Positions 1 through 64,000 of a stretch of 64,000 bases of DNA are shown here, piece by piece. How positions within the stretch are numbered: the stretch's first letter is position 1; each line of letters opens with the position of its first letter. Both the position numbers and the translations under genes were made by a program. Source of the stretch: Cupriavidus cauae. Lineage in GTDB: Bacteria > Pseudomonadota > Gammaproteobacteria > Burkholderiales > Burkholderiaceae. The stretch covers positions 62,001 to 126,000 of the forward strand of contig NZ_VWRN01000023.1 in NCBI RefSeq assembly GCF_008632125.1. The letters are read 5' to 3'. The notes beneath the pieces were generated by a model that searched no databases, had not been told where the DNA came from, and saw only the letters and a program-made list of their open reading frames with translations.

Positions 1-702
1 GCCCAGCCGCTGCGAGACCGGCACGCGGCAGCCCTCGAAACGCAGCGTGGCCAACGGATGCGGCGCCATCACGTCGATGCGCTCGGCGATCCGCAGGCCC
101 GGCGTATCGGCATCGACGACGAAGGCCGTGATGCCGCGCGCGCCGGGCGCCTCGCCGGTGCGCGCGAACACGCAGTAGAAGTCGGCGATGCCGCCGTTCG
201 ATATCCACGTCTTGGTGCCGTCGAGCACGTAGTGGTCGCCGTCCAGCGTCGCGTTGCACTGCATCGCGGCGACGTCGGAACCGGCCTCCGGTTCGGACAG
301 CGCGAAGGCCGCGATCGCCTCGCCGCGCGCCACGCGCGGCAGATAGCGCTGGCGCAGCGTCTCGTCGCCCGCCAGCGTGATCGCGCCCGAGCCCAGGCCC
401 TGCATCGCGAAAGCGAAGTCGGCCAGCCCGTCATGGCGCGCCAGCGTCTCGCGCAGCAGGCACAGCGCGCGCGAATCGAGCTGGTCGAGCGCCCCGCCAT
501 GGGCGCGCGGCACGCAGTAGCGCAGCCAGCCGGCTTCGCCGAGCTGGCGCACCAGCGCGCGGCAGTCCGCGTCGACATCGGCGCCGGGCGCATGCGGCTG
601 CGCGGACAACGAGCGCGCGCACCAGGCGTCCAGCTCGCGCGCCAGCGCGCGGTGCGCGTCGTCGAAGAAAGGCAGCGCCAGATCGTCTTGCCAGCCGGTC
701 AT
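1..702 (-). CDS. Acyl-CoA dehydrogenase, C-terminus cut by window edge
   Basis: About 234 N-terminal residues of an FAD-dependent acyl-CoA dehydrogenase are visible; the rest lies left of the window. The start is the ATG at 702 on the minus strand, opening [13 protein letters not shown]. The family's middle-domain signatures are present: a [15 protein letters not shown] stretch, then [16 protein letters not shown], then [17 protein letters not shown], which line the flavin and acyl-CoA site. These enzymes introduce a 2,3 double bond in acyl-CoA esters. It lies 38 bp downstream of an enoyl-CoA hydratase, in the same operon as an SDR and a 2-aminobenzoyl-CoA-type monooxygenase/reductase. I infer that it acts in beta-oxidation-like processing of the dearomatised ring. 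The family is clear; the substrate is inferred from context only. Confidence 0.88.
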
Positions 703-740
703 GTCAGTTCCCTCGGTTGCCTTCACTGAGTCACCTTCAC

Positions 741-1592
741 TCAGTTGCCTTCGAACACGGGCTTCGCCTTGGCGACGAAGGCCTCGTAGGCGCGGCGGAA
801 GTCGCCGGTCTGCATGCAGATCGCCTGGGCCTGCGCCTCGGCCTCGATCGCCTCGTCCAGCCCCATGTTCCATTCCTGGTGCAGCAGCTTCTTGGTGACG
901 CCATGCGCGAAGGTCGGGCCCGCGGCCAGTTGCGCGGCCAGCGCGGCGGCCTCGTCGCGCAGGCGTTCCGGCGCGTGCAGCGCATTGAAGAAGCCCCACT
1001 GCAGCCCTTCCTGCGCGCTCATCGCGCGGCCCGTGTACAGCAGCTCGCTGGCGCGTCCCTGGCCGATCATGCGAGGCAGCAGCGTGCAGGCGCCCATGTC
1101 GGCGCCGGCCAGGCCGACTCGAACGAACAGGAAGGCGGTACGCGCCGATTCGGTCGCCAGACGCATGTCGGAGGCCAGCGCGATCATCGCGCCCGCGCCA
1201 GCGCAGACGCCGTCGACCGCCGCGATGATCGGTTGCGGACACGCCCGCATCGCCTTGACGAGGTCGCCGGTCATGCGCGTGAAATCCAGCAGCTCGGGCA
1301 TCGCCATCTTCGTCAGCGGGCCGATGATCTCGTGCACGTCGCCGCCCGAGCAAAAATTGCCGCCTGCGCCCTGCACCACCACCGCCTTGATATCGTTCGC
1401 ATAGACCAGCGCGCGGAACAGATCGCGCAGTTCCGCGTAGGCGTCGAAGGTCAGCGGGTTCTTGCGCTCGGGGCGGTTCAGCGTCACGGTGCCGACCTTG
1501 CCGTCATCGGATACCGACCACAGGAAGTGGCGCGGCGCGAAGTCCGCGAAGCCCCGCTTTTGGTGGCGCATGTCCAGTGCGATCTCGTTCAT
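741..1592 (-). CDS. Enoyl-CoA hydratase/isomerase family protein
   Basis: A 283-residue crotonase-fold protein. The oxyanion-hole segments are visible: [13 protein letters not shown] near residues 85-100, and the [17 protein letters not shown] stretch about 50 residues later. Members hydrate, isomerise or cleave enoyl-CoA thioesters. The start at 1592 is preceded by a purine-rich GAGAGAACGCAG leader. It sits between the SDR gene and the acyl-CoA dehydrogenase gene on the same strand, so hydration or ring cleavage of the product of the fused monooxygenase/reductase is the likely job. The 5' leader is unusual because a perfect 8-bp tandem repeat fills most of the space between it and the SDR stop. 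The exact reaction cannot be read from sequence. Confidence 0.9.
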
Positions 1593-1604
1593 CTGCGTTC
1601 TCTC

Positions 1605-1668
1605 GTCGATGTGTCGATGTGTCGGTGTGTCGGTGCGTCGGTGCGTCGGTGCGTCGGTGTGTCGATGT
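1605..1668. repeat. 8-bp tandem repeat, eight copies
   Basis: Eight uninterrupted copies of an 8-mer, gtcggtgt with variants gtcgatgt and gtcggtgc, in perfect register. They lie just upstream of the enoyl-CoA hydratase start (minus strand) and downstream of the SDR stop. Copy number of such units can change by replication slippage. No function is evident. Confidence 0.9.
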
Positions 1669-1724
1669 CTCTGTGCCGATATCCCGGTGTATGGTTTCGT
1701 CGCTCGCCGCCGCGGAAAGCCGGT

Positions 1725-2531
1725 TCAGCCCGCCATCACCTCGCCGCCGGCCACCGCGATGGCCTGGCCCGTGATCGCACTCGCGGACGGCCGGCACAGC
1801 CACGCCACCGCGTCGGCCACTTCATCGGGATCCACCAGCCGACGCTGCGGATTGCGGCCGGCCAGTTCGGCGCGCGCCTGCTCTTCCGTGCGGCCGGTCT
1901 TGCTCACGATATTGGCCACCGCCTCGCGCACGATGTCGGTATCGGTATAGCCGGGACAGACCGCATTGACCGTGACGCCGCTGCGCGCCAGCTCGAGCGC
2001 CAGCGCGCGCGTCAGCCCCAGCACGCCGTGCTTGGCGGCGCAGTAGGCCGTCACATAGGCATAGCCGGTCAGCGCGGCCGTGCTCGCGACATTGACCACG
2101 CGGCCCCAGCCCGCGTCCCGCATTGCCGGCAGCGCGGCCTGCGTGCACAGGAAGGTACCGGTCAGGTTCACGTCCAGCATGCGGCGCCACAGCGCCAGGT
2201 CGGTTTTTGCAAATGGCGCGCTGTGCGCCTGGCCGGCGTTGTTGACCAGCAGGCCGATCGGACCCAGCGCCCGGGCGGCCGCGTCGAACGCCCGCGCCAC
2301 GCTGTCGGCATCGGCGACGTCCGCCTGGACTCGATGCAGCCGCGCACCGGGATGGTCCTGCCCAAGCCTCTCCACCGCGCGCGCCAGCGCATCGCCGTCG
2401 CGGCCCAGCAGTGTCACGCTGGCGCCGTCGGCCAGCAGCCGAGCGGCAATCGACGCTCCGATGCCGCGCGCGCCGCCGGTGACCAGCGCGTGCCGCCCGT
2501 GCAGCGGCAAGGACGAACGATCGCCGCTCAT
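1725..2531 (-). CDS. SDR-family NAD(P)-dependent oxidoreductase
   Basis: A 268-residue classical short-chain dehydrogenase. The Rossmann glycine motif TGGARGIG lies at residues 18-25, NNAG near residue 95, and the catalytic Tyr-Lys pair in YCAAKHG, with the preceding Ser in [13 protein letters not shown]. Classical SDRs interconvert alcohols and ketones with NAD(P)H. I place the start at 2531 ([12 protein letters not shown]), where ATG overlaps the TGA of the upstream monooxygenase gene by 4 bp, indicating translational coupling. The pairing with a hydratase and an acyl-CoA dehydrogenase suggests 3-hydroxyacyl-CoA dehydrogenase activity in the same pathway; that is inference. Confidence 0.9.
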
Positions 2532-4897
2532 CGCGCCCCCGCCAGCGCCGCGGCGCGTTCGAGGTTGGTCTCCAGCTGCCGCTTGCCGGCCTGGTACTGC
2601 ACCGGCCAGTCCACCGGGCGATAGCCCAGCTGCGCGGCCTGATGCAGCGTCCAGGCGGGATCGGCCAGATGCGGCCTGGCGATCGCGCACAGGTCGGCGC
2701 GGCCCGCGGCGATGATGCTGTCGACGTGATCCGCCTCGGAGATCGCGCCCACGGCGATCGTCGGAATGCCCGCCTCGTTGCGGATGCGGTCCGCGAACGG
2801 CGTCTGGTACATGCGCCCATAGACCGGCGTTTGTTCGGGGCTGACCTGGCCCGACGAGCAGTCGATCAGGTCCGCGCCGGCCGCCTTGAAGGCCCGCGCG
2901 ATCTCGACCGCGTCGTCGGGCGTGATGCCGCCCTCGACCCAGTCGTGCGCGGAAATGCGGACCGACATCGGCCGCTGCGACGGCCATACCTCGCGCACCG
3001 CGGCGAACACCTCGAGCGGATAGCGCAGCCGGTTGGCCAGCGATCCGCCGTACTCGTCTTCACGCCGGTTGGTCAGCGGCGAGATGAACGACGACAGCAG
3101 ATAGCCGTGCGCGCAATGCAGCTCCAGCCAGTCGAAGCCCGCCTCGGCCGCGCGCCGCGCCGCGGCAACGAAATCGTCGCGCACACGGTCCATGTCCTCG
3201 CGCGTCATCGCGCGTGGCACCTGCGAGATGCCGGGCAGGTAGGGCAGCGGCGAGGCCGAGACCAGCGGCCAGTTGCCCTCGGGCAGCGGATGGTCCATCG
3301 CCTGCCAGCCCAGCTGCGTCGACCCCTTGCGGCCGGCATGGCCGAGCTGCATGCCGATGCGCGCGCCGCCGGCGAGCCCCGTGCCTGCATGCACGAACTC
3401 GACGATGCGCCGCCAGGCGTCGCGCTGCACGTCGTTCCACAAACCCGGGCATCCCGGCGTGATGCGCGCATCGGGCGAGACGCAGGTCATCTCGGCCATC
3501 ACCAGGCCGGCGCCGCCCTGGGCGCGCGCGCCCAGATGCACCAGATGGAAGTCGCCGGGCACGCCGTCGACGCAGCAATACATCGCCATCGGCGACACCA
3601 CCACGCGGTTCTTCAGCGTCAGGCCGCGCACGCGGTAAGGCGTGAACATCGGCGGCAGCGCACCGTCATGCGCGCGCAGGCTTTCCTCGGGCACGCCGGC
3701 CTGCCGCGCCAGCCAGCGCTCGTAGTCCTCGACATAGGTGCGATCGCGCAGCCGCAGGTTCTCGTGCGAGATGCGCTGCGAGCGCGTCAGCAGCGAATAG
3801 GCGAACTGCTCGGGCGCCAGGCCCGCATAACGCTCGACGTGCTCGAACCATTCGGTGGAATTGCGCGCGGCGTTCTGGATCTTCAGCACCTCGACGCTGC
3901 GGGTGGCCTCGTAGCGGCGCAGCGCCTCGTCGAGCGCGTCCGGACCGGGCTCCGTCATGCCGCGCAGATTGCTGGCCAGATCGATCGCATCCTCGAGCGC
4001 CAGCTTGGTGCCCGAGCCGATCGAGAAATGCGCGGTGTGGGCGGCATCGCCCATCAGCACCACCGGCACGCGGCGGCCGCCGGCCAGCGTGTTCCAGTGG
4101 ACCCAGGTGTTGCAGATCACGCGGTTGAAGCGGATCCAGTTGGCCGAGCCGCGCAGGTGGGTGGCGTTGCTGATCAAGGGCTGGCCATCGAGATATTTTG
4201 CGAACAGCCGCTCGCAGTAGGCGATGCCCTGCTGCTGGTCCATCTGCTCGATGCCGGCGGCGCGCCAGACGCGTTCCGGCGTCTCGACGATAAAGGTCGA
4301 CGTATCGTCGTCGAAGCGGTAGGCGTGCGCCTGGAACCAGCCGTGCTCGGTCTGTTCGAAGGCGAAGGTGAAGGCGTCGAAGCGCTTCTTGGTGCCGAGC
4401 CAGACGAAGCGGCACTGGCGCGTGTCGATGTCCGGCGCGAAGGTCCCGGCGTAGCGGGTGCGCACGCGGCTGTTGACGCCGTCCGAGGCGATCACCAGGT
4501 CGGCGCGGTATGTCTCTGCCAGCGCCTGGTCGTCCTGCACGTCGGTCTCGAACACCAGTTCCACGCCCAGCGCCTCGCAGCGCGCCTGCAGGATGTTCAG
4601 CAGGCGCTTGCGCCCGATACCGATGAAGCCGTGCCCGCTGGAGCGCATCGTGCGGCCACGGAAGTGGATGTCGATGTCATCCCAGTGATTGAACGCCGCG
4701 TCGATCTCGCGCGCGCTCTCCGGGTCGGCCTCGCGCAGGTTGTCCATGGTGGCGTCCGAGAACACCACGCCCCAGCCGAAGGTGTCGTAGGGCCGGTTGC
4801 GCTCGACCACCACCACCTCGTGGCGCGGATCCTGCCGCTTCATCAGCAGGCCGAAGTAGAGGCCGGCCGGTCCGCCGCCAATACACAGTACTCGCAT
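2528..4897 (-). CDS. 2-aminobenzoyl-CoA monooxygenase/reductase-like fusion (FAD hydroxylase + old yellow enzyme)
   Basis: A 789-residue two-domain flavoprotein. Residues 1 to about 400 are a class A FAD monooxygenase, with GGGPAG at residues 7-12, an ASDG motif near 140 and MGDAAH near 281. From about residue 416 an old-yellow-enzyme domain begins ([20 protein letters not shown]), with GHAGRKG and [17 protein letters not shown]. This architecture is that of 2-aminobenzoyl-CoA monooxygenase/reductase of the CoA-dependent anthranilate pathway; databases often label it salicylyl-CoA 5-hydroxylase/oxidoreductase. It would hydroxylate and reduce the aromatic CoA ester. The start at 4897 has a good GAGGAG ribosome site. 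It leads the operon SDR, hydratase, dehydrogenase. No cognate aryl-CoA ligase is in the window; the adjacent prpE is a propionate enzyme. Confidence 0.87.
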
Positions 4898-5072
4898 CTG
4901 TCGTCTCCTCGCGGCGTCGGGTCGCTACCGCTCGCCACCGTTCGCCACGGATCGCGACCGTTCGCCCCTGACCGCCATGGATGGGCACCGGTCGCGGCTG
5001 ATCACCACTGCCGTTGTGGATGTGCGGGCGCGGCGCCGTCATCCTGTGCCGCCTGTGCCGCAATCAATGCAG

Positions 5073-5103
5073 CCCTAAATATTTTATATCTAAAATAATA
5101 GGG
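5073..5103. promoter_or_regulatory. AT-rich inverted repeat, candidate operator for the aromatic operon
   Basis: The arms CCCTAAATATTTTA and TAAAATAATAGGG are near-perfect inverted repeats flanking a TATC centre. It is a striking AT island in a GC-rich region, about 180 bp upstream of the monooxygenase/reductase start and just past the prpE stop. The length and symmetry suit a dimeric repressor such as the MarR-type proteins that control aryl-CoA pathways, but no regulator gene is adjacent. The rest of 4898-5168 holds only degenerate GC-rich repeats of cgttcgcc type. Confidence 0.5.
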
Positions 5104-5168
5104 CGAGGATGACCGCTTGGCAAGCGGCACCACCGGCATGGCCGTGGGCGCCGCTCGCCGGCGTGTGC

Positions 5169-7061
<1,893 letters not shown>

Positions 7062-7212
7062 TGCTGTCTCCTCCGCTGGGGCGGCGGTTATCGTTGGACC
7101 GCCAGTTTGCCACCACCGGCACCGGCTTCGCCATCCGCAATGTCCACAAGGTCACGCGCGGGGCCGGCTGGTCCGACTGATCCCGCTGATCCGGCTGGCC
7201 CGGCTCGCCAAA

Positions 7213-7243
7213 GAAAAAGGGCACGCCCCTCGGCATGCCCTTT
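7213..7243 (-). terminator. Rho-independent terminator downstream of mltD
   Basis: On the minus strand AAAGGGCA pairs with TGCCCTTT around a short loop and is followed by a T-rich run (complement of the aaagaaaaa at 7210-7218). It lies 56 bp past the mltD stop and would end that transcript. Confidence 0.7.
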
Positions 7244-7298
7244 CCCGTGTCTTCGGCGCCGCTGTCGACTGCGCCGGTGCCTGCTGCGGTGCCGCGCC

Positions 7299-8969
7299 TC
7301 AGCGCGCCTTGCCCTTCGCCTTGGCCTTCGGTGCGGCGCTGGCCTTGGCGCTGGCGCGGCTGCCGGACGCCTTGGCGCTGGCCTTGGCGGACGCCCTGGA
7401 CGACGCCCGCACCGCCTTGCCGTGCGGTTCGACCACCACCCGCTGGCGGGCGCTCACGCGGCTGCCCTTGCCCGACACGCGGATCACCCGTACCTCGTCG
7501 TCGCGCTCGGCGATGGCCCGCGCGCGCTTGACCGGCACGTTGAGCACCAGGCTCTGCCCGGCCACCAGCTTGGAGCCGGACAGCTTGTTCCAGGCGCGCA
7601 CCTGGCTGACCGACACGCCATAGCGGCGCGCCACCGAGGCCACCGTATCGCGCTTGCCGGCGCGCACCACCAGCCGGCGCGCTTCGGGCAGGTCCGGCTC
7701 CATCGCCAGGATCGCGTTCTCCGCCAGCGTGGCGCTGATGTCCTGGGTATGGCGTCCGGAGCGGGGGATCATCACGGTCGAGCCGGGCTTGAGCCGCATC
7801 CCCTTCGGAATCCGGTTGATCTCGCGCAGCGTGTCCGGATCGACGTTCAGCCGCGCCGCCAGCGATTCGACGCGCTCGCGGCCGTCCACCGTCACCGCGG
7901 TCCAGCTCGACAGGCCGCCGCGATAGGTGTTCAGGTTGTACTGGAAGCGCTCGGCGTTCTCGAACGGCAGCAGGATCTGCGGGTTCGACGCGCCCAGGAT
8001 CACCGGCTTGTTGAACGACGGATTGAGCGCGCGGAATTCCTCCAGCGGCATGTTGGCCAGCTTGGCGGCCAGCGTCACGTCGATGTCCCGCGAAGTGGTT
8101 ACCGTGACGAAGTACGGGTGGTCCGGAATCGGCGGCAGCGTGACGCCATACGAGGCCGGATTGCTGACGATGTTCTTGACCGCCTGCAGCTTCGGCACGT
8201 AGTAGCGCGTCTCGTTGGGCATCGTCAGGCTGGCGTAGTCGGTCGGCAGCCCGCGCGCCTCGTTGCGCGCGATCGCCCGCGACACCGCGCCCTCGCCCCA
8301 GTTGTACGCCGCCAGCGCCAGATGCCAGTCGCCGAACATGTCGTGCAGCCGGCTCAGGTAGTCCAGCGCCGCTTCGGTCGAGGCGAGCACGTCGCGGCGC
8401 TCGTCGCGGAACATGTTCTGCTTCAGGTTGTAGCTCTTGCCGGTGCTCGGAATGAACTGCCACATGCCCGCCGCCTTCGCGCTCGACACCGCCTCTGGAT
8501 TGAACGCGCTCTCGACAAAGGGCAGCAGCGCCAGCTCGGTCGGCATGTTGCGGCGTTCGAGCTCGGCGACGATGTGGTACAGGTATTTGCTCGACCGCGC
8601 GATCATCCGCTCCATATAGTCGGGCCGCGCCGCATACCACTGCGTGCGGTCCTCGACCAGCGTGCCTTCCAGGTCCGGCATCGAAAAGCCGCGACGGATG
8701 CGCACCCAGATGTCCTGCGACTGGCCCAGTGTCCAGTCGATCCTGTCCTCGTCGACGTTGATCGGCGCGGTATCGCGCGCGATGGTTGGCGGCAGGTGGA
8801 TCGAATTGAGCGGATCGGTGGGGGGAAGGCCGGATTTGGGCTTGGTGGCGGAGGCCAGGGCGGTCGGCGAGCCGGCCGTGCCGGCTTCATCAGGCGGAAC
8901 GGGCGTGCTGGCACATGCCGCCAGCAGCGCCGCACAGGCTACGGCCGCCAGGTATCGACCAATTCTCAT
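7299..8969 (-). CDS. mltD: Membrane-bound lytic murein transglycosylase D (lipoprotein)
   Basis: A 556-residue murein-cleaving lipoprotein acting at the inner face of the outer membrane. The signal peptide ends in the lipobox LLAACAS (Cys near residue 19). An SLT domain with the catalytic Glu in LLPFVESAFNPEA follows, then two LysM-type segments (around VESLAARLNVDPDTLREIN and VASVARRYGVSVSQVRAWN). The tail is a low-complexity Ala/Ser/Lys run (repeats of ASAKASAKAS). I chose the ATG at 8969 over the in-frame TTG one codon earlier. The order mltD-gloB-rnhA-dnaQ matches E. coli, which supports the identity. The basic tail is longer than in the enterobacterial protein and may bind wall polymers; that is inference. 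Confidence 0.93.
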   Translation of the reverse strand: MRIGRYLAAVACAALLAACASTPVPPDEAGTAGSPTALASATKPKSGLPPTDPLNSIHLPPTIARDTAPINVDEDRIDWTLGQSQDIWVRIRRGFSMPDLEGTLVEDRTQWYAARPDYMERMIARSSKYLYHIVAELERRNMPTELALLPFVESAFNPEAVSSAKAAGMWQFIPSTGKSYNLKQNMFRDERRDVLASTEAALDYLSRLHDMFGDWHLALAAYNWGEGAVSRAIARNEARGLPTDYASLTMPNETRYYVPKLQAVKNIVSNPASYGVTLPPIPDHPYFVTVTTSRDIDVTLAAKLANMPLEEFRALNPSFNKPVILGASNPQILLPFENAERFQYNLNTYRGGLSSWTAVTVDGRERVESLAARLNVDPDTLREINRIPKGMRLKPGSTVMIPRSGRHTQDISATLAENAILAMEPDLPEARRLVVRAGKRDTVASVARRYGVSVSQVRAWNKLSGSKLVAGQSLVLNVPVKRARAIAERDDEVRVIRVSGKGSRVSARQRVVVEPHGKAVRASSRASAKASAKASGSRASAKASAAPKAKAKGKAR

Positions 8970-9096
8970 CAATTTCTCGGATCGTGACGCTAAAAATTGG
9001 CTGATGCTAAAGACAAAGCGGCTCGTGCGTCAATCGGATTTTCCGCATTCCGCGGGGGCGCTTAGCGGTGGCGCGGATGGATGGGCGGGATGTCGG

Positions 9097-9897
9097 TCAG
9101 CGAAAGCCGTCCTTCCAGGCCCGCAGCGCGCCGAACGCCGCGGCATCGTCGCCCGCCTGCGCGCCCTGCCCGGCCAGTGCCCGGCGCACGGCGGGCTCGC
9201 GCGAGCGCAGGAAGGGATTGACCGCGCGCTCGTGGCCGATGGTGGTCGGCACGGTCGGCTCGCCGGCGGCGCGCAGCGCCTCGACGCGCGCCTCCCAGGC
9301 GGCCAGCGCGGCGTTGTCCGGCTCGACCGCGCGGGCGAAGCGGACATTGCTGCGCGTATACTCGTGAGCGCAATAGACGCGGGTCGCGTCGGGCAGCGCG
9401 GCCAGCTTGTCCAGCGACGCCAGCATCTGCGCCGGCGTCCCCTCGAACAGCCGCCCGCAGCCGCTGGCGAACATCGTGTCCCCGCAGAACACCACCGGGC
9501 CGATGCCGACCAGCTCGCCGGTGTAGGCGATATGTCCCGCGGTATGGCCGGGCACCTCGAGCACCCGCAGCCGCAGCGCCGGCGCCTTCAGCTCGACCTC
9601 GTCGCCCTCGCGCACCGCGCGGGTACGATGGCCGATGCGCTCGGCGGCGGGTCCGATCACCGGCACAGGCTCGCCGTCGGGCCCGGCCGGCCAGGCCGCC
9701 AGCAGGTCCGCCACCCCGCCCTGGTGATCGCCGTGGTGGTGGGTGATTACAATGGCGCCCAGGACCAGCCCCGCCCGCGCCAGATAGGCCAGCACCGGCG
9801 CGGCCTCGCCGGGATCGACCACGGCGGCGGCATGACCGTCGTCGATCGCCCAGATATAGTTATCCTGGAAAGCGGGGATCGGCTCCACCCTCAACAT
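9097..9897 (-). CDS. gloB: Hydroxyacylglutathione hydrolase (glyoxalase II)
   Basis: A 266-residue metallo-beta-lactamase-fold enzyme that hydrolyses S-D-lactoylglutathione to lactate and glutathione in methylglyoxal detoxification. The binuclear metal motif [10 protein letters not shown] is present, with later ligands in [24 protein letters not shown] and YCAHEYT. The open frame extends upstream, but the conserved N-terminus [17 protein letters not shown] fixes the start at 9897, supported by AGGAG six bases before it. Start codons of this gene and of the divergent methyltransferase frame touch, so its promoter must lie inside the neighbouring coding sequence. Confidence 0.95.
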
Positions 9898-9907
9898 GCG
9901 TGCTCCT

Positions 9908-10711
9908 ATGTCCAAGCGTCCGATTATAGATTGGGAAAACTGGCTGGCCTCCCCGCCCGGCCAGTACATGCTGCGCTGGGAGGAAGGCCAGTACGACCGC
10001 ACCGTGGCCGACATCTTCGGCTATCACGCGATCCAGCTCGGCATGCCGGTGCTGGACACCCTGCGCGAGAACCGCATGCCGTTCGGCGGCCTGGCGCTGG
10101 ACGCCCGCAGCGGCCCGCACGGCGCGCGCGCCGCGGAGACGGGCAGCGCCCCCGGTGCCCAGGTGCTGTGCCGCTTCGACGAGCTGCCCTTCGATACGCA
10201 GAGCCTCGACCTGGTCACGCTGCCCCACGTGCTCGAATTCTCCGAGGATCCCCACGAGGTACTGCGCGAGGTCTCGCGCGTACTGATGCCCGAGGGGCGC
10301 GTGGTGGTGTCCTGCTTCAATCCGATGAGCCTGTGGGGCGCGCGCCAGGGCCTGAACCGGCTCGGCGCCGATCCCTTCCTGCCGACCGACGCCCAGTCGA
10401 TCGGCTTCGTTCGCATCAAGGACTGGCTCAAGCTGCTCGGCTTCGATATCATCCGCGGCCGCTTCGGCTGCTATTGTCCGCCCTACCGCACCGACCGCTG
10501 GCTGCAGCGCGCCGCGTTCATGGAGAAGGCCGGCGATCGCTGGTGGCCAATCTTCGGCGCGGTCTATATGCTGTCGGCGGTCAAGCGCGTGCGCAACATC
10601 CGTCTGGTCGGGCCGGCCTGGAAGACGCCAAAGGCGGCGCTGGCGCCGGTGGCGGCCCCGGTCGCCACGCCCAACGGCACGCACGGCAAGGCGCCCGGCG
10701 AAGAGAAGTAA
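9908..10711 (+). CDS. SAM-dependent methyltransferase, YafS-like
   Basis: A 267-residue class I methyltransferase-like protein. It opens [20 protein letters not shown], and the methyltransferase core is recognisable in [19 protein letters not shown] (motif IV region) and [20 protein letters not shown]. The canonical glycine-rich motif I is poorly preserved ([14 protein letters not shown]), so catalytic competence is uncertain. Its position, divergent from gloB and upstream of rnhA, is that of E. coli yafS. I prefer the ATG at 9908; an in-frame ATG at 9896 overlaps the gloB start codon. The substrate is unknown. The C-terminus has an Ala/Pro/Lys-rich tail. Confidence 0.85.
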
Positions 10712-10852
10712 CGAAAGTCGGGGCCAGCGCCGCAGCCCCGCCCCGCCCGCTGCCGAGCCCGTGCCGGCCCGGCACTGAATCCAACCTTGTCCGCCCCGGC
10801 GGACGCCCGGCCCGCGGCGCCGTCCCGCCGCACCGGTTCCCAACCTTCATCG

Positions 10853-11302
10853 ATGCAAGAAGTCACGATCTATTCCGATGGCGCCTGCAAAGGCAATCCC
10901 GGCCCCGGCGGCTGGGGCGCCGTGCTCGTCGCCAATGGCCACGTCAAGGAGCTGTTCGGCGGCGAGGCCAATACCACCAACAACCGGATGGAGCTGACCG
11001 CCGTCATCGAGGCGCTGCGCGCGCTGAAGCGGCCGTGCAAGGTGCAGGTCTGGACCGATTCGCAATACGTGCAGAAAGGCATCTCCGAATGGATCCGCGG
11101 CTGGAAGGCGCGCGGCTGGAAAACCGCCGAGAAGAAGCCCGTCAAGAACGCCGACCTGTGGCAGGCGCTCGACGCCGCTGCCGCCGAGCACGACGTCACC
11201 TGGCACTGGGTGCGCGGCCACAACGGCCACCCGGGCAATGAACGGGCCGACGCGCTGGCCAATCGCGGTGTCGCCTCCCTCACCGGCGCCCAGGTTGAGT
11301 AG
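10853..11302 (+). CDS. rnhA: Ribonuclease HI
   Basis: A 149-residue RNase HI that cuts the RNA strand of RNA-DNA hybrids. The carboxylates sit in their usual contexts: [16 protein letters not shown] near residue 9, [13 protein letters not shown] near 45, WTDSQYV near 70 and [10 protein letters not shown] near the end; [11 protein letters not shown] carries the conserved His. The frame is open upstream, but the conserved opening [12 protein letters not shown] sets the start at 10853. It is followed 10 bp later by dnaQ, as in many proteobacteria. Confidence 0.96.
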
Positions 11303-11312
11303 AATGCCCGCC

Positions 11313-12038
11313 ATGCGACAAATCGTACTGGACACCGAAACCACGGGCCTGAACGCCGCCACCGGCGACCGGCTGATCGAAATCGGCTGCGTCGAGCTGG
11401 TCAACCGGCGGCTGACCGGACGCAACCTGCATTTCTATATCAACCCGGAGCGCGACATCGACGCCGGCGCGATTGCGGTGCACGGCCTGACGGTGGAATT
11501 CCTGGCGGACAAACCCAAGTTCGCCGAGGTCGTCCACGAGATCCGCGATTTCGTCCAGGACGCCGAGCTGATCATCCACAACGCCGCGTTCGACCTGGGC
11601 TTCCTCGACATGGAATTCCAGCGGCTAGGCCTGCCGCCGTTCCGCAAGCATGTCGGCAGCGTGATCGATACGCTGCTCGAAGCGCGCCAGATGTTCCCCG
11701 GCAAGCGCAACTCGCTCGACGCCCTGTGCGAACGCCTGGGCGTCAGCAACGCGCACCGCACGCTGCACGGCGCGCTGCTGGACGCGGAGCTGCTGGCCGA
11801 GGTCTACCTGGCGATGACGCGCGGCCAGAACTCGCTGGTGATCGACATGATGGACGCGAGCGCGGGCGCCGGCCCGGCCGCGGTCGCCACCGCCGACCTG
11901 TCGGCGCTGCGCCTGCCGGTGCTGGAGCCAAGCGAGGACGAACTCGCCGCGCACGCCGCGGTGCTCAAGGACCTCGACAAGGCCAGCGGCGGCAAGACGG
12001 TATGGCAGGAGGCGCCGCCGTTGGAAGAGGCGGCATGA
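11313..12038 (+). CDS. dnaQ: DNA polymerase III epsilon subunit (proofreading exonuclease)
   Basis: A 241-residue DEDDh 3'-5' exonuclease of the replicative polymerase core. ExoI is VLDTETTGLN (residues 5-14), ExoII is IIHNAAFDLGFLDMEF, and ExoIII is HRTLHGALLDAELLAEVY with its His and Asp. The C-terminal segment after the exonuclease domain, which in the family contacts the polymerase alpha subunit, is present, and the protein ends WQEAPPLEEAA. I chose the ATG at 11313 (MRQIVLDTETTG); an in-frame ATG at 11304 would add three residues. It is probably co-transcribed with rnhA. Confidence 0.95.
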   Translation: MRQIVLDTETTGLNAATGDRLIEIGCVELVNRRLTGRNLHFYINPERDIDAGAIAVHGLTVEFLADKPKFAEVVHEIRDFVQDAELIIHNAAFDLGFLDMEFQRLGLPPFRKHVGSVIDTLLEARQMFPGKRNSLDALCERLGVSNAHRTLHGALLDAELLAEVYLAMTRGQNSLVIDMMDASAGAGPAAVATADLSALRLPVLEPSEDELAAHAAVLKDLDKASGGKTVWQEAPPLEEAA

Positions 12039-12107
12039 CGCCCTGCCGCCACGGGCCGCAGGCAGGGTCGGAGGCAGCGCCGCAACGCAAAAAATTCGCC
12101 GAAGGGC

Positions 12108-12136
12108 TTTACAAGATACAAAGGTCCTGACATAAT
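12108..12136 (+). promoter_or_regulatory. Sigma-70-type promoter for tRNA-Val
   Basis: TTTACA (12108-12113) and CATAAT (12131-12136) are separated by exactly 17 bp, a near-consensus housekeeping promoter about 40 bp before the tRNA. Confidence 0.75.
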
Positions 12137-12177
12137 CTCGCTTTCTCTGCTGCACGGCAGTTCAAGCGCAGCGGCAG

Positions 12178-12252
12178 GGGTGGTTAGCTCAGCGGTAGAG
12201 CACTGCCTTCACACGGCAGGGGTCACAGGTTCAATCCCTGTACCACCCACCA
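12178..12252 (+). tRNA. tRNA-Val (anticodon CAC)
   Basis: A 75-nt cloverleaf. The acceptor arms GGGTGGT and ACCACCC pair fully, followed by discriminator A and an encoded CCA. The D-arm is TAGCTCAGCGGTAGAGCA. The anticodon stem CTGCC/GGCAG frames the loop TTCACAC, giving CAC. The T-arm is ACAGG-TTCAATC-CCTGT. It lies downstream of dnaQ, where E. coli has a tRNA-Asp. Confidence 0.97.
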
Positions 12253-12259
12253 GAACAGG

Positions 12260-12288
12260 AAAAGCCAGCCTTGCGCTGGCTTTTCTCA
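12260..12288 (+). terminator. Rho-independent terminator after tRNA-Val
   Basis: AAAAGCCAGC and GCTGGCTTTT form a perfect 10-bp stem with a 5-nt loop ending in a T-run, eight bases past the tRNA. The sequence from here to 12464 shows no gene. Confidence 0.92.
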
Positions 12289-12464
12289 TTTCCGGGGTCG
12301 GGGCGCACGATCCTGCGATTTCTGCCCCCCTTCTACCCTCTCCCCTGCAATCGGTCCGATGCCGCAATTTGCCATTGCGACCTGGACCCCGATCCTCACT
12401 TGACCGATGGGCCACGCAACGAAAGCCGTGGCACCGCGCGGTCCGCAGCGCCCAAATCGCCGGG

Positions 12465-13034
12465 TTACGGCACCCACCCCGGCAATTCCGCCGCCTGCCG
12501 TATCCAGTCGCCTACCTGCTTCTCGTCGATCTCGTCGGCTTCGTAAATGTCGAGATATCGGGTATTCGGGTCCTTCGATTCGCCGGGCGGCAGCGGGCGC
12601 AGCGACGATCCCTTGAAAAAGGCCACCTTCACGTATCGCGTGAAGCAATGGAAGCTGAGAAACCAGCCCTCCCCCTCCACGCCATAGAACGGCGAATTCC
12701 ATTTCACTGCCTTGCGCACGTCCGGCACGGTGCGCACGATCAGCGCGTCGAGTCGTCGCCCGAGGTCGCGCTTCCAGCCGGGCATGGCAGCGATGTAGGC
12801 CTGCACCGGGCCATCGCCGTCGCGCTTCGGGATTTGAGGATTGCCGCCCGACAGCAGGACCGGCTTTCCGTCGGGCGGCGATTTTGCTGTGGGTTTCCCG
12901 GCCGCCTTTGCTGCCGGTTTCGCGGCCGGCTTCGCCGCGGCCTTCGCCGTGGTCTTCACCGCGGCCGTCACCTCGGTCTTCACGTCGATTTTCTCCCCGG
13001 CCTTCCCCGCTTTCGTGGATGTCTTGTTTGCCAT
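12465..13034 (-). CDS. DUF1801 (YdhG-like) protein with histone-H1-like N-terminal tail
   Basis: A 189-residue protein in two parts. Residues 1 to about 65 are a Lys/Ala/Pro-rich tail with KPAAKPAAKAAGKP-type repeats, resembling histone H1-like bacterial proteins. From about residue 70 comes a DUF1801 domain: VQAYIAAMPGWKRDLGRRLD, then VRKAVKWNSPFYGVEGEGWF and YVKVAFFKGSSL. The fold is related to iron-chaperone/frataxin-like YdhG proteins, but the function is not established. The start at 13034 begins MANKTSTKAGKAGEK. It stands alone between the tRNA and a lipoprotein gene. The basic tail suggests DNA or other polyanion binding; that is inference. Confidence 0.8.
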   Translation of the reverse strand: MANKTSTKAGKAGEKIDVKTEVTAAVKTTAKAAAKPAAKPAAKAAGKPTAKSPPDGKPVLLSGGNPQIPKRDGDGPVQAYIAAMPGWKRDLGRRLDALIVRTVPDVRKAVKWNSPFYGVEGEGWFLSFHCFTRYVKVAFFKGSSLRPLPPGESKDPNTRYLDIYEADEIDEKQVGDWIRQAAELPGWVP

Positions 13035-13250
13035 CGTCTTCCCTCCCAGCGCGACGCGCGTCCGGCACTGAACCGGTCCGATCCTAGGTCAAACGTCTGC
13101 CCCCAACAACCCAGCGCCGCTCGAAGGTCCAGCGCCCCCCCCACCAATCGGGAATGGCGGCCACCGCGGCCTGCCTCTAAGATTGCCGCGCCCCGGTGCA
13201 ATGCCAGGGCGCCATCCCGATAAAAAACAAAGACACCCTTCGAGAAATCC

Positions 13251-13997
13251 ATGAACAAGACCCTGCTGATTGCCTCCCTGGCACTGGCGCTCGCCGCTTG
13301 CGGCGGTGGCGGCGGAGACGATGACGGCCCGGCTCCGCAGCCGGCCACCTCCCCTGCGGAAGGCCTGTACACGGGCAAGACTTCGGCGAACCAGGACATC
13401 GCCGGCCTCGTGCTCGACGATGGCACCTACTACATGATCTACACCTCGTTGGCGCCGGTATCGCTCGGCGTGGTCCAGGGCAAGCTGAATGCCGCCAATG
13501 GCAGCTTCATGTCAAACGACGGCAAGGATTTCAGCGTGTCGTCGCGCGGCATCTTCGACGTGGCGGTCAACGGCACCTACGCGACCAAGGGGAACCTGAA
13601 CGGCACCGTCCGCTATCCGGCAACGGGCCAGACCGCGACCTTTACCAGCACCTACGACAAGAACTACGAACTGACGCCGTCGCTGGCGACGCTGGCCGGC
13701 ACCTACACCGGTACGTCGGTGATTCCGGAGGGCGGCGAGTCGGCGACCATTACGGTGGCCGCTTCGGGCACGATCAGCGGCGCGGGCGCGTCCGGCTGCC
13801 GCATCGAAGGCGTGGCCAAGCCGCGCGCGCGTGGCAACGCCTACGACATCACCGTGACGTTCGGTCCGTCGCCGTGCGCCCGTCCGGGGCAGAAGATGAG
13901 CGGCGTCGCGTATTACAGCGCGGAAGACCGCGGCCTGATCGCCGCCGGCACGACTTCGGACCGGTCGGCGGGCGTGCTGTTTGTGGGTACGCGATAA
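13251..13997 (+). CDS. Putative lipoprotein of unknown function
   Basis: A 248-residue predicted lipoprotein. The signal peptide MNKTLLIASLALALAAC ends in a lipobox with Cys at residue 17, followed by a Gly/Asp linker (GGGGGDDDGP). The mature part is rich in Gly, Thr, Ser and Tyr and looks like two similar beta-rich halves, each starting with a GLYTGKT or GTYTGTS element (near residues 38 and 151). This pattern recalls small beta-barrel surface lipoproteins, but I do not recognise the family. No operon partner is near. Confidence 0.75.
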   Translation: MNKTLLIASLALALAACGGGGGDDDGPAPQPATSPAEGLYTGKTSANQDIAGLVLDDGTYYMIYTSLAPVSLGVVQGKLNAANGSFMSNDGKDFSVSSRGIFDVAVNGTYATKGNLNGTVRYPATGQTATFTSTYDKNYELTPSLATLAGTYTGTSVIPEGGESATITVAASGTISGAGASGCRIEGVAKPRARGNAYDITVTFGPSPCARPGQKMSGVAYYSAEDRGLIAAGTTSDRSAGVLFVGTR

Positions 13998-14317
13998 CGT
14001 GATGACACGCCATGCCGCCGCCATATGCCGTGGCGGCATGGCATACGCCGTGGGACGCAAGCCGTCCCAAATGGACGCCGTTAAACTTTGTGTCGCCGCT
14101 TTTTAAGTGTCCGCTCGGTTTTCCGATAGCCCGATTGCGACCGTACCGCCACACTGGCCACCGTTTCAGACCTCAACCAAGACGAGCGATCGTGACCAGA
14201 TCCGGCTATTTCCCTCCAGCGCTGATCCTGCGCGTCAATGCAAAGCTCCGAGACTCGTCGTATCGACCGAGTCCGGTTCCGCCAATACTCCTTCCCTACG
14301 TCAGGACGATCCGCGCC
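13998..14317. other. Intergenic stretch without a convincing gene
   Basis: About 320 bp after the lipoprotein stop, somewhat richer in A+T than its surroundings. A short inverted repeat of GCCGCCATATG/CGTGGCGGCAT type lies just after the stop and could act as a weak terminator. Frames here lack ribosome sites and family features. Confidence 0.5.
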
Positions 14318-14398
14318 ATGACGGAACACGATATCAATCGGAGCTTTGAACAGGCGCAAGCCATGGTCGACGAGGACACCAGCCGTGGCGGAAATTGA
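14318..14398 (+). CDS. Possible 26-residue ORF
   Basis: ATG at 14318 encodes a short acidic peptide beginning MTEHDINRSFEQAQAMVDED. Its last bases overlap a GTG-started frame at 14385. Composition and the overlap look gene-like, but length and the lack of a clear ribosome site make this doubtful. It may be a remnant of a larger gene. Confidence 0.25.
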   Translation: MTEHDINRSFEQAQAMVDEDTSRGGN

Positions 14399-14534
14399 CC
14401 CGAGAGCGCCAAGCCCGCGTGGGCAATACAGCTACGTGTTCGGCAAGCTGGTCGAAGATGGCAGCGACCTTGTCGGCATGGGACCGGGTAACCTGACCAA
14501 ACAACTGATAGAAAGACTGCTAGGGACTGGCTGA
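14385..14534 (+). CDS. Possible 49-residue ORF, perhaps a gene remnant
   Basis: A GTG-started frame overlapping the preceding ORF by 14 bp, encoding AEIDPRAPSPRGQYSYVFGK and ending RLLGTG. The first half reads like a folded-domain start, while the remainder is short, so it may be a truncated gene. I do not recognise it. Confidence 0.25.
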   Translation: MAEIDPRAPSPRGQYSYVFGKLVEDGSDLVGMGPGNLTKQLIERLLGTG

Positions 14535-14565
14535 GGCAAACCCGTCCGGGAGGCCCGCACTACCG

Positions 14566-15549
14566 TCAAACAGCTGCCGGTGATCCCACCCTGCCGGTCA
14601 CCTGATCGATCGCCCCGATCACCTCCGGCACGTCCGGCACCACGCCTTCATTGCCGATGGACACCGCCCGGCCGGGCTCCGAAATGCCGAAGTGCTCGCG
14701 CGACGTCGCGGTGAACAGCATCACCGACGGCTTGCCCAGTGCATGGGCGAGGTGGACGAAGCCGGTGTCGGTGCCGATCACCAGGTCCGCGGCGGCGACG
14801 CGCTGCGCGCATTCGGTGATCGTCATCTTCGGCAGTACCTCGGCGTCCGGGATGCCGCGCGCCAGCACTTCGGATTGCTCCTTTTCCGCCGGCGAGCCCC
14901 AGGGCAGTTGCACGCGGTACCCGCGGGCGGTCAGTTCGCGGCCGACCGCGATCCAGCGTTCGGGCGGCCATTTCTTGATCTCGAGCGAGGTCGCGTGGAA
15001 CAGCATCGCGCGCGGTACGCCGTCGGTATTGAGCGGCGCGGCCGGAGCCGGGATGCGCAGTTCGTAGTGTTCCTTCGGGTCGAGTTCGTAGCCAAGCGCC
15101 TTGGCGCAGACCAGGCGCATCTTGTGGCGGGCGGTGGCGTCGCCGTGCGGCGCGAAGATGTCGGTGTAGAACATCTCGGCGCGGGCTTCGCCCAGGTGTT
15201 TGGCGGCGTAGCCGAAGCGGCGGCGCGTGCGGGCCAACCAGCCGACGATGGCACTCTTGTAGACGCCATGCACGTCCAGCACCACGTCGTACTTTTCACG
15301 GCGCAGTTCGCGCACCGCGGCGAGGATCGCGCGCAGGTCCTTCCATTGCTTCGACTTCTTGTAGCCGCGCAGCGGGGGCGAAATCACGCGGTCGACGCCG
15401 ACCGTCCAGCGGGGAATATCGGCGCAGGAGGCGTCGGCGACCCAGTCGATCTTGGCCTCGGGATAGGCGTGCCGCAGATCCCAGATCAGCGGCAGCGTGT
15501 GTGCCATATCGCCGAGGGAGGTGATCTTGATAACCAGGATGCGCTTCAT
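14566..15549 (-). CDS. waaC: Lipopolysaccharide heptosyltransferase I
   Basis: A 327-residue GT9-family glycosyltransferase that adds the first L-glycero-D-manno-heptose to Kdo in the LPS inner core at the cytoplasmic membrane. It opens with MKRILVIKITSLGDMAHTLP, the GT9 N-terminal signature, and has DVVLDVHGVYKSAIVGWLAR, the donor-binding LPWGSPAEKEQS and the late VIGTDTGFVHLAHALGKP motif. Length fits WaaC (about 320). It is monocistronic here, with a repeat-filled spacer upstream. Regulation is not evident. Confidence 0.9.
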   Translation of the reverse strand: MKRILVIKITSLGDMAHTLPLIWDLRHAYPEAKIDWVADASCADIPRWTVGVDRVISPPLRGYKKSKQWKDLRAILAAVRELRREKYDVVLDVHGVYKSAIVGWLARTRRRFGYAAKHLGEARAEMFYTDIFAPHGDATARHKMRLVCAKALGYELDPKEHYELRIPAPAAPLNTDGVPRAMLFHATSLEIKKWPPERWIAVGRELTARGYRVQLPWGSPAEKEQSEVLARGIPDAEVLPKMTITECAQRVAAADLVIGTDTGFVHLAHALGKPSVMLFTATSREHFGISEPGRAVSIGNEGVVPDVPEVIGAIDQVTGRVGSPAAV

Positions 15550-15675
15550 GGGTGCAGGAACGGGCCTTCGCCGCGGGGCTGAGTTTTGCGAAGGCCGTAG
15601 TATGCACCAGAGGCTGGCGGGTCAACGTTTCGGGACGTAACGGGGAAATTGGACCTGGGGGAAGGCGAGCGGCTG

Positions 15676-15717
15676 CCCTCTCCCCCGGCCCCTCTCCCGC
15701 GGGCGGGAGAGGGGAGA
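15676..15717. repeat. GC-rich palindromic element
   Basis: CCCCTCTCCCGC followed by GGCGGGAGAGGGG forms a long stem, preceded by a second CCCTCTCCCCC copy. The same CCCTC/GAGGG theme recurs at 23241-23276. Such hairpins are commonly dispersed between genes in GC-rich proteobacteria and may terminate transcription. Confidence 0.65.
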
Positions 15718-15770
15718 ACGACATCGGCAAGACCGGGCCGAACCGGCCAGGCCAACCAGGTCAGGCCCAG

Positions 15771-15815
15771 CCCACCCAAGCCGAGCCCACCCAAGCCGAG
15801 CCCGCCCAAACCAGC
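15771..15815. repeat. 15-bp tandem repeat, three copies
   Basis: Two perfect copies of cccacccaagccgag and a third degenerate copy (cccgcccaaaccagc), downstream of glpV. Confidence 0.85.
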
Positions 15816-15899
15816 TAGCCCGGCCCGCCACCCAGGCAGCCAGACGAATCCGACGAGACAGTCCGGCCAGACGAGCCGAGGGGCCCGTCCGGCGCCATC

Positions 15900-17651
<1,752 letters not shown>

Positions 17652-17740
17652 CGATGTCTCCTCGAATGGTCCTTCCCGATAGCGTTGCGGGTCGCGGCCG
17701 GGGAAGGATTGAGCCGCGCTACCTGCGAATACCAACCAAA

Positions 17741-17767
17741 ATCACCCAAATCACCCAAATCACCCAA
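17741..17767. repeat. 9-bp tandem repeat, three copies
   Basis: Three perfect copies of atcacccaa, preceded and followed by degenerate ones, in the leader between glpU and glpV. Confidence 0.85.
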
Positions 17768-17835
17768 GCACCCAATGCACCTCTGAACCTCGGCAATACA
17801 AGCCGGACATCCGCCCGGAAAACCCGCCCGCGGGC

Positions 17836-18165
17836 TCACCCCTTGCGCATCACCAGCGCCAGCACCGCCATCGACACCACAAAGCTGATCCACACCGACG
17901 GCTCCTCCGGCAGCGAGAACCAGTTCATCATCGCCTCGCCGAGGCCCACCCATGCAAGGTTGATCCACGCCGCGCACATCAGGCCGATGAACAGCCGGTC
18001 GCCGCGCGTGGTGGCGATCGGTAGCCAGCCCTTGCGCAGGCGCGTCGGCGAGCGCAGCTCCCAGATCGTCATGCCGATCAGCATCAGCACCACGCAGACG
18101 AAGAACACCGCGACCGGCGTGGTCCACACCATCCAGCCGAACATGGCCGTCGTTTCCATCGCCAC
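17836..18165 (-). CDS. glpU: DUF2160 membrane protein of glycerol importer cluster
   Basis: A 109-residue integral membrane protein with about three hydrophobic segments: TTPVAVFFVCVVLMLIGMTI (near 15-35), FIGLMCAAWINLAWVGL (near 60-77) and SVWISFVVSMAVLALVM (near 90-107). This DUF2160 family occurs as the small fifth component in glpSTPQUV-type clusters; its molecular role is not known. It starts 6 bp after the glpQ stop, so it is almost surely co-transcribed. Confidence 0.87.
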   Translation of the reverse strand: MAMETTAMFGWMVWTTPVAVFFVCVVLMLIGMTIWELRSPTRLRKGWLPIATTRGDRLFIGLMCAAWINLAWVGLGEAMMNWFSLPEEPSVWISFVVSMAVLALVMRKG

Positions 18166-18171
18166 CCCCGC

Positions 18172-18985
18172 TCAGACGCGGCCCATCGCGAAGCCCTTCG
18201 CGATGTAGTGCCGCACGAACCAGATCACGATGCCGCCGGGCACGATGGTCAGCACGCCCGCCGCGGCCAGCACGCCCCAGTCCATGCCCGACGCGGACAC
18301 CGTGCGTGTCATCGTCGCCACGATCGGCTTGGCGTCGACCGAGGTCAGCGTGCGCGCCAGCAGCAGCTCGACCCAGCTGAACATGAAGCAGAAGAACGCC
18401 GCGACGCCGACGCCGGCCTTGATCAGCGGCAGGAAGATCGTCAGGAAGAAGCGCGGGAACGAATAGCCGTCGACATAGGCGGTCTCGTCGATCTCGCGCG
18501 GCACGCCGGACATGAAGCCCTCCAGGATCCACACCGCCAGCGGCACGTTGAACACCAGGTGCGCGAGCGCGACGCCAAGGTGCGTGTCCATCAGCCCGAC
18601 GCTGGTATAGAGCTGGAAGAACGGCAGCAGGAACACCGCCGGCGGCGTCATCCGGTTGGTCAGCAGCCAGAAGAACACGTGCTTGTCGCCGATGAACTGG
18701 TAGCGCGAGAACGCATACGCGGCGGGCAGCGCCACGGTGACCGAAATCACGGTGTTCAGCGCGACATAGATCAGCGAGTTGATATAACCCGAGTACCAGG
18801 ACGAATCGGTGAAGATGGTGCGGTAGTGCTCCAGCGTGAACTGCGCCGGCCACAGCGACAGCGTCGACAGGATCTCGTCGTTGGTCTTGAACGACATGTT
18901 GAGCATCCAGTAGATCGGCAGGATCGCAAAGAGCAGATAGACCAGCAGGAAGGCGGCGCGCCACCAGCCGCCGCGCGAGGCCGGG

Positions 18986-18993
<8 letters not shown>
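18172..18993 (-). CDS. glpQ: Glycerol ABC transporter permease GlpQ
   Basis: A 273-residue MalG-type inner-membrane permease. Hydrophobic segments start at AAFLLVYLLFAILPIYWML, and the EAA-loop that docks the ATPase reads EIDETAYVDGYSFPRFFLT near residue 175. It would form the channel with GlpP. Its start overlaps the glpP stop by 8 bp, indicating coupled translation. Confidence 0.9.
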
Positions 18994-19863
<870 letters not shown>

Positions 19864-19867
<4 letters not shown>

Positions 19868-21030
19868 CGGACCAGCTCCTCGTCGACGTAATAGCAGGTA
19901 TGGCGGTGGAAGACCGAGAACCACGCGGTCTCCCCGGGCCGCAGCGCGGCGGCCTCGTCGCCGAGCCGGGCGCGCAGCAGCGGGGAACCATCGGCGCCAA
20001 CGATGCCATTGGCGCCAACGATGCCATCGGTTCCCTCGACGCCTGCGCCGCCAGCGTGGTCCTGCAGCCGCGCGGCCGCGATCCAGTAGGTGCCGATGTC
20101 CTGCGCGCGCTCGATCACCGCGGGCACCGCCTGTTCGTCGTCGGGCCGGGCGAGGCGCAGGTATTCGGGCCGCACGCCGATCTTGAACGCGCCGGCCGCC
20201 TGCAGCCGCTGCGCGATGGCCTCGTCCGCCGGCGGCGCATAGCGTCGTCCGGCCAGTTCGATCCAGCCGTCGCGCCAGCGCGCCGGCAGGAAGTTCATGC
20301 CGGGGGAGCCGATGAAATGCCCCACGAACGTATGCGCGGGCCGCTCGAACAGCGCGTCCGCGGTGCCGACCTGCACCGCCTTGCCGCGCGACATCACCAC
20401 CACCTGGTCGGCGAAGGTCAGCGCCTCGGTCTGGTCGTGCGTGACGTAGATCAGCGTCAGATGGAATTCGCGGTGGATCTGCTTGAGCTTGCGCCGCAGC
20501 TGCCATTTGAGGTGCGGGTCGATCACCGTCAACGGCTCGTCGAACAGGATTGCGGCGACATCGTGCCGCACCAGCCCGCGCCCCAGCGAGATCTTCTGCT
20601 TGGCATCGGCCGACAGCCCGCTGGCCTGGCGGTCGAGCACGGCCGACAGGTCCAGCATCTCGGCCACCTGCCCCACCCGCTCGCGCACCTGGGCCGCCGG
20701 CACGCCGCGGTTGCGCAGCGGGAAGGCCAGGTTCTGCCCGACGGTCATGGTGTCGTAGATCACCGGGAACTGGAACACCTGCGCGATATTGCGCGCCTGC
20801 GGCGAGTCGCCGGTGACGTCGCGCCCGTCGAACGACACGGTGCCCTGCGACGGCCGCAGCAGCCCCGAGATGCAATTCAGCAGCGTGGTCTTGCCGCAGC
20901 CCGACGGCCCGAGCAACGCATAGGCGCCGCCGTCGTCGAAGGTAAAGCGCAGCGGCAACAGCGCATAGTCCTCGTCGCTGCGCGGATTGGGCCCGTAGGC
21001 GTGGGCCAGGTCCAGGTCGATGCGGGCCAT
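19864..21030 (-). CDS. glpT: Glycerol ABC transporter ATP-binding protein GlpT
   Basis: A 388-residue ABC ATPase. Walker A is LLGPSGCGKTT near residue 47; the signature region reads LSADAKQKISLGRGLV, a divergent LSGGQ; Walker B is AAILFDEPLTVID; the switch His is in YVTHDQTEAL. A C-terminal TOBE-like regulatory domain follows. It contains an in-frame low-complexity insertion near the end, with repeats of GIVGANGIVGADG, encoded by a 12-bp-type DNA repeat at about 19996-20040. The start at 21030 is 5 bp after glpS. The name follows the rhizobial glpSTPQUV nomenclature and is not the E. coli GlpT antiporter. Confidence 0.9.
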
Positions 21031-21034
21031 GGCC

Positions 21035-22246
<1,212 letters not shown>

Positions 22247-22388
22247 CCGGTCTCCGTCAGGGTTCTGCTGCCCGGCGCGCGGCATCGTTCGGCCCGAAGG
22301 AAGGTCGCGGGATCAGCGGACACAGAACGGGACGCAAAAGGGAACACCGGCGCGCATCGATTGCTTGCTTGCTCGTTTTAGTAAAGAA

Positions 22389-22447
22389 GCGAACAAAAAA
22401 CAATAGTGCAATGCGTCATTTGTTTTCGTTTTTGTTTGAACTAGAAT
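22389..22447. promoter_or_regulatory. Divergent glpS/glpR control region with candidate GlpR sites
   Basis: An AT-rich island holds GCGAACAAAAAACAA (22389-22403) and, inverted, TTTGTTTTCGTTTTTG (22419-22434) running into TTTGAA. TTCG-core words in inverted array are what DeoR/GlpR-type repressors bind. TAGAAT (22442-22447) looks like a -10 box only 7 bp before the glpR ATG, which lacks a ribosome site, so the glpR message may be leaderless. Confidence 0.55.
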
Positions 22448-22453
22448 CCCGGC

Positions 22454-23221
22454 ATGACGCTCAATCCCCGCCAGACCGCTCTTCTGGAAGAAGTCCGCAG
22501 CCAGGGTTTCGCCTCCATCGAAGAGCTAGCACGCAAGTTCGGCGTGACCCTGCAAACGGTCCGGCGCGACGTCAATCTGCTGGCGGAGAACGGCATGCTG
22601 GCGCGCTTTCACGGCGGCGTGCGGATGGATGGCTCGACCACCGAGAACATCGCCTATCGCCAGCGCCAGTTGCTCAATGCCGAAGGCAAGGCGCGCATTG
22701 CGCGCGCGGTGGCCGCCGCGGTGCCCGAGGGCTGTTCGCTGATCCTGAACATCGGCACCACGGTCGAGGAGATCGCCCGCGCGCTGGTGCATCACCGCGG
22801 CCTGCGCGTGATCACCAACAACCTGCACGTCGCCAATATCCTGGCCGACAACCAGGACTGCGAGGTCATCGTCGCGGGCGGCGTGCTGCGTTCGCGCGAC
22901 CGCGGCATCGTCGGCGAGGCCACGGTCGAGTTCATCGGCCAGTTCAAGGTCGATATCGGGCTGATCGGCATCTCGGGGATCGAGGCCGACGGCACGCTGC
23001 GCGATTTCGATTTCCGCGAGGTCAAGGTCGCGCGCACGATCATCGAGCATTCGCGCGAGGTCTGGCTGGCCGCGGACGCCAGCAAATTCAACCGGCAGGC
23101 GATGGTCGAGCTGGCGCACCTGTCGCAGATCGACCGGCTCTTCACCGACGAGCCCTTGCGGGCGCCGTTCGAGCAGATCGTTGCGGACAGCGGGGTGAAG
23201 TGTGTGGTGGCGGCGGAATAA
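22454..23221 (+). CDS. glpR: Glycerol-3-phosphate regulon repressor (DeoR family)
   Basis: A 255-residue DeoR-family repressor. The helix-turn-helix is at residues 18-45 (ASIEELARKFGVTLQTVRRD), followed by the DeoR sensor domain with LNIGTTVEEIARAL (phosphosugar-binding loop), GGVLRSRDRGIVG and WLAADASKFNRQAM. Homologues are released from DNA by glycerol 3-phosphate. Its divergent position from glpS and nearness to glpK and glpD point to control of this glycerol locus. The ATG at 22454 has no Shine-Dalgarno and a -10-like TAGAAT sits 7 bp upstream. Sure of family, fairly sure of regulon. Confidence 0.92.
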   Translation: MTLNPRQTALLEEVRSQGFASIEELARKFGVTLQTVRRDVNLLAENGMLARFHGGVRMDGSTTENIAYRQRQLLNAEGKARIARAVAAAVPEGCSLILNIGTTVEEIARALVHHRGLRVITNNLHVANILADNQDCEVIVAGGVLRSRDRGIVGEATVEFIGQFKVDIGLIGISGIEADGTLRDFDFREVKVARTIIEHSREVWLAADASKFNRQAMVELAHLSQIDRLFTDEPLRAPFEQIVADSGVKCVVAAE

Positions 23222-23240
23222 GGCCGGAGCCCGGCCTGCG

Positions 23241-23276
23241 CCCTGCCCCTCTTCCGCTCGGGGGAGAGGGGCAGGG
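23241..23276. terminator. Hairpin between convergent glpR and purU
   Basis: CCCTGCCCCTCTTCC pairs with GGGGAGAGGGGCAGGG around a short loop. It has no T-run, but its place between two converging stops suits bidirectional termination. It resembles the 15676-15717 element. Confidence 0.6.
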
Positions 23277-23282
23277 CCGTGC

Positions 23283-24149
23283 TTACTTGAAGACGACCGT
23301 CTTGTGCCCGTTCAGCAGGATGCGATGTTCCGCATGCCACTTGACCGCGCGGGCCAGCGCCACGCATTCGACGTCGCGGCCGACCGCGGTCAGCTGGTCC
23401 GGGTCCATGCTGTGGTCCACGCGCTCGATCTCCTGCTCGATGATCGGGCCCTCGTCGAGGTCGGCGGTCACGTAGTGGGCCGTCGCGCCGATCAGCTTGA
23501 CCCCGCGATCATGCGCCTGGTAGTAGGGCTTGGCGCCCTTGAAGCTGGGCAGGAAGGAGTGGTGGATATTGATCGCGCGGCCCTCGAGCTTGCGGCACAG
23601 GTCGTTCGACAGCACCTGCATGTAGCGCGCCAGCACGACCAGGTCGATCTTCTGGTCCTGCACCACCTCGAACACCTTGGCCTCCTGCGCCGCCTTCTGT
23701 TCGGCCGATGCGTTCATCAGCGGCAGATGGAAGAACGGAATGTCGTAGGACGCGGCCAGCTGGTAGAAATCGCGGTGGTTCGACACGATCGCGGCGATCT
23801 CGACCGGCAGTTGCCCGCTCTTGGCGCGGAACAGCAGGTCGTTCAGACAATGGCCGATGCGCGACACCATGATCATCACGCGCGGCTTGATCGCGGCATC
23901 GAACAGCTCCCACTGCATCGAGAACTGCTCGCCGACCGGCGCGAACGCGCTCTTGAGCGTGCCCAGCTCCGGACCGCCCGGGGCCGCGGTGAAATGCACG
24001 CGCATGAAGAAGCGGCCGGTGTACTCGTCACCGTACTGGTCCGAATCGACGATATTGCAGCCGTGCTGGAACAGCAGTCCCGAAACGGCGTGCACGATGC
24101 CCGGCTGATCGGGGCACGAAATGGTCAGAATAAAGCCTGGATTGCTCAT
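23283..24149 (-). CDS. purU: Formyltetrahydrofolate deformylase
   Basis: A 288-residue enzyme that hydrolyses 10-formyl-tetrahydrofolate to formate and tetrahydrofolate, balancing one-carbon pools. An N-terminal ACT-like domain (FILTISCPDQPGIVHAVSG) is followed by the formyltransferase-fold catalytic domain with the triad contexts NIHHSFLPSF (Asn and His), HYVTADLDEGPI (Asp) and VSNHRDFY. Length is standard. Its gene lies opposite to the glp genes and has no obvious functional link with them. Confidence 0.95.
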   Translation of the reverse strand: MSNPGFILTISCPDQPGIVHAVSGLLFQHGCNIVDSDQYGDEYTGRFFMRVHFTAAPGGPELGTLKSAFAPVGEQFSMQWELFDAAIKPRVMIMVSRIGHCLNDLLFRAKSGQLPVEIAAIVSNHRDFYQLAASYDIPFFHLPLMNASAEQKAAQEAKVFEVVQDQKIDLVVLARYMQVLSNDLCRKLEGRAINIHHSFLPSFKGAKPYYQAHDRGVKLIGATAHYVTADLDEGPIIEQEIERVDHSMDPDQLTAVGRDVECVALARAVKWHAEHRILLNGHKTVVFK

Positions 24150-24233
24150 CGTTGGTGTTCTCTGGAGGGGGCGCGTCCGGCGGGCCGGCCGCCTTGCAGG
24201 GCCTCGTACGGGGTCCGGTACGGCGAGATCGCG

Positions 24234-25136
24234 CTAGGCGGCGAAGCCCGGTACCGGCGGCGCCCAGCCGCGCCGGCGCAGCGCACAGAGCGTCACCAGC
24301 GTGGCATCGAGCGTCATCGCGCCATCCGCCATGATAGCAAGGGCGGCGTCCGCACCCACCAGCCGGTGCTCGGCGACCTCGCCGTCGCGGTTGTGCGGCA
24401 CGAAGTCGGCGGGCAGTTCCAGGTCGTACAGATAGACCGTTTCCCACTGCACGCCCTCGTCGATTTCGCGCAGCACCTGCACCTCGCCATGGGCCTGCGC
24501 CTGGGCCGCGAGCCACGGCGCAATGCCCGATTCCTCGTCGCATTCGCGCACCAGCGTCGCCAGCGGGTCGCTGCCGTGGGGCATGCCGCCGGCGACCAGG
24601 TTGTCCCACATGCCGGGATCGACCGCCTTGCTCTCGCTTCGCCGGGCGATCCACAGCGCGCGCTGCCCGGCCACGATGCCGTTCATGTGCGAAGCGAAGG
24701 TCAGCAGCCCGAAATAGCGCGCGGCGGCGCGTTCGATCGTCGCGAAGGCCGGGTGAGCAAGCGCCGGCGTGACCGCGAACGGCTCGTCGCGCCAGCCGCG
24801 CAGCAGGTTATGCGCGGCCAGCCGGCGGGCCAGCCTGGCCAGTGCCGCGCTGCGGGCCTCGAAGCCCTGCACGTCCGGCAACAACGCGACCGCGTCCGCG
24901 CTCTCGGCGCCCAGCACGGCGAAGTCGATGCCCTCCGCTCCTTCGAGCTTGCGCAGCGTCCGCGCATGCCGGCGCGGCAGCCAGCCGACCTGCCGGCCCT
25001 CCACGGTCAGCCGCAGATGCTGCGCGGGATCGAAGCGCGAGCGCGCGGCGAGGTTGGCCGCGAGCCTGGTGACGAGGTCCGCGGCGACGTCGGCGGCAAT
25101 GTGTTGGGCAAGGTCGAGGGAATCGGACATCGGCAT
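24234..25136 (-). CDS. DUF4743-Nudix hydrolase
   Basis: A 300-residue protein with an N-terminal DUF4743-like domain (residues 1 to about 150) and a C-terminal Nudix domain. The Nudix box is recognisable as [20 protein letters not shown] followed by SGI, with the REcDEExG core intact but the first Glu replaced by Ser, as seen in the subfamily related to yeast YJR142W and fungal Tnr3, which act on thiamine diphosphate-like substrates. The upstream TTG in this frame is less likely than the ATG at 25136; an ATG at 25130 is also possible. It lies 84 bp downstream of the purU start, on the same strand. Confidence 0.82.
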
Positions 25137-25222
25137 ATTGGCGCCCGGCAAGGGCGTTCTCCGTACGGGTCCCGGTACGAAACCACGGAATCATTGAAAT
25201 CGAAATCAGCAGGATGGCAGCC

Positions 25223-26821
25223 ATGACCGACAGCACGACGCCAGCGCGCGGCGAATACATCCTGGCGCTCGACCAGGGCACCAGCAGTTCGCGGGCAATC
25301 CTGTTCGATCATGCCGGCAATGTGGTGCGGATCGCCCAGCGCGAGTTCCGGCAATATTATCCGCAGCCCGGCCATGTCGAGCACGATCCCTACGAGATCT
25401 GGCAATCGCAGCTGGCGGTCGCGCACGAGGTGCTGAACGGCGCCGGCGTGTCGGCCGCCCAGATCCGCGCAATCGGCATCACCAACCAGCGCGAGACGGC
25501 GGTGCTGTGGGACCGCCGCACCGGCGAGCCGGTCGGCCGCGCGCTGGTCTGGCAGGACCGCCGCACCGCGCCGATGTGCGAGGCGCTGCAGCGCGACGGC
25601 CATGGCGAGCGCTTCCGCGCGAAGACCGGCCTGGTCATCGACGCCTATTTCTCCGGCACCAAGCTGCGCTGGATGCTCGACCACTACGACGGCGCGCGCG
25701 AGCGCGCGGCACGCGGCGAGCTGGCCTTCGGCACCGTCGACAGCTGGCTGATCTGGCAGCTGACCGATGGCGCGCGCCATGTCACCGACGTCTCCAACGC
25801 GTCGCGGACGATGCTGTTCAACATCCACGAATTCCGCTGGGACGACGAACTGCTGGCGCTGCTCGACATTCCGCGCAGCCTGCTGCCCGACGTGGTGCCG
25901 TCCAGCGGCGAGGTCGCGCGTACCTCGCAACGCGTGTTCGGCGCCGAACTGCCGATCGCCGGCATCGCGGGCGACCAGCAGGCGGCCACGTTCGGGCAGG
26001 CCTGCCTGTCGCCGGGCATGGCCAAGAACACCTATGGCACCGGCTGCTTCCTGCTGATGAACACCGGCTCGGCGCCGGTGGTCTCGCAGAACCGGCTGCT
26101 GACGACGATCGGCTGGCAGCTTGGCGCGGGCTCCGGCGGCACGGCACAAGGCACGACACAAGGCTCGGCGCAAGCCAGCACCCAATACTGCCTCGAAGGC
26201 GGCGTCTTCATGGGCGGCGCGACGATCCAGTGGCTGCGCGACGGCCTGCAGATCATCCAGAGCGCGCCCGAGGTCGAGCCGCTGGCGCGGCAATGCGACG
26301 ACACCGGCGGCGTGGTGCTGGTCCCCGCCTTCGCCGGCCTCGGCGCGCCGCACTGGGACGCGTTTGCGCGCGGCACGCTGATCGGCATCACGCGCGGCAC
26401 CGGTCGTCCGCAGATCGCGCGCGCCGCGCTCGAGGCGATCGCGCTGCAAAGCGTCGACGTGCTGGATGCCATGCAGAAGGACGCCGGCATCGCGCTGGCC
26501 GAGCTGCGCGTCGATGGCGGCGCCTCGCGCAGCGACCTGCTGATGCAGATGCAGGCCGATCTGCTGGGCACCGCGGTCGTGCGTCCGCGCGTCACCGAAA
26601 CCACCGCGCTGGGCGCGGCCTATCTGGCGGGCCTTGCCTGCGGCTTCTGGCGCGACCAGCAGGAACTGGCCAGCCAATGGCAGATCGAACAGCGTTTCGA
26701 GCCGCGGCTGTCGGCCGATGCACGCGAGAGCCAGCTCGCGCGCTGGCATCGCGCGGTGGAGCGCGCGCGGGACTGGGCGCGGGACGATGGGGCATCAGCC
26801 AGTGCCTCGCCGGCCGGCTGA
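25223..26821 (+). CDS. glpK: Glycerol kinase
   Basis: A 532-residue FGGY-family kinase that makes glycerol 3-phosphate with ATP. It opens [18 protein letters not shown] (phosphate 1 motif) and has [40 protein letters not shown] and the FGGY signature region ([19 protein letters not shown]). An in-frame low-complexity insertion, [17 protein letters not shown], sits at about residue 310, where E. coli GlpK has a short loop; it is encoded by direct repeats of gcacaaggc type at 26136-26175. I chose the ATG at 25223; one three codons earlier is also possible. It lies upstream of glpD on the same strand. Confidence 0.95.
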
Positions 26822-26870
26822 GCGCGTTGCCTCGATACGCCAACAACGCCATCAAGCGCCAATAACCACC

Positions 26871-26910
26871 GACAGCCGCCGACAGCCGCCGACAGCCGCC
26901 GATAGCCGCC
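26871..26910. repeat. 10-bp tandem repeat, four copies
   Basis: Three perfect copies of gacagccgcc and one with a single change (gatagccgcc), in the glpK-glpD spacer; degenerate copies continue to about 26945. Confidence 0.88.
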
Positions 26911-27011
26911 CATAACCGACCGCCTCCGACGCCCCGCCGACGATCCCCGCAATCCGCCGACGCGCCGAAGAACCGCCACCACCGACCCGATTCGCACCGC
27001 TCTTCCTTGCC

Positions 27012-28622
27012 ATGCAGACACCCAACCCTACCCTGCCCCCGGATCGCGCGGCGCTGATCGCCACGCTGGAGCGCGAGCGCCGCTGGGACGTGATCGTGAT
27101 CGGCGGCGGCGCAACCGGGCTCGGCACGGCCGTCGATGCCGCCGCGCGCGGCTATCGCACGCTGCTGCTGGAGGCCGCCGACTTCGCCAAGGGCACCTCG
27201 AGCAAGGCCACCAAGCTCGTACACGGCGGCGTGCGCTACCTGGCCCAGGGCAATATCGGGCTGGTGCGCGAGGCCCTGCAGGAGCGCGGCATGCTGGCGC
27301 GCAACGCGCCGCATCTGGTGTGGCCGCTCGGCTTCGTGGTGCCCGCCTATCAGCTGTTCGACCAGCCCTTCTACGGCATCGGCCTGAAGGTCTACGACAT
27401 GCTGGCCGGCAGCCGCAACCTGATGGACAGCCGCTGGCTGAACCACCAGGAGGCGCTGGCCGCGGCGCCGACGCTGGCCGAGCATGTCGGCGGCCGCCCG
27501 CTGCGCGGCGCGAACCTGTATTTCGACGGGCAGTTCGACGACGCACGCCTGGCGATCGCCCTGATGCGGACGCTGTTCGATCTGGGCGGCATCGCGCTGA
27601 ACTATGCCCGCGTGAGCGGGCTCGTGATGCAGGCCGGCGTGGTCGGCGGTGTTACCGTGCGCGACGAGCTCGGCGACGCCGAACTGACGCTGCATGCCGA
27701 GTGCGTGATCAATGCCACCGGCGTCTGGGTCGACGCGGTGCGGCGCATGGAGGACGAGCGCGCGCAGATGATGGTGGCGCCCAGCCAGGGCGTGCACCTG
27801 ACGCTGCCGCGCAGCTTCCTGCCGGGCGATCGCGCGATCCTGGTGCCCAAGACCGACGACGGCCGCGTGCTGTTCCTGGTGCCCTGGAACGGCCACACGA
27901 TCGTCGGCACCACCGACACGCCGCGCCGCGACCTGCCGCTGGAGCCGCGCGCCGAGGACGACGACGTCGACTTCATCCTCGAGACGGCGGCGCGCTATCT
28001 GTCGCGCGACCCCACTCGCGCCGATGTCACCAGTGTCTGGGCCGGACTGCGCCCGCTGGTCAAGGCGACCGGCGAAAGCTCGACCGCCTCGCTGTCGCGC
28101 GAACACACCATCGTGGTATCGAAAGCGGGCCTGATCACGGTGACCGGCGGCAAATGGACCACCTATCGCAAGATGGCCGAGGACGTGGTGGACACCGCGA
28201 TTCGTCGCCAGATGCTGCGCGCCGCGCCCTGCGTGACCGCCGACCTGCCGCTGCATGGCGCCGGCGCGTGGGCCGGCCAGCAGGCCAACCTGAACGCGCC
28301 GGACCGCTACTATGGCGGCGACCTCGGTCTGCTGCGCAGCCTGCCGGGCGCGGACAACGTGATCGCGCCGGAATCGGGCCTGACCGAAGCGCATGTCCGC
28401 TTCGCCGCGCGCTACGAACTGGCGCGCAAGGTCGAGGACGTGGTGGCGCGCCGCAACCGGCTGCTGTTCCTCGATGCCCGCGCCGCCGAGGCCGCGGCCC
28501 CCCGCGTGGCCGCGATCCTCGCGCAAGAGCTGGGCCACGATGCCGCCTGGCAGCAGGCGGAGATCGACAGCCTGCGCAGCCTCGCGGCAAGCTACCGGCT
28601 CGATGGCGGCGCGGGACGTTGA
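27012..28622 (+). CDS. glpD: Aerobic glycerol-3-phosphate dehydrogenase
   Basis: A 536-residue membrane-associated FAD enzyme that oxidises glycerol 3-phosphate to dihydroxyacetone phosphate and passes electrons to quinone. The FAD motif VIGGGATGLGTAVDAAARG starts near residue 29, followed by SSKATKLVHGGVRYLAQGN (GlpD signature), INATGVWVDAV and the substrate-loop VVSKAGLITVTGGKWTTYRK. Length is typical. It is 190 bp downstream of glpK, with a 10-bp tandem repeat in between, and completes the glycerol catabolic route in this window. Confidence 0.95.
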   Translation: MQTPNPTLPPDRAALIATLERERRWDVIVIGGGATGLGTAVDAAARGYRTLLLEAADFAKGTSSKATKLVHGGVRYLAQGNIGLVREALQERGMLARNAPHLVWPLGFVVPAYQLFDQPFYGIGLKVYDMLAGSRNLMDSRWLNHQEALAAAPTLAEHVGGRPLRGANLYFDGQFDDARLAIALMRTLFDLGGIALNYARVSGLVMQAGVVGGVTVRDELGDAELTLHAECVINATGVWVDAVRRMEDERAQMMVAPSQGVHLTLPRSFLPGDRAILVPKTDDGRVLFLVPWNGHTIVGTTDTPRRDLPLEPRAEDDDVDFILETAARYLSRDPTRADVTSVWAGLRPLVKATGESSTASLSREHTIVVSKAGLITVTGGKWTTYRKMAEDVVDTAIRRQMLRAAPCVTADLPLHGAGAWAGQQANLNAPDRYYGGDLGLLRSLPGADNVIAPESGLTEAHVRFAARYELARKVEDVVARRNRLLFLDARAAEAAAPRVAAILAQELGHDAAWQQAEIDSLRSLAASYRLDGGAGR

Positions 28623-28698
28623 GCGGGACGTTGCGCTTCATGTGCCGGCGCCCCTTCAACGATTGCCTCTTACCGCTTCGCTGCAGGAACCAACCGAT

Positions 28699-29094
28699 AT
28701 GGCCATGCCCTTCCCCCGTCCGTCCTTTTCCCTTCGCCGCGCCGCGCTGATGCCCTGCGCCGCGCTGATTGCGGCGGTCTCCTTCACCGCGCCGGCACAG
28801 GCCCGCCCCGGCATCGATGGCGTACGCTTCGACCCGCCGGTCACCGTGCGCTATCGCTGCGACGAAGGCAAACAGCTGACCGCACGCTATTTCAACAGCC
28901 CCGACAACCAGATTGCGATCCTGCGGCTCGACGGCAAGCCGCTGCTGTTCGTCACCGTGCTGAGCGCGTCCGGCGCGCGCTATGCGCATGGCCAGCATGT
29001 CTGGTGGACCAGGGGCGACGACGCGATGCTGCAGGACATCACGCAGGGCGAAAACGCGCCTCCCGTCTACGCGAATTGCCACGCGCAGCGATAA
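28699..29094 (+). CDS. Secreted MliC-like lysozyme inhibitor
   Basis: A 131-residue exported protein. A signal peptide (residues 1-36, ending TAPAQARPG) precedes a small beta-domain with VRYRCDEGKQLTARYFN, ILRLDGKPLLF, SASGARYAHGQHVWWTRGDD and AMLQDITQGE. The YxCxxG..xxaxY.N start and the SxSGxrY...xxWwxKGdxA pattern are those of the MliC/PliC family, which block c-type lysozymes in the periplasm; a C-terminal Cys (ANCHAQR) could make the usual disulphide. There is no lipobox, so it is soluble periplasmic or secreted. Start at 28699. Confidence 0.8.
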   Translation: MAMPFPRPSFSLRRAALMPCAALIAAVSFTAPAQARPGIDGVRFDPPVTVRYRCDEGKQLTARYFNSPDNQIAILRLDGKPLLFVTVLSASGARYAHGQHVWWTRGDDAMLQDITQGENAPPVYANCHAQR

Positions 29095-29177
29095 GCGCGC
29101 CGCGCCAGACGCGCGGAGGGTGGGCGCGGCCATGGTGTCCGAGCGATAATGCGGGTCATCGAATCAGGGAGAACACC

Positions 29178-29561
29178 ATGGACGAGATAGACGATCTGTC
29201 CGATCTGCCGATGCCCCGCTTCATCTGGGGCTTCGCCATCGCCACCGGCAAGGGGGGCGAAGTGATGCACGACGAATTCGAGTATCTGACGCATACCCGC
29301 AGCCCGCGCTTCACCTGCCGCGTGGTGGAGCTCGAGGACATGCCCACCGAGAGCGACGAGTCCGGCATCGACGGCCGCATCGTCCACTACGACGATCCCG
29401 CACGCCTGTTCTACATCACCGATGCCGGCATGGCGCTGGTCAATTTCGAGCTGTTCGACAAGCTGCCCGACCGCCAGAAGCTGAAGAAGGTCTGCGACGA
29501 GGCCATCCGCAACTGGATGATCCGCCGCGACTTCCTCGACAGCGAGGATGACGAGGATTGA
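29178..29561 (+). CDS. Conserved hypothetical acidic protein
   Basis: A 127-residue acidic soluble protein, opening MDEIDDLSDLPMPRFIWGFA and ending in an Asp/Glu run (DFLDSEDDED). No signal peptide or membrane span is visible. The motif YITDAGMALVNFELFDKLPD in the middle is reminiscent of no family I can name. The start at 29178 has a GGGAGA ribosome site. I do not assign a function. Confidence 0.7.
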   Translation: MDEIDDLSDLPMPRFIWGFAIATGKGGEVMHDEFEYLTHTRSPRFTCRVVELEDMPTESDESGIDGRIVHYDDPARLFYITDAGMALVNFELFDKLPDRQKLKKVCDEAIRNWMIRRDFLDSEDDED

Positions 29562-29714
29562 GCCGCAAACCCGCCGAAAACGGGCCGCAGGGGGCACAGA
29601 CAGTCGGACACCCGGTCGGCCCAGTCCTACAAACCTAGCGGAGGGGTCCCGACAGTAGGCCCCGCCCCCGCTCCCTATAGTGAAGCCATGGAGTTCACGA
29701 CAAGGAGCGAAACC

Positions 29715-29789
29715 ATGCCTTATATCCTCGCCTGGTTGCTGGGTGTACCGGCCTTCGTGCTGGTCCTGATCTGGCTGTTCGCGCACTGA
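29715..29789 (+). CDS. Tiny single-span membrane peptide
   Basis: A 24-residue ORF, MPYILAWLLGVPAFVLVLIW followed by LFAH, that is almost entirely one transmembrane helix. AAGGAG seven bases upstream is a strong ribosome site, and TATAGT at 29676-29681 may be a -10 box. A strong terminator follows 71 bp later, making a compact stand-alone unit. An in-frame ATG at 29688 would add nine residues but has no ribosome site. Too short for standard gene calls; the function is unknown. Confidence 0.6.
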   Translation: MPYILAWLLGVPAFVLVLIWLFAH

Positions 29790-29859
29790 TCCGCGGACGT
29801 GGCCGGCGGCCTCCGCGACCGTCTCGCCGTCGGCCACGTCCCATGTGGCAACGATCCAA

Positions 29860-29887
29860 CGTCCGCCCGCAAGGCGGACGTTTTTAT
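29860..29887 (+). terminator. Rho-independent terminator
   Basis: CGTCCGCC and GGCGGACG form a perfect stem with a 4-5-nt loop, followed by TTTTTATT. It closes the small-peptide unit and insulates the bcs operon. Confidence 0.92.
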
Positions 29888-30049
29888 TGCGCGCCGCCAT
29901 CCCGCCGCAGCGGTCGTCCAAACACATTGGTGTAGACTCCGCCGGACAAGGCGCATCGTATTGCCACAGAGCGCCGCCCCCGCCGCTGCTATCGAGGGGA
30001 ACATGGCCAGACGGACGCTTCACGGGCGTTCATCGTTTATTTGGCATTG

Positions 30050-32392
30050 ATGACGAGGATCGATCTGACCGCCGCCACGCCGCGCCGACGTGGCGCCATG
30101 CTGACCACGGCATGCCTTCTGGCCGCGCTGGCCTTGCCGCCAGCGCACTCCCAACCCGCTTCTCCCGCTACGGCAATCGAAGGCCCGAACAGCAACGGAG
30201 GCGCCGCCACGTCCGCCGCCAGCGCCCCGGCCGCAACAGCTGCGCCGGCCGGCACGCCGACGCGCCGCCAGACGCTGACGGTCGCCGAGATGGGCGCCTA
30301 TGGTCCGATCGCACTGCGCGGACTCGACCCCGAACGCGTGCTCAATGTCGGCATCCGTGCGGACGAGGTCGTCACCAGCGCCACGCTGCGGCTGCACTAC
30401 ACGTATTCGCCCTCGCTGATCTATCCGCTGTCGCATCTGAAGGTCAAGCTCAACGACGAGGTCGTCGCCACGCTGCCGCTCGAAGCGAATCGCGCGGGCC
30501 AGCAGGTCACGCGCGAGATTGCGCTGGAGCCGCGGCTGTTTACCGACTTCAATCGCCTGGCGATCGAATTCATCGGCCACTACACCGTGGACCACTGCGA
30601 GGACGCCGCGCATTCGGCGCTGTGGACCGATATCAGCGCCAACAGCACGCTGACGCTGACCACCGCCGCGCTGCGGCTGCCGGACAACCTCGCGCTGCTG
30701 CCGCTGCCTTTCTTCGATCGCCGCGACAATCGCCGCGTCACCGTGCCGTTCGTGCTCGCCGGGAACGCCGACATGGCGACGCTGCGCGCGGCCGGCGTGG
30801 TGGCGTCGTGGCTGGGCGCGCTGGCCGACTACCGCGGCGCGCGCTTCCCCGTGGCGCGCAGCGCGCCGGCGGGCCAGCACGCGATCATGCTGACCCTGCC
30901 CGGCCCCGGCGCGGCCGCGCTGGGCCTGCGCGAGATCGCCGGGCCGTCGGTCACGGTGATGCCCAATCCGAACAGCCCCGACCACAAGCTGCTGGTGATC
31001 GCCGGCCGCAATGCCGAGGAACTGCAGACCGCGGCCAATGCGCTGGTGCTCGGCAAGGCGGCGATGGCGGGCCGCCAGGCACTGATCCAGACCGTCGACC
31101 TGGGACCGCCGCGCGCGCCGTATGACGCGCCGAACTGGGCGCCGGTCCATCGTCCGGTGCTGTTCCGCGAGCTGGTTACCGATCCGCAGCAGCTGCAGGT
31201 CTCGGGCAACGACCCGCAGGCGATCCGCGTCAACCTGCGCGTGCCGGCCGACCTGTACGGCTGGAACCAGCGCAGCGTGCCGCTGAACCTCAAATACCGC
31301 TACACGGCACCGTCGACCTACAACGACTCGGTGCTGAACGTCGATATCAACGAGCAGCTGGTGCGCTCGTACCGGCTGCGTCCGCTGTCGGGCAGCGACG
31401 ACGAGAACCTGGTCAGCGTGCCGCTGCTGTCGGGCAGCGACGCGGTGGTCTCCAACGAGATCCGCGTGCCGGCCTTCCGCGTCGGCAGCGACAACCAGAT
31501 GCAGTTCCGCTTCCATCTGGATTCGCAGAAGACGGGCCTGTGCGCGTCGACGCCGGCCAAGGTCGCGCGCGCGGCGATCGATCCGGACTCGAGCATCGAC
31601 TTCAGCGGCTTTGCGCACTACGCCGCGATGCCGAACCTGGCGTTCTTCGCCAACAGCGGCTACCCGTTCACGCGCCTGGCCGACCTGGCCGATACCGCGG
31701 TGGTGCTGCCCGACGCGCCGCGCGCGATCGACCAGGAGGCCCTGCTGACGCTGCTCGGCCATATGGGCCGCTGGACCGGGCTGCCGGCGCTGCGCGTCAC
31801 GGTGGTGCCGGCGAAGGACGTCGAATCGGTCGGCCAGCGCAACCTGCTGATCGTCGGCAACGGCAGCGCCGGCGAACTGCTGGCGCGCTGGGGCAAGTCG
31901 CTGCCGCTGATGATCGCGCGCGGCAAGACCGAGATGGCGCTGCGTGACCAGCGCGCCAACGCGTGGTCGAACTGGCTCAGCGAGAGCGAGCCGGAGACGA
32001 TGACGCCGGCCGGGCGCGCGATCCTGTCGGCCGACGGCCCGCTCGCCGCGCTGGTCGGCTTCGAATCGCCCTACCGCGAACGGCACAGCGTGGTCGCCGT
32101 GACCGCCACCGAGGCAGATCGGCTCGGCGACGTGCTCGATGCCCTCGACGATCCGACCAAGGTCGCGCAGATCCGCGGCGACCTGACCGTGGTGCGCGCC
32201 AAGGAGGTGGAAGGCCTGCGGCTCGGCGAGCGCTATTTCGTCGGCGATTTCCCCTGGTATGCGCGGGTCTGGGTGCGGGTGTCCTCGCATCCGGTTTTCC
32301 TCGGCATCGCCGGCATCCTGGCCGGCCTCGCCGTGGCGCTGAGCGCGTTCTGGGCGCTGTCCAGGCTGGCGGCGCGGCGCAACGGAGGCTGA
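30050..32392 (+). CDS. bcsB: Cellulose synthase regulatory/periplasmic subunit BcsB
   Basis: A 780-residue periplasmic protein with an N-terminal signal region (LTTACLLAALALPPAHSQ), an Ala/Ser/Pro linker, two carbohydrate-binding/flavodoxin-like repeats, and a C-terminal membrane anchor (VFLGIAGILAGLAVALSAFWAL) that joins BcsA. Signature stretches include ADEVVTSATLRLHYTYSPSL, SHLKVKLNDEVVATLPL and FIGHYTVDHCEDAAHSALW. It guides the emerging glucan through the periplasm. The start is the ATG at 30050; a TTG nine bases earlier is in frame. It is the first gene of the operon, whereas bcsA normally precedes it. Confidence 0.94.
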   Translation: MTRIDLTAATPRRRGAMLTTACLLAALALPPAHSQPASPATAIEGPNSNGGAATSAASAPAATAAPAGTPTRRQTLTVAEMGAYGPIALRGLDPERVLNVGIRADEVVTSATLRLHYTYSPSLIYPLSHLKVKLNDEVVATLPLEANRAGQQVTREIALEPRLFTDFNRLAIEFIGHYTVDHCEDAAHSALWTDISANSTLTLTTAALRLPDNLALLPLPFFDRRDNRRVTVPFVLAGNADMATLRAAGVVASWLGALADYRGARFPVARSAPAGQHAIMLTLPGPGAAALGLREIAGPSVTVMPNPNSPDHKLLVIAGRNAEELQTAANALVLGKAAMAGRQALIQTVDLGPPRAPYDAPNWAPVHRPVLFRELVTDPQQLQVSGNDPQAIRVNLRVPADLYGWNQRSVPLNLKYRYTAPSTYNDSVLNVDINEQLVRSYRLRPLSGSDDENLVSVPLLSGSDAVVSNEIRVPAFRVGSDNQMQFRFHLDSQKTGLCASTPAKVARAAIDPDSSIDFSGFAHYAAMPNLAFFANSGYPFTRLADLADTAVVLPDAPRAIDQEALLTLLGHMGRWTGLPALRVTVVPAKDVESVGQRNLLIVGNGSAGELLARWGKSLPLMIARGKTEMALRDQRANAWSNWLSESEPETMTPAGRAILSADGPLAALVGFESPYRERHSVVAVTATEADRLGDVLDALDDPTKVAQIRGDLTVVRAKEVEGLRLGERYFVGDFPWYARVWVRVSSHPVFLGIAGILAGLAVALSAFWALSRLAARRNGG

Positions 32393-32393
32393 G

Positions 32394-33617
32394 ATGGCAG
32401 CGTTCGCGATGGCGGGGGTCGCGATGAGGGCGTGCCTGCGCGGTAACGTCCGCCGGCTCGCGGCGGCGTCGCGCGCGCTGCTCGGCGCCGCGCTGCTGAC
32501 CGCGTCGCTCGGCTGCGCCGCGGCGTCCTGTCCCTGGCCCGCCTGGGACAGCTTCAAGCGCGACACCATCAGCGCCGACGGCCGCGTGATCGACGCCAGC
32601 ACGCCGCAGCAGACCACGGTGTCCGAAGGCCAGGCCTATGCGCTGTTCTTCGCGCTGGTCGCCAACGACCGGCCGACCTTCGAGCGGCTGCTCGCCTGGA
32701 CCGAGAACAACCTCGCCGAGGGCGATCTCGCTTCACGTCTGCCGGCATGGATCTGGGGCAAGCGCGAGGCCGCCGACGGCAAGCCCGAGAGCTGGGGCGT
32801 GCTCGACGCGAACCCCGCCTCCGACGCCGATCTGTGGATCGCCTACGCGCTGCTGGAGGCCGGCCGGCTCTGGCAGGAGCGCCGCTACACCGCGCTCGGC
32901 ACCGTGATCGCGCGCCAGGTGGTGCGCCAGGAGACCGCGCTGCTGCCGGGGCTGGGCCGCACGCTGCTGCCCGGGCCGATGGGCTTTCATCCTTCGCCGA
33001 CGATGTGGCGGCTCAATCCGAGCTATGTGCCGCCGCAGCTGATGCGCCGGTTCGCCGCGCTGTGGCCGCAACAGCCGGAATGGGCGCAGCTGCTGTCCAG
33101 TTCGGCCCGCCTGCTGCTCGATACCGCGCCGCGCGGCTTCTCTCCCGACTGGGTCGAATATCACGCGGGTGCGAAACCGGGCTTCCGTCCCGACCAGCAG
33201 ACGCAGGCCGAAGGCGCGTACAACGCGATCCGCGTCTATCTGTGGGCCGGCATGCTGGCGCCGCAGGATCCGCTGCGCGCGCCGCTGCTGAAGACCTATC
33301 GCCCGATGGCGGACTACACCATCGCGCACGGCCATCCGCCCGAGCGCGTCGATACGCGCTCCGGCACCGTCGGGCCGAATTCGGGCAACGGCGGCTTTTC
33401 CGCCGCGGTGGCGCCGTACCTCTCCGCGCTCGGCGAAGCCGCCGCGGCGCAGCGCCAGGTCGAGCGGATGCGCAAGCTGGCCGCGGAACAGCCGCTGGGC
33501 TATTACAGCCAGGTGCTGGCGCTGTTCGCCCTCGGCCATCTCGATGGCCTGTACCGTTTCGAAGCCGACGGCGCGCTGACGCCGGCCTGGACAGCGACAT
33601 GCCCCGTTCGCCGCTGA
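32394..33617 (+). CDS. bcsZ: Periplasmic endo-beta-1,4-glucanase BcsZ (GH8)
   Basis: A 407-residue glycoside hydrolase family 8 enzyme with a signal peptide ending near CAAASCP. The catalytic acid is in TVSEGQAYALFFALVANDRP; the domain also shows DADLWIAYALLEAGRLW, SPDWVEYH and EGAYNAIRVYLWAGM. It trims or edits cellulose during export. It starts one base after the bcsB stop and overlaps bcsC by 19 bp. Confidence 0.94.
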   Translation: MAAFAMAGVAMRACLRGNVRRLAAASRALLGAALLTASLGCAAASCPWPAWDSFKRDTISADGRVIDASTPQQTTVSEGQAYALFFALVANDRPTFERLLAWTENNLAEGDLASRLPAWIWGKREAADGKPESWGVLDANPASDADLWIAYALLEAGRLWQERRYTALGTVIARQVVRQETALLPGLGRTLLPGPMGFHPSPTMWRLNPSYVPPQLMRRFAALWPQQPEWAQLLSSSARLLLDTAPRGFSPDWVEYHAGAKPGFRPDQQTQAEGAYNAIRVYLWAGMLAPQDPLRAPLLKTYRPMADYTIAHGHPPERVDTRSGTVGPNSGNGGFSAAVAPYLSALGEAAAAQRQVERMRKLAAEQPLGYYSQVLALFALGHLDGLYRFEADGALTPAWTATCPVRR

Positions 33618-36600
33618 TCCCCGCCGCCGCGGTACTGCTCGTCCCGGCGATGCCCGCGGCAGCGCAGGCCCCAACCGCGCCCGCCGCGCCCGCCGCGCCG
33701 GCCACGTCCTCAGCCAATGCGGAACTCGCCCGCCTGCTGTCGTCGGCGCGCATGTGGGAAGCCAAGAATCGCGCCGACCTGGCGCGCAGCGCCCTCGACA
33801 AGATCCTGACGATCGAGCCGCAGCAGCCCGATGCGCTGCTGTTGCTGGCGCAGATCGAGCTGCGCTCGAACCGCCCGGCCGAGGCGCAACGTATCCTGCA
33901 GCGCCTGCGCCAGCATCATCCGAAGCATCCGGCCACCCGCGAGCTCGAGGACACCTACCGCATCGCCACGCAGGACAAGCGCGAGATGGCGACGGTGCGC
34001 ATGCTGGCGCGCGGCGGCAACGAGAAGGAAGCGCTCGACCGGCTGCAGCGGCTGTTTCCCGACGGGCCGCCGCAGGGCGAGCTGGCGATCGACTACTACC
34101 GGATCCTGGCGGGCACCGACGCCGGCCGTCCGCGCGCCATCGCCGAACTGCGCAGGCAACTGGCGCAGCGGCCCGACGATGCGCGCCTCGCGCTGGTGCT
34201 GGGGGACCTGCTGACCGACCGCCCCGCCACGCGCGCCGAAGGCCTCGATCTGCTGTATCGACTGAGCCAGCGCACCGACGCCGACCGCAAGACGGCGCTC
34301 GACATCTGGCGCCGCACGCTGTATCGCGTCAATGACGATCCCGCTTACGCGGTCTGGTTCGAGCGCTATCTGAAGGAAGTGCCCGACGACGACATCGCGC
34401 GGCAGACGCTGGCCGAACTCGAGGCCAGGCGAGAGGCGCATCGGCGCATGCTGGCCGATCCCGCCTGGCAGGCGCGCCAGCGCGGCCTGCGGCAGCTCGA
34501 GCGCGGCAACCTTGCCGAAGCGCAGGCCGCCTTCGAACAGGCCATGCGCACGCGCGGCAACGATGCCGAGGTGGTCGGCGGCCTGGGCCTGGTGCGGCTG
34601 CGCGAGGGCCGCCACGACGAGGCGCGCGCGCTGTTTTCCCGCGCGCTGCAGCTCGATCCCGAGCAGCGCAACAAGTGGCGCAGCCTGCTGGATACCGCCA
34701 CCTTCTGGGGCACGATCGCACGCGCGCGGCTGGCCGGCACGCAGGGCAAGCCCGCCGAGGCCGAGACACTGGCCCAGCAGGCGCTGGCGCGCCAGCCCGA
34801 CAACGCCGATGCGCTCGTCATCCTGGCCGACGCGCTGGTTGCGCAGCAACGCGAGGCTGAAGCCGAGACGCTGCTGCGCCAGCAGCTGGCCGGCCGCACG
34901 CCGGACCCTGGCGCGCTGCGCCGGCTGGTGGCGCTGCTGCAGAACAGCGGCCGCCACGCCGAGATCGGACCGCTGCTGGCCGCGACCGAAGCGCGCCTGC
35001 AGAAATCGCCGGCCAATGCGGAAACGCTGGGCCAGTTGCGCGCCGAGCTGCTGACGCGCCAGGCCGACCAACTGCTGGCGGAGCGCCGCGCGAGCCCGGC
35101 GATCGCCCGGCTGGAGGAGGCGCTGCGGCTGACACCCGACGCGCCCTGGACGCGCTACACGCTGGCGCGGGCCTATCGCGATCTCGGCCTGCCTGCGCTG
35201 GGCCGCGAGACCATGGACGAGGGCCTGCGCCTCGCGCCGAGCGCCGACATGCGCTATGCGGGCGCGCTGTTCCTGAATTCGGTCGACGACCCCGATGCCG
35301 CCGCCACGCTGCTGGCGCAGATTCCCGACACCGAGCGCACCGAGGGCATGCGCGAACTCGGCGGCAATCTGCACGCGCAGCAGTGGCTGCGGCAGGGCCG
35401 CCTGGCGCTGGCCGCCGGCCGTCCCGACGAGGCGCGCGCGCTGCTGCGGCAAGCCGCCGACGCGACGCAGGCGGACCCGCAGATGCTGGCCACCGTCGGC
35501 CGCGAAGCGATCGCGCTGGGCGAGGCCGACTATGGGCTCGGGCTCGTGCAACAGTGGCTGGCCGCGCATCCCGACGACCCGGCCATCGGCGTGCGGCTGC
35601 GTTACGGCGAGCTGCTGGCCGCCGCGGGCCGCGACGATGCGCTGCGCGCGTGGCTGGACGACCTGCGTGCCCGCGATGCGCGGACCCGCGGTCAACGGGG
35701 CGCCTTCGAACCCGGGCAGCGCGCCGCGCTGGACGACCAGGCGCTGCGGCTCGCGCTGCGCGACACCGACCGCCATCTCGACGCCGACGATCCCGCCGGT
35801 GCGCTGCGCGTGCTGGCGGCGGTGCCGGCCGGACAGCAACAGGACCGGCGCTGGTCGCTCGCGTTGGCCGACGTGCGGGAGCGGCAAGGCGATCTCGATG
35901 GCGCCGCCGCTGCCGCGCGCACGGTGCTCGCACGCAGCCCGGACGATGCCGAGGCGCGCCTGACGCTGGCCCGGCTCGCCGAACGCGCCGGGCGCAACGA
36001 CGAGGCGCTGCGCATCGTGCGCGACGTGCTGGCCGGCACGGCGGAGGACGATATCGATACGCGGCTGTCGGCAGCGCGGCGCCTGACCGCGCTGCGCCGC
36101 GACGGCGAAACGGCCGCGGTGGTCGACGCGCTGCGCCAGCGCTATCCACAGCGCGCGGATATCGTCGTACAGCAGGGGCGCATCGCGCAGTCGCGCGGCG
36201 AGTTCAACGAGGCGGCCTCGCTGTACCGGCAGGCCCGCACGCTCGAACAGGCCGAGGCCGCGGCGCCCGCGGCCGGCGGCACCGCCGCGCAGCGCGCGCT
36301 GCAGGATCTCGATGCGCGTCGCGACGGCCAGGTCGCCACCGCGACGCTGTTCTCGCGCAAGTCCGGCGACAGCGGCATTTCCGAGCTGAGCGCCACCGAA
36401 ATCCCGCTCTACGTGCGGATTCCGCATGGCTACACCGGCCATGTGTTCTTCCACGCCGATACCGTGCTGCTCGATGCCGGCACGCTGCGCACGGACGTCG
36501 CCAACGGCGCCGACGAGTTCGGCCAGATCGCCGCGCGCGGCGGCGCCGGCATCGCGCCGCGCGGGCAATCCGACAAGGGCGTGGCGCTGGCCGCGGGCTA

Positions 36601-37447
36601 TGCGTACAACGGCGCCTACGACAGCTGGCGCGCGGATCTCGGCACGACCCCGCTCGGCTTCCTGCAGCAGACCGTGGTGGGCGGACTGCGCTATCGCGCC
36701 GAGCTGAACCGCGCCGCGGCCACGGTCGACGTGTCGCGCCGCGCGGTCACCAGCAGCCTGATCTCCTACGCCGGCGCGATCGATCCAGCCAGCGGCGAAC
36801 GCTGGGGTGGCGTGGCGCGCAACGGCATCACGCTTGGGTACTCGCACGATGTCGGGCGCGGCAGCGTGTTCGCCACCGTTGGCGCCGGTGTGCTGACCGG
36901 GCACAACGTCCGCACCAATCGCGAGTTCACGGTGCGCGCCGGCTTCGACTGGCCGCTGCTGCAGGCGCGCAACCAGCGCGTGACCAGCGGACTGGTGGTC
37001 AACTACTGGCGCTACCAGGAAAACCTGCGCTACTACACCTTCGGCCACGGCGGCTACTACAGCCCGCAGCGCTATCTGTCGCTGGCGGTGCCGCTCGAAT
37101 GGACGGGACGGCGCGGCGCGTGGTCGTGGCGGCTGGGCGGCTCGGCCGGCTGGTCGGATACCTACGAGAAGGACATGCCCTACTATCCGACCCGGCCGGA
37201 CCTGCAGCGCATGGCGGGCGATCGGACGTTCCGCGGCGGCAACGGCGGCGGCTTCAGCTATACCGCGCTGGCCGCGGTCGAATACCGCTTCGCGCCGAAG
37301 TGGGTCGCCGGCATGGCGCTGCAGATCGACCGCTCGCGCGACTATGCGCCCAATCGCGCGATCGCCTATCTGCGCTATCACTTCGAACCGCAGCGCGGGC
37401 CGGTGCCGTTCCCGCCCGAGCCGGTTCGGCCGTATTCCTCGTACTAG
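33599..37447 (+). CDS. bcsC: Cellulose export outer-membrane protein BcsC
   Basis: A 1282-residue export subunit. A signal peptide (ending PAAAQAP) is followed by roughly 950 residues of TPR-like helical repeats, rich in Ala, Leu, Arg and Glu, and a C-terminal beta-barrel of about 330 residues with GYAYNGAYDSWRADLGTTPL, VVGGLRYRAELNRAAATVDV and a final aromatic-containing strand region. It takes the glucan across the outer membrane. The start is placed at 33599 inside the end of bcsZ (19-bp overlap), because the signal peptide begins there and the longer frame upstream is a shadow of bcsZ. Confidence 0.93.
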   Translation: MPRSPLIPAAAVLLVPAMPAAAQAPTAPAAPAAPATSSANAELARLLSSARMWEAKNRADLARSALDKILTIEPQQPDALLLLAQIELRSNRPAEAQRILQRLRQHHPKHPATRELEDTYRIATQDKREMATVRMLARGGNEKEALDRLQRLFPDGPPQGELAIDYYRILAGTDAGRPRAIAELRRQLAQRPDDARLALVLGDLLTDRPATRAEGLDLLYRLSQRTDADRKTALDIWRRTLYRVNDDPAYAVWFERYLKEVPDDDIARQTLAELEARREAHRRMLADPAWQARQRGLRQLERGNLAEAQAAFEQAMRTRGNDAEVVGGLGLVRLREGRHDEARALFSRALQLDPEQRNKWRSLLDTATFWGTIARARLAGTQGKPAEAETLAQQALARQPDNADALVILADALVAQQREAEAETLLRQQLAGRTPDPGALRRLVALLQNSGRHAEIGPLLAATEARLQKSPANAETLGQLRAELLTRQADQLLAERRASPAIARLEEALRLTPDAPWTRYTLARAYRDLGLPALGRETMDEGLRLAPSADMRYAGALFLNSVDDPDAAATLLAQIPDTERTEGMRELGGNLHAQQWLRQGRLALAAGRPDEARALLRQAADATQADPQMLATVGREAIALGEADYGLGLVQQWLAAHPDDPAIGVRLRYGELLAAAGRDDALRAWLDDLRARDARTRGQRGAFEPGQRAALDDQALRLALRDTDRHLDADDPAGALRVLAAVPAGQQQDRRWSLALADVRERQGDLDGAAAAARTVLARSPDDAEARLTLARLAERAGRNDEALRIVRDVLAGTAEDDIDTRLSAARRLTALRRDGETAAVVDALRQRYPQRADIVVQQGRIAQSRGEFNEAASLYRQARTLEQAEAAAPAAGGTAAQRALQDLDARRDGQVATATLFSRKSGDSGISELSATEIPLYVRIPHGYTGHVFFHADTVLLDAGTLRTDVANGADEFGQIAARGGAGIAPRGQSDKGVALAAGYAYNGAYDSWRADLGTTPLGFLQQTVVGGLRYRAELNRAAATVDVSRRAVTSSLISYAGAIDPASGERWGGVARNGITLGYSHDVGRGSVFATVGAGVLTGHNVRTNREFTVRAGFDWPLLQARNQRVTSGLVVNYWRYQENLRYYTFGHGGYYSPQRYLSLAVPLEWTGRRGAWSWRLGGSAGWSDTYEKDMPYYPTRPDLQRMAGDRTFRGGNGGGFSYTALAAVEYRFAPKWVAGMALQIDRSRDYAPNRAIAYLRYHFEPQRGPVPFPPEPVRPYSSY

Positions 37448-37465
37448 ATCGGATCGACGCGAATC

Positions 37466-39478
37466 ATGAACCCATCGACGAGGCCCGCCACCACCTCCCT
37501 GACACCGTCCTCCGCCGCGACGACGGCGACGCCCGCCCCGCCGCGCTCGGCGCTGTTCGCGCGGCTGCAGGCGCGGCCCTCGCTGGCGATCGACGGCCTC
37601 CCGGCCGAACTGGCGACGCTGGCGCCTGGCCACGTGCATATCGTCTATGCCGAGCCGTCGCCGGCGCGCGATGCGCTTTTCTGGCAGACCGCCGCCAACG
37701 CGCTGCGCGGACCGGCCACGGTGCTGTCCGCACGTCCGGTCGACGGCATCGCGCAGGCGCTGCGCGAGCACGGCCTCGATATCGACGTCCGCGGCGCGCT
37801 GCATCATCGCGCCAATCTGTGCGGGCTGCGAGTCGGCCGCGCTCACGGCAGCAGCAACGGCAATGGAAGCCGCGCCGCCGGCATCGACACGCTGACCGAT
37901 GCGCTGCAGGCGCTGGCAGACCAATGCGCGGCCCGCCACAGCGTGGTGATGGTCGAAGGCGCGGAGGCCTGCTTCTCCTGGGACGACGGCGCGCGCCTGT
38001 CGCGCGAAGGCGCGCGGCTCGCCGCGTGGTGCGCGCGCGAGCGGCTGTCGCTGCTGCTGGTGCTGGCGCCGCCGACGGACGACCTCGACGAGATCCGGCG
38101 GCCGGCCGATCTCGGCAGCCTGCACGCCCGCTTCGCCGGTGCCGCGCATCTGTCCCAGGTGCAGGGCCAATACACCTGGGAGGTGGCGTTCTGGCGCGAT
38201 CGCGAAGCGGTGCTCGCCAGCCGCTCGCTGCCGCTGCGCTTCGCCGCCGACGAGCATCGCCTGATGGTCAGCGGCGCCGGCGCGGACGGCGAAGGCGAAG
38301 CGGCGGCGGCCGGCCTGCTCGCGCCCGACGAACATCGCGTGATCGTTTGCCGCGACGCCGTCGCCCACGAGCGTTGGGTGCCGGAGTCCTGGCAGCTGGT
38401 CGACAGCAACGAGGCCGCGGTGGCCAGCGCCGGCGGCGCGGTGGCGGCGACCGTGCTGCTGCACTACCAGGGCAACCGCGCCTTCGAGACGCTGGCCGAG
38501 CAGGTGCACCGGCTGCGGCGCACGCGCGGCAGCGCGCTGAAGATCGTCGTGCGCGAGGACCAGGAAGCGATGCGGCAGCACTACGAGCTGCTGCTGCTCA
38601 ATCTCGGCGCCAACCTGGTGATCGCGCGGCGCACGCCGTTCGCGCGCGTGCAGGCGATGCTCGAGGGCGTGCAGGGACAGGTGTTCTCGCGTCCGCTGCC
38701 GGCGGACTACCGCACCGCGTTGTCGGCGGTGCTGACGGGCTCGGCGATCGGCTACGTGCCCCCGGCCGAATTCATCGACACGGTGCGCGGCGCGGTCGAA
38801 CAGGGCCGGACCATCCGGCTGCCGCACGTGCTGCTGCGCCTGACGCTGCTGCCGGAGGTCGCGCATATCGACGCGCTGCGCGCCTGCCGCATGAACCGTA
38901 CCGGCGATATCTGCAGCGCCGATGCCGACAGCGTCTACGTGTTCTTCTTTGCCTGCCGGCTCGACGACGCCGACGCGGTCTGCCGGCGCGTGTTCCAGCG
39001 GCCGCTGGAGGCGCTGTTCTCGGGCGAGCTGCGCTGCGGCGACGCGCCGACCATCGAGGCCGCGCTGAACGCGTTCGCGCAGCAGGCCGCGGAGCGGACG
39101 CTGCCCGACTACAGCGGCTGGCTGCAGGCGCGGGAGGAAGCCAGCGCGGCGGCGGTGGCGGAAGGCGCTACGGTGGCCGAAGGCGCCACGGTGCCCGCCA
39201 TGCCGGCCGAGGCAAGTCCACAGGCCGGAGCCGGTGCCTGGCCCGAGGACCGCGGCGAACATCGCGCCGACATTCGCGCCGAAATCACCGGTGAAAATCG
39301 CGCGCGGAATCGCGCCGAGGATCACGCCGAACATCGCGCAGAACATCGCGCCGGCCCCGCGCTGCCGCTGCTGTCCCCGCTCGATGCGCTGCGGCCGGCC
39401 GCAGCGGCTCACGCCACGCATTCCAAACCCCGCACCGCGCCGACGCCGGCCGCGGTGCCGCTCAAAGCCCGGGAATAG
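37466..39478 (+). CDS. bcsE: Cyclic-di-GMP-binding cellulose regulator BcsE
   Basis: A 670-residue BcsE-type protein. The GIL domain that binds cyclic-di-GMP is recognisable, and the RxGD I-site reads RTGD at residues 478-481 (RMNRTGDICSADADSVYVF). BcsE binds the dinucleotide and promotes maximal cellulose output with BcsF, BcsG and BcsQ. The C-terminal 110 residues are low complexity (AEGATVAEGATV, then repeats such as HRADIRAEITGENRARNRAE and DHAEHRAEHRAG) encoded by 12-bp-type direct repeats, unlike the E. coli protein. It is cytosolic and lies 18 bp after bcsC. Confidence 0.9.
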   Translation: MNPSTRPATTSLTPSSAATTATPAPPRSALFARLQARPSLAIDGLPAELATLAPGHVHIVYAEPSPARDALFWQTAANALRGPATVLSARPVDGIAQALREHGLDIDVRGALHHRANLCGLRVGRAHGSSNGNGSRAAGIDTLTDALQALADQCAARHSVVMVEGAEACFSWDDGARLSREGARLAAWCARERLSLLLVLAPPTDDLDEIRRPADLGSLHARFAGAAHLSQVQGQYTWEVAFWRDREAVLASRSLPLRFAADEHRLMVSGAGADGEGEAAAAGLLAPDEHRVIVCRDAVAHERWVPESWQLVDSNEAAVASAGGAVAATVLLHYQGNRAFETLAEQVHRLRRTRGSALKIVVREDQEAMRQHYELLLLNLGANLVIARRTPFARVQAMLEGVQGQVFSRPLPADYRTALSAVLTGSAIGYVPPAEFIDTVRGAVEQGRTIRLPHVLLRLTLLPEVAHIDALRACRMNRTGDICSADADSVYVFFFACRLDDADAVCRRVFQRPLEALFSGELRCGDAPTIEAALNAFAQQAAERTLPDYSGWLQAREEASAAAVAEGATVAEGATVPAMPAEASPQAGAGAWPEDRGEHRADIRAEITGENRARNRAEDHAEHRAEHRAGPALPLLSPLDALRPAAAAHATHSKPRTAPTPAAVPLKARE

Positions 39479-39485
39479 CATCGCC

Positions 39486-39689
39486 ATGCGCGTCTTTATC
39501 GGATATTTCATCTGGGGCCTGATACTGGCCGCCCCCGTCGCCTGGCTGATCTGGAAGCTGGACCTGATGCGCGTGATGCCGCGCTGGTTCCAGCCGCGCC
39601 AGCGCCGCGCGGTGCGGCTGCCGCCCCAGCTCGAAGGCATCGTGATCCGCGGCAAGCGGTGGCAGGCGCCGAAGGACGGCACGCGATGA
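39486..39689 (+). CDS. bcsF: Cellulose biosynthesis protein BcsF
   Basis: A 67-residue single-span membrane protein: MRVFIGYFIWGLILAAPVAW, then a basic cytosolic tail (RWFQPRQRRAVRLPPQLEG). In the E. coli system BcsF anchors BcsE at the membrane. Position (between bcsE and bcsQ), topology and length fit, but sequence identity to the E. coli protein is weak, so the name rests partly on context. Its stop overlaps the bcsQ start by 4 bp. Confidence 0.75.
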   Translation: MRVFIGYFIWGLILAAPVAWLIWKLDLMRVMPRWFQPRQRRAVRLPPQLEGIVIRGKRWQAPKDGTR

Positions 39690-40579
39690 AGACGATCGCC
39701 ATCGTCGCGCCGGTAGGCGGCGCGGGCCGCAGCACGATGACCGCCGCGCTGGCCTCGCTGCTGGCCGGGCGCGGGCATGCGGTGCTGGCGCTGGAGTGCG
39801 ATCCGCGTAATCTGCTCGGCCTGCATTTTGGCCTGCGCGAGCCGGTCGAACGCGGGCTGGTCGACGCGGCGCTGCGGCCGTCGGCGAGCGACTGGGCCAC
39901 CGCGGCCCTGCGCAGCGACGACGACGTGCTGCTGGTGCCGTGGGGTCAGGTGGATGGATTGCCTCGCGACAACCGTGGTGGCGACAGCCACGGCCACAGC
40001 CACGGCGACGGCGACGGCGACGGCGAACGCGAACGCGAATGCGAATGCGGCGGCACCGATGATGACGCCGAGGCCGTCGCCACGCGCTGCCTGATCGAGC
40101 AGCCGCACTGGCTGCGCGCGCTGCTGGCGCAGGTCGACCTGCCCGACGACGGCATTGTCCTGATCGATACGCCCGCCTGGCCGGCCCTGCATGCCACGCA
40201 GGCGCTCGCCGCCGCGGATCTGGCGCTGGTGCTGGCGCCGCCCGAGCCGGAGGTCTGCGCCACGCTGCCGCGCATGCAACATGCGCTGGAACGGATCGGC
40301 CTGCCCTATCGCGTGGTGGCAACGCGGGTCCAGCCCGCGCGCCAGCTGCATGGCGATGTGCTGGCGCTGCTGCGCACCCGGCTGCGCGAGCGGCTGCTGC
40401 CCTATCAGGTGCATCTGGATCACGGCCTGCCCGAAGCGCTGGCGCGCGGCGAGAACTTCTGCCGCGCGATGCCGCATTCGCAAGCCGCGCACGATCTGCA
40501 GGGCATCGCAGCCTGGCTGTCGCAATGGATCGCGGCATCGCTTGGTGCGGCCGCGCAAGACGCGGGGACACGCAGATGA
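39686..40579 (+). CDS. bcsQ: Cellulose synthase-associated ATPase BcsQ (ParA/MinD-like)
   Basis: A 297-residue ParA/MinD-superfamily protein, which in enterobacteria places cellulose synthesis at the cell pole. The P-loop reads APVGGAGRSTMTAAL, lacking the usual lysine pair (KGGxGKS), as also seen for other BcsQ proteins; Walker B is VLIDTPAWPALHA. A striking low-complexity insertion at about residues 95-122, rich in His, Gly, Asp, Glu and Cys (HGHSHGDGDGDGERERECEC), is encoded by a 6-bp-type repeat at 39985-40045. The ATG at 39686 overlaps the bcsF stop. Confidence 0.87.
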   Translation: MKTIAIVAPVGGAGRSTMTAALASLLAGRGHAVLALECDPRNLLGLHFGLREPVERGLVDAALRPSASDWATAALRSDDDVLLVPWGQVDGLPRDNRGGDSHGHSHGDGDGDGERERECECGGTDDDAEAVATRCLIEQPHWLRALLAQVDLPDDGIVLIDTPAWPALHATQALAAADLALVLAPPEPEVCATLPRMQHALERIGLPYRVVATRVQPARQLHGDVLALLRTRLRERLLPYQVHLDHGLPEALARGENFCRAMPHSQAAHDLQGIAAWLSQWIAASLGAAAQDAGTRR

Positions 40580-43143
40580 TCCTCGGCGTGCTGCTCGACC
40601 TGACCCTGCGGCTGCGTGCCGCGCTGGCCCAAGGCCTGGATCTTGGCGAGCGGCCCGCGCGCAACGAATGGCTGGTGCGCCTGTTCTTCCGCCCGGCGCG
40701 GCCCGGCAAGCGCGACTGGCCGGCCGAGTTTGCCGCGTGGCTGTCGGCCCGCTCCGCCGAGCGTCTTGGCATCGATCCACGGCACAGCCTGCCGCGTCGC
40801 GTATGGCGATTGTTCGTGCGCCCGCCCCGGCCGCGCCGGCGCCTGGCCGCGCCGACGCGCCGGCGCAGCCCGCAGGAACAGGCGCCGCCCCAATCGCCGC
40901 TGCGCCGCTGGCTCGATCACCGGCTCGAGCCGGCCTATCGCTACGTCGCGCGCAAGCGGCGGCGCCTGGCGGCGCGCCTGCCGCGCGTCGACTGGATGCG
41001 TGCCAGCAGCGGCCTGGCCCACGTGGCGGCGCTGGTGCATCGCGTGCGCGGCCTCGCGCCCACGCTGCTGGTGCTGGCCGCGCTGACCGGGCTGGTGCTG
41101 TGCACCACGCCGCTGCCGCTGGGCGGACAGCTGACGGTGTTCGCGCTGGTCTGGATCGCGGTGATGGTGCTGCGCAGGATCCCGGGGCGCTTCCCCACGC
41201 TGACGATGATGGCGCTGTCGCTGCTGATGACGCTGCGCTATATCTGGTGGCGTGCCACCGAGACACTGGACCTGGCCACGCCGATGGAGGTCACCATCGG
41301 CTATCTGCTGTTCGCCGCCGAGGCCTACACCTGGCTGGTGCTGATCCTCGGCTATGTGCAGACCGCCTGGCCGTTGTCGCGCCGGCCCAAGCCGATGCCG
41401 GCCGATCCGGCGCAATGGCCGACCGTCGACGTCTATATCCCGACCTACAACGAGCCGCTGTCGGTGGTGCAGCCGACCGTCTACGCCGCGCGCAGCCTCG
41501 ACTGGCCCAGCGGCAAGCTGAACATCTACCTGCTGGACGACGGCCGGCGGCCGCAGATGCAAGCCTTCGCCGAGCAGGCCGGCGTGCACTACCTGACGCG
41601 CAACGACAATCGGCACGCCAAGGCCGGCAATATCAACCATGCGCTGTCGGTGACGCAGGGCGACTACATCGCGATCTTCGATTGCGACCACATTCCGACC
41701 CGCTCCTTCCTGCAGATGACGATGGGCGAGTTCATCGCCGATCCGCGCTGCGCGATGGTGCAGACGCCCCACCACTTCTTCTCGCCCGATCCGTTCGAGC
41801 GCAACTTCGATACCTTCCGCCGCGTGCCCAACGAAGGCAGCCTGTTCTACGGGCTGATCCAGGACGGCAACGACCTGTGGAACGCGGCCTTCTTCTGCGG
41901 CTCGTGCGCGGTGATCAAGCGTGCGCCGCTGGCCGAGATCGGCGGCATCGCGGTCGAGACCGTGACCGAGGATGCGCACACCGCGCTGAAGCTGCACCGG
42001 CGCGGCTACAACACCGCGTACCTGCGCACCGTGCAGGCGGCTGGGCTGGCCACCGAAAGCCTGGCCAGCCATATCGGCCAGCGCATCCGCTGGGCGCGCG
42101 GCATGGCGCAGATCTTCCGCATCGACAATCCGCTGCTCGGCAAGGGGCTCAAGCTGTTCCAGCGGCTGTGCTACTCGAACGCGATGCTGCATTTCTTCTA
42201 CGGCATCCCGCGGCTGATCTTCCTGACGATGCCGCTCGCCTACCTGGTGTTCGGCATGCACGTGATCAACACCTCGGCGGCGATGATCGCGGCCTACGTG
42301 CTGCCCTATCTGGTGATCGCCAACATCACCAACTCGCGCATCCAGGGCAAGTACCGGCATTCGTTCTGGGCCGAGGTCTACGAATCGGTGCTGGCGTGGT
42401 ACATCGTGCTGCCGACCACGATGGCCTTCATCAATCCGCGCCTCGGCAAGTTCAACGTGACGGCCAAGGGCGGCCGGATCGAGGACGACTACCTGGACTG
42501 GACGATCTCCAAGCCCTATCTGCTGCTGCTCGGCCTGAACGTGGCGGGCCTGGGCATGGGCGTGGGCCGGCTGCTGATGGGCACCACCACGGAACCCGGC
42601 ACGGTCGTGATGAACATGGTCTGGGCGACCGTCAACCTGCTGATGCTCGGCGCGGCCATCGGCGTCGCCAAGGAAGCGCGCCAGGTGCGCGTGTCGCACC
42701 GGATTCCGATGCGCGTGCCGGCCACGCTGCTGCTGCCGGACGGCACCACGCTGGCGTGCAAGACCGAGAACTATTCGCTGGGCGGCCTGGGACTGCTGCT
42801 GCCGATCGACGTGGCGCTCGGCGAAGGCGAACGCGTCGGCGTCTGCCTGTCGCGCGGCGCGCGCGAATACCACTTCGCCGCCACGGTGGCGCGCAACGTC
42901 AACCGCCACCTGGGCGTGCGGATGCAGGACCTGAGCCCGGAAGCCGAGACGCAGCTGATCCAGTGCACCTTCGGCCGTGCCGACGCGTGGATCGACTGGC
43001 TGGACGACCAGCCGCGCGACGCGCCGCTGCGCGGGCTCAAGGAGGTCATCGAGATGGGTTATCAAGGCTTCCTGCGCCTGTACGACGCCGCGATCGACAT
43101 GCTCGAGGCCGCGCTGGTGCGGCGGCGAACGCGGCAGTCCTGA
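40576..43143 (+). CDS. bcsA: Cellulose synthase catalytic subunit BcsA
   Basis: An 855-residue inner-membrane GT2 synthase polymerising UDP-glucose into beta-1,4-glucan. The catalytic signatures are intact: LLDDG (D321, D322), FDCDH (D369, D371), TED at 464-466 and QRIRW at 502-506. The PilZ domain that binds cyclic-di-GMP has RVSHR (R705, R709) and NYSLGG (732-737), so allosteric activation is predicted. A basic N-terminal stretch (RRLAAPTRRRSPQEQ) precedes the membrane spans. It overlaps bcsQ by 4 bp. Its position after bcsQ, far from bcsB, is atypical. Confidence 0.96.
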   Translation: MILGVLLDLTLRLRAALAQGLDLGERPARNEWLVRLFFRPARPGKRDWPAEFAAWLSARSAERLGIDPRHSLPRRVWRLFVRPPRPRRRLAAPTRRRSPQEQAPPQSPLRRWLDHRLEPAYRYVARKRRRLAARLPRVDWMRASSGLAHVAALVHRVRGLAPTLLVLAALTGLVLCTTPLPLGGQLTVFALVWIAVMVLRRIPGRFPTLTMMALSLLMTLRYIWWRATETLDLATPMEVTIGYLLFAAEAYTWLVLILGYVQTAWPLSRRPKPMPADPAQWPTVDVYIPTYNEPLSVVQPTVYAARSLDWPSGKLNIYLLDDGRRPQMQAFAEQAGVHYLTRNDNRHAKAGNINHALSVTQGDYIAIFDCDHIPTRSFLQMTMGEFIADPRCAMVQTPHHFFSPDPFERNFDTFRRVPNEGSLFYGLIQDGNDLWNAAFFCGSCAVIKRAPLAEIGGIAVETVTEDAHTALKLHRRGYNTAYLRTVQAAGLATESLASHIGQRIRWARGMAQIFRIDNPLLGKGLKLFQRLCYSNAMLHFFYGIPRLIFLTMPLAYLVFGMHVINTSAAMIAAYVLPYLVIANITNSRIQGKYRHSFWAEVYESVLAWYIVLPTTMAFINPRLGKFNVTAKGGRIEDDYLDWTISKPYLLLLGLNVAGLGMGVGRLLMGTTTEPGTVVMNMVWATVNLLMLGAAIGVAKEARQVRVSHRIPMRVPATLLLPDGTTLACKTENYSLGGLGLLLPIDVALGEGERVGVCLSRGAREYHFAATVARNVNRHLGVRMQDLSPEAETQLIQCTFGRADAWIDWLDDQPRDAPLRGLKEVIEMGYQGFLRLYDAAIDMLEAALVRRRTRQS

Positions 43144-43180
43144 GTCCGGGCACGCGCACCGTCGTTGCAAACGCCCTCGC

Positions 43181-43224
43181 ACCGCCATCGCACCGCCATC
43201 GCACCGCCATCGCACCGCCATCGC
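43181..43224. repeat. 11-bp tandem repeat, four copies
   Basis: Four perfect copies of accgccatcgc in the 147-bp spacer between bcsA and bcsG, followed by a partial copy. Confidence 0.9.
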
Positions 43225-43290
43225 ACGCCATAGCATCGATCAACGCACCCATCCACGCACCCCGAATCGCAATCCCGAACCGCCAACCCC

Positions 43291-44991
43291 ATGGGAATCT
43301 GGAACCTCTACTTCGCCGCCAAGCTCTACCTGTTCGCGATCGGACAGGTGCAGCCGCGCTGGCTGCTGAACCTGCTGTTCGCGCTGTGGCTGGTGCTGCC
43401 GGTGGAACACCGCGGCCTGCGCGTGCTGCGCCAGGTGCTGGCCGTGGTCGTCGGCGTGGCGCTGCTGTACCACGAATCGAACCTGCCGCCGTTCGCGCGG
43501 GTGGTCTCGCAGTTCTCGAACCTGAGCGCCTTCACGCCGGCCTATCTGCTGGAGCTGCTGCAGCGCTTCGTCAGTCCGCAGATGGTGCTGGGCGCGATCG
43601 TTGTTACGCTGGCCTATCTGGTGATCAACCGCTGGGTGCGCGTCACCACCTTCGTACTGCTCGCGCTGGTCGTGGTGCCGCTGTGGCAAGGGGCCGGCAC
43701 GGCTTCGACGGGCGCCGCGGCGACCGGGGCCGCCGCCACGCGCGCCGCGCAGCGCCCGGCTCCGACGATGCGGATCGACAGCCCGGCCGAGGTCGGCGAC
43801 AACGAGGCGCAGCTGAACGCGTTCCGCACGCAGGAGGCCTCGCGCCAGGTCGCGTTCACGCCGTTGAGCGCCTCGCCCGACAGCCAGTTCGACATCATCG
43901 TGCTGCATGTCTGCTCGCTGTCCTGGGACGATCTCGACGTCGCCAAGGCACGCAACCATCCGCTGCTGTCGCGCTTCGACTATCTGTTCACCGAGTTCAG
44001 TTCGGCGGCCAGCTACAGCGGTCCGGCGGCGATCCGGCTGCTGCGCGCAACCTGCGGGCAGCAGCCGCACCAGGCGTTGTACTCGCCGGCGCAGCCGCAA
44101 TGCCATCTGTTCGAGGCGCTGGCGCAGGCCGGCTTCGATACGCGCGTGCTGATGAACCACGATGGCCGCTTCGACAATTTCCGCGGCTTCGTCGACAAGG
44201 AGATCGGCATTCCGAACGTCACGCACGTGCCGGTCGACGGCGTGCCGCCGGCAATGCGGGCCTTCGACAATTCGCCGATCCTGGGCGACTACGCGGTGCT
44301 GGAGAAGTGGTACAAGTTTCGACTCGCGCAGAACAGCGGACCGCTGGCGCTGTACTACAACACGGTCACGCTGCACGACGGCAACCGCCTGCCGGATTCG
44401 AAGCTGACCAGCATCCAGTCGTATCCGCTGCGGCTGACGCGGCTGCTGGACGATATCGACAAGCTGATCGCGCTGATCGAGCAGTCGGGCCGCAAGGCGG
44501 TGGTGGTGTTCGTGCCCGAGCACGGCGCGGCGCTGCGTGGCGATGCCAACCAGATCGCCGGCATGCGCGAGATTCCAACGCCGCGGATCGTGCATGTGCC
44601 GGTGGGGGTCAAGCTGATCGGTCTGCAGGGTGGCAAGGCGGGCGGCGAGGTTGGCGGCAATGCGGGTGGTATTGCGGGCAGCGGTAGTGCCGGCGGCAAC
44701 GCGGGAGGTAATGCGGCAGGAAATGCCGCAGGCCATGCGCAGGGCAACGTCAATGGCGCCGGCGGGCCGGTGACGATCCACGCGCCGAGCAGCTATCTGG
44801 CGCTGTCGCAGCTGTTGTCGAACCTGGTCGCCGACAGTCCGTTCCGGCAGGGCGCCCCCGCGCCGTCGCAATACGCGGCGGACCTGCCGCAAACGCGCAT
44901 GGTCGGCGAAAACGAGGCGACCGTGATGATGAAGCGCGGCACCGGCTACGTGGTGCGCACGCCCGACGGCGTATGGGTGGATGGCAAATGA
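43291..44991 (+). CDS. bcsG: Cellulose phosphoethanolamine transferase BcsG
   Basis: A 566-residue inner-membrane protein: four or five N-terminal membrane spans, then a periplasmic alkaline-phosphatase-fold domain that transfers phosphoethanolamine to cellulose. The nucleophile motif ASYSGPAAIRLLRA is at residues 240-253. The expected zinc ligands are C208 (LHVCSLSWDD) and E410-H411 (FVPEHGAALRGD). An insertion of about 45 Gly/Ala/Asn residues (such as GGNAGGIAGSGSAGGNAGG) sits at about 447-491, where the enterobacterial protein has a short loop. The last base pairs overlap bcsR. Confidence 0.92.
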   Translation: MGIWNLYFAAKLYLFAIGQVQPRWLLNLLFALWLVLPVEHRGLRVLRQVLAVVVGVALLYHESNLPPFARVVSQFSNLSAFTPAYLLELLQRFVSPQMVLGAIVVTLAYLVINRWVRVTTFVLLALVVVPLWQGAGTASTGAAATGAAATRAAQRPAPTMRIDSPAEVGDNEAQLNAFRTQEASRQVAFTPLSASPDSQFDIIVLHVCSLSWDDLDVAKARNHPLLSRFDYLFTEFSSAASYSGPAAIRLLRATCGQQPHQALYSPAQPQCHLFEALAQAGFDTRVLMNHDGRFDNFRGFVDKEIGIPNVTHVPVDGVPPAMRAFDNSPILGDYAVLEKWYKFRLAQNSGPLALYYNTVTLHDGNRLPDSKLTSIQSYPLRLTRLLDDIDKLIALIEQSGRKAVVVFVPEHGAALRGDANQIAGMREIPTPRIVHVPVGVKLIGLQGGKAGGEVGGNAGGIAGSGSAGGNAGGNAAGNAAGHAQGNVNGAGGPVTIHAPSSYLALSQLLSNLVADSPFRQGAPAPSQYAADLPQTRMVGENEATVMMKRGTGYVVRTPDGVWVDGK

Positions 44992-45257
44992 GCGACGGCG
45001 AGCGCAAACGCGCCGGACTGCGGCGCGGCCTGCGAGCGCGGCACGCACCGCGGCCCAATAACGATATCGAGGCGCTGGCGATGAAGGTGCCGGGCTTCGC
45101 CGCGCATCGCTATGTCGACGAGCAGGAAGCCCAGGCGGCCCGCGCCGCCGCGGCGCGGTGGCCACGGCTGGCGGGATGGCTTGGCTATGGGAAGGACGGC
45201 GAGGCGGAGAGCCACGGCGCCGTCGACGCACCGGCGCTCAAGCCGTCGCCGCGTTGA
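44988..45257 (+). CDS. bcsR: BcsR-like cellulose regulator
   Basis: An 89-residue basic protein starting at 44988, overlapping the bcsG stop by 4 bp (ATGA). The core NNDIEALAMKVPGF, then YVDEQEAQAARAAAARWPRL, resembles the short BcsR family (ND-I-AL..., then ...RWPLLAEF in E. coli), which with BcsQ is needed for assembly of the synthase complex. In enterobacteria bcsR precedes bcsQ; here it is the last gene of the operon. Its 3' end overlaps the convergent tetR gene by 20 bp. Identity is by motif and context, moderately sure. Confidence 0.7.
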   Translation: MSDGERKRAGLRRGLRARHAPRPNNDIEALAMKVPGFAAHRYVDEQEAQAARAAAARWPRLAGWLGYGKDGEAESHGAVDAPALKPSPR

Positions 45258-45960
45258 GCGCCTGCGGCTCGGCCTTTGGCTCGTTCGTTGCGTTGCCCGC
45301 GGCCGAGGTCGAAGCCGACGACAACCCTGCCGGCACATCGGGTCCCGCCACCGCGGCCAGCAGCAGATTCGCCGCCGGCTCGAGCCGCTCGGCCTGATTG
45401 AACAGCCGCACGGACACCAGGCTGTTCTGCAAGGCCGCGAACAATACCTGCGCCAGCGCCGCCGAGCCGATCGCCGGCTGCGCATCGCCGCCGTTCTGCG
45501 CGCGGGCGCGCTCCAGCAGCGCCGTCAGCCAGCTTTCGTTGATCCGATGGAACTCCTGCAGCGCGTGATGCACCGCCGGCGGCAGGCACAGCGCCTCCGT
45601 CGACAGCATGCCGGCAAGACACACCTGTTGCCCGCTGCATTCGCGCCGCCACGACGCCAGATAACGCTTGGCCTGCTCCAGCGGCGGCAGCGCCGGATCG
45701 ATGCCCTCCAGGTAACGCGCCGAGCGTTCGCTGTAGGCGTTCACCGCTTCCAGTGCCAGGTCTTCCTTGGTCGGGAAGTAGTAATGGATGCTCGAAGTCT
45801 TGACGCCGACGCGCTCGGCCAGATCGCGGTAGCTGAAGCCGTTGAAGCCCCGCTTGCGGATCAGGTCGAGCGTGTGTTCGAGCAGCCTGTCACGGACCGT
45901 CGAGCTCGCGCCGGAGGGGTGACCCCGGCCGGCGGAGCGGGAAGTCGAAGCGTCTTTCAT
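45238..45960 (-). CDS. TetR/AcrR-family regulator
   Basis: A 240-residue TetR-family repressor. The helix-turn-helix is GFSYRDLAERVGVKTSSIHY followed by YFPTKEDLALEAV, at about residues 40-70 after a Ser/Gly-rich tail. The ligand domain includes SGQQVCLAGMLSTEALCL, similar to the NemR/AcrR group with reactive cysteines. The start is at 45960. It lies 47 bp downstream of the DGAR-repeat gene on the same strand and may be co-transcribed with it; two palindromes near 46856 and 46974 are its likely targets. It overlaps the convergent bcsR gene by 20 bp. Confidence 0.9.
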   Translation of the reverse strand: MKDASTSRSAGRGHPSGASSTVRDRLLEHTLDLIRKRGFNGFSYRDLAERVGVKTSSIHYYFPTKEDLALEAVNAYSERSARYLEGIDPALPPLEQAKRYLASWRRECSGQQVCLAGMLSTEALCLPPAVHHALQEFHRINESWLTALLERARAQNGGDAQPAIGSAALAQVLFAALQNSLVSVRLFNQAERLEPAANLLLAAVAGPDVPAGLSSASTSAAGNATNEPKAEPQALNAATA

Positions 45961-46007
45961 GACATGCCCTCCCCCGCTACCACGAGCGGCCGTTGCGGTA
46001 TTGCCCT

Positions 46008-46790
46008 TCAAGCGTTGGCACCTTCGGTGAACACGTCGAACTGGCCCTGGCGAGCGCCTTCGGTGAAGACATCGAAGCGGCCCTGGCGGGCGCCGTCGGT
46101 GTACGGGCTGCGCGACGGCTCGGCCGACACGCCGGTGCGATCGAGGCCGGCGACGAGCGCGCCTTCGGTGAACACGTCAAACTGGCCTTGGCGAGCGCCT
46201 TCGGTAAAGACATCGAAGCGACCCTGGCGCGCGCCGTCCGTGTACGGGCTGCGCGACGGCTCGGCCGACACGCCGGTGCGATCCAGGCCGGCGACGATGC
46301 GGGCGCCGTCTGTGTACGGGTCGAACTTGCCGCCACGGGCGCCGTCGGTGAACTGGTTCACGCTGCGAGCCGGGCTGGCCGACACGCCGGAGCGATCCAG
46401 GCCGGCGACGACGCGCGCGCCGTCGGTGTACGGGTCGAACTTGCCGCTACGGGCGCCGTCTGTGAACTGGTTCACGCTGCGAGCCGGGCTGGCCGACACG
46501 CCGGTGCGGTCCAGGCCGGCGACGATGCGGGCGCCATCGGTGTACGGGTCGGCCTTGCCGGTGCGAGCCCCGTCCGCGTACGGATCCGCCTTGCCGCTGC
46601 GGGCGCCGTCAACGAAGGTGTTGCGATTGCCGCTGCGGGCACCGTCGACATAGGTGCTGCGCTCGCCGGCGCGGAACTCGTAGCCGTACTTGTCGGCGGG
46701 AACGGTGGCAGCCTGCGCGGTGCCAGCCACGAAGGCGGCGGCAAGGGTGGCGGCGGTCAACAGGGTCTTGGCGAAGGTACGGTCGGTCAT
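46008..46790 (-). CDS. Secreted DGAR-repeat protein of unknown function
   Basis: A 260-residue exported protein. The signal peptide ends near AGTAQAATVP; almost all the rest is repetitive. A 12-residue unit of the form [YF]-T-[DE]-G-A-R-x-G-x-x-D-x occurs about 14 times (YVDGARSGNRNT, YADGARTGKADP, FTEGARQGQFDV and so on), interspersed with four copies of a longer unit of the type IVAGLDRTGVSAEPSRSP. A block spanning both unit types is duplicated near the C-terminus, which ends FTEGANA. No Cys, lipobox or membrane anchor is seen. AAAGGAGC precedes the start at 46790. A TetR gene follows. I do not recognise the family; a role in envelope stress or metal or surface binding is only speculation. 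Confidence 0.8.
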   Translation of the reverse strand: MTDRTFAKTLLTAATLAAAFVAGTAQAATVPADKYGYEFRAGERSTYVDGARSGNRNTFVDGARSGKADPYADGARTGKADPYTDGARIVAGLDRTGVSASPARSVNQFTDGARSGKFDPYTDGARVVAGLDRSGVSASPARSVNQFTDGARGGKFDPYTDGARIVAGLDRTGVSAEPSRSPYTDGARQGRFDVFTEGARQGQFDVFTEGALVAGLDRTGVSAEPSRSPYTDGARQGRFDVFTEGARQGQFDVFTEGANA

Positions 46791-46855
46791 GATTTGCTCC
46801 TTTCAGGAAGCCGCATCGCGGCTCGAATCGATTTGGGTTGGAATCCGGCTGTCGA

Positions 46856-46874
46856 ATCTACTAATAGATAGATA
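46856..46874. promoter_or_regulatory. Candidate TetR operator, proximal
   Basis: ATCTACTAATAGATAGATA contains ATCTA/TAGAT arms around a CTAA centre. It lies 66 bp upstream of the repeat-protein start and shares words with the distal site. It is AT-rich against a GC-rich background. Confidence 0.5.
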
Positions 46875-46973
46875 ACCCGACTCAAAAAAATCCCGGATTC
46901 CCGGGGTTGTTGCGTTGGACTGGTGCCGCTTCACTTCTTCTTCGCTGCGGCGCCGCATCCATGAGCCTCACTT

Positions 46974-46993
46974 TATCTACTACTAGGTAGATA
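46974..46993. promoter_or_regulatory. Candidate TetR operator, distal palindrome
   Basis: TATCTAC and GTAGATA are perfect inverted arms flanking TACTAG, in all 20 bp. The length and CTAC-core symmetry are typical of TetR-family operators. The rest of 46791-47143 shows no gene. Confidence 0.55.
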
Positions 46994-47143
46994 GTCAAGG
47001 AGTTTTTCGGGCGCTTCCGTTCGGGTGGGCGGAGACCATAATGCTTCGATACCGGCCACCCAGCCGTGGTGCGCCGATAAAGTCACTCCGATGCCTCACC
47101 GGCCTCGGATTGCCACCATCGAATCCTCACCCAAGAGACACCC

Positions 47144-47545
47144 ATGCAGATCCAACGCGGCCGCCTGATCGACCATCTCCACCTCAAGGTCCGCGACCTC
47201 GGCGCGTCGCGCCGCTTCTACGGCGCGGTGCTCGGCGTGCTGGGCATCGACATCACCGACGGCGATGGCTACTTCTACGCCGACGAGCTGTGGGTCGACG
47301 AAGGCACGCCGGGCCAGATCTCCCACGCCCACTTCGCCTTCCAGGCCAAGGACCGCGAAACGGTCGACGCCTTCTACAAGGCCGGCCTCGCCGCCGACGG
47401 CCGCGACAACGGCGGCCCCGGCGAGCGCGACTATCACCCCGGCTACTACGCGGCCTTCCTGCTGGATCCGGACGGGAACAACGTCGAGGCCGTCTACCAT
47501 GGGCCGCACCAGCGGTCGGCGGAGGCGGTGGTGGTCAGTTGGTGA
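47144..47545 (+). CDS. VOC-family (glyoxalase/dioxygenase-fold) protein
   Basis: A 133-residue single vicinal-oxygen-chelate protein. It begins with IDHLHLKVRDLGASRRFYGA, the first metal-ligand region (His), has SHAHFAFQAKDRETVDAFY and ends with a GYYAAFLLDPDGNNVEAVYH motif containing the C-terminal Glu. Similar proteins are uncharacterised glyoxalase/bleomycin-resistance relatives, so the substrate is unknown. The start at 47144 lies after CCAAGAGACACCC. Not linked to neighbours by operon structure. Confidence 0.9.
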   Translation: MQIQRGRLIDHLHLKVRDLGASRRFYGAVLGVLGIDITDGDGYFYADELWVDEGTPGQISHAHFAFQAKDRETVDAFYKAGLAADGRDNGGPGERDYHPGYYAAFLLDPDGNNVEAVYHGPHQRSAEAVVVSW

Positions 47546-47703
47546 GCCCGGCCGGGAAGTCGGCGAGCATCGCGTATATACAGAAGATTTTGCTTTTCGG
47601 CAGCATGACCAAGAAAATCGGCCGACAAAGTGCTTAAATAGGCCTCAACGTGGCGCATCGAGTATTTATCACGGTGCGCCACTTTTATTTCGAACTCACT
47701 TAC

Positions 47704-47713
47704 TGTATATACA
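47704..47713. promoter_or_regulatory. Repeated palindrome before the toxin-antitoxin pair
   Basis: TGTATATACA is a perfect 10-bp palindrome 9 bp before the toxin ATG. The same GTATATAC core occurs at 47574-47581. Paired short palindromes are typical autoregulatory sites of ribbon-helix-helix antitoxins. The leader is AT-rich. Confidence 0.45.
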
Positions 47714-47721
47714 CTCTCATC

Positions 47722-48006
47722 ATGAGCATAGTTCTCGCGCCTCGAATCATTGAGAAGCTGCGGACCAAGCACAATGTTTCCGAGGCGGAGGTGCGAGAGG
47801 CGTTCTCCAACATTTGCGGCCAACTCCTTATCGACACCCGAGAGGAACATGCCACCGACCCGCCAACGCTGTGGTTCGTTGCGGAGACCAACGCGGGCCG
47901 CTTGCTCAAGGTGATCTTCATCCACAAGGAAGGAAACAACGTCGTCAAGTCCGCTTACGACGCCTCCGAGAAGATCCAGGCCATCTACAACAAGTTCGGA
48001 AAGTAA
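47722..48006 (+). CDS. BrnT-like toxin
   Basis: A 94-residue basic protein. Features: RIIEKLRTKHNVSEAEVREA and WFVAETNAGRLLKVIFIHKE, with a C-terminal KSAYDASEKIQAIYNKFGK. The order of a K/R-rich helix with a KH-V-xx-EVxEAF segment, a beta-hairpin with (G)R-x-L-xVxF and a late A-YxA-x-EK...Y fits the BrnT branch of the RelE superfamily (RNA-cleaving toxins), but similarity is weak. The start at 47722 (MSIVLAPRIIEKL) is preferred over upstream codons. The partner antitoxin starts 16 bp downstream, the BrnT-BrnA order. Confidence 0.65.
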   Translation: MSIVLAPRIIEKLRTKHNVSEAEVREAFSNICGQLLIDTREEHATDPPTLWFVAETNAGRLLKVIFIHKEGNNVVKSAYDASEKIQAIYNKFGK

Positions 48007-48022
48007 CTGACCAGGAGAGGGT

Positions 48023-48370
48023 ATGACTCAAGCCGCCAAGATCCCGGGTACCGAAGAGGCATGGGACAACGGTACGCTGGGCGAAGACGAACACTACGTG
48101 GCCGTCGCGCCCAAGGACCTGCAGGACTCGGTGAATCAGTCGCTGGGGATGCAGGCGATCTCGATTCGCCTGCCCAAGGACCTGCTGGAGCAATACAAGG
48201 CCATTGCCCAATATCACAAGATGGGCTACCAGCCGCTGATGCGCGAAGCGCTTACGCGTTTCGCGACCTCGGAGATGAAACGGATCGTCATCGAGGTCAG
48301 CAACGAGCGCGACCAGGCGCGAGAGGAACAACGTGAGCCTGGGCCAAAGGCTCGCCGGAAGGCCGCCTGA
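48023..48370 (+). CDS. Ribbon-helix-helix antitoxin, BrnA/CopG-like
   Basis: A 115-residue protein with a ribbon-helix-helix DNA-binding core: QAISIRLPKDLLEQYKAIAQ followed by YHKMGYQPLMREALTRF, at about residues 44-80. The beta-strand-helix-helix pattern is that of CopG/Arc-type repressors used as antitoxins. AGGAGAGGGT is its ribosome site. It follows the toxin gene by 16 bp and ends in a basic tail (KARRKAA). It probably neutralises the toxin and represses the pair through the 47704 palindrome. Confidence 0.75.
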   Translation: MTQAAKIPGTEEAWDNGTLGEDEHYVAVAPKDLQDSVNQSLGMQAISIRLPKDLLEQYKAIAQYHKMGYQPLMREALTRFATSEMKRIVIEVSNERDQAREEQREPGPKARRKAA

Positions 48371-48446
48371 CAGGCGCTTGCCACAAGCATCTACCCACAC
48401 CGACCGAGGCGCTCCAGCTGCGAACGACAGCACTGTTGGGGCAAAC

Positions 48447-48480
48447 AAAAAGGGCCGGGGTTATGACCCAGGCCCTTTTT
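48447..48480. terminator. Bidirectional rho-independent terminator
   Basis: AAAAAGGGCC and GGCCCTTTTT form a perfect 10-bp stem, with T-runs on both strands. It serves the toxin-antitoxin operon on the plus strand and the tRNA-Ser gene on the minus strand. Confidence 0.9.
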
Positions 48481-48499
48481 GTTCAACGCTACAAATTCA

Positions 48500-48590
48500 T
48501 GGCGGAGAGAGGGGGATTCGAACCCCCGATGGGCTATTAACCCATACACGCTTTCCAGGCGTGCGACTTAAACCACTCATCCATCTCTCC
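48500..48590 (-). tRNA. tRNA-Ser (anticodon GGA)
   Basis: A 91-nt class II tRNA with a long variable arm. The acceptor arms GGAGAGA and TCTCTCC pair, followed by discriminator G and an encoded CCA. The anticodon loop gives GGA, with stem GCACGCC... and GCGTG. The T-arm has GGTTCGAATCC. The -10-like TATAAT upstream (complement of 48602-48607) can serve as promoter. Confidence 0.97.
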
Positions 48591-48601
48591 GGGAACCCGT
48601 G

Positions 48602-48607
48602 ATTATA
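48602..48607 (-). promoter_or_regulatory. -10 box for tRNA-Ser
   Basis: The complement reads TATAAT, a perfect -10 hexamer, 11 bp before the tRNA 5' end; no clear -35 box was found. Confidence 0.5.
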
Positions 48608-48667
48608 GCAGGCTTCCCTTTGCACGCCACAGTTTCGTGGAGGGAAAGTGGCCTCCCGGCCGGCACC

Positions 48668-50191
48668 TTACACCATGGAAATCGGACCCGAAGCCGTGTC
48701 CCCCACCCCCTCCGGCGGCGCCGTAACAATCGACCGCAATCCCGGCTCGGCGGGCGTCAGCCTGTCTAGGTCCGGCTTCGGGCGCGACAAGGCGGGCATC
48801 GATGCAAACGCCGATTCCATCGCCTGTGCCACGCCGAGCGTCAGTGCATCGCCGCGGAACGGGCCGGTAATCTGCAGGCCGAAGGGCATGCCCGCCTCGT
48901 CGGTGCCGCAGGGCAAGGCGAGGCAGGGATGGGTGGTCAGCGTCACCACATAGGTCAGCGCCAGCCAGCGGTAGTAGTTCTCCTGTTTCGCCCCCTCGAC
49001 GACGTCCGCGTAGAGCGTGGTCCAGGGGAACGGCGACACCGGCGTGGTCGGAGACAGGATCACGTCGTAGTCGCGGAACGCCTGCTGGAAGCGCTGGAAG
49101 ATGCGAGTCTGTTCGGCCTGCGCCCACGCGCTGTCGACCAGCGACATGCGCGCGCCGATCTCGTAGTTGGCGCGCGTATTGGGGCCGAGGCTGTCGGGGT
49201 CGCGCTCGTAGGTGTCGCGCAGCGACGCGACGAAGCTCTCTGCGCGCAGCACGTCGAAGCAGCGATGCACGTCGCCCAGGTCGAACGCGACCTCGTCGCA
49301 GGACTTGAACAGGTGCCGCATCGCGGCGATCCGCGCGCGGAATACGCGGCGGATATCGGCATCGACGGCGCAGCTGCCGAAGTCCTCGGTCCAGCCCACG
49401 CGCAGCCCGGACAGATCGACGCGTGCCGGCGTCAGGAACGCCAGCGGATCGACCGCGTGGCTGAGCGGATCCCCCGCAGACTCGCCCGCCGATGCCGCCA
49501 GTTGCAAGCAGGCATCGGCCACCGTGCGGCCCATCGGGCCGACCACGGAAATCGGCGTCCATCCCAGCAGCTTGCGCGAGTTCGGCACCAGCCCCGGCGA
49601 CGGGCGAAAGCCCACCACCCCGCATTTCGCAGCGGGGATACGCAGCGACCCGCCGGTATCCGAACCCGTGCAGACCGGCAGAAAGTCCGCCGCCAGCGCA
49701 GCCGCCGAACCGCCCGACGAGCCGCCCGCGTTCAGGTTCGGATTGAACGGATTGCCGGTGGCGCCCCACACGGCATTGCGCGAATTGGCGCCCGCGCCCA
49801 TCTCCGGAATATTGGTCTTGCCGACGACCACGGCGCCGGCCTGCCGCAGCCGCGCGACCAGCGTGTTGTCCTGCGCGGGCACATTGCCGCGGTACAGCGG
49901 CGAGCCGTAGGTCGTCAGCAGGCCGGCCGTCGCCTCGAGATCCTTGACGCCCAGCGGCAGGCCATGCAGCAGGCCGAGCGTATCGCCGCGCATCACCGCC
50001 TGTTCCGCCGCCCTCGCCTCCTCGCGTGCGCGCTCGTAGCAGGTGGCGGTGATTGCGTTGATCAGCGGGTTATAGCGCTCGATCCGCGCGATGCAGGCCT
50101 CCAGCAGTTCCACCGGCGAAATCTGGCGCGCGCCGATCAGGCGACGCAGCTCGACGGCGGACAGCGAAGTCAGTTGGTTCTGGTCGGACAT
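48668..50191 (-). CDS. Amidase (amidase-signature family)
   Basis: A 507-residue amidase-signature hydrolase. The Ser-cisSer-Lys triad region is complete: GVKDLEATAG carries the Lys, and LNAGGSSGGSAAALAADFLP carries the cis-Ser and SGGS core, followed by TGSDTGGSLRIPA with the nucleophile. Such enzymes hydrolyse amides of carboxylic acids. The start at 50191 is 6 bp after the stop of the Bug-type solute-binding protein, so the two are one operon. An importer-like protein next to an amidase suggests uptake and hydrolysis of an amide or acylated amino acid; the substrate is not known. Confidence 0.92.
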   Translation of the reverse strand: MSDQNQLTSLSAVELRRLIGARQISPVELLEACIARIERYNPLINAITATCYERAREEARAAEQAVMRGDTLGLLHGLPLGVKDLEATAGLLTTYGSPLYRGNVPAQDNTLVARLRQAGAVVVGKTNIPEMGAGANSRNAVWGATGNPFNPNLNAGGSSGGSAAALAADFLPVCTGSDTGGSLRIPAAKCGVVGFRPSPGLVPNSRKLLGWTPISVVGPMGRTVADACLQLAASAGESAGDPLSHAVDPLAFLTPARVDLSGLRVGWTEDFGSCAVDADIRRVFRARIAAMRHLFKSCDEVAFDLGDVHRCFDVLRAESFVASLRDTYERDPDSLGPNTRANYEIGARMSLVDSAWAQAEQTRIFQRFQQAFRDYDVILSPTTPVSPFPWTTLYADVVEGAKQENYYRWLALTYVVTLTTHPCLALPCGTDEAGMPFGLQITGPFRGDALTLGVAQAMESAFASMPALSRPKPDLDRLTPAEPGLRSIVTAPPEGVGDTASGPISMV

Positions 50192-50197
50192 GGCGGG

Positions 50198-51187
50198 TCA
50201 GTCGAGCTTGATGTTGGCGCGCTGCGCGATGGCCCGCATCTGCGGAATTTCCTTCTCGATCATCGCGCTGACCTGCTTGCCCGTTGCGAACGACGGCTCG
50301 ATGCCGTTGTCGGCCAGCTTCTTGCGCGTGTCGGGGTCGGCGATCGTATCGGCCAGCGCCTTCTCCAGCTTCGCGTGCACCTCGGCCGGCAGCCCGCGGG
50401 GCGCCATCAGCGCGATCCACGTGCTGGCGTCCATGCCGGGATAGCCGGCCTCGGCAACGGTCGGCACATTCGGCAGCAGCGACGAGCGCCTGGCTGTCGT
50501 CACCGCGATGGCCTTGACCTTGCCCGCGCGCACCTGCGGGATCGCCGCGGCGACGGTGTCGATGCTGAACGGAATCTGGCCGCCGATCAGATCGGTCATC
50601 GCAGGCGCGCTGCCCTTGTACGGCACGTGCAGCATCTTCGCGCCCGTCAGATTGAGCAACTGCTCGCCGGCAAAATGCGCGGTGGTACCGGCGCCGAACG
50701 AACCGTACGAGTACTTGCCGGGCTCGTTCTTCGCCGCGGCCACGAACTCCTTCAGGTTGTTCACCGGTACATCGCGGTTGGCCAGCAGGATCAGGCCGGT
50801 GACGCCGATCAGGCCGATCGGTTCGAAGTTCTTCTGCGGATCGTACGGCAGCTTCGGATAGACCGCGGGATTGACCGTGAACGTCGTGCCGGAACTGGCC
50901 AGCAGCGTGTAGCCGTCCGGCGCGGCCTTGGCGACGTAGCTGGCACCGACCACGGTACCGGCGCCCGGCCGGTTCTCGACCACGATGGTCTTGCCCAGCC
51001 GTTCGCCGAGCTTCTGCGCGACGATGCGCCCCACCACGTCGGTGGCGCCGCCGGGCGGGAACGGCAACACCAGCTGGATCGGCTTGGCGGGGAAGCTGTC
51101 CTGCGCCGACGCGGCCGACGGCGCCATCGCAACGAGCGCCAGGCCGGTGGCGGCAAACAGCAAACGGACGGGTGAGGAAGAACGCAT
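50198..51187 (-). CDS. Bug-family (tripartite tricarboxylate-type) solute-binding protein
   Basis: A 329-residue periplasmic binding protein with a signal peptide (ending ASAQDSFP). Features of the Bug/TctC family: PIQLVLPFPPGGATDVVGRI, ENRPGAGTVVGASYVAKAAPDG, and VPYKGSAPAMTDLIGGQI. It would bind an organic acid or amide and present it to a carrier, though no tctA/tctB gene is nearby, as is typical for the many orphan Bug genes of betaproteobacteria. The start at 51187 follows a 200-bp region with a LysR-type palindrome. It is co-transcribed with the amidase. Confidence 0.92.
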   Translation of the reverse strand: MRSSSPVRLLFAATGLALVAMAPSAASAQDSFPAKPIQLVLPFPPGGATDVVGRIVAQKLGERLGKTIVVENRPGAGTVVGASYVAKAAPDGYTLLASSGTTFTVNPAVYPKLPYDPQKNFEPIGLIGVTGLILLANRDVPVNNLKEFVAAAKNEPGKYSYGSFGAGTTAHFAGEQLLNLTGAKMLHVPYKGSAPAMTDLIGGQIPFSIDTVAAAIPQVRAGKVKAIAVTTARRSSLLPNVPTVAEAGYPGMDASTWIALMAPRGLPAEVHAKLEKALADTIADPDTRKKLADNGIEPSFATGKQVSAMIEKEIPQMRAIAQRANIKLD

Positions 51188-51295
51188 GGGATGCTCTCTC
51201 GTAGGAATCCAGGGCAACGCCGGCATAAGCGGGTCGGTTCGATGTCATCCTAATGTCAAACTTCGCATAGAATCGTCGCAATGTTTCGAACAGTC

Positions 51296-51314
51296 GATTG
51301 CCGAAACGGCAATC
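51296..51314. promoter_or_regulatory. LysR-type box between Bug and lysR genes
   Basis: GATTGCCG and CGGCAATC are perfect inverted arms around AAA. Its centre ATTGC-N7-GCAAT is repeated at 52308-52326. The site lies between divergent bug and lysR genes, 75 bp before the lysR start. Confidence 0.65.
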
Positions 51315-51388
51315 CTTGGCGCAATCCCCGAGCGGGTTTTCCCCAGGACGCCCGCGACCCCTTTTCCCCTTTTTCACCTCGATATCCC

Positions 51389-52309
51389 ATGTCCTATCGG
51401 GCCCTGCAGGAGACCGCGGTGCGCTACTTCCTCGAAGTGGTTCGCACCGGCTCGGTCAAGGATGCGGCGATCAAGCTGAACGTCGCGCCATCGGCCGTCA
51501 GCCGGCAGATCGCCAAGCTCGAAAGCGAGCTCGACACGCTGCTGTTCGACCGGCGCGCGCGCGGCCTCGTCCCCAATGCCGCGGGCGAGCTGCTGGCTGC
51601 ATTCGCCAAGCGTTCGCAGCAGGACATCGAGCGCGTGGCCGGCGATATCCAGGCGCTGCGTGGTCTTCGCGTCGGGCGCGTGCGGCTCGCGGCCGTCGAG
51701 GGCATCGCGCACGAATTCCTGCCGAATCTGGCCGCCAGCTTTCGCGAGACCCATGCGGGCATTCACTTCGAGCTCGAGGTCTGTCCGCAGGGCGATGTCG
51801 CCCGGCGAATCCGCGATGGCGAAGCGGATATCGGCATCACGCTGGCGTGGTTGCCGGAGCCGGAAATCCACGTGGAGCTGCGGTACCCCGCTCCGGTGCT
51901 GGCCGTGATGGCGCCGGACCATCCGCTGGCGCGGCATCGGCAACTGTCGCTGGCGCAGGTCGCCACCTATCCGCTGGCATTGCCGCCGAAGGACAGCTCG
52001 GTACGGCAATTGCTCGACGCCGGCTGCAGCCGGCAGGGCCTGCGCTACCAGACGGTGTTTTCCAGCAACCAGCTCGATTCGCTGGTCAGTTTCGCGGCGG
52101 CCGGCGGCGGCGCGATCTGCTTCTACGGCGAGGTATCGATCCGCGGCAGGCTCAAGGCCGGCACCATCGCCGCGGTGCCGCTGCGCGACCGCGAGATGAA
52201 CGAGCGGCAGATCGAGGTGCAGACGCTGGCCAACCGCAAGCTGCCGCCGGCCGCGCGTGCCTTCGTCGACCATCTGCGGCAGGGACTGATCGAGTTTCCA
52301 AATTCGTGA
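51389..52309 (+). CDS. LysR-family transcriptional regulator
   Basis: A 306-residue LTTR. The N-terminal winged helix (residues 8-65) has SVKDAAIKLNVAPSAVSRQI, followed by the linker helix and an effector-binding domain of periplasmic-binding type (GRVRLAAVEGIAHEFLP onward). The start at 51389 (MSYRALQETAVRYF) is chosen because homology begins there, although the frame is open upstream. It is divergent from the Bug-amidase operon, and the next gene downstream has the same box upstream, so it probably controls both. Confidence 0.93.
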   Translation: MSYRALQETAVRYFLEVVRTGSVKDAAIKLNVAPSAVSRQIAKLESELDTLLFDRRARGLVPNAAGELLAAFAKRSQQDIERVAGDIQALRGLRVGRVRLAAVEGIAHEFLPNLAASFRETHAGIHFELEVCPQGDVARRIRDGEADIGITLAWLPEPEIHVELRYPAPVLAVMAPDHPLARHRQLSLAQVATYPLALPPKDSSVRQLLDAGCSRQGLRYQTVFSSNQLDSLVSFAAAGGGAICFYGEVSIRGRLKAGTIAAVPLRDREMNERQIEVQTLANRKLPPAARAFVDHLRQGLIEFPNS

Positions 52310-52326
52310 TTGCCGAAACCGCAATC
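52308..52326. promoter_or_regulatory. Second LysR-type box, before the FAD oxidoreductase
   Basis: GATTGCCG-AAAC-CGCAATC, with perfect ATTGC-N7-GCAAT arms identical to the 51296 site. It begins at the last bases of lysR and is about 150 bp before the dadA-like gene. Confidence 0.6.
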
Positions 52327-52473
52327 GAGGATTCGGAATATTGCGCGTGCCGCATGCCTTCACGCAGGCGCGGCGCGGCGAAAATCCAGGTACGAACCTG
52401 ATCCACCTGATCCACCTGTCCATCTGACCCAGCTCATCCTCCCGATCCACCTTTCCCGCGAGTCGCTGCCTTC

Positions 52474-53712
52474 ATGTCACAGGAAATCCTCGTTCTCGGC
52501 GCCGGCATGGTCGGTGTCAGCACCGCCCTGGCCCTGCGCCATCGCGGGCACCATGTCGTCCTCGTCGATCGCGCCGCGCCGGGCACCGAGACCTCCTACG
52601 GCAATGCAGGCTTCATCCAGCGCGAGGCGGTGCAGCCGTATGCGTTCCCGCGCGACTGGAAGACGATCCTGCGTGTGATCGCCCGCCGGGGCAACGACGT
52701 GCATTACCACCCCGGTGCGATGCTGCGCCTGTTGCCCGTGCTGGCCCGGTACTGGCGCGAATCGGCACCGGACCGCTACGCCGGCACGATCGCCGCCTAT
52801 GCGGCCCTGGTCAGGCACTGCGTCAGCGAACACGAACAGTGGATCGCCGCCGCCGGTGCGGAGGACCTCGTCAGCAAGGCGGGATGGCTCGAGGCATACC
52901 GCAGCCAACGCGCGTTCGACGATACGGTGCGCACGGCGACGATGGTGGCGCGCGAGCATGCCCTCGATTGCGCCGTGCTCGACGGTGCCGCGTTGCAGGC
53001 CGCCGAGCCCGTGCTGCATGGCGGCCTCGCCGGCGCGATCCATTGGCGCGACCCGTGGACCGTCAGCGATCCCGGCGAACTGGTGCAACGCTATGCCGCG
53101 CTGTTCGAGCGGCAAGGCGGCATCGTGCGCCGTGGCGATGCCGCGACGCTGCAGCCCGACGGCAGCGGCTGGCGCGTGATGACGGACGCCGGTCCGCTGT
53201 CGGCCGCCCAGGCCGTCATTGCGCTGGGTCCGTGGGCGTCGACGTTGACACGGACGCTCGGGTATCGGCTGCCGCTGTTCATCAAGCGGGGCTACCACCG
53301 CCACTACGCCAGCGCGCGCATGCCGTCGCTGCCGCTGCTCGACGCGGAACGCGGCTTCGTGCTCGCGCCGATGCGTCGCGGCCTTCGCCTGACCACGGGC
53401 GCGGAATTCGCGCACCACGACGCGCCGCCGACGCCGGTGCAATTGGCGGCGGCCGAGCGCTACGCAAGCGACCTCGTCGATCTCGGCGCGCCGGTGGAAG
53501 CGCAACCGTGGATGGGCGCGCGGCCCTGCGTGGCCGACATGCGGCCCGTGGTGGGCCGCGCTCCGCGCCATCGCGGCCTGTGGTTCCATTTTGGTCATGC
53601 GCATCAGGGCTTCACGCTCGGCCCTGCGACCGCGCGGCTGCTCGCCGAGCTGATCGACGGCGAGACGCCTTACGTCGATCCGCGGCCCTACGATCCTGCG
53701 CGATTCGGATAG
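52474..53712 (+). CDS. FAD-dependent D-amino-acid dehydrogenase-like oxidoreductase
   Basis: A 412-residue DadA/DAO-superfamily flavoenzyme. The FAD Rossmann motif is VLGAGMVGVSTALALRHRGH at residues 7-26, followed by VVLVDRAAPGTETSYGNAGF, the DadA family signature, and a C-terminal PVVGRAPRHRGLWFHFGHAH with GFTLGPATARLLAEL. It should oxidise an amino acid or related amine. A LysR-type box precedes it. With the amidase and Bug genes it could form a catabolic set in which an amide-linked or acylated D-amino acid is taken in, hydrolysed and deaminated; this is a hypothesis. Confidence 0.88.
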   Translation: MSQEILVLGAGMVGVSTALALRHRGHHVVLVDRAAPGTETSYGNAGFIQREAVQPYAFPRDWKTILRVIARRGNDVHYHPGAMLRLLPVLARYWRESAPDRYAGTIAAYAALVRHCVSEHEQWIAAAGAEDLVSKAGWLEAYRSQRAFDDTVRTATMVAREHALDCAVLDGAALQAAEPVLHGGLAGAIHWRDPWTVSDPGELVQRYAALFERQGGIVRRGDAATLQPDGSGWRVMTDAGPLSAAQAVIALGPWASTLTRTLGYRLPLFIKRGYHRHYASARMPSLPLLDAERGFVLAPMRRGLRLTTGAEFAHHDAPPTPVQLAAAERYASDLVDLGAPVEAQPWMGARPCVADMRPVVGRAPRHRGLWFHFGHAHQGFTLGPATARLLAELIDGETPYVDPRPYDPARFG

Positions 53713-53747
53713 GGCGCGAATCGGGCCTCCAACCAGCGCGCGAGCAT

Positions 53748-53816
53748 GGGCCCGAACAAGCCCCACAAGGGCCCGAACAAGGGCCCGAACAAGGGCTCGA
53801 ATACGGGTTCGATGTC
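53748..53816. repeat. 12-bp repeat array before the GFA gene
   Basis: Three copies of gggcccgaacaa plus two or three degenerate copies. The array is in frame with the downstream gene and would read Gly-Pro-Asn-Lys repeats if translation began at the ATG at 53746, but no ribosome site supports that. Confidence 0.85.
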
Positions 53817-53886
53817 ATGCAAAATCCAATGGCAGCAACGGCGGGCAACGCATCGGCGACGCTCGCCCTACCCCATGGGAGGTCGC

Positions 53887-54375
53887 ATGCATCTCGAAGG
53901 CTCCTGTCACTGCGGCGCGGTCCGCTTCAGCGTGGAATCGCCCTGGCCCTACCCCTATCTGCATTGCTACTGCTCGATCTGCCGCAAGACCGCGGGCGCG
54001 GGCGGTTATGCCGCGAACATCGGCGCGCTGAACGACACCTTGCGCATACGCGGCCGGCAGCATATCGGCATCTATCACGCCGTGATGCGTGAGCCCGGCA
54101 AACGCGCCAGGCGATCGCCGATGGAGCGGCACTTCTGTACCAAGTGCGGCAGCGCATTGTGGATACGTACCCCGGACGAGCCCGAGCGCGTCTATCCGCA
54201 TGCGTCGGCCATCGATACGCCGCTGCCGCGCCCGCCGGAGATCGTCGAAGCGGAGCTCGACTCCGCGGCGTCGTGGGTCGAAGTGCCGAGCGGCAAGGGA
54301 CATGTGCATTGCGCACAGTGGCCCGAGGAAACGCTGGCGCAATGGCATCGGCGGCACGGCCTTGAGCAGCGCTGA
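53887..54375 (+). CDS. GFA-family (glutathione-dependent formaldehyde-activating-like) zinc protein
   Basis: A 162-residue CENP-V/GFA-domain protein. The cysteine ligands are in place: GSCHCGAVRF, HCYCSICRKTAG and FCTKCGSALW. It probably binds zinc and a thiol adduct; the founding member helps glutathione react with formaldehyde, but most members are uncharacterised. The start is MHLEGSCHCGAV at 53887; the in-frame ATG at 53875 is also possible, and the frame is open to 53746 through a 12-bp repeat. Confidence 0.85.
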   Translation: MHLEGSCHCGAVRFSVESPWPYPYLHCYCSICRKTAGAGGYAANIGALNDTLRIRGRQHIGIYHAVMREPGKRARRSPMERHFCTKCGSALWIRTPDEPERVYPHASAIDTPLPRPPEIVEAELDSAASWVEVPSGKGHVHCAQWPEETLAQWHRRHGLEQR

Positions 54376-54499
54376 GCCGCGCCGCACAGGGGCGTATCGC
54401 CGCCGTGCGTCTTGCCGCGCGCCACGCCATGCAGCAAGGGGGGACAGGGCACCGCTGCTATGCTTGGCGCTCCGTCGATACACGACACCACGCCATCCC

Positions 54500-54829
54500 A
54501 TGCACTGGATCTACCTGTCCATCGCCATCGTCGCCGAAGTCATTGCCACCACGGCCCTCAAGGCCGCCGCCGGCTTTACCCGTCCCCTGCCCTCGCTGGT
54601 CGTCGTGACCGGCTATGCGATCGCCTTTTTCTGTCTGTCGCTGACGCTGCGCAGCGTGCCGATCGGCATCGCCTACGCGATCTGGTCCGGCGTCGGCATC
54701 GTGCTGGTGTCGGTGGCGGCGTGGCTGCTGTTCGGCCAGCGGCTCGATCTGCCGGCGCTGCTCGGCATCGCGCTGATCATGGCCGGCGTGCTCGTCATCA
54801 ATCTGTGGTCGAAGTCGGTCACGCATTGA
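54500..54829 (+). CDS. Small multidrug resistance (SMR) family transporter
   Basis: A 109-residue four-span proton antiporter subunit. It begins with MHWIYLSIAIVAEVIATTAL, carrying the conserved Glu in span 1 used for drug/proton exchange, followed by GYAIAFFCLSLTLRSVPIGI, AYAIWSGVGIVLVSVAAW and the last span ILGIALIMAGVLVI-type sequence. EmrE/SugE-type proteins export cationic compounds or guanidinium. The subtype cannot be told from this sequence alone. Confidence 0.93.
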   Translation: MHWIYLSIAIVAEVIATTALKAAAGFTRPLPSLVVVTGYAIAFFCLSLTLRSVPIGIAYAIWSGVGIVLVSVAAWLLFGQRLDLPALLGIALIMAGVLVINLWSKSVTH

Positions 54830-54920
54830 AATGCAGGCGCCTTCGCGCGCCTTGACCGCTTCCGCGCCTTTCCTCTTGCGCTGACGCAACCGGCCTGCGC
54901 CCTACCTGCACACCCTGCGC

Positions 54921-54953
54921 GCACCCTACCAGCACCCTACCGGCACCCTACCA
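54921..54953. repeat. 11-bp tandem repeat, three copies
   Basis: Three copies of gcaccctacca/g, preceded by a degenerate copy, downstream of the SMR gene and at the edge of an AT-rich tract. Confidence 0.88.
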
Positions 54954-55376
54954 AGTGCAAACAAATGTAAGCACTTTCAAAAGTGCGTTGGAAGCGACCA
55001 TAATTTGTAAAAACTGCAGTACTCTAATAACAATCGATTTAAGTTATCAGTAAATATCGATTTAAACAAAACTAAAATCAAGCAACCGGCAATCGGAAGT
55101 TCGACGAAACCGCGCGGTCATTTCATTGCAGCGGCCAGATCGAATTCCAGCGCCAGTCTTGACCAGAGAATTCCGGGGGGGCATCCGGGCGCAGCCCATG
55201 CCAATTGATGGATATTCCATTGCCATGGAATATCCAGGGTCATTGTCGCGGTCTGTCGCCATCGCCTGATTCAGCCAACCCGTTTTGCCGCGGTTTTGCC
55301 GCGGCCCTTTGTGGGATCGCCTGTAGCGTTCGCCGTCCCGGCGTGCGCTCGTTTTTTGGCAGGACAGAACTGGCGT
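54954..55376. other. AT-rich spacer upstream of the AraC gene
   Basis: About 420 bp with no gene. 54954-55085 is unusually AT-rich. It contains the inverted repeat GCACTTT-ca-AAAGTGC (54971-54986) and two direct copies of ATCGATTTAA (55033-55042 and 55056-55065, 23 bp apart). The remainder is GC-rich and holds the palindrome at 55210. The features fit a regulatory or acquired segment. Confidence 0.55.
55210..55235. promoter_or_regulatory. Perfect 11-bp palindrome upstream of AraC gene
   Basis: GGATATTCCAT and ATGGAATATCC are exact inverted arms around TGCC, 142 bp before the AraC start. It could be an operator for the AraC protein or another dimeric regulator, or an RNA hairpin. Confidence 0.55.
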
Positions 55377-56342
55377 ATGGCTCAAACCCGCATTGGAACG
55401 GACGCAATCATCGCGTCCAGCTGCGCGCAGGCGCAGGACTGGCTCGCTCGCCACTATCCCGGCATCACGATCGCGGCCGATGGCAGCCGGCCCCGGCTCG
55501 AAATCCAGATCGACTATCTCGACGGCATGGCCGTGCATACGCTGGTCACCGACACCACGCTTTGCCTGCGGCTGCCTTGCCAGACCGACGGCTATGTGCT
55601 GGTCACCCACGCCGAAGGCCAGCTCGCCCTGGCGGCCGATCAGGACGAGCTGCAGCCCTTGCCAGCCGGCGCGGCCGTCGTCGACGCCAGGCGCGTCACC
55701 GCCTGGAGCTTCGGTCCGGGCCGCTACGAAACCATCCTGATCGATGCGGCCCGCCTCCACGGCCGGCTGTCGCAGTCGATCGAACGCCCGGTGCCGCACC
55801 GCGTGAAATTCTTGCCGGCGGGAGACAGCGTGCCTTCCGGCGTGCGCTTTGCGGGCGAACTGGTGCGGGCGGCGCGGCGCTATTTCAATGCGGATGGCGG
55901 CCCGCACGCCATCGCCCCGGACATCGTGCAGAGCGTGCAGGACGCCGTGATCTTCGCCATGCTCAAGGAGATCCCGCACAACTACTCGGTCTACATGGCG
56001 CGCCGGCATACCGGCCCTTCGCCGCGCCATGTGCGCCGGGCGATCGAGTACATCCACGCCAACGCCACCGCGGCGCTCGGCCTGGCCGACATCGCCAACG
56101 CCGCCCGCGTCAGCATCCGCACGCTGCAGGCGGGCTTTGCCAAGTTCAAGGGCTTCACGCCGATGGGTTACGTGAAGCGGGTGCGCCTGGAGGGCGCCCA
56201 CGCCGACCTGCGGACCGCCGGCGCGGAACAGTCGATCGCCGACATCGCGCGGCGCTGGGGCTTCAGCCATCTCGGACAATTCGCCAGGGACTATCGCATG
56301 GCCTTCGGCGAAACGCCTTCCGAGACCCGTCGCGGCGATTGA
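55377..56342 (+). CDS. AraC-family transcriptional regulator
   Basis: A 321-residue AraC regulator with an N-terminal AraC-binding/cupin-like domain (about residues 25-180; LEIQIDYLDGMAVHTLVTDT) and a C-terminal double helix-turn-helix (LADIANAARVSIRTLQAGFA, then DIARRWGFSHLGQFARDYRM). The start is the ATG at 55377 (MAQTRIGTDAIIASS); the longer open frame is less likely. A strong terminator follows. It is 294 bp upstream of the giant adhesin gene and may regulate it; there is no direct evidence. Confidence 0.9.
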   Translation: MAQTRIGTDAIIASSCAQAQDWLARHYPGITIAADGSRPRLEIQIDYLDGMAVHTLVTDTTLCLRLPCQTDGYVLVTHAEGQLALAADQDELQPLPAGAAVVDARRVTAWSFGPGRYETILIDAARLHGRLSQSIERPVPHRVKFLPAGDSVPSGVRFAGELVRAARRYFNADGGPHAIAPDIVQSVQDAVIFAMLKEIPHNYSVYMARRHTGPSPRHVRRAIEYIHANATAALGLADIANAARVSIRTLQAGFAKFKGFTPMGYVKRVRLEGAHADLRTAGAEQSIADIARRWGFSHLGQFARDYRMAFGETPSETRRGD

Positions 56343-56415
56343 CGGCAATTGTCGAGGTTAATTGTCGCCAGCCAAATAAATACGGTTTAAATCAGAATTA
56401 ATAGAATCGAATACT

Positions 56416-56451
56416 AATACCCCTGCGCCTACCGGCGTAGGGGTATTTTTT
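56416..56451 (+). terminator. Rho-independent terminator after AraC gene
   Basis: AATACCCCTGCGCC and GGCGTAGGGGTATT form a long stem followed by TTTTTT. It separates the AraC gene from the adhesin gene. The AT-rich tract to 56636 contains repeated ATATCGC words (56533 and 56559) and is the likely adhesin promoter region. Confidence 0.93.
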
Positions 56452-56636
56452 CTTTAAAACCACCCCGTGGTATTAATGACTGCCAGGCGATTCATTATCA
56501 AAAAAACGCAAACCATATCAATCGCACGCACTATATCGCTTACCGAACAGACAGACCCATATCGCCACTTGCGAATCACTTATACGCTGCATCTCCAATA
56601 GCGAGCAGTAATCTCGATCGACCCAAGGAGATAGGC

Positions 56637-59600
56637 ATGGCTTCGTCAGCAGTTCTGCAAAACCACATCGATGTCGCGGTGCCCGTCGGGACCAAGACCA
56701 TCGCGGCGCCCGAGGGTGCCGCCAATTTCCTGGTCGCAGGCAACAAGGACAACGTCGCCAACTATGCGCGCGAAGGCAACGACCTGCTGATCGAGTTCAA
56801 GGATGGACAGACGCTGCGCATCCAGGGCTTCTTCGCCAATGGCGTGAACTTCAACAATCTGGTGTTCGTCCAGGACGATGCGCGCTGGCTGGCCACGTTC
56901 GACCAGGCCCTGATGGCAGGCGGCGACAATGTCCTCGAATCGGCGGTGGTCTACGAGCCGATCGCCGACAGCAGCGCGGCGCTGCTGGGCATCCTCGGCC
57001 TGGCGGCGGGCGCCGGCGTGATCGCGGCGGCAGCGGGCGGTGGCGGCGGCGGTGGCGATGACAGCCGGCCGGCGCCCGGTCGTCCGACCGTCAGCCTGCT
57101 GGACGACCAGTCTCCGGTGACGGGAACGATCGCCAACGGCAGCGCAACCAACGACGCCACGCCGACGCTGCAGGGCACCGGTGCCCTACCCAACGGCCGC
57201 ATCCAGATCTCGATCGATGGCCAGCCGCCGGTGACCGTCAACGCCGACGCGAACGGCAACTGGAGCTACACGCCGCCGGCGCTGGCCGCCGGCCAGCATC
57301 AGATCGTCGTCACGCAGACCGGCGCCGATGGCAAGACCAGCGAGCCCACGGTGATCGACCTGGCGGTGGACACCACGGCGCCGGCCACGCCGACGCTCAA
57401 CCCCTCCAATGGCGCGACCCTGAGCGGTACCGCCGAGGCCGGCAGCACGGTCGGCATCGACCTGAACGGCGACGGCACGCCGGATGCCACCGTCATCGCC
57501 GACGGCAACGGCAACTGGACCTACACCCCGACCTCGCCGCTGCCCGACGGCACCACCGTGACCGTGGTCGCGACCGACCCCGCCGGCAACACCAGCGAGC
57601 CGGCCACGACGACGGTTGACGCCCAGCCGCCAGCCACCCCAACCGTCAACCCGACCAATGGCACCTCGCTGAGCGGTACCGCCGAGGCCGGCAGCACGGT
57701 CGGCATCGACCTGAACGGCGACGGCACGCCCGATGCGACGGTCGTCACCGACGGCGGCGGCAACTGGACCTACACGCCGACCTCGCCGGTGCCGGACGGC
57801 ACCACGGTGACCGTGGTCGCGACCGACCCGGCCGGCAATACCAGCGGCCCGGCGACCACGACCGTCGACGCGGCCGCCCCCGCCGCGCCCGCGATTTCCA
57901 GCGTCACCGACGACACCGATCCGGTCAGCGGGCCCCTGACTTCGGGCGGCAGCACCAACGACACCACGCCGACGATCGCCGGTACCGCCGAAGCGAACAG
58001 CACCGTGCAGATCTTCAACGGCACGACGCTGCTGGGCACCGTCGTCGCCGACGGCAGCGGCAACTGGACCTTCACGCCGACCACGCCGCTGGCCGACGGC
58101 AACTATTCGCTGACCGCCACGGCCACCGATGCGGTCGGCAATGTCAGCGGTCCCGGCACCGCCTTCATCATCACGGTCGATACGGCGCCGCCGGCCGCGC
58201 CCGCCATCTCCCAGGCCAACGGCACCACGCTGGCCGGCACGGCCGAAGCCGGCAGCACGATCGCGATCGACCTGAATGGCGACGGCACGCCCGATACCAC
58301 CGTCACCGCCGACGGCAGCGGCAACTGGAGCTACACGCCGGCCACGCCGCTGCCCGACGGCACCGTCGTCAGCGTGACCGCTATCGATGCCGCCGGCAAC
58401 GGCAGCGCGCCCGTCACCGCCACCATCGACTCCGTCGCGCCGACTGCACCGGCCATCGCCAGCGTCACCGACGACGCCGACCCGGTCAGCGGCCCGCTGA
58501 CCTCTGGCGGCAGCACCAACGACGCCACGCCGACGATCGCCGGCACCGCGGAAGCGAACAGCACGGTCCAGATCTTCAACGGCACCACGCTGCTGGGCAC
58601 CGTCGTCGCCGACGGCAGCGGCAACTGGACGTTCACGCCGACCACGCCGCTGGCCGACGGCAGCTACTCGCTGACGGCCACCGCGACCGATGCGGCCGGC
58701 AACACCAGCCCGGCCAGCACGGCATTCGACTTGACGGTCGATACCGCGCCGCCGGCCGTTCCGGTCATCGTGCAGGCCAACGGCAACACGATCGCCGGCA
58801 CCGCGGACGCGAACAGCACCATCGCCATCGACACCAACGGCGACGGCACGCCCGACGCCACGGTCACCGCCGACGGTGCAGGCAACTGGACCTACACGCC
58901 GACTACGCCGCTGGCCGATGGCGCGACGGTCAGTGTCACCGCCACCGATCCCGCCGGCAACGCCAGCGCACCGGCCACCGCCACCGTCGATGCGGTGGCA
59001 CCGGGCACCCCGACGATCGCACCGACCAACGGCACGCTGCTGCAGGGCACCGCCGAAGCCAACAGCACCGTCAATATCGACACCAACGGCGACGGTACGG
59101 CCGATGCCACGGTGACCGCCGACGGCGCCGGCAACTGGACCTATACGCCGACCGCGCCGCTGGCCGACGGCACCGTCGTCGAGGTCACCGCCACCGATGC
59201 CGCCGGCAATACCAGCGCGCCGGCCACGGAGACCGTCGACGCCGCGGCACCGAGCGCGCCCTCGATCGACACCGTCGTCGACGATGTCGATCCAGTCTCC
59301 GCGCCGCTGACCTCCGGCGACAGCACCAACGACGCCACGCCGACGATCGCCGGTACCGCGGAAGCGAACAGCACCGTGCAGATCTTCAACGGCACCACGC
59401 TGATCGGCACGGCGACCGCCGATGGCAGCGGCAACTGGACCTTCTCGCCGACCACGCCGCTGGCCGACGGCAGCTACTCGCTGACGGCAGTCGCCACCGA
59501 CGCGGCGGGCAACACCAGCCCGGCCAGCGCCGCCTTCGACTTCACCGTCGATACCGCCGCGCCCGCCGCTCCGGTCATCCTGCTGGCCAGCGCCGACACC

Positions 59601-62600
59601 ATCACGGGCACGGCCGACCCCTTCAGCAGCATCGCGATCGACACCAATGGCGACGGCACGCCGGACGGCACCGTGACCGCCGATGGCAGCGGCAACTGGA
59701 GCTTCTCGCCGGGCCTGCCGCTTGCCGACGGCACGACGGTCAGCGTGACCGCCACCGATGCCGCCGGCAACGCGAGCACTCCTGCCACCGCGACGGTCGA
59801 TGCCCTGCCCCCGGGCACGCCGACCATCGCGCCGACCAACGGCATCCAGCTCGAGGGCACCGCCGAAGCCAACAGCACCGTCCGTATCGATACCAATGGC
59901 GACGGCACGCCCGATGCCACGGTCACCGCCGATGGCGCCGGCAACTGGACCTACACGCCGGCGACCCCGCTGGCCGACGGCACGGTCGTCAGCGTCACGG
60001 CCACCGATGCCGCGGGCAATACCAGCACCCCGGCCACCGCCACCGTCGATGCCGCCGCTCCCGCCGTGCCGACGATCGAGCCCAGCAACGGCTCGGTCCT
60101 CGAAGGCACCGCGGAGGCTGACAGCACCGTCAACATCGACACCAACGGCGACGGCACGCCCGACGCCACGGTCACCGCCGACGGCACCGGCAACTGGTCC
60201 TATACGCCGACTACGCCGCTGACCGACGGCACCGTCGTTACCGTCACGGCCACCGATGCCGCCGGCAATACCAGCGCACCGGCCACCGCCACGGTCGATG
60301 CGGCGGCACCCGCAGCCCCGGCCATCACGTCGGTCGTCGATGACGCCGATCCGGTCTCGGCGCCGCTGACCTCCGGCGACAGCACCAACGACGCCACGCC
60401 GACGATCGCCGGCACCGCGGAAGCCAACAGCACGGTGCAGATCTTCAACGGCACCACGCTGATCGGCACGGCAACCGCCGACGGCACCGGCAACTGGACG
60501 TTCTCGCCGACCTCGCCGCTGGCAGACGGCAGCTACTCGCTGACGGCAGTCGCCACCGACGCGGCGGGCAACATCAGCCCGGCCAGCGGCGCGTTCGACT
60601 TCACGGTCGACACCGCTCCGCCGGCCGCCCCGGTCATCACCACAGCCAATGGCGGCACCATCGCCGGCACCGCGGAGGCCAACAGCAGCATCGCCATCGA
60701 CACCGATGGCGACGGCACGCCCGATGCCACCGTGACCGCCGATGGCAGCGGCAACTGGAGCTATGCGCCGACGACGCCGATCGCCGATGGCACGACCATC
60801 AGCGTGACGGCGACCGATGCCGCCGGCAACGCCAGCGCACCGGCCACTATCGCCATCGATTCGGTCGCACCGGCCGCCCCGGTCATCGCGCCGACCAACG
60901 GCACGGTGATCGAAGGCACCGCCGAGGCCAACAGCACGATCGCGATCGACACCAATGGCGACGGCACGCCCGATGCCACCGTCACCGCCGACGGCAGTGG
61001 CAACTGGACCTATACGCCGACCACCCCGCTGGCCGACGGCACCGTCGTCAGCGCGACGGCCACCGACGCCGCCGGCAACACCAGCGCGCCAGGCAGCGCC
61101 ACCGTCGATGCGGTGGCGCCAGGCACGCCGACGGTCCAGCCCACCGACGGCACGCTGCTGCAGGGCACGGCGGATGCGAACAGCACCGTCAATATCGACA
61201 CCGACGGCGACGGCACCGCCGACGCCACGGTGACGGCCGACGGCAGCGGCAACTGGACCTATACGCCGACTACTCCGCTGGCCGACGGCACCGTGGTCAA
61301 CGTCACGGCCAGCGATGCCGCCGGCAACGTCAGCGCCCCGGCGACCACCACGGTCGATGCGCTGCCGCCGGGCGTGCCGACCATCGCACCGACCGATGGC
61401 ACGCTGCTCGAGGGCACCGCCGAAGCGAACAGCACCGTCGACATCGACACCAATGGCGACGGCACGCCCGAGGCCACGGTCACGGCCGACGGCGGCGGCA
61501 ACTGGACCTATACGCCGCCGACCCCACTGCCCGACGGCACCGTCGTCAGCGTCACGGCACGCGATGCCGTCGGCAACACCAGCGCGCCGGCCACCGCGAC
61601 CGTGGATGCCGTGCCGCCGGCCGCGCCGGTCATCGCGCCGACCAACGGCACGGTGATCGAAGGCACCGCCGAGGCCAACAGCACGATCGCGATCGACACC
61701 AATGGCGACGGCACGCCCGAGGCCACGGTCACGGCCGACGGCAGTGGCAACTGGACCTATACGCCGACCGCCCCGCTGGCCGACGGTACCGTCGTCAGCG
61801 CCACCGCCACCGACGCCGCCGGCAACACCAGCGCGCCGGGCAGCGCGACGGTCGACGCCGTGGCGCCAATCGTGCCGGTCATCGTCAGCGTGACCGATGA
61901 TGTCGACCCGGCCAGCGGCCCGCTGACCTCCGGCGGCAGCACCAACGATGGCACGCCGACCATCGCGGGCACAGCCGAGGCCAACAGCACCGTGCGCATC
62001 TTCAACGGCACCACGCTGGTCGGCACGGCGACCGCCGATGGCACCGGCAACTGGTCCTTCACGCCGACCACGGCGCTGGCCGACGGCAGCTATTCGCTGA
62101 CGGCGGTCGCCACCGACGCGGCGGGCAATGCCAGCGGCAGCAGCACGGCCTTCGATCTGACCATCGATACCGCGGCACCGGCCGCGACGCTCGCCATCAC
62201 CGGCATGACGGACGACACGGGCACCGCGGGCGACTGGACCACCGGCGATACCGCGCCGACCTTCTCGGGAACGCTCAGCGCTCCGCTGGCCGACGGCGAC
62301 CGCGTCGAGGTCAGCTACGACGGCGGCACCACCTGGACGCAGGCCACTGTCAACGGCACCAGCTGGTCGTGGTCGGCACCCAATCACCAGTTCGCCGACG
62401 GCAACCACTCGGTGACGGTGCGGCTGATCGATGCCGCCGGCAATATCGGCGCGAGCAGCGACACGCAGACCTTCACGATCTCCACCAATGTCGCTCCGGA
62501 GGTGTCGGCGCAGGAATCGGGCGGGCTGCTCGGCATCGTCGACGCCAATGTGCTGGGCCTGATCGACCTGAGCTCGCAGCAGGTGTTCGGCGCGAGCGAC

Positions 62601-63572
62601 TACAACAACAACATCCAGCAGGTGGTGCTGCGCTACGGCGGCCTGATCGGCCTGCCGCTGCAGCGGCTGGGATACAACGCCGAGCTTGCCGCGGAGCTGG
62701 GCATCAACGTGGTTCCGCTGCACGACCCGGGCATCCTGGGCGTGATCGCGGCAGTGTCGACGCTGACGATCACTTCCGCCGACGGCGGGCCGATCGATAC
62801 GCTGCGGCTCAACGAGCTGCTCGGCTCGGTGACGATCGAAGGCGGGCTGCTGGGCGTCAGCCTGGACCTGCTGTCGAACTTCACGATCACCGCGACCGAC
62901 ACCACCGGGTTGACCGATACCGCCAACGCCACCCAGCTCGCCAGCGCCGAGGTACTCGCCGGCCTGCTCGGCTCGAGCCAGTCCACCGCGATCGTCGAAG
63001 GCACCTCGTCCGCCGACACGGTCGATGGCACCGGCAACAGCGATCGCCTGTACGGCTACGCCGGCGACGACACGCTGAACGGCGGCGACGGCAACGACCT
63101 GCTGCGCGGCGGCGCGGGCAACGACACGCTGAACGGCGGCAACGGCAACGACCTGCTGATCGGCGGCGCCGGCAACGACACGATGAGCGGCGGCGCGGGC
63201 GGCGACGTGTTCCTGTACGAGGTCACCGCCAACGACGGTACCGGTGGCAACGGCAGCGACGTCATCACCGACTTCACGGTGGGGACCGCGCCGGGCCAGG
63301 CGGCATCCGACGTGATCGACCTGTCGAGTCTGCTAGTCGGCTACACCGGCGACGGCGATGGCCCGGCGCACTACGTCAACGGCGTGGCGACGATCGACGA
63401 CGGCGACAACATCGGCGACTACCTCAGCGTCACCAACGACGGCACCAATACGGTCATCCATATCGACCGCGACGGTACCGGCGCCGCCTTCGGCTCGGAG
63501 ACGCTGGTCACGCTGACCAACGTCAACACCGATATGGAGACGCTGCTGGCCAATCGCCAGGTTCTCGTCTGA
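56637..63572 (+). CDS. Giant BapA-like type I-secreted adhesin with Ig-like and RTX repeats
   Basis: A 2311-residue surface adhesin. Residues 1-140 are a BapA-type prefix domain with FLVAGNKDNVANYAREGNDL, ending in a hydrophobic Ala/Gly segment and a Gly-rich linker (GGGGGGGDDS). About 20 Ig-like modules fill residues 140 to about 1955, in two types: an 84-residue type with IDTNGDGTPDATVTADG, resembling a calcium-binding loop (D, N, D, D ligands), and a 104-residue type with STNDATPTIAGTAEANSTVQ. C-terminal parts are a unique domain, RTX nonapeptides (GGDGND, GGAGNDTL, GGNGNDLL, GGAGNDTM at about 2145-2190) and a type I secretion tail. There is no N-terminal signal peptide. AAGGAGA precedes the start. 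Biofilm adhesion is inferred from family. Confidence 0.93.
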   Translation: MASSAVLQNHIDVAVPVGTKTIAAPEGAANFLVAGNKDNVANYAREGNDLLIEFKDGQTLRIQGFFANGVNFNNLVFVQDDARWLATFDQALMAGGDNVLESAVVYEPIADSSAALLGILGLAAGAGVIAAAAGGGGGGGDDSRPAPGRPTVSLLDDQSPVTGTIANGSATNDATPTLQGTGALPNGRIQISIDGQPPVTVNADANGNWSYTPPALAAGQHQIVVTQTGADGKTSEPTVIDLAVDTTAPATPTLNPSNGATLSGTAEAGSTVGIDLNGDGTPDATVIADGNGNWTYTPTSPLPDGTTVTVVATDPAGNTSEPATTTVDAQPPATPTVNPTNGTSLSGTAEAGSTVGIDLNGDGTPDATVVTDGGGNWTYTPTSPVPDGTTVTVVATDPAGNTSGPATTTVDAAAPAAPAISSVTDDTDPVSGPLTSGGSTNDTTPTIAGTAEANSTVQIFNGTTLLGTVVADGSGNWTFTPTTPLADGNYSLTATATDAVGNVSGPGTAFIITVDTAPPAAPAISQANGTTLAGTAEAGSTIAIDLNGDGTPDTTVTADGSGNWSYTPATPLPDGTVVSVTAIDAAGNGSAPVTATIDSVAPTAPAIASVTDDADPVSGPLTSGGSTNDATPTIAGTAEANSTVQIFNGTTLLGTVVADGSGNWTFTPTTPLADGSYSLTATATDAAGNTSPASTAFDLTVDTAPPAVPVIVQANGNTIAGTADANSTIAIDTNGDGTPDATVTADGAGNWTYTPTTPLADGATVSVTATDPAGNASAPATATVDAVAPGTPTIAPTNGTLLQGTAEANSTVNIDTNGDGTADATVTADGAGNWTYTPTAPLADGTVVEVTATDAAGNTSAPATETVDAAAPSAPSIDTVVDDVDPVSAPLTSGDSTNDATPTIAGTAEANSTVQIFNGTTLIGTATADGSGNWTFSPTTPLADGSYSLTAVATDAAGNTSPASAAFDFTVDTAAPAAPVILLASADTITGTADPFSSIAIDTNGDGTPDGTVTADGSGNWSFSPGLPLADGTTVSVTATDAAGNASTPATATVDALPPGTPTIAPTNGIQLEGTAEANSTVRIDTNGDGTPDATVTADGAGNWTYTPATPLADGTVVSVTATDAAGNTSTPATATVDAAAPAVPTIEPSNGSVLEGTAEADSTVNIDTNGDGTPDATVTADGTGNWSYTPTTPLTDGTVVTVTATDAAGNTSAPATATVDAAAPAAPAITSVVDDADPVSAPLTSGDSTNDATPTIAGTAEANSTVQIFNGTTLIGTATADGTGNWTFSPTSPLADGSYSLTAVATDAAGNISPASGAFDFTVDTAPPAAPVITTANGGTIAGTAEANSSIAIDTDGDGTPDATVTADGSGNWSYAPTTPIADGTTISVTATDAAGNASAPATIAIDSVAPAAPVIAPTNGTVIEGTAEANSTIAIDTNGDGTPDATVTADGSGNWTYTPTTPLADGTVVSATATDAAGNTSAPGSATVDAVAPGTPTVQPTDGTLLQGTADANSTVNIDTDGDGTADATVTADGSGNWTYTPTTPLADGTVVNVTASDAAGNVSAPATTTVDALPPGVPTIAPTDGTLLEGTAEANSTVDIDTNGDGTPEATVTADGGGNWTYTPPTPLPDGTVVSVTARDAVGNTSAPATATVDAVPPAAPVIAPTNGTVIEGTAEANSTIAIDTNGDGTPEATVTADGSGNWTYTPTAPLADGTVVSATATDAAGNTSAPGSATVDAVAPIVPVIVSVTDDVDPASGPLTSGGSTNDGTPTIAGTAEANSTVRIFNGTTLVGTATADGTGNWSFTPTTALADGSYSLTAVATDAAGNASGSSTAFDLTIDTAAPAATLAITGMTDDTGTAGDWTTGDTAPTFSGTLSAPLADGDRVEVSYDGGTTWTQATVNGTSWSWSAPNHQFADGNHSVTVRLIDAAGNIGASSDTQTFTISTNVAPEVSAQESGGLLGIVDANVLGLIDLSSQQVFGASDYNNNIQQVVLRYGGLIGLPLQRLGYNAELAAELGINVVPLHDPGILGVIAAVSTLTITSADGGPIDTLRLNELLGSVTIEGGLLGVSLDLLSNFTITATDTTGLTDTANATQLASAEVLAGLLGSSQSTAIVEGTSSADTVDGTGNSDRLYGYAGDDTLNGGDGNDLLRGGAGNDTLNGGNGNDLLIGGAGNDTMSGGAGGDVFLYEVTANDGTGGNGSDVITDFTVGTAPGQAASDVIDLSSLLVGYTGDGDGPAHYVNGVATIDDGDNIGDYLSVTNDGTNTVIHIDRDGTGAAFGSETLVTLTNVNTDMETLLANRQVLV
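57367..62190 (+). repeat. Tandem Ig-like module array inside the adhesin gene
   Basis: About 19 direct repeats of roughly 250 or 312 bp encode the two module types. Modules with five long-type copies (starting TVTDDT or VVDDVD) are separated by runs of short-type modules that grow along the gene (1, 2, 3 and 5). Modules at about 60890-61130 and 61630-61870 are nearly identical in protein, implying recent duplication. Confidence 0.85.
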
Positions 63573-63614
63573 GCGAAGCGGGCGGCGGTCCCCCCGTTCC
63601 GCCGCCCGCTTCGC
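63573..63614 (+). terminator. Long hairpin after the adhesin gene
   Basis: GCGAAGCGGGCGGCGG and CCGCCGCCCGCTTCGC form a perfect 16-bp stem with a 10-nt loop, immediately after the stop. It lacks a T-run; it may be a terminator or an mRNA-stabilising hairpin. The remaining bases to 63774 show no gene. Confidence 0.7.
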
Positions 63615-63774
63615 CAGACGCTTTCTCGCCGCGCTCTCACCGCATTCACACCACGACAAGGAGACCCGCCCCACCGCATCGATCCACCCTGCAATACCCC
63701 GTCGGCCGCGACGCTGCCTCGCGACCGATGCGTGGCCACATGTCAAAGCCTTCACCGCGAAGCGTGGTGATTTC

Positions 63775-64000
63775 GTGAAACCGACATTGTTGAGATCCAT
63801 CGTGGCCCTCTTTGCCAACGGAGCGCGGACCCGGCAGCGCGCGCTCCTTTCCCGGCTTCCCGCCGGGTACACGCTGCGCATTACGCCCTCGTCGGCGACG
63901 CTGTCCGCCTTTACTGCGCCGGCCGCGCTGGCCGCGCTGACCTTGCTGGTGCTGCCCTGCTCCGGGCCGGCGTCGGCCGCGCCCTATACCGCTTCGACGT
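63775..64000 (+). CDS. Start of an exported protein, probably outer-membrane component of type I secretion
   Basis: Only the first 75 codons are visible. A GTG start at 63775 (no strong ribosome site; GTG at 63802 is an alternative) leads to an Arg-rich N-terminal region, then a hydrophobic signal segment (LAALTLLVLPCSGPASAAPY) with a likely cleavage site at ASA-A. The position directly after a type I-secreted adhesin makes a TolC-like outer-membrane channel the best guess, but no family feature is in view. Confidence 0.5.
   Translation, partial: MKPTLLRSIVALFANGARTRQRALLSRLPAGYTLRITPSSATLSAFTAPAALAALTLLVLPCSGPASAAPYTAST

What the first reader, a model, noticed from the sequence alone, without database searches (positions are those of the whole stretch)
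46008..46993. Secreted DGAR-repeat protein with an adjacent TetR regulator and twin palindromes
A 260-residue exported protein is built of about 14 twelve-residue [YF]T[DE]GAR-type units and four longer GLDRTGVSA-type units, including a duplicated block near its C-terminus. I recognise no family. A TetR gene lies 47 bp downstream on the same strand, and two palindromes (46856-46874 and 46974-46993) sit upstream of the repeat gene. Together they look like a self-contained, ligand-controlled envelope module of unknown purpose.
Basis: partly seen in the sequence, partly recalled or inferred. Interest (0 to 1): 0.7.

Follow-up and report, generated by a model that had tools for sequence, protein, structure and literature searches.

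The report
Redox-linked TetR switch for repeat protein
A secreted, probably unfolded repeat protein of a known but poorly understood metal-stress family sits beside its own repressor gene and a twin switch site, and close relatives of that repressor in sister bacteria sit beside peroxide-defence genes, so the protein probably helps the cell envelope survive oxidant and toxic-metal stress.

Summary
The 260-aa protein has 14 [DE]GA units and four GLDR[TS]GVSA units; a TetR gene starts 47 nt after it. The twin sites are the only matches in the window, and the 5.75-Mb genome has two more, upstream of a second copy of the module. 'No known family' is wrong: it is CopQ-like (CopQ/CzcJ/MmsQ/PrsQ), repeat proteins of Cupriavidus and Ralstonia, many metal-induced.

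New here: of 122 close TetR homologues in 60 Cupriavidus genomes, 120 lie directly behind a CopQ-like gene, and 111 of 113 modules with enough upstream sequence carry twin operators. The distal operator fills the 17-bp spacer of the only sigma-70-like promoter found; a terminator lies between the operators.

In sister genera the same TetR usually sits before Ohr peroxidase, esterase or rubrerythrin genes (15 of 20 loci), mostly with the same operator. The matching B. cenocepacia cluster is induced by H2O2 and bleach. One cysteine is invariant and aligns with NemR Cys106.

Best reading: an autoregulated thiol-stress repressor, rewired in Cupriavidus from peroxide detoxification to a disordered, cysteine-free periplasmic protein. 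DNA binding, signal and protein function are inferred, not shown.

The parts
46008..46790 (-). CopQ-like secreted repeat protein gene (260 aa; 14 [DE]GA units, 4 GLDR[TS]GVSA units)
   Evidence: matches CzcJ of pMOL30
46710..46790 (-). predicted Sec signal peptide (residues 1-27, AQA|A site)
   Evidence: sequence reading; AlphaFold helix 3-25; no signal-peptide program was run
46155..46298 (-). first copy of the duplicated 48-residue block (residues 165-212)
   Evidence: 46 of 48 aa and 132 of 144 nt identical to the second copy
46014..46157 (-). second copy of the duplicated block (residues 212-259)
45238..45960 (-). TetR-family regulator gene (240 aa), 47 nt downstream of the repeat gene
   Evidence: AlphaFold mean pLDDT 87
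45619..45621 (-). codon of TetR Cys114, the invariant cysteine
   Evidence: 75 of 75 distinct genus sequences; invariant in the 26-sequence alignment A1; aligns with NemR chain residue 108
46993..46998 (-). -35 box TTGACT of promoter P1
   Evidence: the TTG is present in 109 of 109 distinct O1 contexts
46975..46993 (-). distal operator O1, filling the 17-bp spacer of P1 and overlapping each hexamer by one base
46970..46975 (-). -10 box TAAAGT of promoter P1
46883..46964 (-). predicted short leader RNA beginning at the conserved CATGG box (ATG at 46962-46960)
   Evidence: same ATG offset as the tetR start codon in 13 of 18 sister-genus loci
46884..46905 (-). intrinsic terminator: 5-bp G-C stem, GAAT loop, then T7
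   Evidence: one such hit; 1.3 expected by shuffles; hairpin before the T-run in 95 of 103 distinct leaders against 9.7 expected
46856..46874 (-). proximal operator O2, between the terminator and the repeat gene

Best explanation
This is an autoregulated stress switch. The TetR protein binds two operators upstream of its own operon: O1, inside the -35/-10 spacer of promoter P1, and O2, just after a terminator about 120 bp downstream. It thereby silences the CopQ-like gene and, by co-transcription, itself. Thiol-reactive stress (peroxides, hypochlorite, or thiophilic metals such as Cd, Hg and Pb) modifies the invariant Cys114 and releases the repressor. The induced product is exported to the periplasm as an unfolded, cysteine-free, near-neutral repeat protein that raises envelope tolerance. 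The module descends from a 'P1/O1-tetR-O2-ohr' peroxide circuit still present in sister genera; in Cupriavidus the peroxidase target was replaced by CopQ-like genes and tetR moved behind the target. Shown from sequence: gene order, operator-like sites, promoter and terminator patterns, their conservation, Cys114, and the sister-genus ohr context. Inferred: binding, signal, derepression, co-transcription, export, direction of the rewiring, and protective function.
For: Of 122 close TetR homologues, 120 follow a CopQ-like gene, against 0 of 3 distant TetR controls. Two operator-like sites occur in 111 of 113 modules with at least 280 nt upstream. Operator matches occur in 58 of 60 genus genomes with 0 control matches. 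O1 fills the spacer of the only sigma-70-like promoter found in 2 kb, an arrangement conserved in 109 distinct contexts. The TetR recognition helix is nearly invariant and Cys114 invariant. In 20 sister-genus neighbourhoods the operator precedes tetR in 18 and lies within 420 nt after it in 16; the next gene is an OsmC/Ohr-type protein in 10, an exported Abhydrolase_3-type protein in 3 and rubrerythrin in 2 (Pfam on representatives). B. multivorans and B. pyrrocinia are annotated TetR, organic hydroperoxide resistance, alpha/beta hydrolase. B. cenocepacia J2315 BCAS0084-0085-0086 (TetR, Ohr, exported lipase) rise 5.9/49.3/96.6-fold with H2O2 and 3.8/20.3/11.3-fold with NaOCl (PMC2830190). C. 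metallidurans CH34 orthologues are metal-induced: mmtQ by Cd, Hg and Pb (PMC2864759; mapping). PrsQ1 and PrsQ2 deletion led to loss of silver resistance in NA4S (PMC7380067). Profile and fold matches to NemR. AlphaFold of the CopQ-like protein: mean pLDDT 50, no fold beyond the signal helix.
Against: No binding, expression or phenotype data exist for this organism. mmtQ is reported as not induced by Cu or Ni, and that statement is 'data not shown'. NemR's Lys175, partner of Cys106 in its proposed bleach switch, aligns with an invariant Arg185 here, so NemR chemistry cannot simply be copied. No promoter was found at O2, so how the CopQ-like gene is transcribed past the terminator is unresolved. 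The two rubrerythrin loci have no operator-like site after tetR, and 5 of 20 sister loci have another or unassigned next gene. Only 17 of 41 sister-genus sites have flanks that fit the P1 layout. BCAS0084 was matched to this TetR subfamily by gene order and by another B. cenocepacia strain, not by its own sequence. CopQ-like genes in the second genus (g48) lack a close TetR, and other family members are under CopSR or AgrR, so the TetR does not explain the whole family.
Confidence: 0.6

Rival explanations
1. The TetR represses the CopQ-like gene through the twin sites but responds to a reversible small-molecule ligand (a metabolite or a membrane-derived compound), not to thiol chemistry; Cys114 is structural.
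For: Most characterised TetR regulators bind small ligands (general knowledge). The best NCBIfam partial match is AcuR, an acrylate-utilisation regulator, far below its cut-off (40.5 against 247 bits). Cys114 is also conserved in 2g7s and 3on4, proteins whose titles name no signal.
Against: The same TetR precedes Ohr, rubrerythrin or esterase genes in 15 of 20 sister loci, and the B. cenocepacia cluster of that layout responds to H2O2 and, after 5 min, to NaOCl (PMC2830190).
Confidence: 0.25
2. The CopQ-like protein is a metal-binding or surface-sorption protein whose repeats chelate metal ions; the redox link is secondary.
For: Named family members are induced by metals (PMC2864759), and PrsQ1 and PrsQ2 are needed for silver resistance in NA4S (PMC7380067). 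The repeats hold 31 Asp or Glu in 233 mature residues.
Against: 0 of 110 distinct module proteins have a mature cysteine and only 25 of 110 have a histidine; net charge runs from -5 to +2. Such a composition is poor for soft-metal chelation (inference).
Confidence: 0.2
3. The P1/O1 unit makes a TetR-controlled small RNA (about 50-110 nt) that acts in trans, separate from the CopQ-like gene.
For: Promoter, CATGG box and terminator are conserved although the leader peptide is not.
Against: The middle of the leader varies in length and sequence, there is no Rfam match, and pairing with the CopQ-like 5' UTR is not above shuffles (mean z -0.44, sd 0.86, over 104 leaders). The CATGG box can be explained as a relic of the leaderless tetR start.
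Confidence: 0.2
4. Neighbourhood coincidence: the TetR controls something else and the palindromes bind another factor.
For: No binding data.
Against: 120 of 122 adjacency; sites before CopQ-like genes in the own genome (4 of 4) and in 15 of 17 hand-picked site regions elsewhere; co-occurrence of the operator with this TetR across genera.
Confidence: 0.03

Closest known systems
CopQ-like proteins of Cupriavidus/Ralstonia (CopQ, CzcJ, MmrQ, MmmQ, MmtQ, MmsQ, PrsQ1/2; PMC2864759, PMC7563307, PMC7380067)
   Same: Signal-like N-terminus plus repeated xDxxTDGA-type units; alignable with CzcJ; confined to Cupriavidus and one further genus in the genomes searched, apart from one borderline match. CH34 mmtQ, mmsQ and mmsQ1 carry the same twin operators.
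   Different: 14 units, the highest count among 110 distinct module proteins and shared with one other, where the paper describes 3 to 4; interleaved GLDRTGVSA units; a dedicated TetR. Published control of other members is by AgrR (prsQ2) and CopSR (copQ).
TetR-Ohr-hydrolase cluster of Burkholderia (BCAS0084-0086 in B. cenocepacia; annotated records)
   Same: Same TetR subfamily (44-52% identity in named Burkholderia and Paraburkholderia records), same operator, tetR ATG 30 nt from O1 in 13 of 18 loci, invariant Cys114.
   Different: The target is a peroxidase or esterase, and tetR comes before it rather than after it.
NemR of E. coli (PDB 4yze)
   Same: TetR fold (Foldseek E 2.6e-7); invariant Cys114 aligns with NemR chain residue 108, taken as Cys106.
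   Different: 23% identity; NemR Lys175 is Arg here; different operator (recalled) and different targets (NemA and GloA, PMC7464077).

Membership tests
CopQ-like proteins | repeated RDxxTDG-type motif, 3-4 or more copies | tested here: met
   14 [DE]GA units, mostly of xDx[YF]T[DE]GA type; the Arg of RDxxTDG is usually Phe or Ala here
CopQ-like proteins | N-terminal signal sequence | tested here: inconclusive
   sequence pattern and AlphaFold helix 3-25; no signal-peptide predictor was run
CopQ-like proteins | homology to a named member | tested here: met
   BLASTP against CzcJ E 6e-13; low-complexity repeats inflate this score; CzcJ was identified by its place beside czcE
CopQ-like proteins | restricted to Cupriavidus and Ralstonia | tested here: met
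   36 of 36 genus genomes and 0 of 24 other-family genomes; within the family 20 of 120 genomes from 3 of 25 genera, one of them borderline at E 9.7e-4; genera are unnamed in these calls
CopQ-like proteins | induction by metals | not testable with these tools
   reported for the CH34 members (PMC2864759)
TetR-family regulators | TetR_N DNA-binding domain and all-helical fold | tested here: met
   Pfam E 4e-12; AlphaFold plus Foldseek
NemR (bleach/electrophile sensor) | equivalogue-level similarity | tested here: inconclusive
   no NemR model among the 20 NCBIfam matches listed, but whether the library holds one was not checked; 23% identity to 4yze
NemR (bleach/electrophile sensor) | Cys106 and Lys175 pair | tested here: not met
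   the Cys is conserved, the Lys position is an invariant Arg185
Ohr-linked TetR subfamily of Burkholderiaceae | shared operator and recognition helix | tested here: met
Ohr-linked TetR subfamily of Burkholderiaceae | adjacent ohr, esterase or rubrerythrin gene | tested here: not met
   in Cupriavidus the neighbour is a CopQ-like gene (120 of 122)

The most novel reading that the evidence does not exclude
Across a whole genus, a peroxide-sensing TetR/Ohr switch was rewired: the detoxifying enzyme was replaced by an intrinsically disordered, cysteine-free periplasmic repeat protein, so that an unfolded protein rather than an enzyme is the output of thiol-stress sensing. The old tetR promoter, with its leaderless start codon fossilised as a CATGG box, was kept as a terminated leader RNA that times or damps the response.
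Probability: 0.35. Interest if true: 0.75.

Novelty: new variant of a known kind. Interest (0 to 1): 0.6.

Why it matters
CopQ-like proteins are a highly expanded family of Cupriavidus (7 to 38 tblastn matches per genus genome; 21 homologues in CH34, PMC7563307), yet their role and most of their control are unknown. This work gives a predicted regulator, operator, promoter and signal class for a core subset, including mmtQ, mmsQ and mmsQ1 of CH34, so their function becomes directly testable. The CH34 genome paper recognised only MerR, ArsR and Fur types among one-component metal regulators and suggested that TetR members might be worth a look (PMC2864759); this is a concrete candidate that ties metal induction to thiol chemistry.

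Tried and rejected
Peptide leader: the ORF from the conserved ATG in the leader is not conserved (stop positions vary widely; 40 of 105 distinct stretches show no stop before the end of O2), so a coding leader was rejected. Rfam: no match. DNA looping by helical phasing of the O1-O2 spacing: a periodicity near 11.25 bp (R 0.51, p 0.002 against a jitter null, 33 clusters) is off the 10.5-bp repeat and rests on related lineages, so it is left open. Leader pairing with the CopQ-like 5' UTR: no signal (mean z -0.44). Pfam, NCBIfam and PHROG matches of the repeat protein are treated as low-complexity noise; the best Pfam one, to a clostridial toxin calcium-binding domain (E 0.0037, 17.8 bits), is below its cut-off of 25. 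Solved structures for the CopQ-like profile: none at E 0.1. Literature: the repeat strings gave only unrelated papers (listing). Four papers hold copQ, TetR and Cupriavidus together; I looked up the TetR passages of all four and none links a CopQ-like gene to a TetR regulator. Mijnendonckx 2019, the key PrsQ paper, was not read and is known only through PMC7380067. A divergent glyoxalase-like (VOC) gene invited a NemR/GloA analogy, but homologues were found next to the module only in the closest relatives, so it was dropped.

Full report
WHAT IS THERE. The gene at 46008-46790 (-) encodes a 260-residue protein with an N-terminal signal-like helix and 14 [DE]GA units plus four GLDR[TS]GVSA units. 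Composition shuffles give 0.6 [DE]GA on average and never more than 4 in 1000. The C-terminal 48-residue block is a tandem duplication (46 of 48 aa, 132 of 144 nt; 9 of 12 differences at third positions). The mature protein, taken as residues 28-260, has 233 residues, no Cys, His, Met or Trp, 14.6% Gly and net charge -1. AlphaFold with a 34-sequence alignment gives mean pLDDT 50, pTM 0.18 and, besides the signal helix, only one 4-residue helix; low confidence fits disorder but does not prove it. The TetR gene (45238-45960) starts 47 nt further on. The two sites are 46856-46874 and 46975-46993, the only matches in the window.

FAMILY. The genome is a Cupriavidus: the nearest named matches are C. 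gilardii (85% in the best segment). The own genome has 12 tblastn matches of the repeat protein, some of them pieces of one gene. Among 60 'relatives', 36 of 36 genus genomes (own included) match, with 7 to 38 matches each, and 0 of 24 genomes of other families of the order do. Within the family 20 of 120 genomes match: 10 of this genus, 9 of one other genus (g48, unnamed; presumably Ralstonia) and one borderline case at E 9.7e-4. In the plasmid collection 20 records match, all Cupriavidus; one hit lies beside czcE on pMOL30. Its 92-aa product is CzcJ by position, since the published cluster reads czcMNICBADRSEJ ompP czcP. [quoted passage not shown] PMC7563307 (passages) counts 21 copQ homologues in CH34, many of them metal-induced. 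PMC7380067 (passages) reports that deletion derivatives for PrsQ1 and PrsQ2 lost the resistance of a silver-resistant mutant. The window protein is therefore a large CopQ-like protein, not an unknown family.

THE MODULE IS GENUS-WIDE. The TetR has homologues at E <= 1e-20 in 59 of 60 genus genomes, usually two; the miss is a 78%-complete genome. Its table sums to 125 matches. I held the neighbourhoods, and the census likewise finds 125 distinct TetR genes, of which 3 are distant ones kept as controls (27-31% identity). Of the 122 close ones, 120 have a CopQ-like ORF immediately upstream on the same strand (gap 47-353 nt); the two exceptions are L194 and L221. Of the controls, 0 of 3 do; three is few. 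CopQ-like was called here by at least two motif matches in the open frame. Seven of the 120 modules have less than 280 nt upstream because the stretch or contig ends; of the other 113, 111 have exactly two operator-like sites (at most one mismatch in the ten arm bases ATCTA/TAGAT), one has one (L200) and one has none (L212). Spacing is mostly 118-147 bp, with a few at 87-115. The operator pattern with one mismatch occurs in 58 of 60 genomes, the misses being 54% and 78% complete, and the reversed control pattern in none. Of 17 further site regions outside close-TetR neighbourhoods that I fetched, a hand-picked part of a capped list, 15 have a CopQ-like ORF downstream, so some CopQ-like genes look like unlinked targets of the same repressor. 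The second genus does not share the pairing: among the 9 g48 genomes with CopQ-like matches the only TetR match at E <= 1e-15 is a distant one at 1.6e-19.

CH34 LINK. Contig G031:C4 has the exact length of the CH34 chromid record (2,580,084), and TetR lies at the same place in the named record. Its three operator-bearing CopQ-like genes start at 770787, 1570798 and 2348832. The last two encode proteins identical at 164 of 165 positions, as published for mmsQ (Rmet_4908) and its almost identical paralogue mmsQ1 (Rmet_5594). The three positions are linear in the locus-tag numbers with mmtQ (Rmet_4187) as the first (residuals up to 6 kb). So mmtQ and mmsQ carry TetR and twin sites, and mmsQ1 carries the sites without a close TetR; only a different TetR-like stretch (35% over 66 residues) lies upstream of it. 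PMC2864759 says mmtQ is highly induced by Cd, Hg and Pb, moderately by Zn, and not by Cu or Ni (data not shown there).

PROMOTER ARCHITECTURE. In 45200-47250 a generic scan finds one sigma-70-like promoter, TTGACT-17-TAAAGT at 46998-46970 (-), whose spacer is filled by O1 (0.1 expected from shuffles), and one terminator, at 46905-46892 (-) followed by T7, between O1 and O2. Terminator-like hits are expected at 1.3 per shuffle, so that hit alone is weak. Alignment of 111 modules (109 distinct O1 contexts) shows TTG directly before O1 in all, a -10-like TAgtAT, and a CATGG box 29-33 nt from the O1 start at 97-100%. Before O2 a T-run of five or more is present in 103 of 104 distinct leaders, with a hairpin of at least 4 bp in 95 of 103 against 9.7 expected from shuffles, using 22 different 5' arms. 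That pattern of changed but still paired stems supports a real terminator. The leader between them is variable and not a conserved peptide. I found no promoter at O2, so whether the CopQ-like gene is reached by read-through or from an unseen start at O2 is open.

WHAT THE TETR SENSES. The same TetR subfamily occurs in other genera of the family (65 of 120 genomes at E <= 1e-15, 10 of them of this genus). I fetched 20 of about 50 listed other-genus places at E below 1e-28. The operator lies before tetR in 18 of 20 and within 420 nt after it in 16 of 20. The next gene is an OsmC/Ohr-type protein in 10, an exported Abhydrolase_3-type protein in 3, rubrerythrin in 2; 5 are other or unassigned (by reading the ORFs; Pfam run on five of these proteins). 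The two rubrerythrin loci and one Ohr locus (L256) show no site after tetR. Annotated B. multivorans and B. pyrrocinia records read TetR, organic hydroperoxide resistance protein, alpha/beta hydrolase. An unannotated B. cenocepacia record has the same three genes and the operators. PMC2830190 (passages and tables) reports B. cenocepacia J2315 BCAS0084 (TetR), BCAS0085 (Ohr) and BCAS0086 (exported lipase) up 5.9, 49.3 and 96.6-fold after H2O2 (30 min) and 3.8, 20.3 and 11.3-fold after NaOCl (5 min). Identity of that cluster with the subfamily rests on gene order.

TETR CYSTEINE. Cys114 is present in 75 of 75 distinct sequences from the genus loci then held, one of them in a record titled Ralstonia sp., in 20 of 20 sister-genus sequences and in all 26 rows of A1, while the other two cysteines vary. 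A profile search aligns it with residue 108 of the NemR chain 4yze, and Arg185 with residue 177. Two extra N-terminal residues in that chain (my inference, consistent for both) make these Cys106 and Lys175, the pair that PMC7464077 (passages) names for the HOCl response. The cysteine is shared but the lysine is not, so this is not filed as NemR. Foldseek ranks 3on4, 2g7s and then NemR first.

EVOLUTION. In 13 of 18 sister-genus loci with an operator before tetR, the first in-frame tetR ATG lies exactly 30 nt from the O1 start, the same place as the conserved ATGG in the Cupriavidus leader. The simplest reading is that Cupriavidus P1/O1 is the old, leaderless tetR promoter, that tetR now lies behind the new target, and that the leader is what remains between promoter and terminator. 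This is inference; a T-run of five or more between tetR and the next operator is present in only 5 of 16 sister loci, and only 17 of 41 sister sites have flanks that fit the P1 layout.

HOW SURE. TetR control of the CopQ-like gene through these sites: about 0.85. Thiol or redox signal through Cys114: about 0.6. Disordered periplasmic protective protein: about 0.65, with no mechanism shown. In the library searched (listings, with passages read in the papers named here) I saw no paper that links CopQ-like genes to a TetR regulator, but most subscription papers are not held.

Noticed in passing
47144-47545 (+): A glyoxalase/VOC-family gene (Pfam E 4.9e-11) is transcribed away from the module. Homologues at 82-95% lie next to the module in the closest relatives fetched; none at E 1e-10 was found within the flanks held of the other loci.
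   Followed up: partly
47650-48370 (+): Two small genes in tandem; the second is a sub-threshold CopG-type antitoxin match (E 5.3e-6, 27.5 bits against a cut-off of 28), the first has no Pfam match: possibly a toxin-antitoxin pair.
   Followed up: partly
43291-44991 (+): BcsG cellulose-modification gene (Pfam CBP_BcsG E 3.4e-199) ends about 250 bp from the tetR stop, converging with it.
   Followed up: no
48500-48590 (-): tRNA-Ser (gga) near the possible toxin-antitoxin pair.
   Followed up: no
L264 2956, 3603, 3670; also L258, L261, L262: In some sister-genus loci the target gene also has two operators, there only 65-67 bp apart, so twin sites may predate the Cupriavidus arrangement.
   Followed up: partly
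Cupriavidus leaders, e.g. window 46883-46964 (-): Besides the CATGG box, many leaders share a TCCAnnGCAAYACC-like stretch just before the terminator hairpin; its role is unknown.
   Followed up: no
L194 and L221: Two close TetR homologues without a recognisable CopQ-like gene upstream; not examined for degenerate copies.
   Followed up: no
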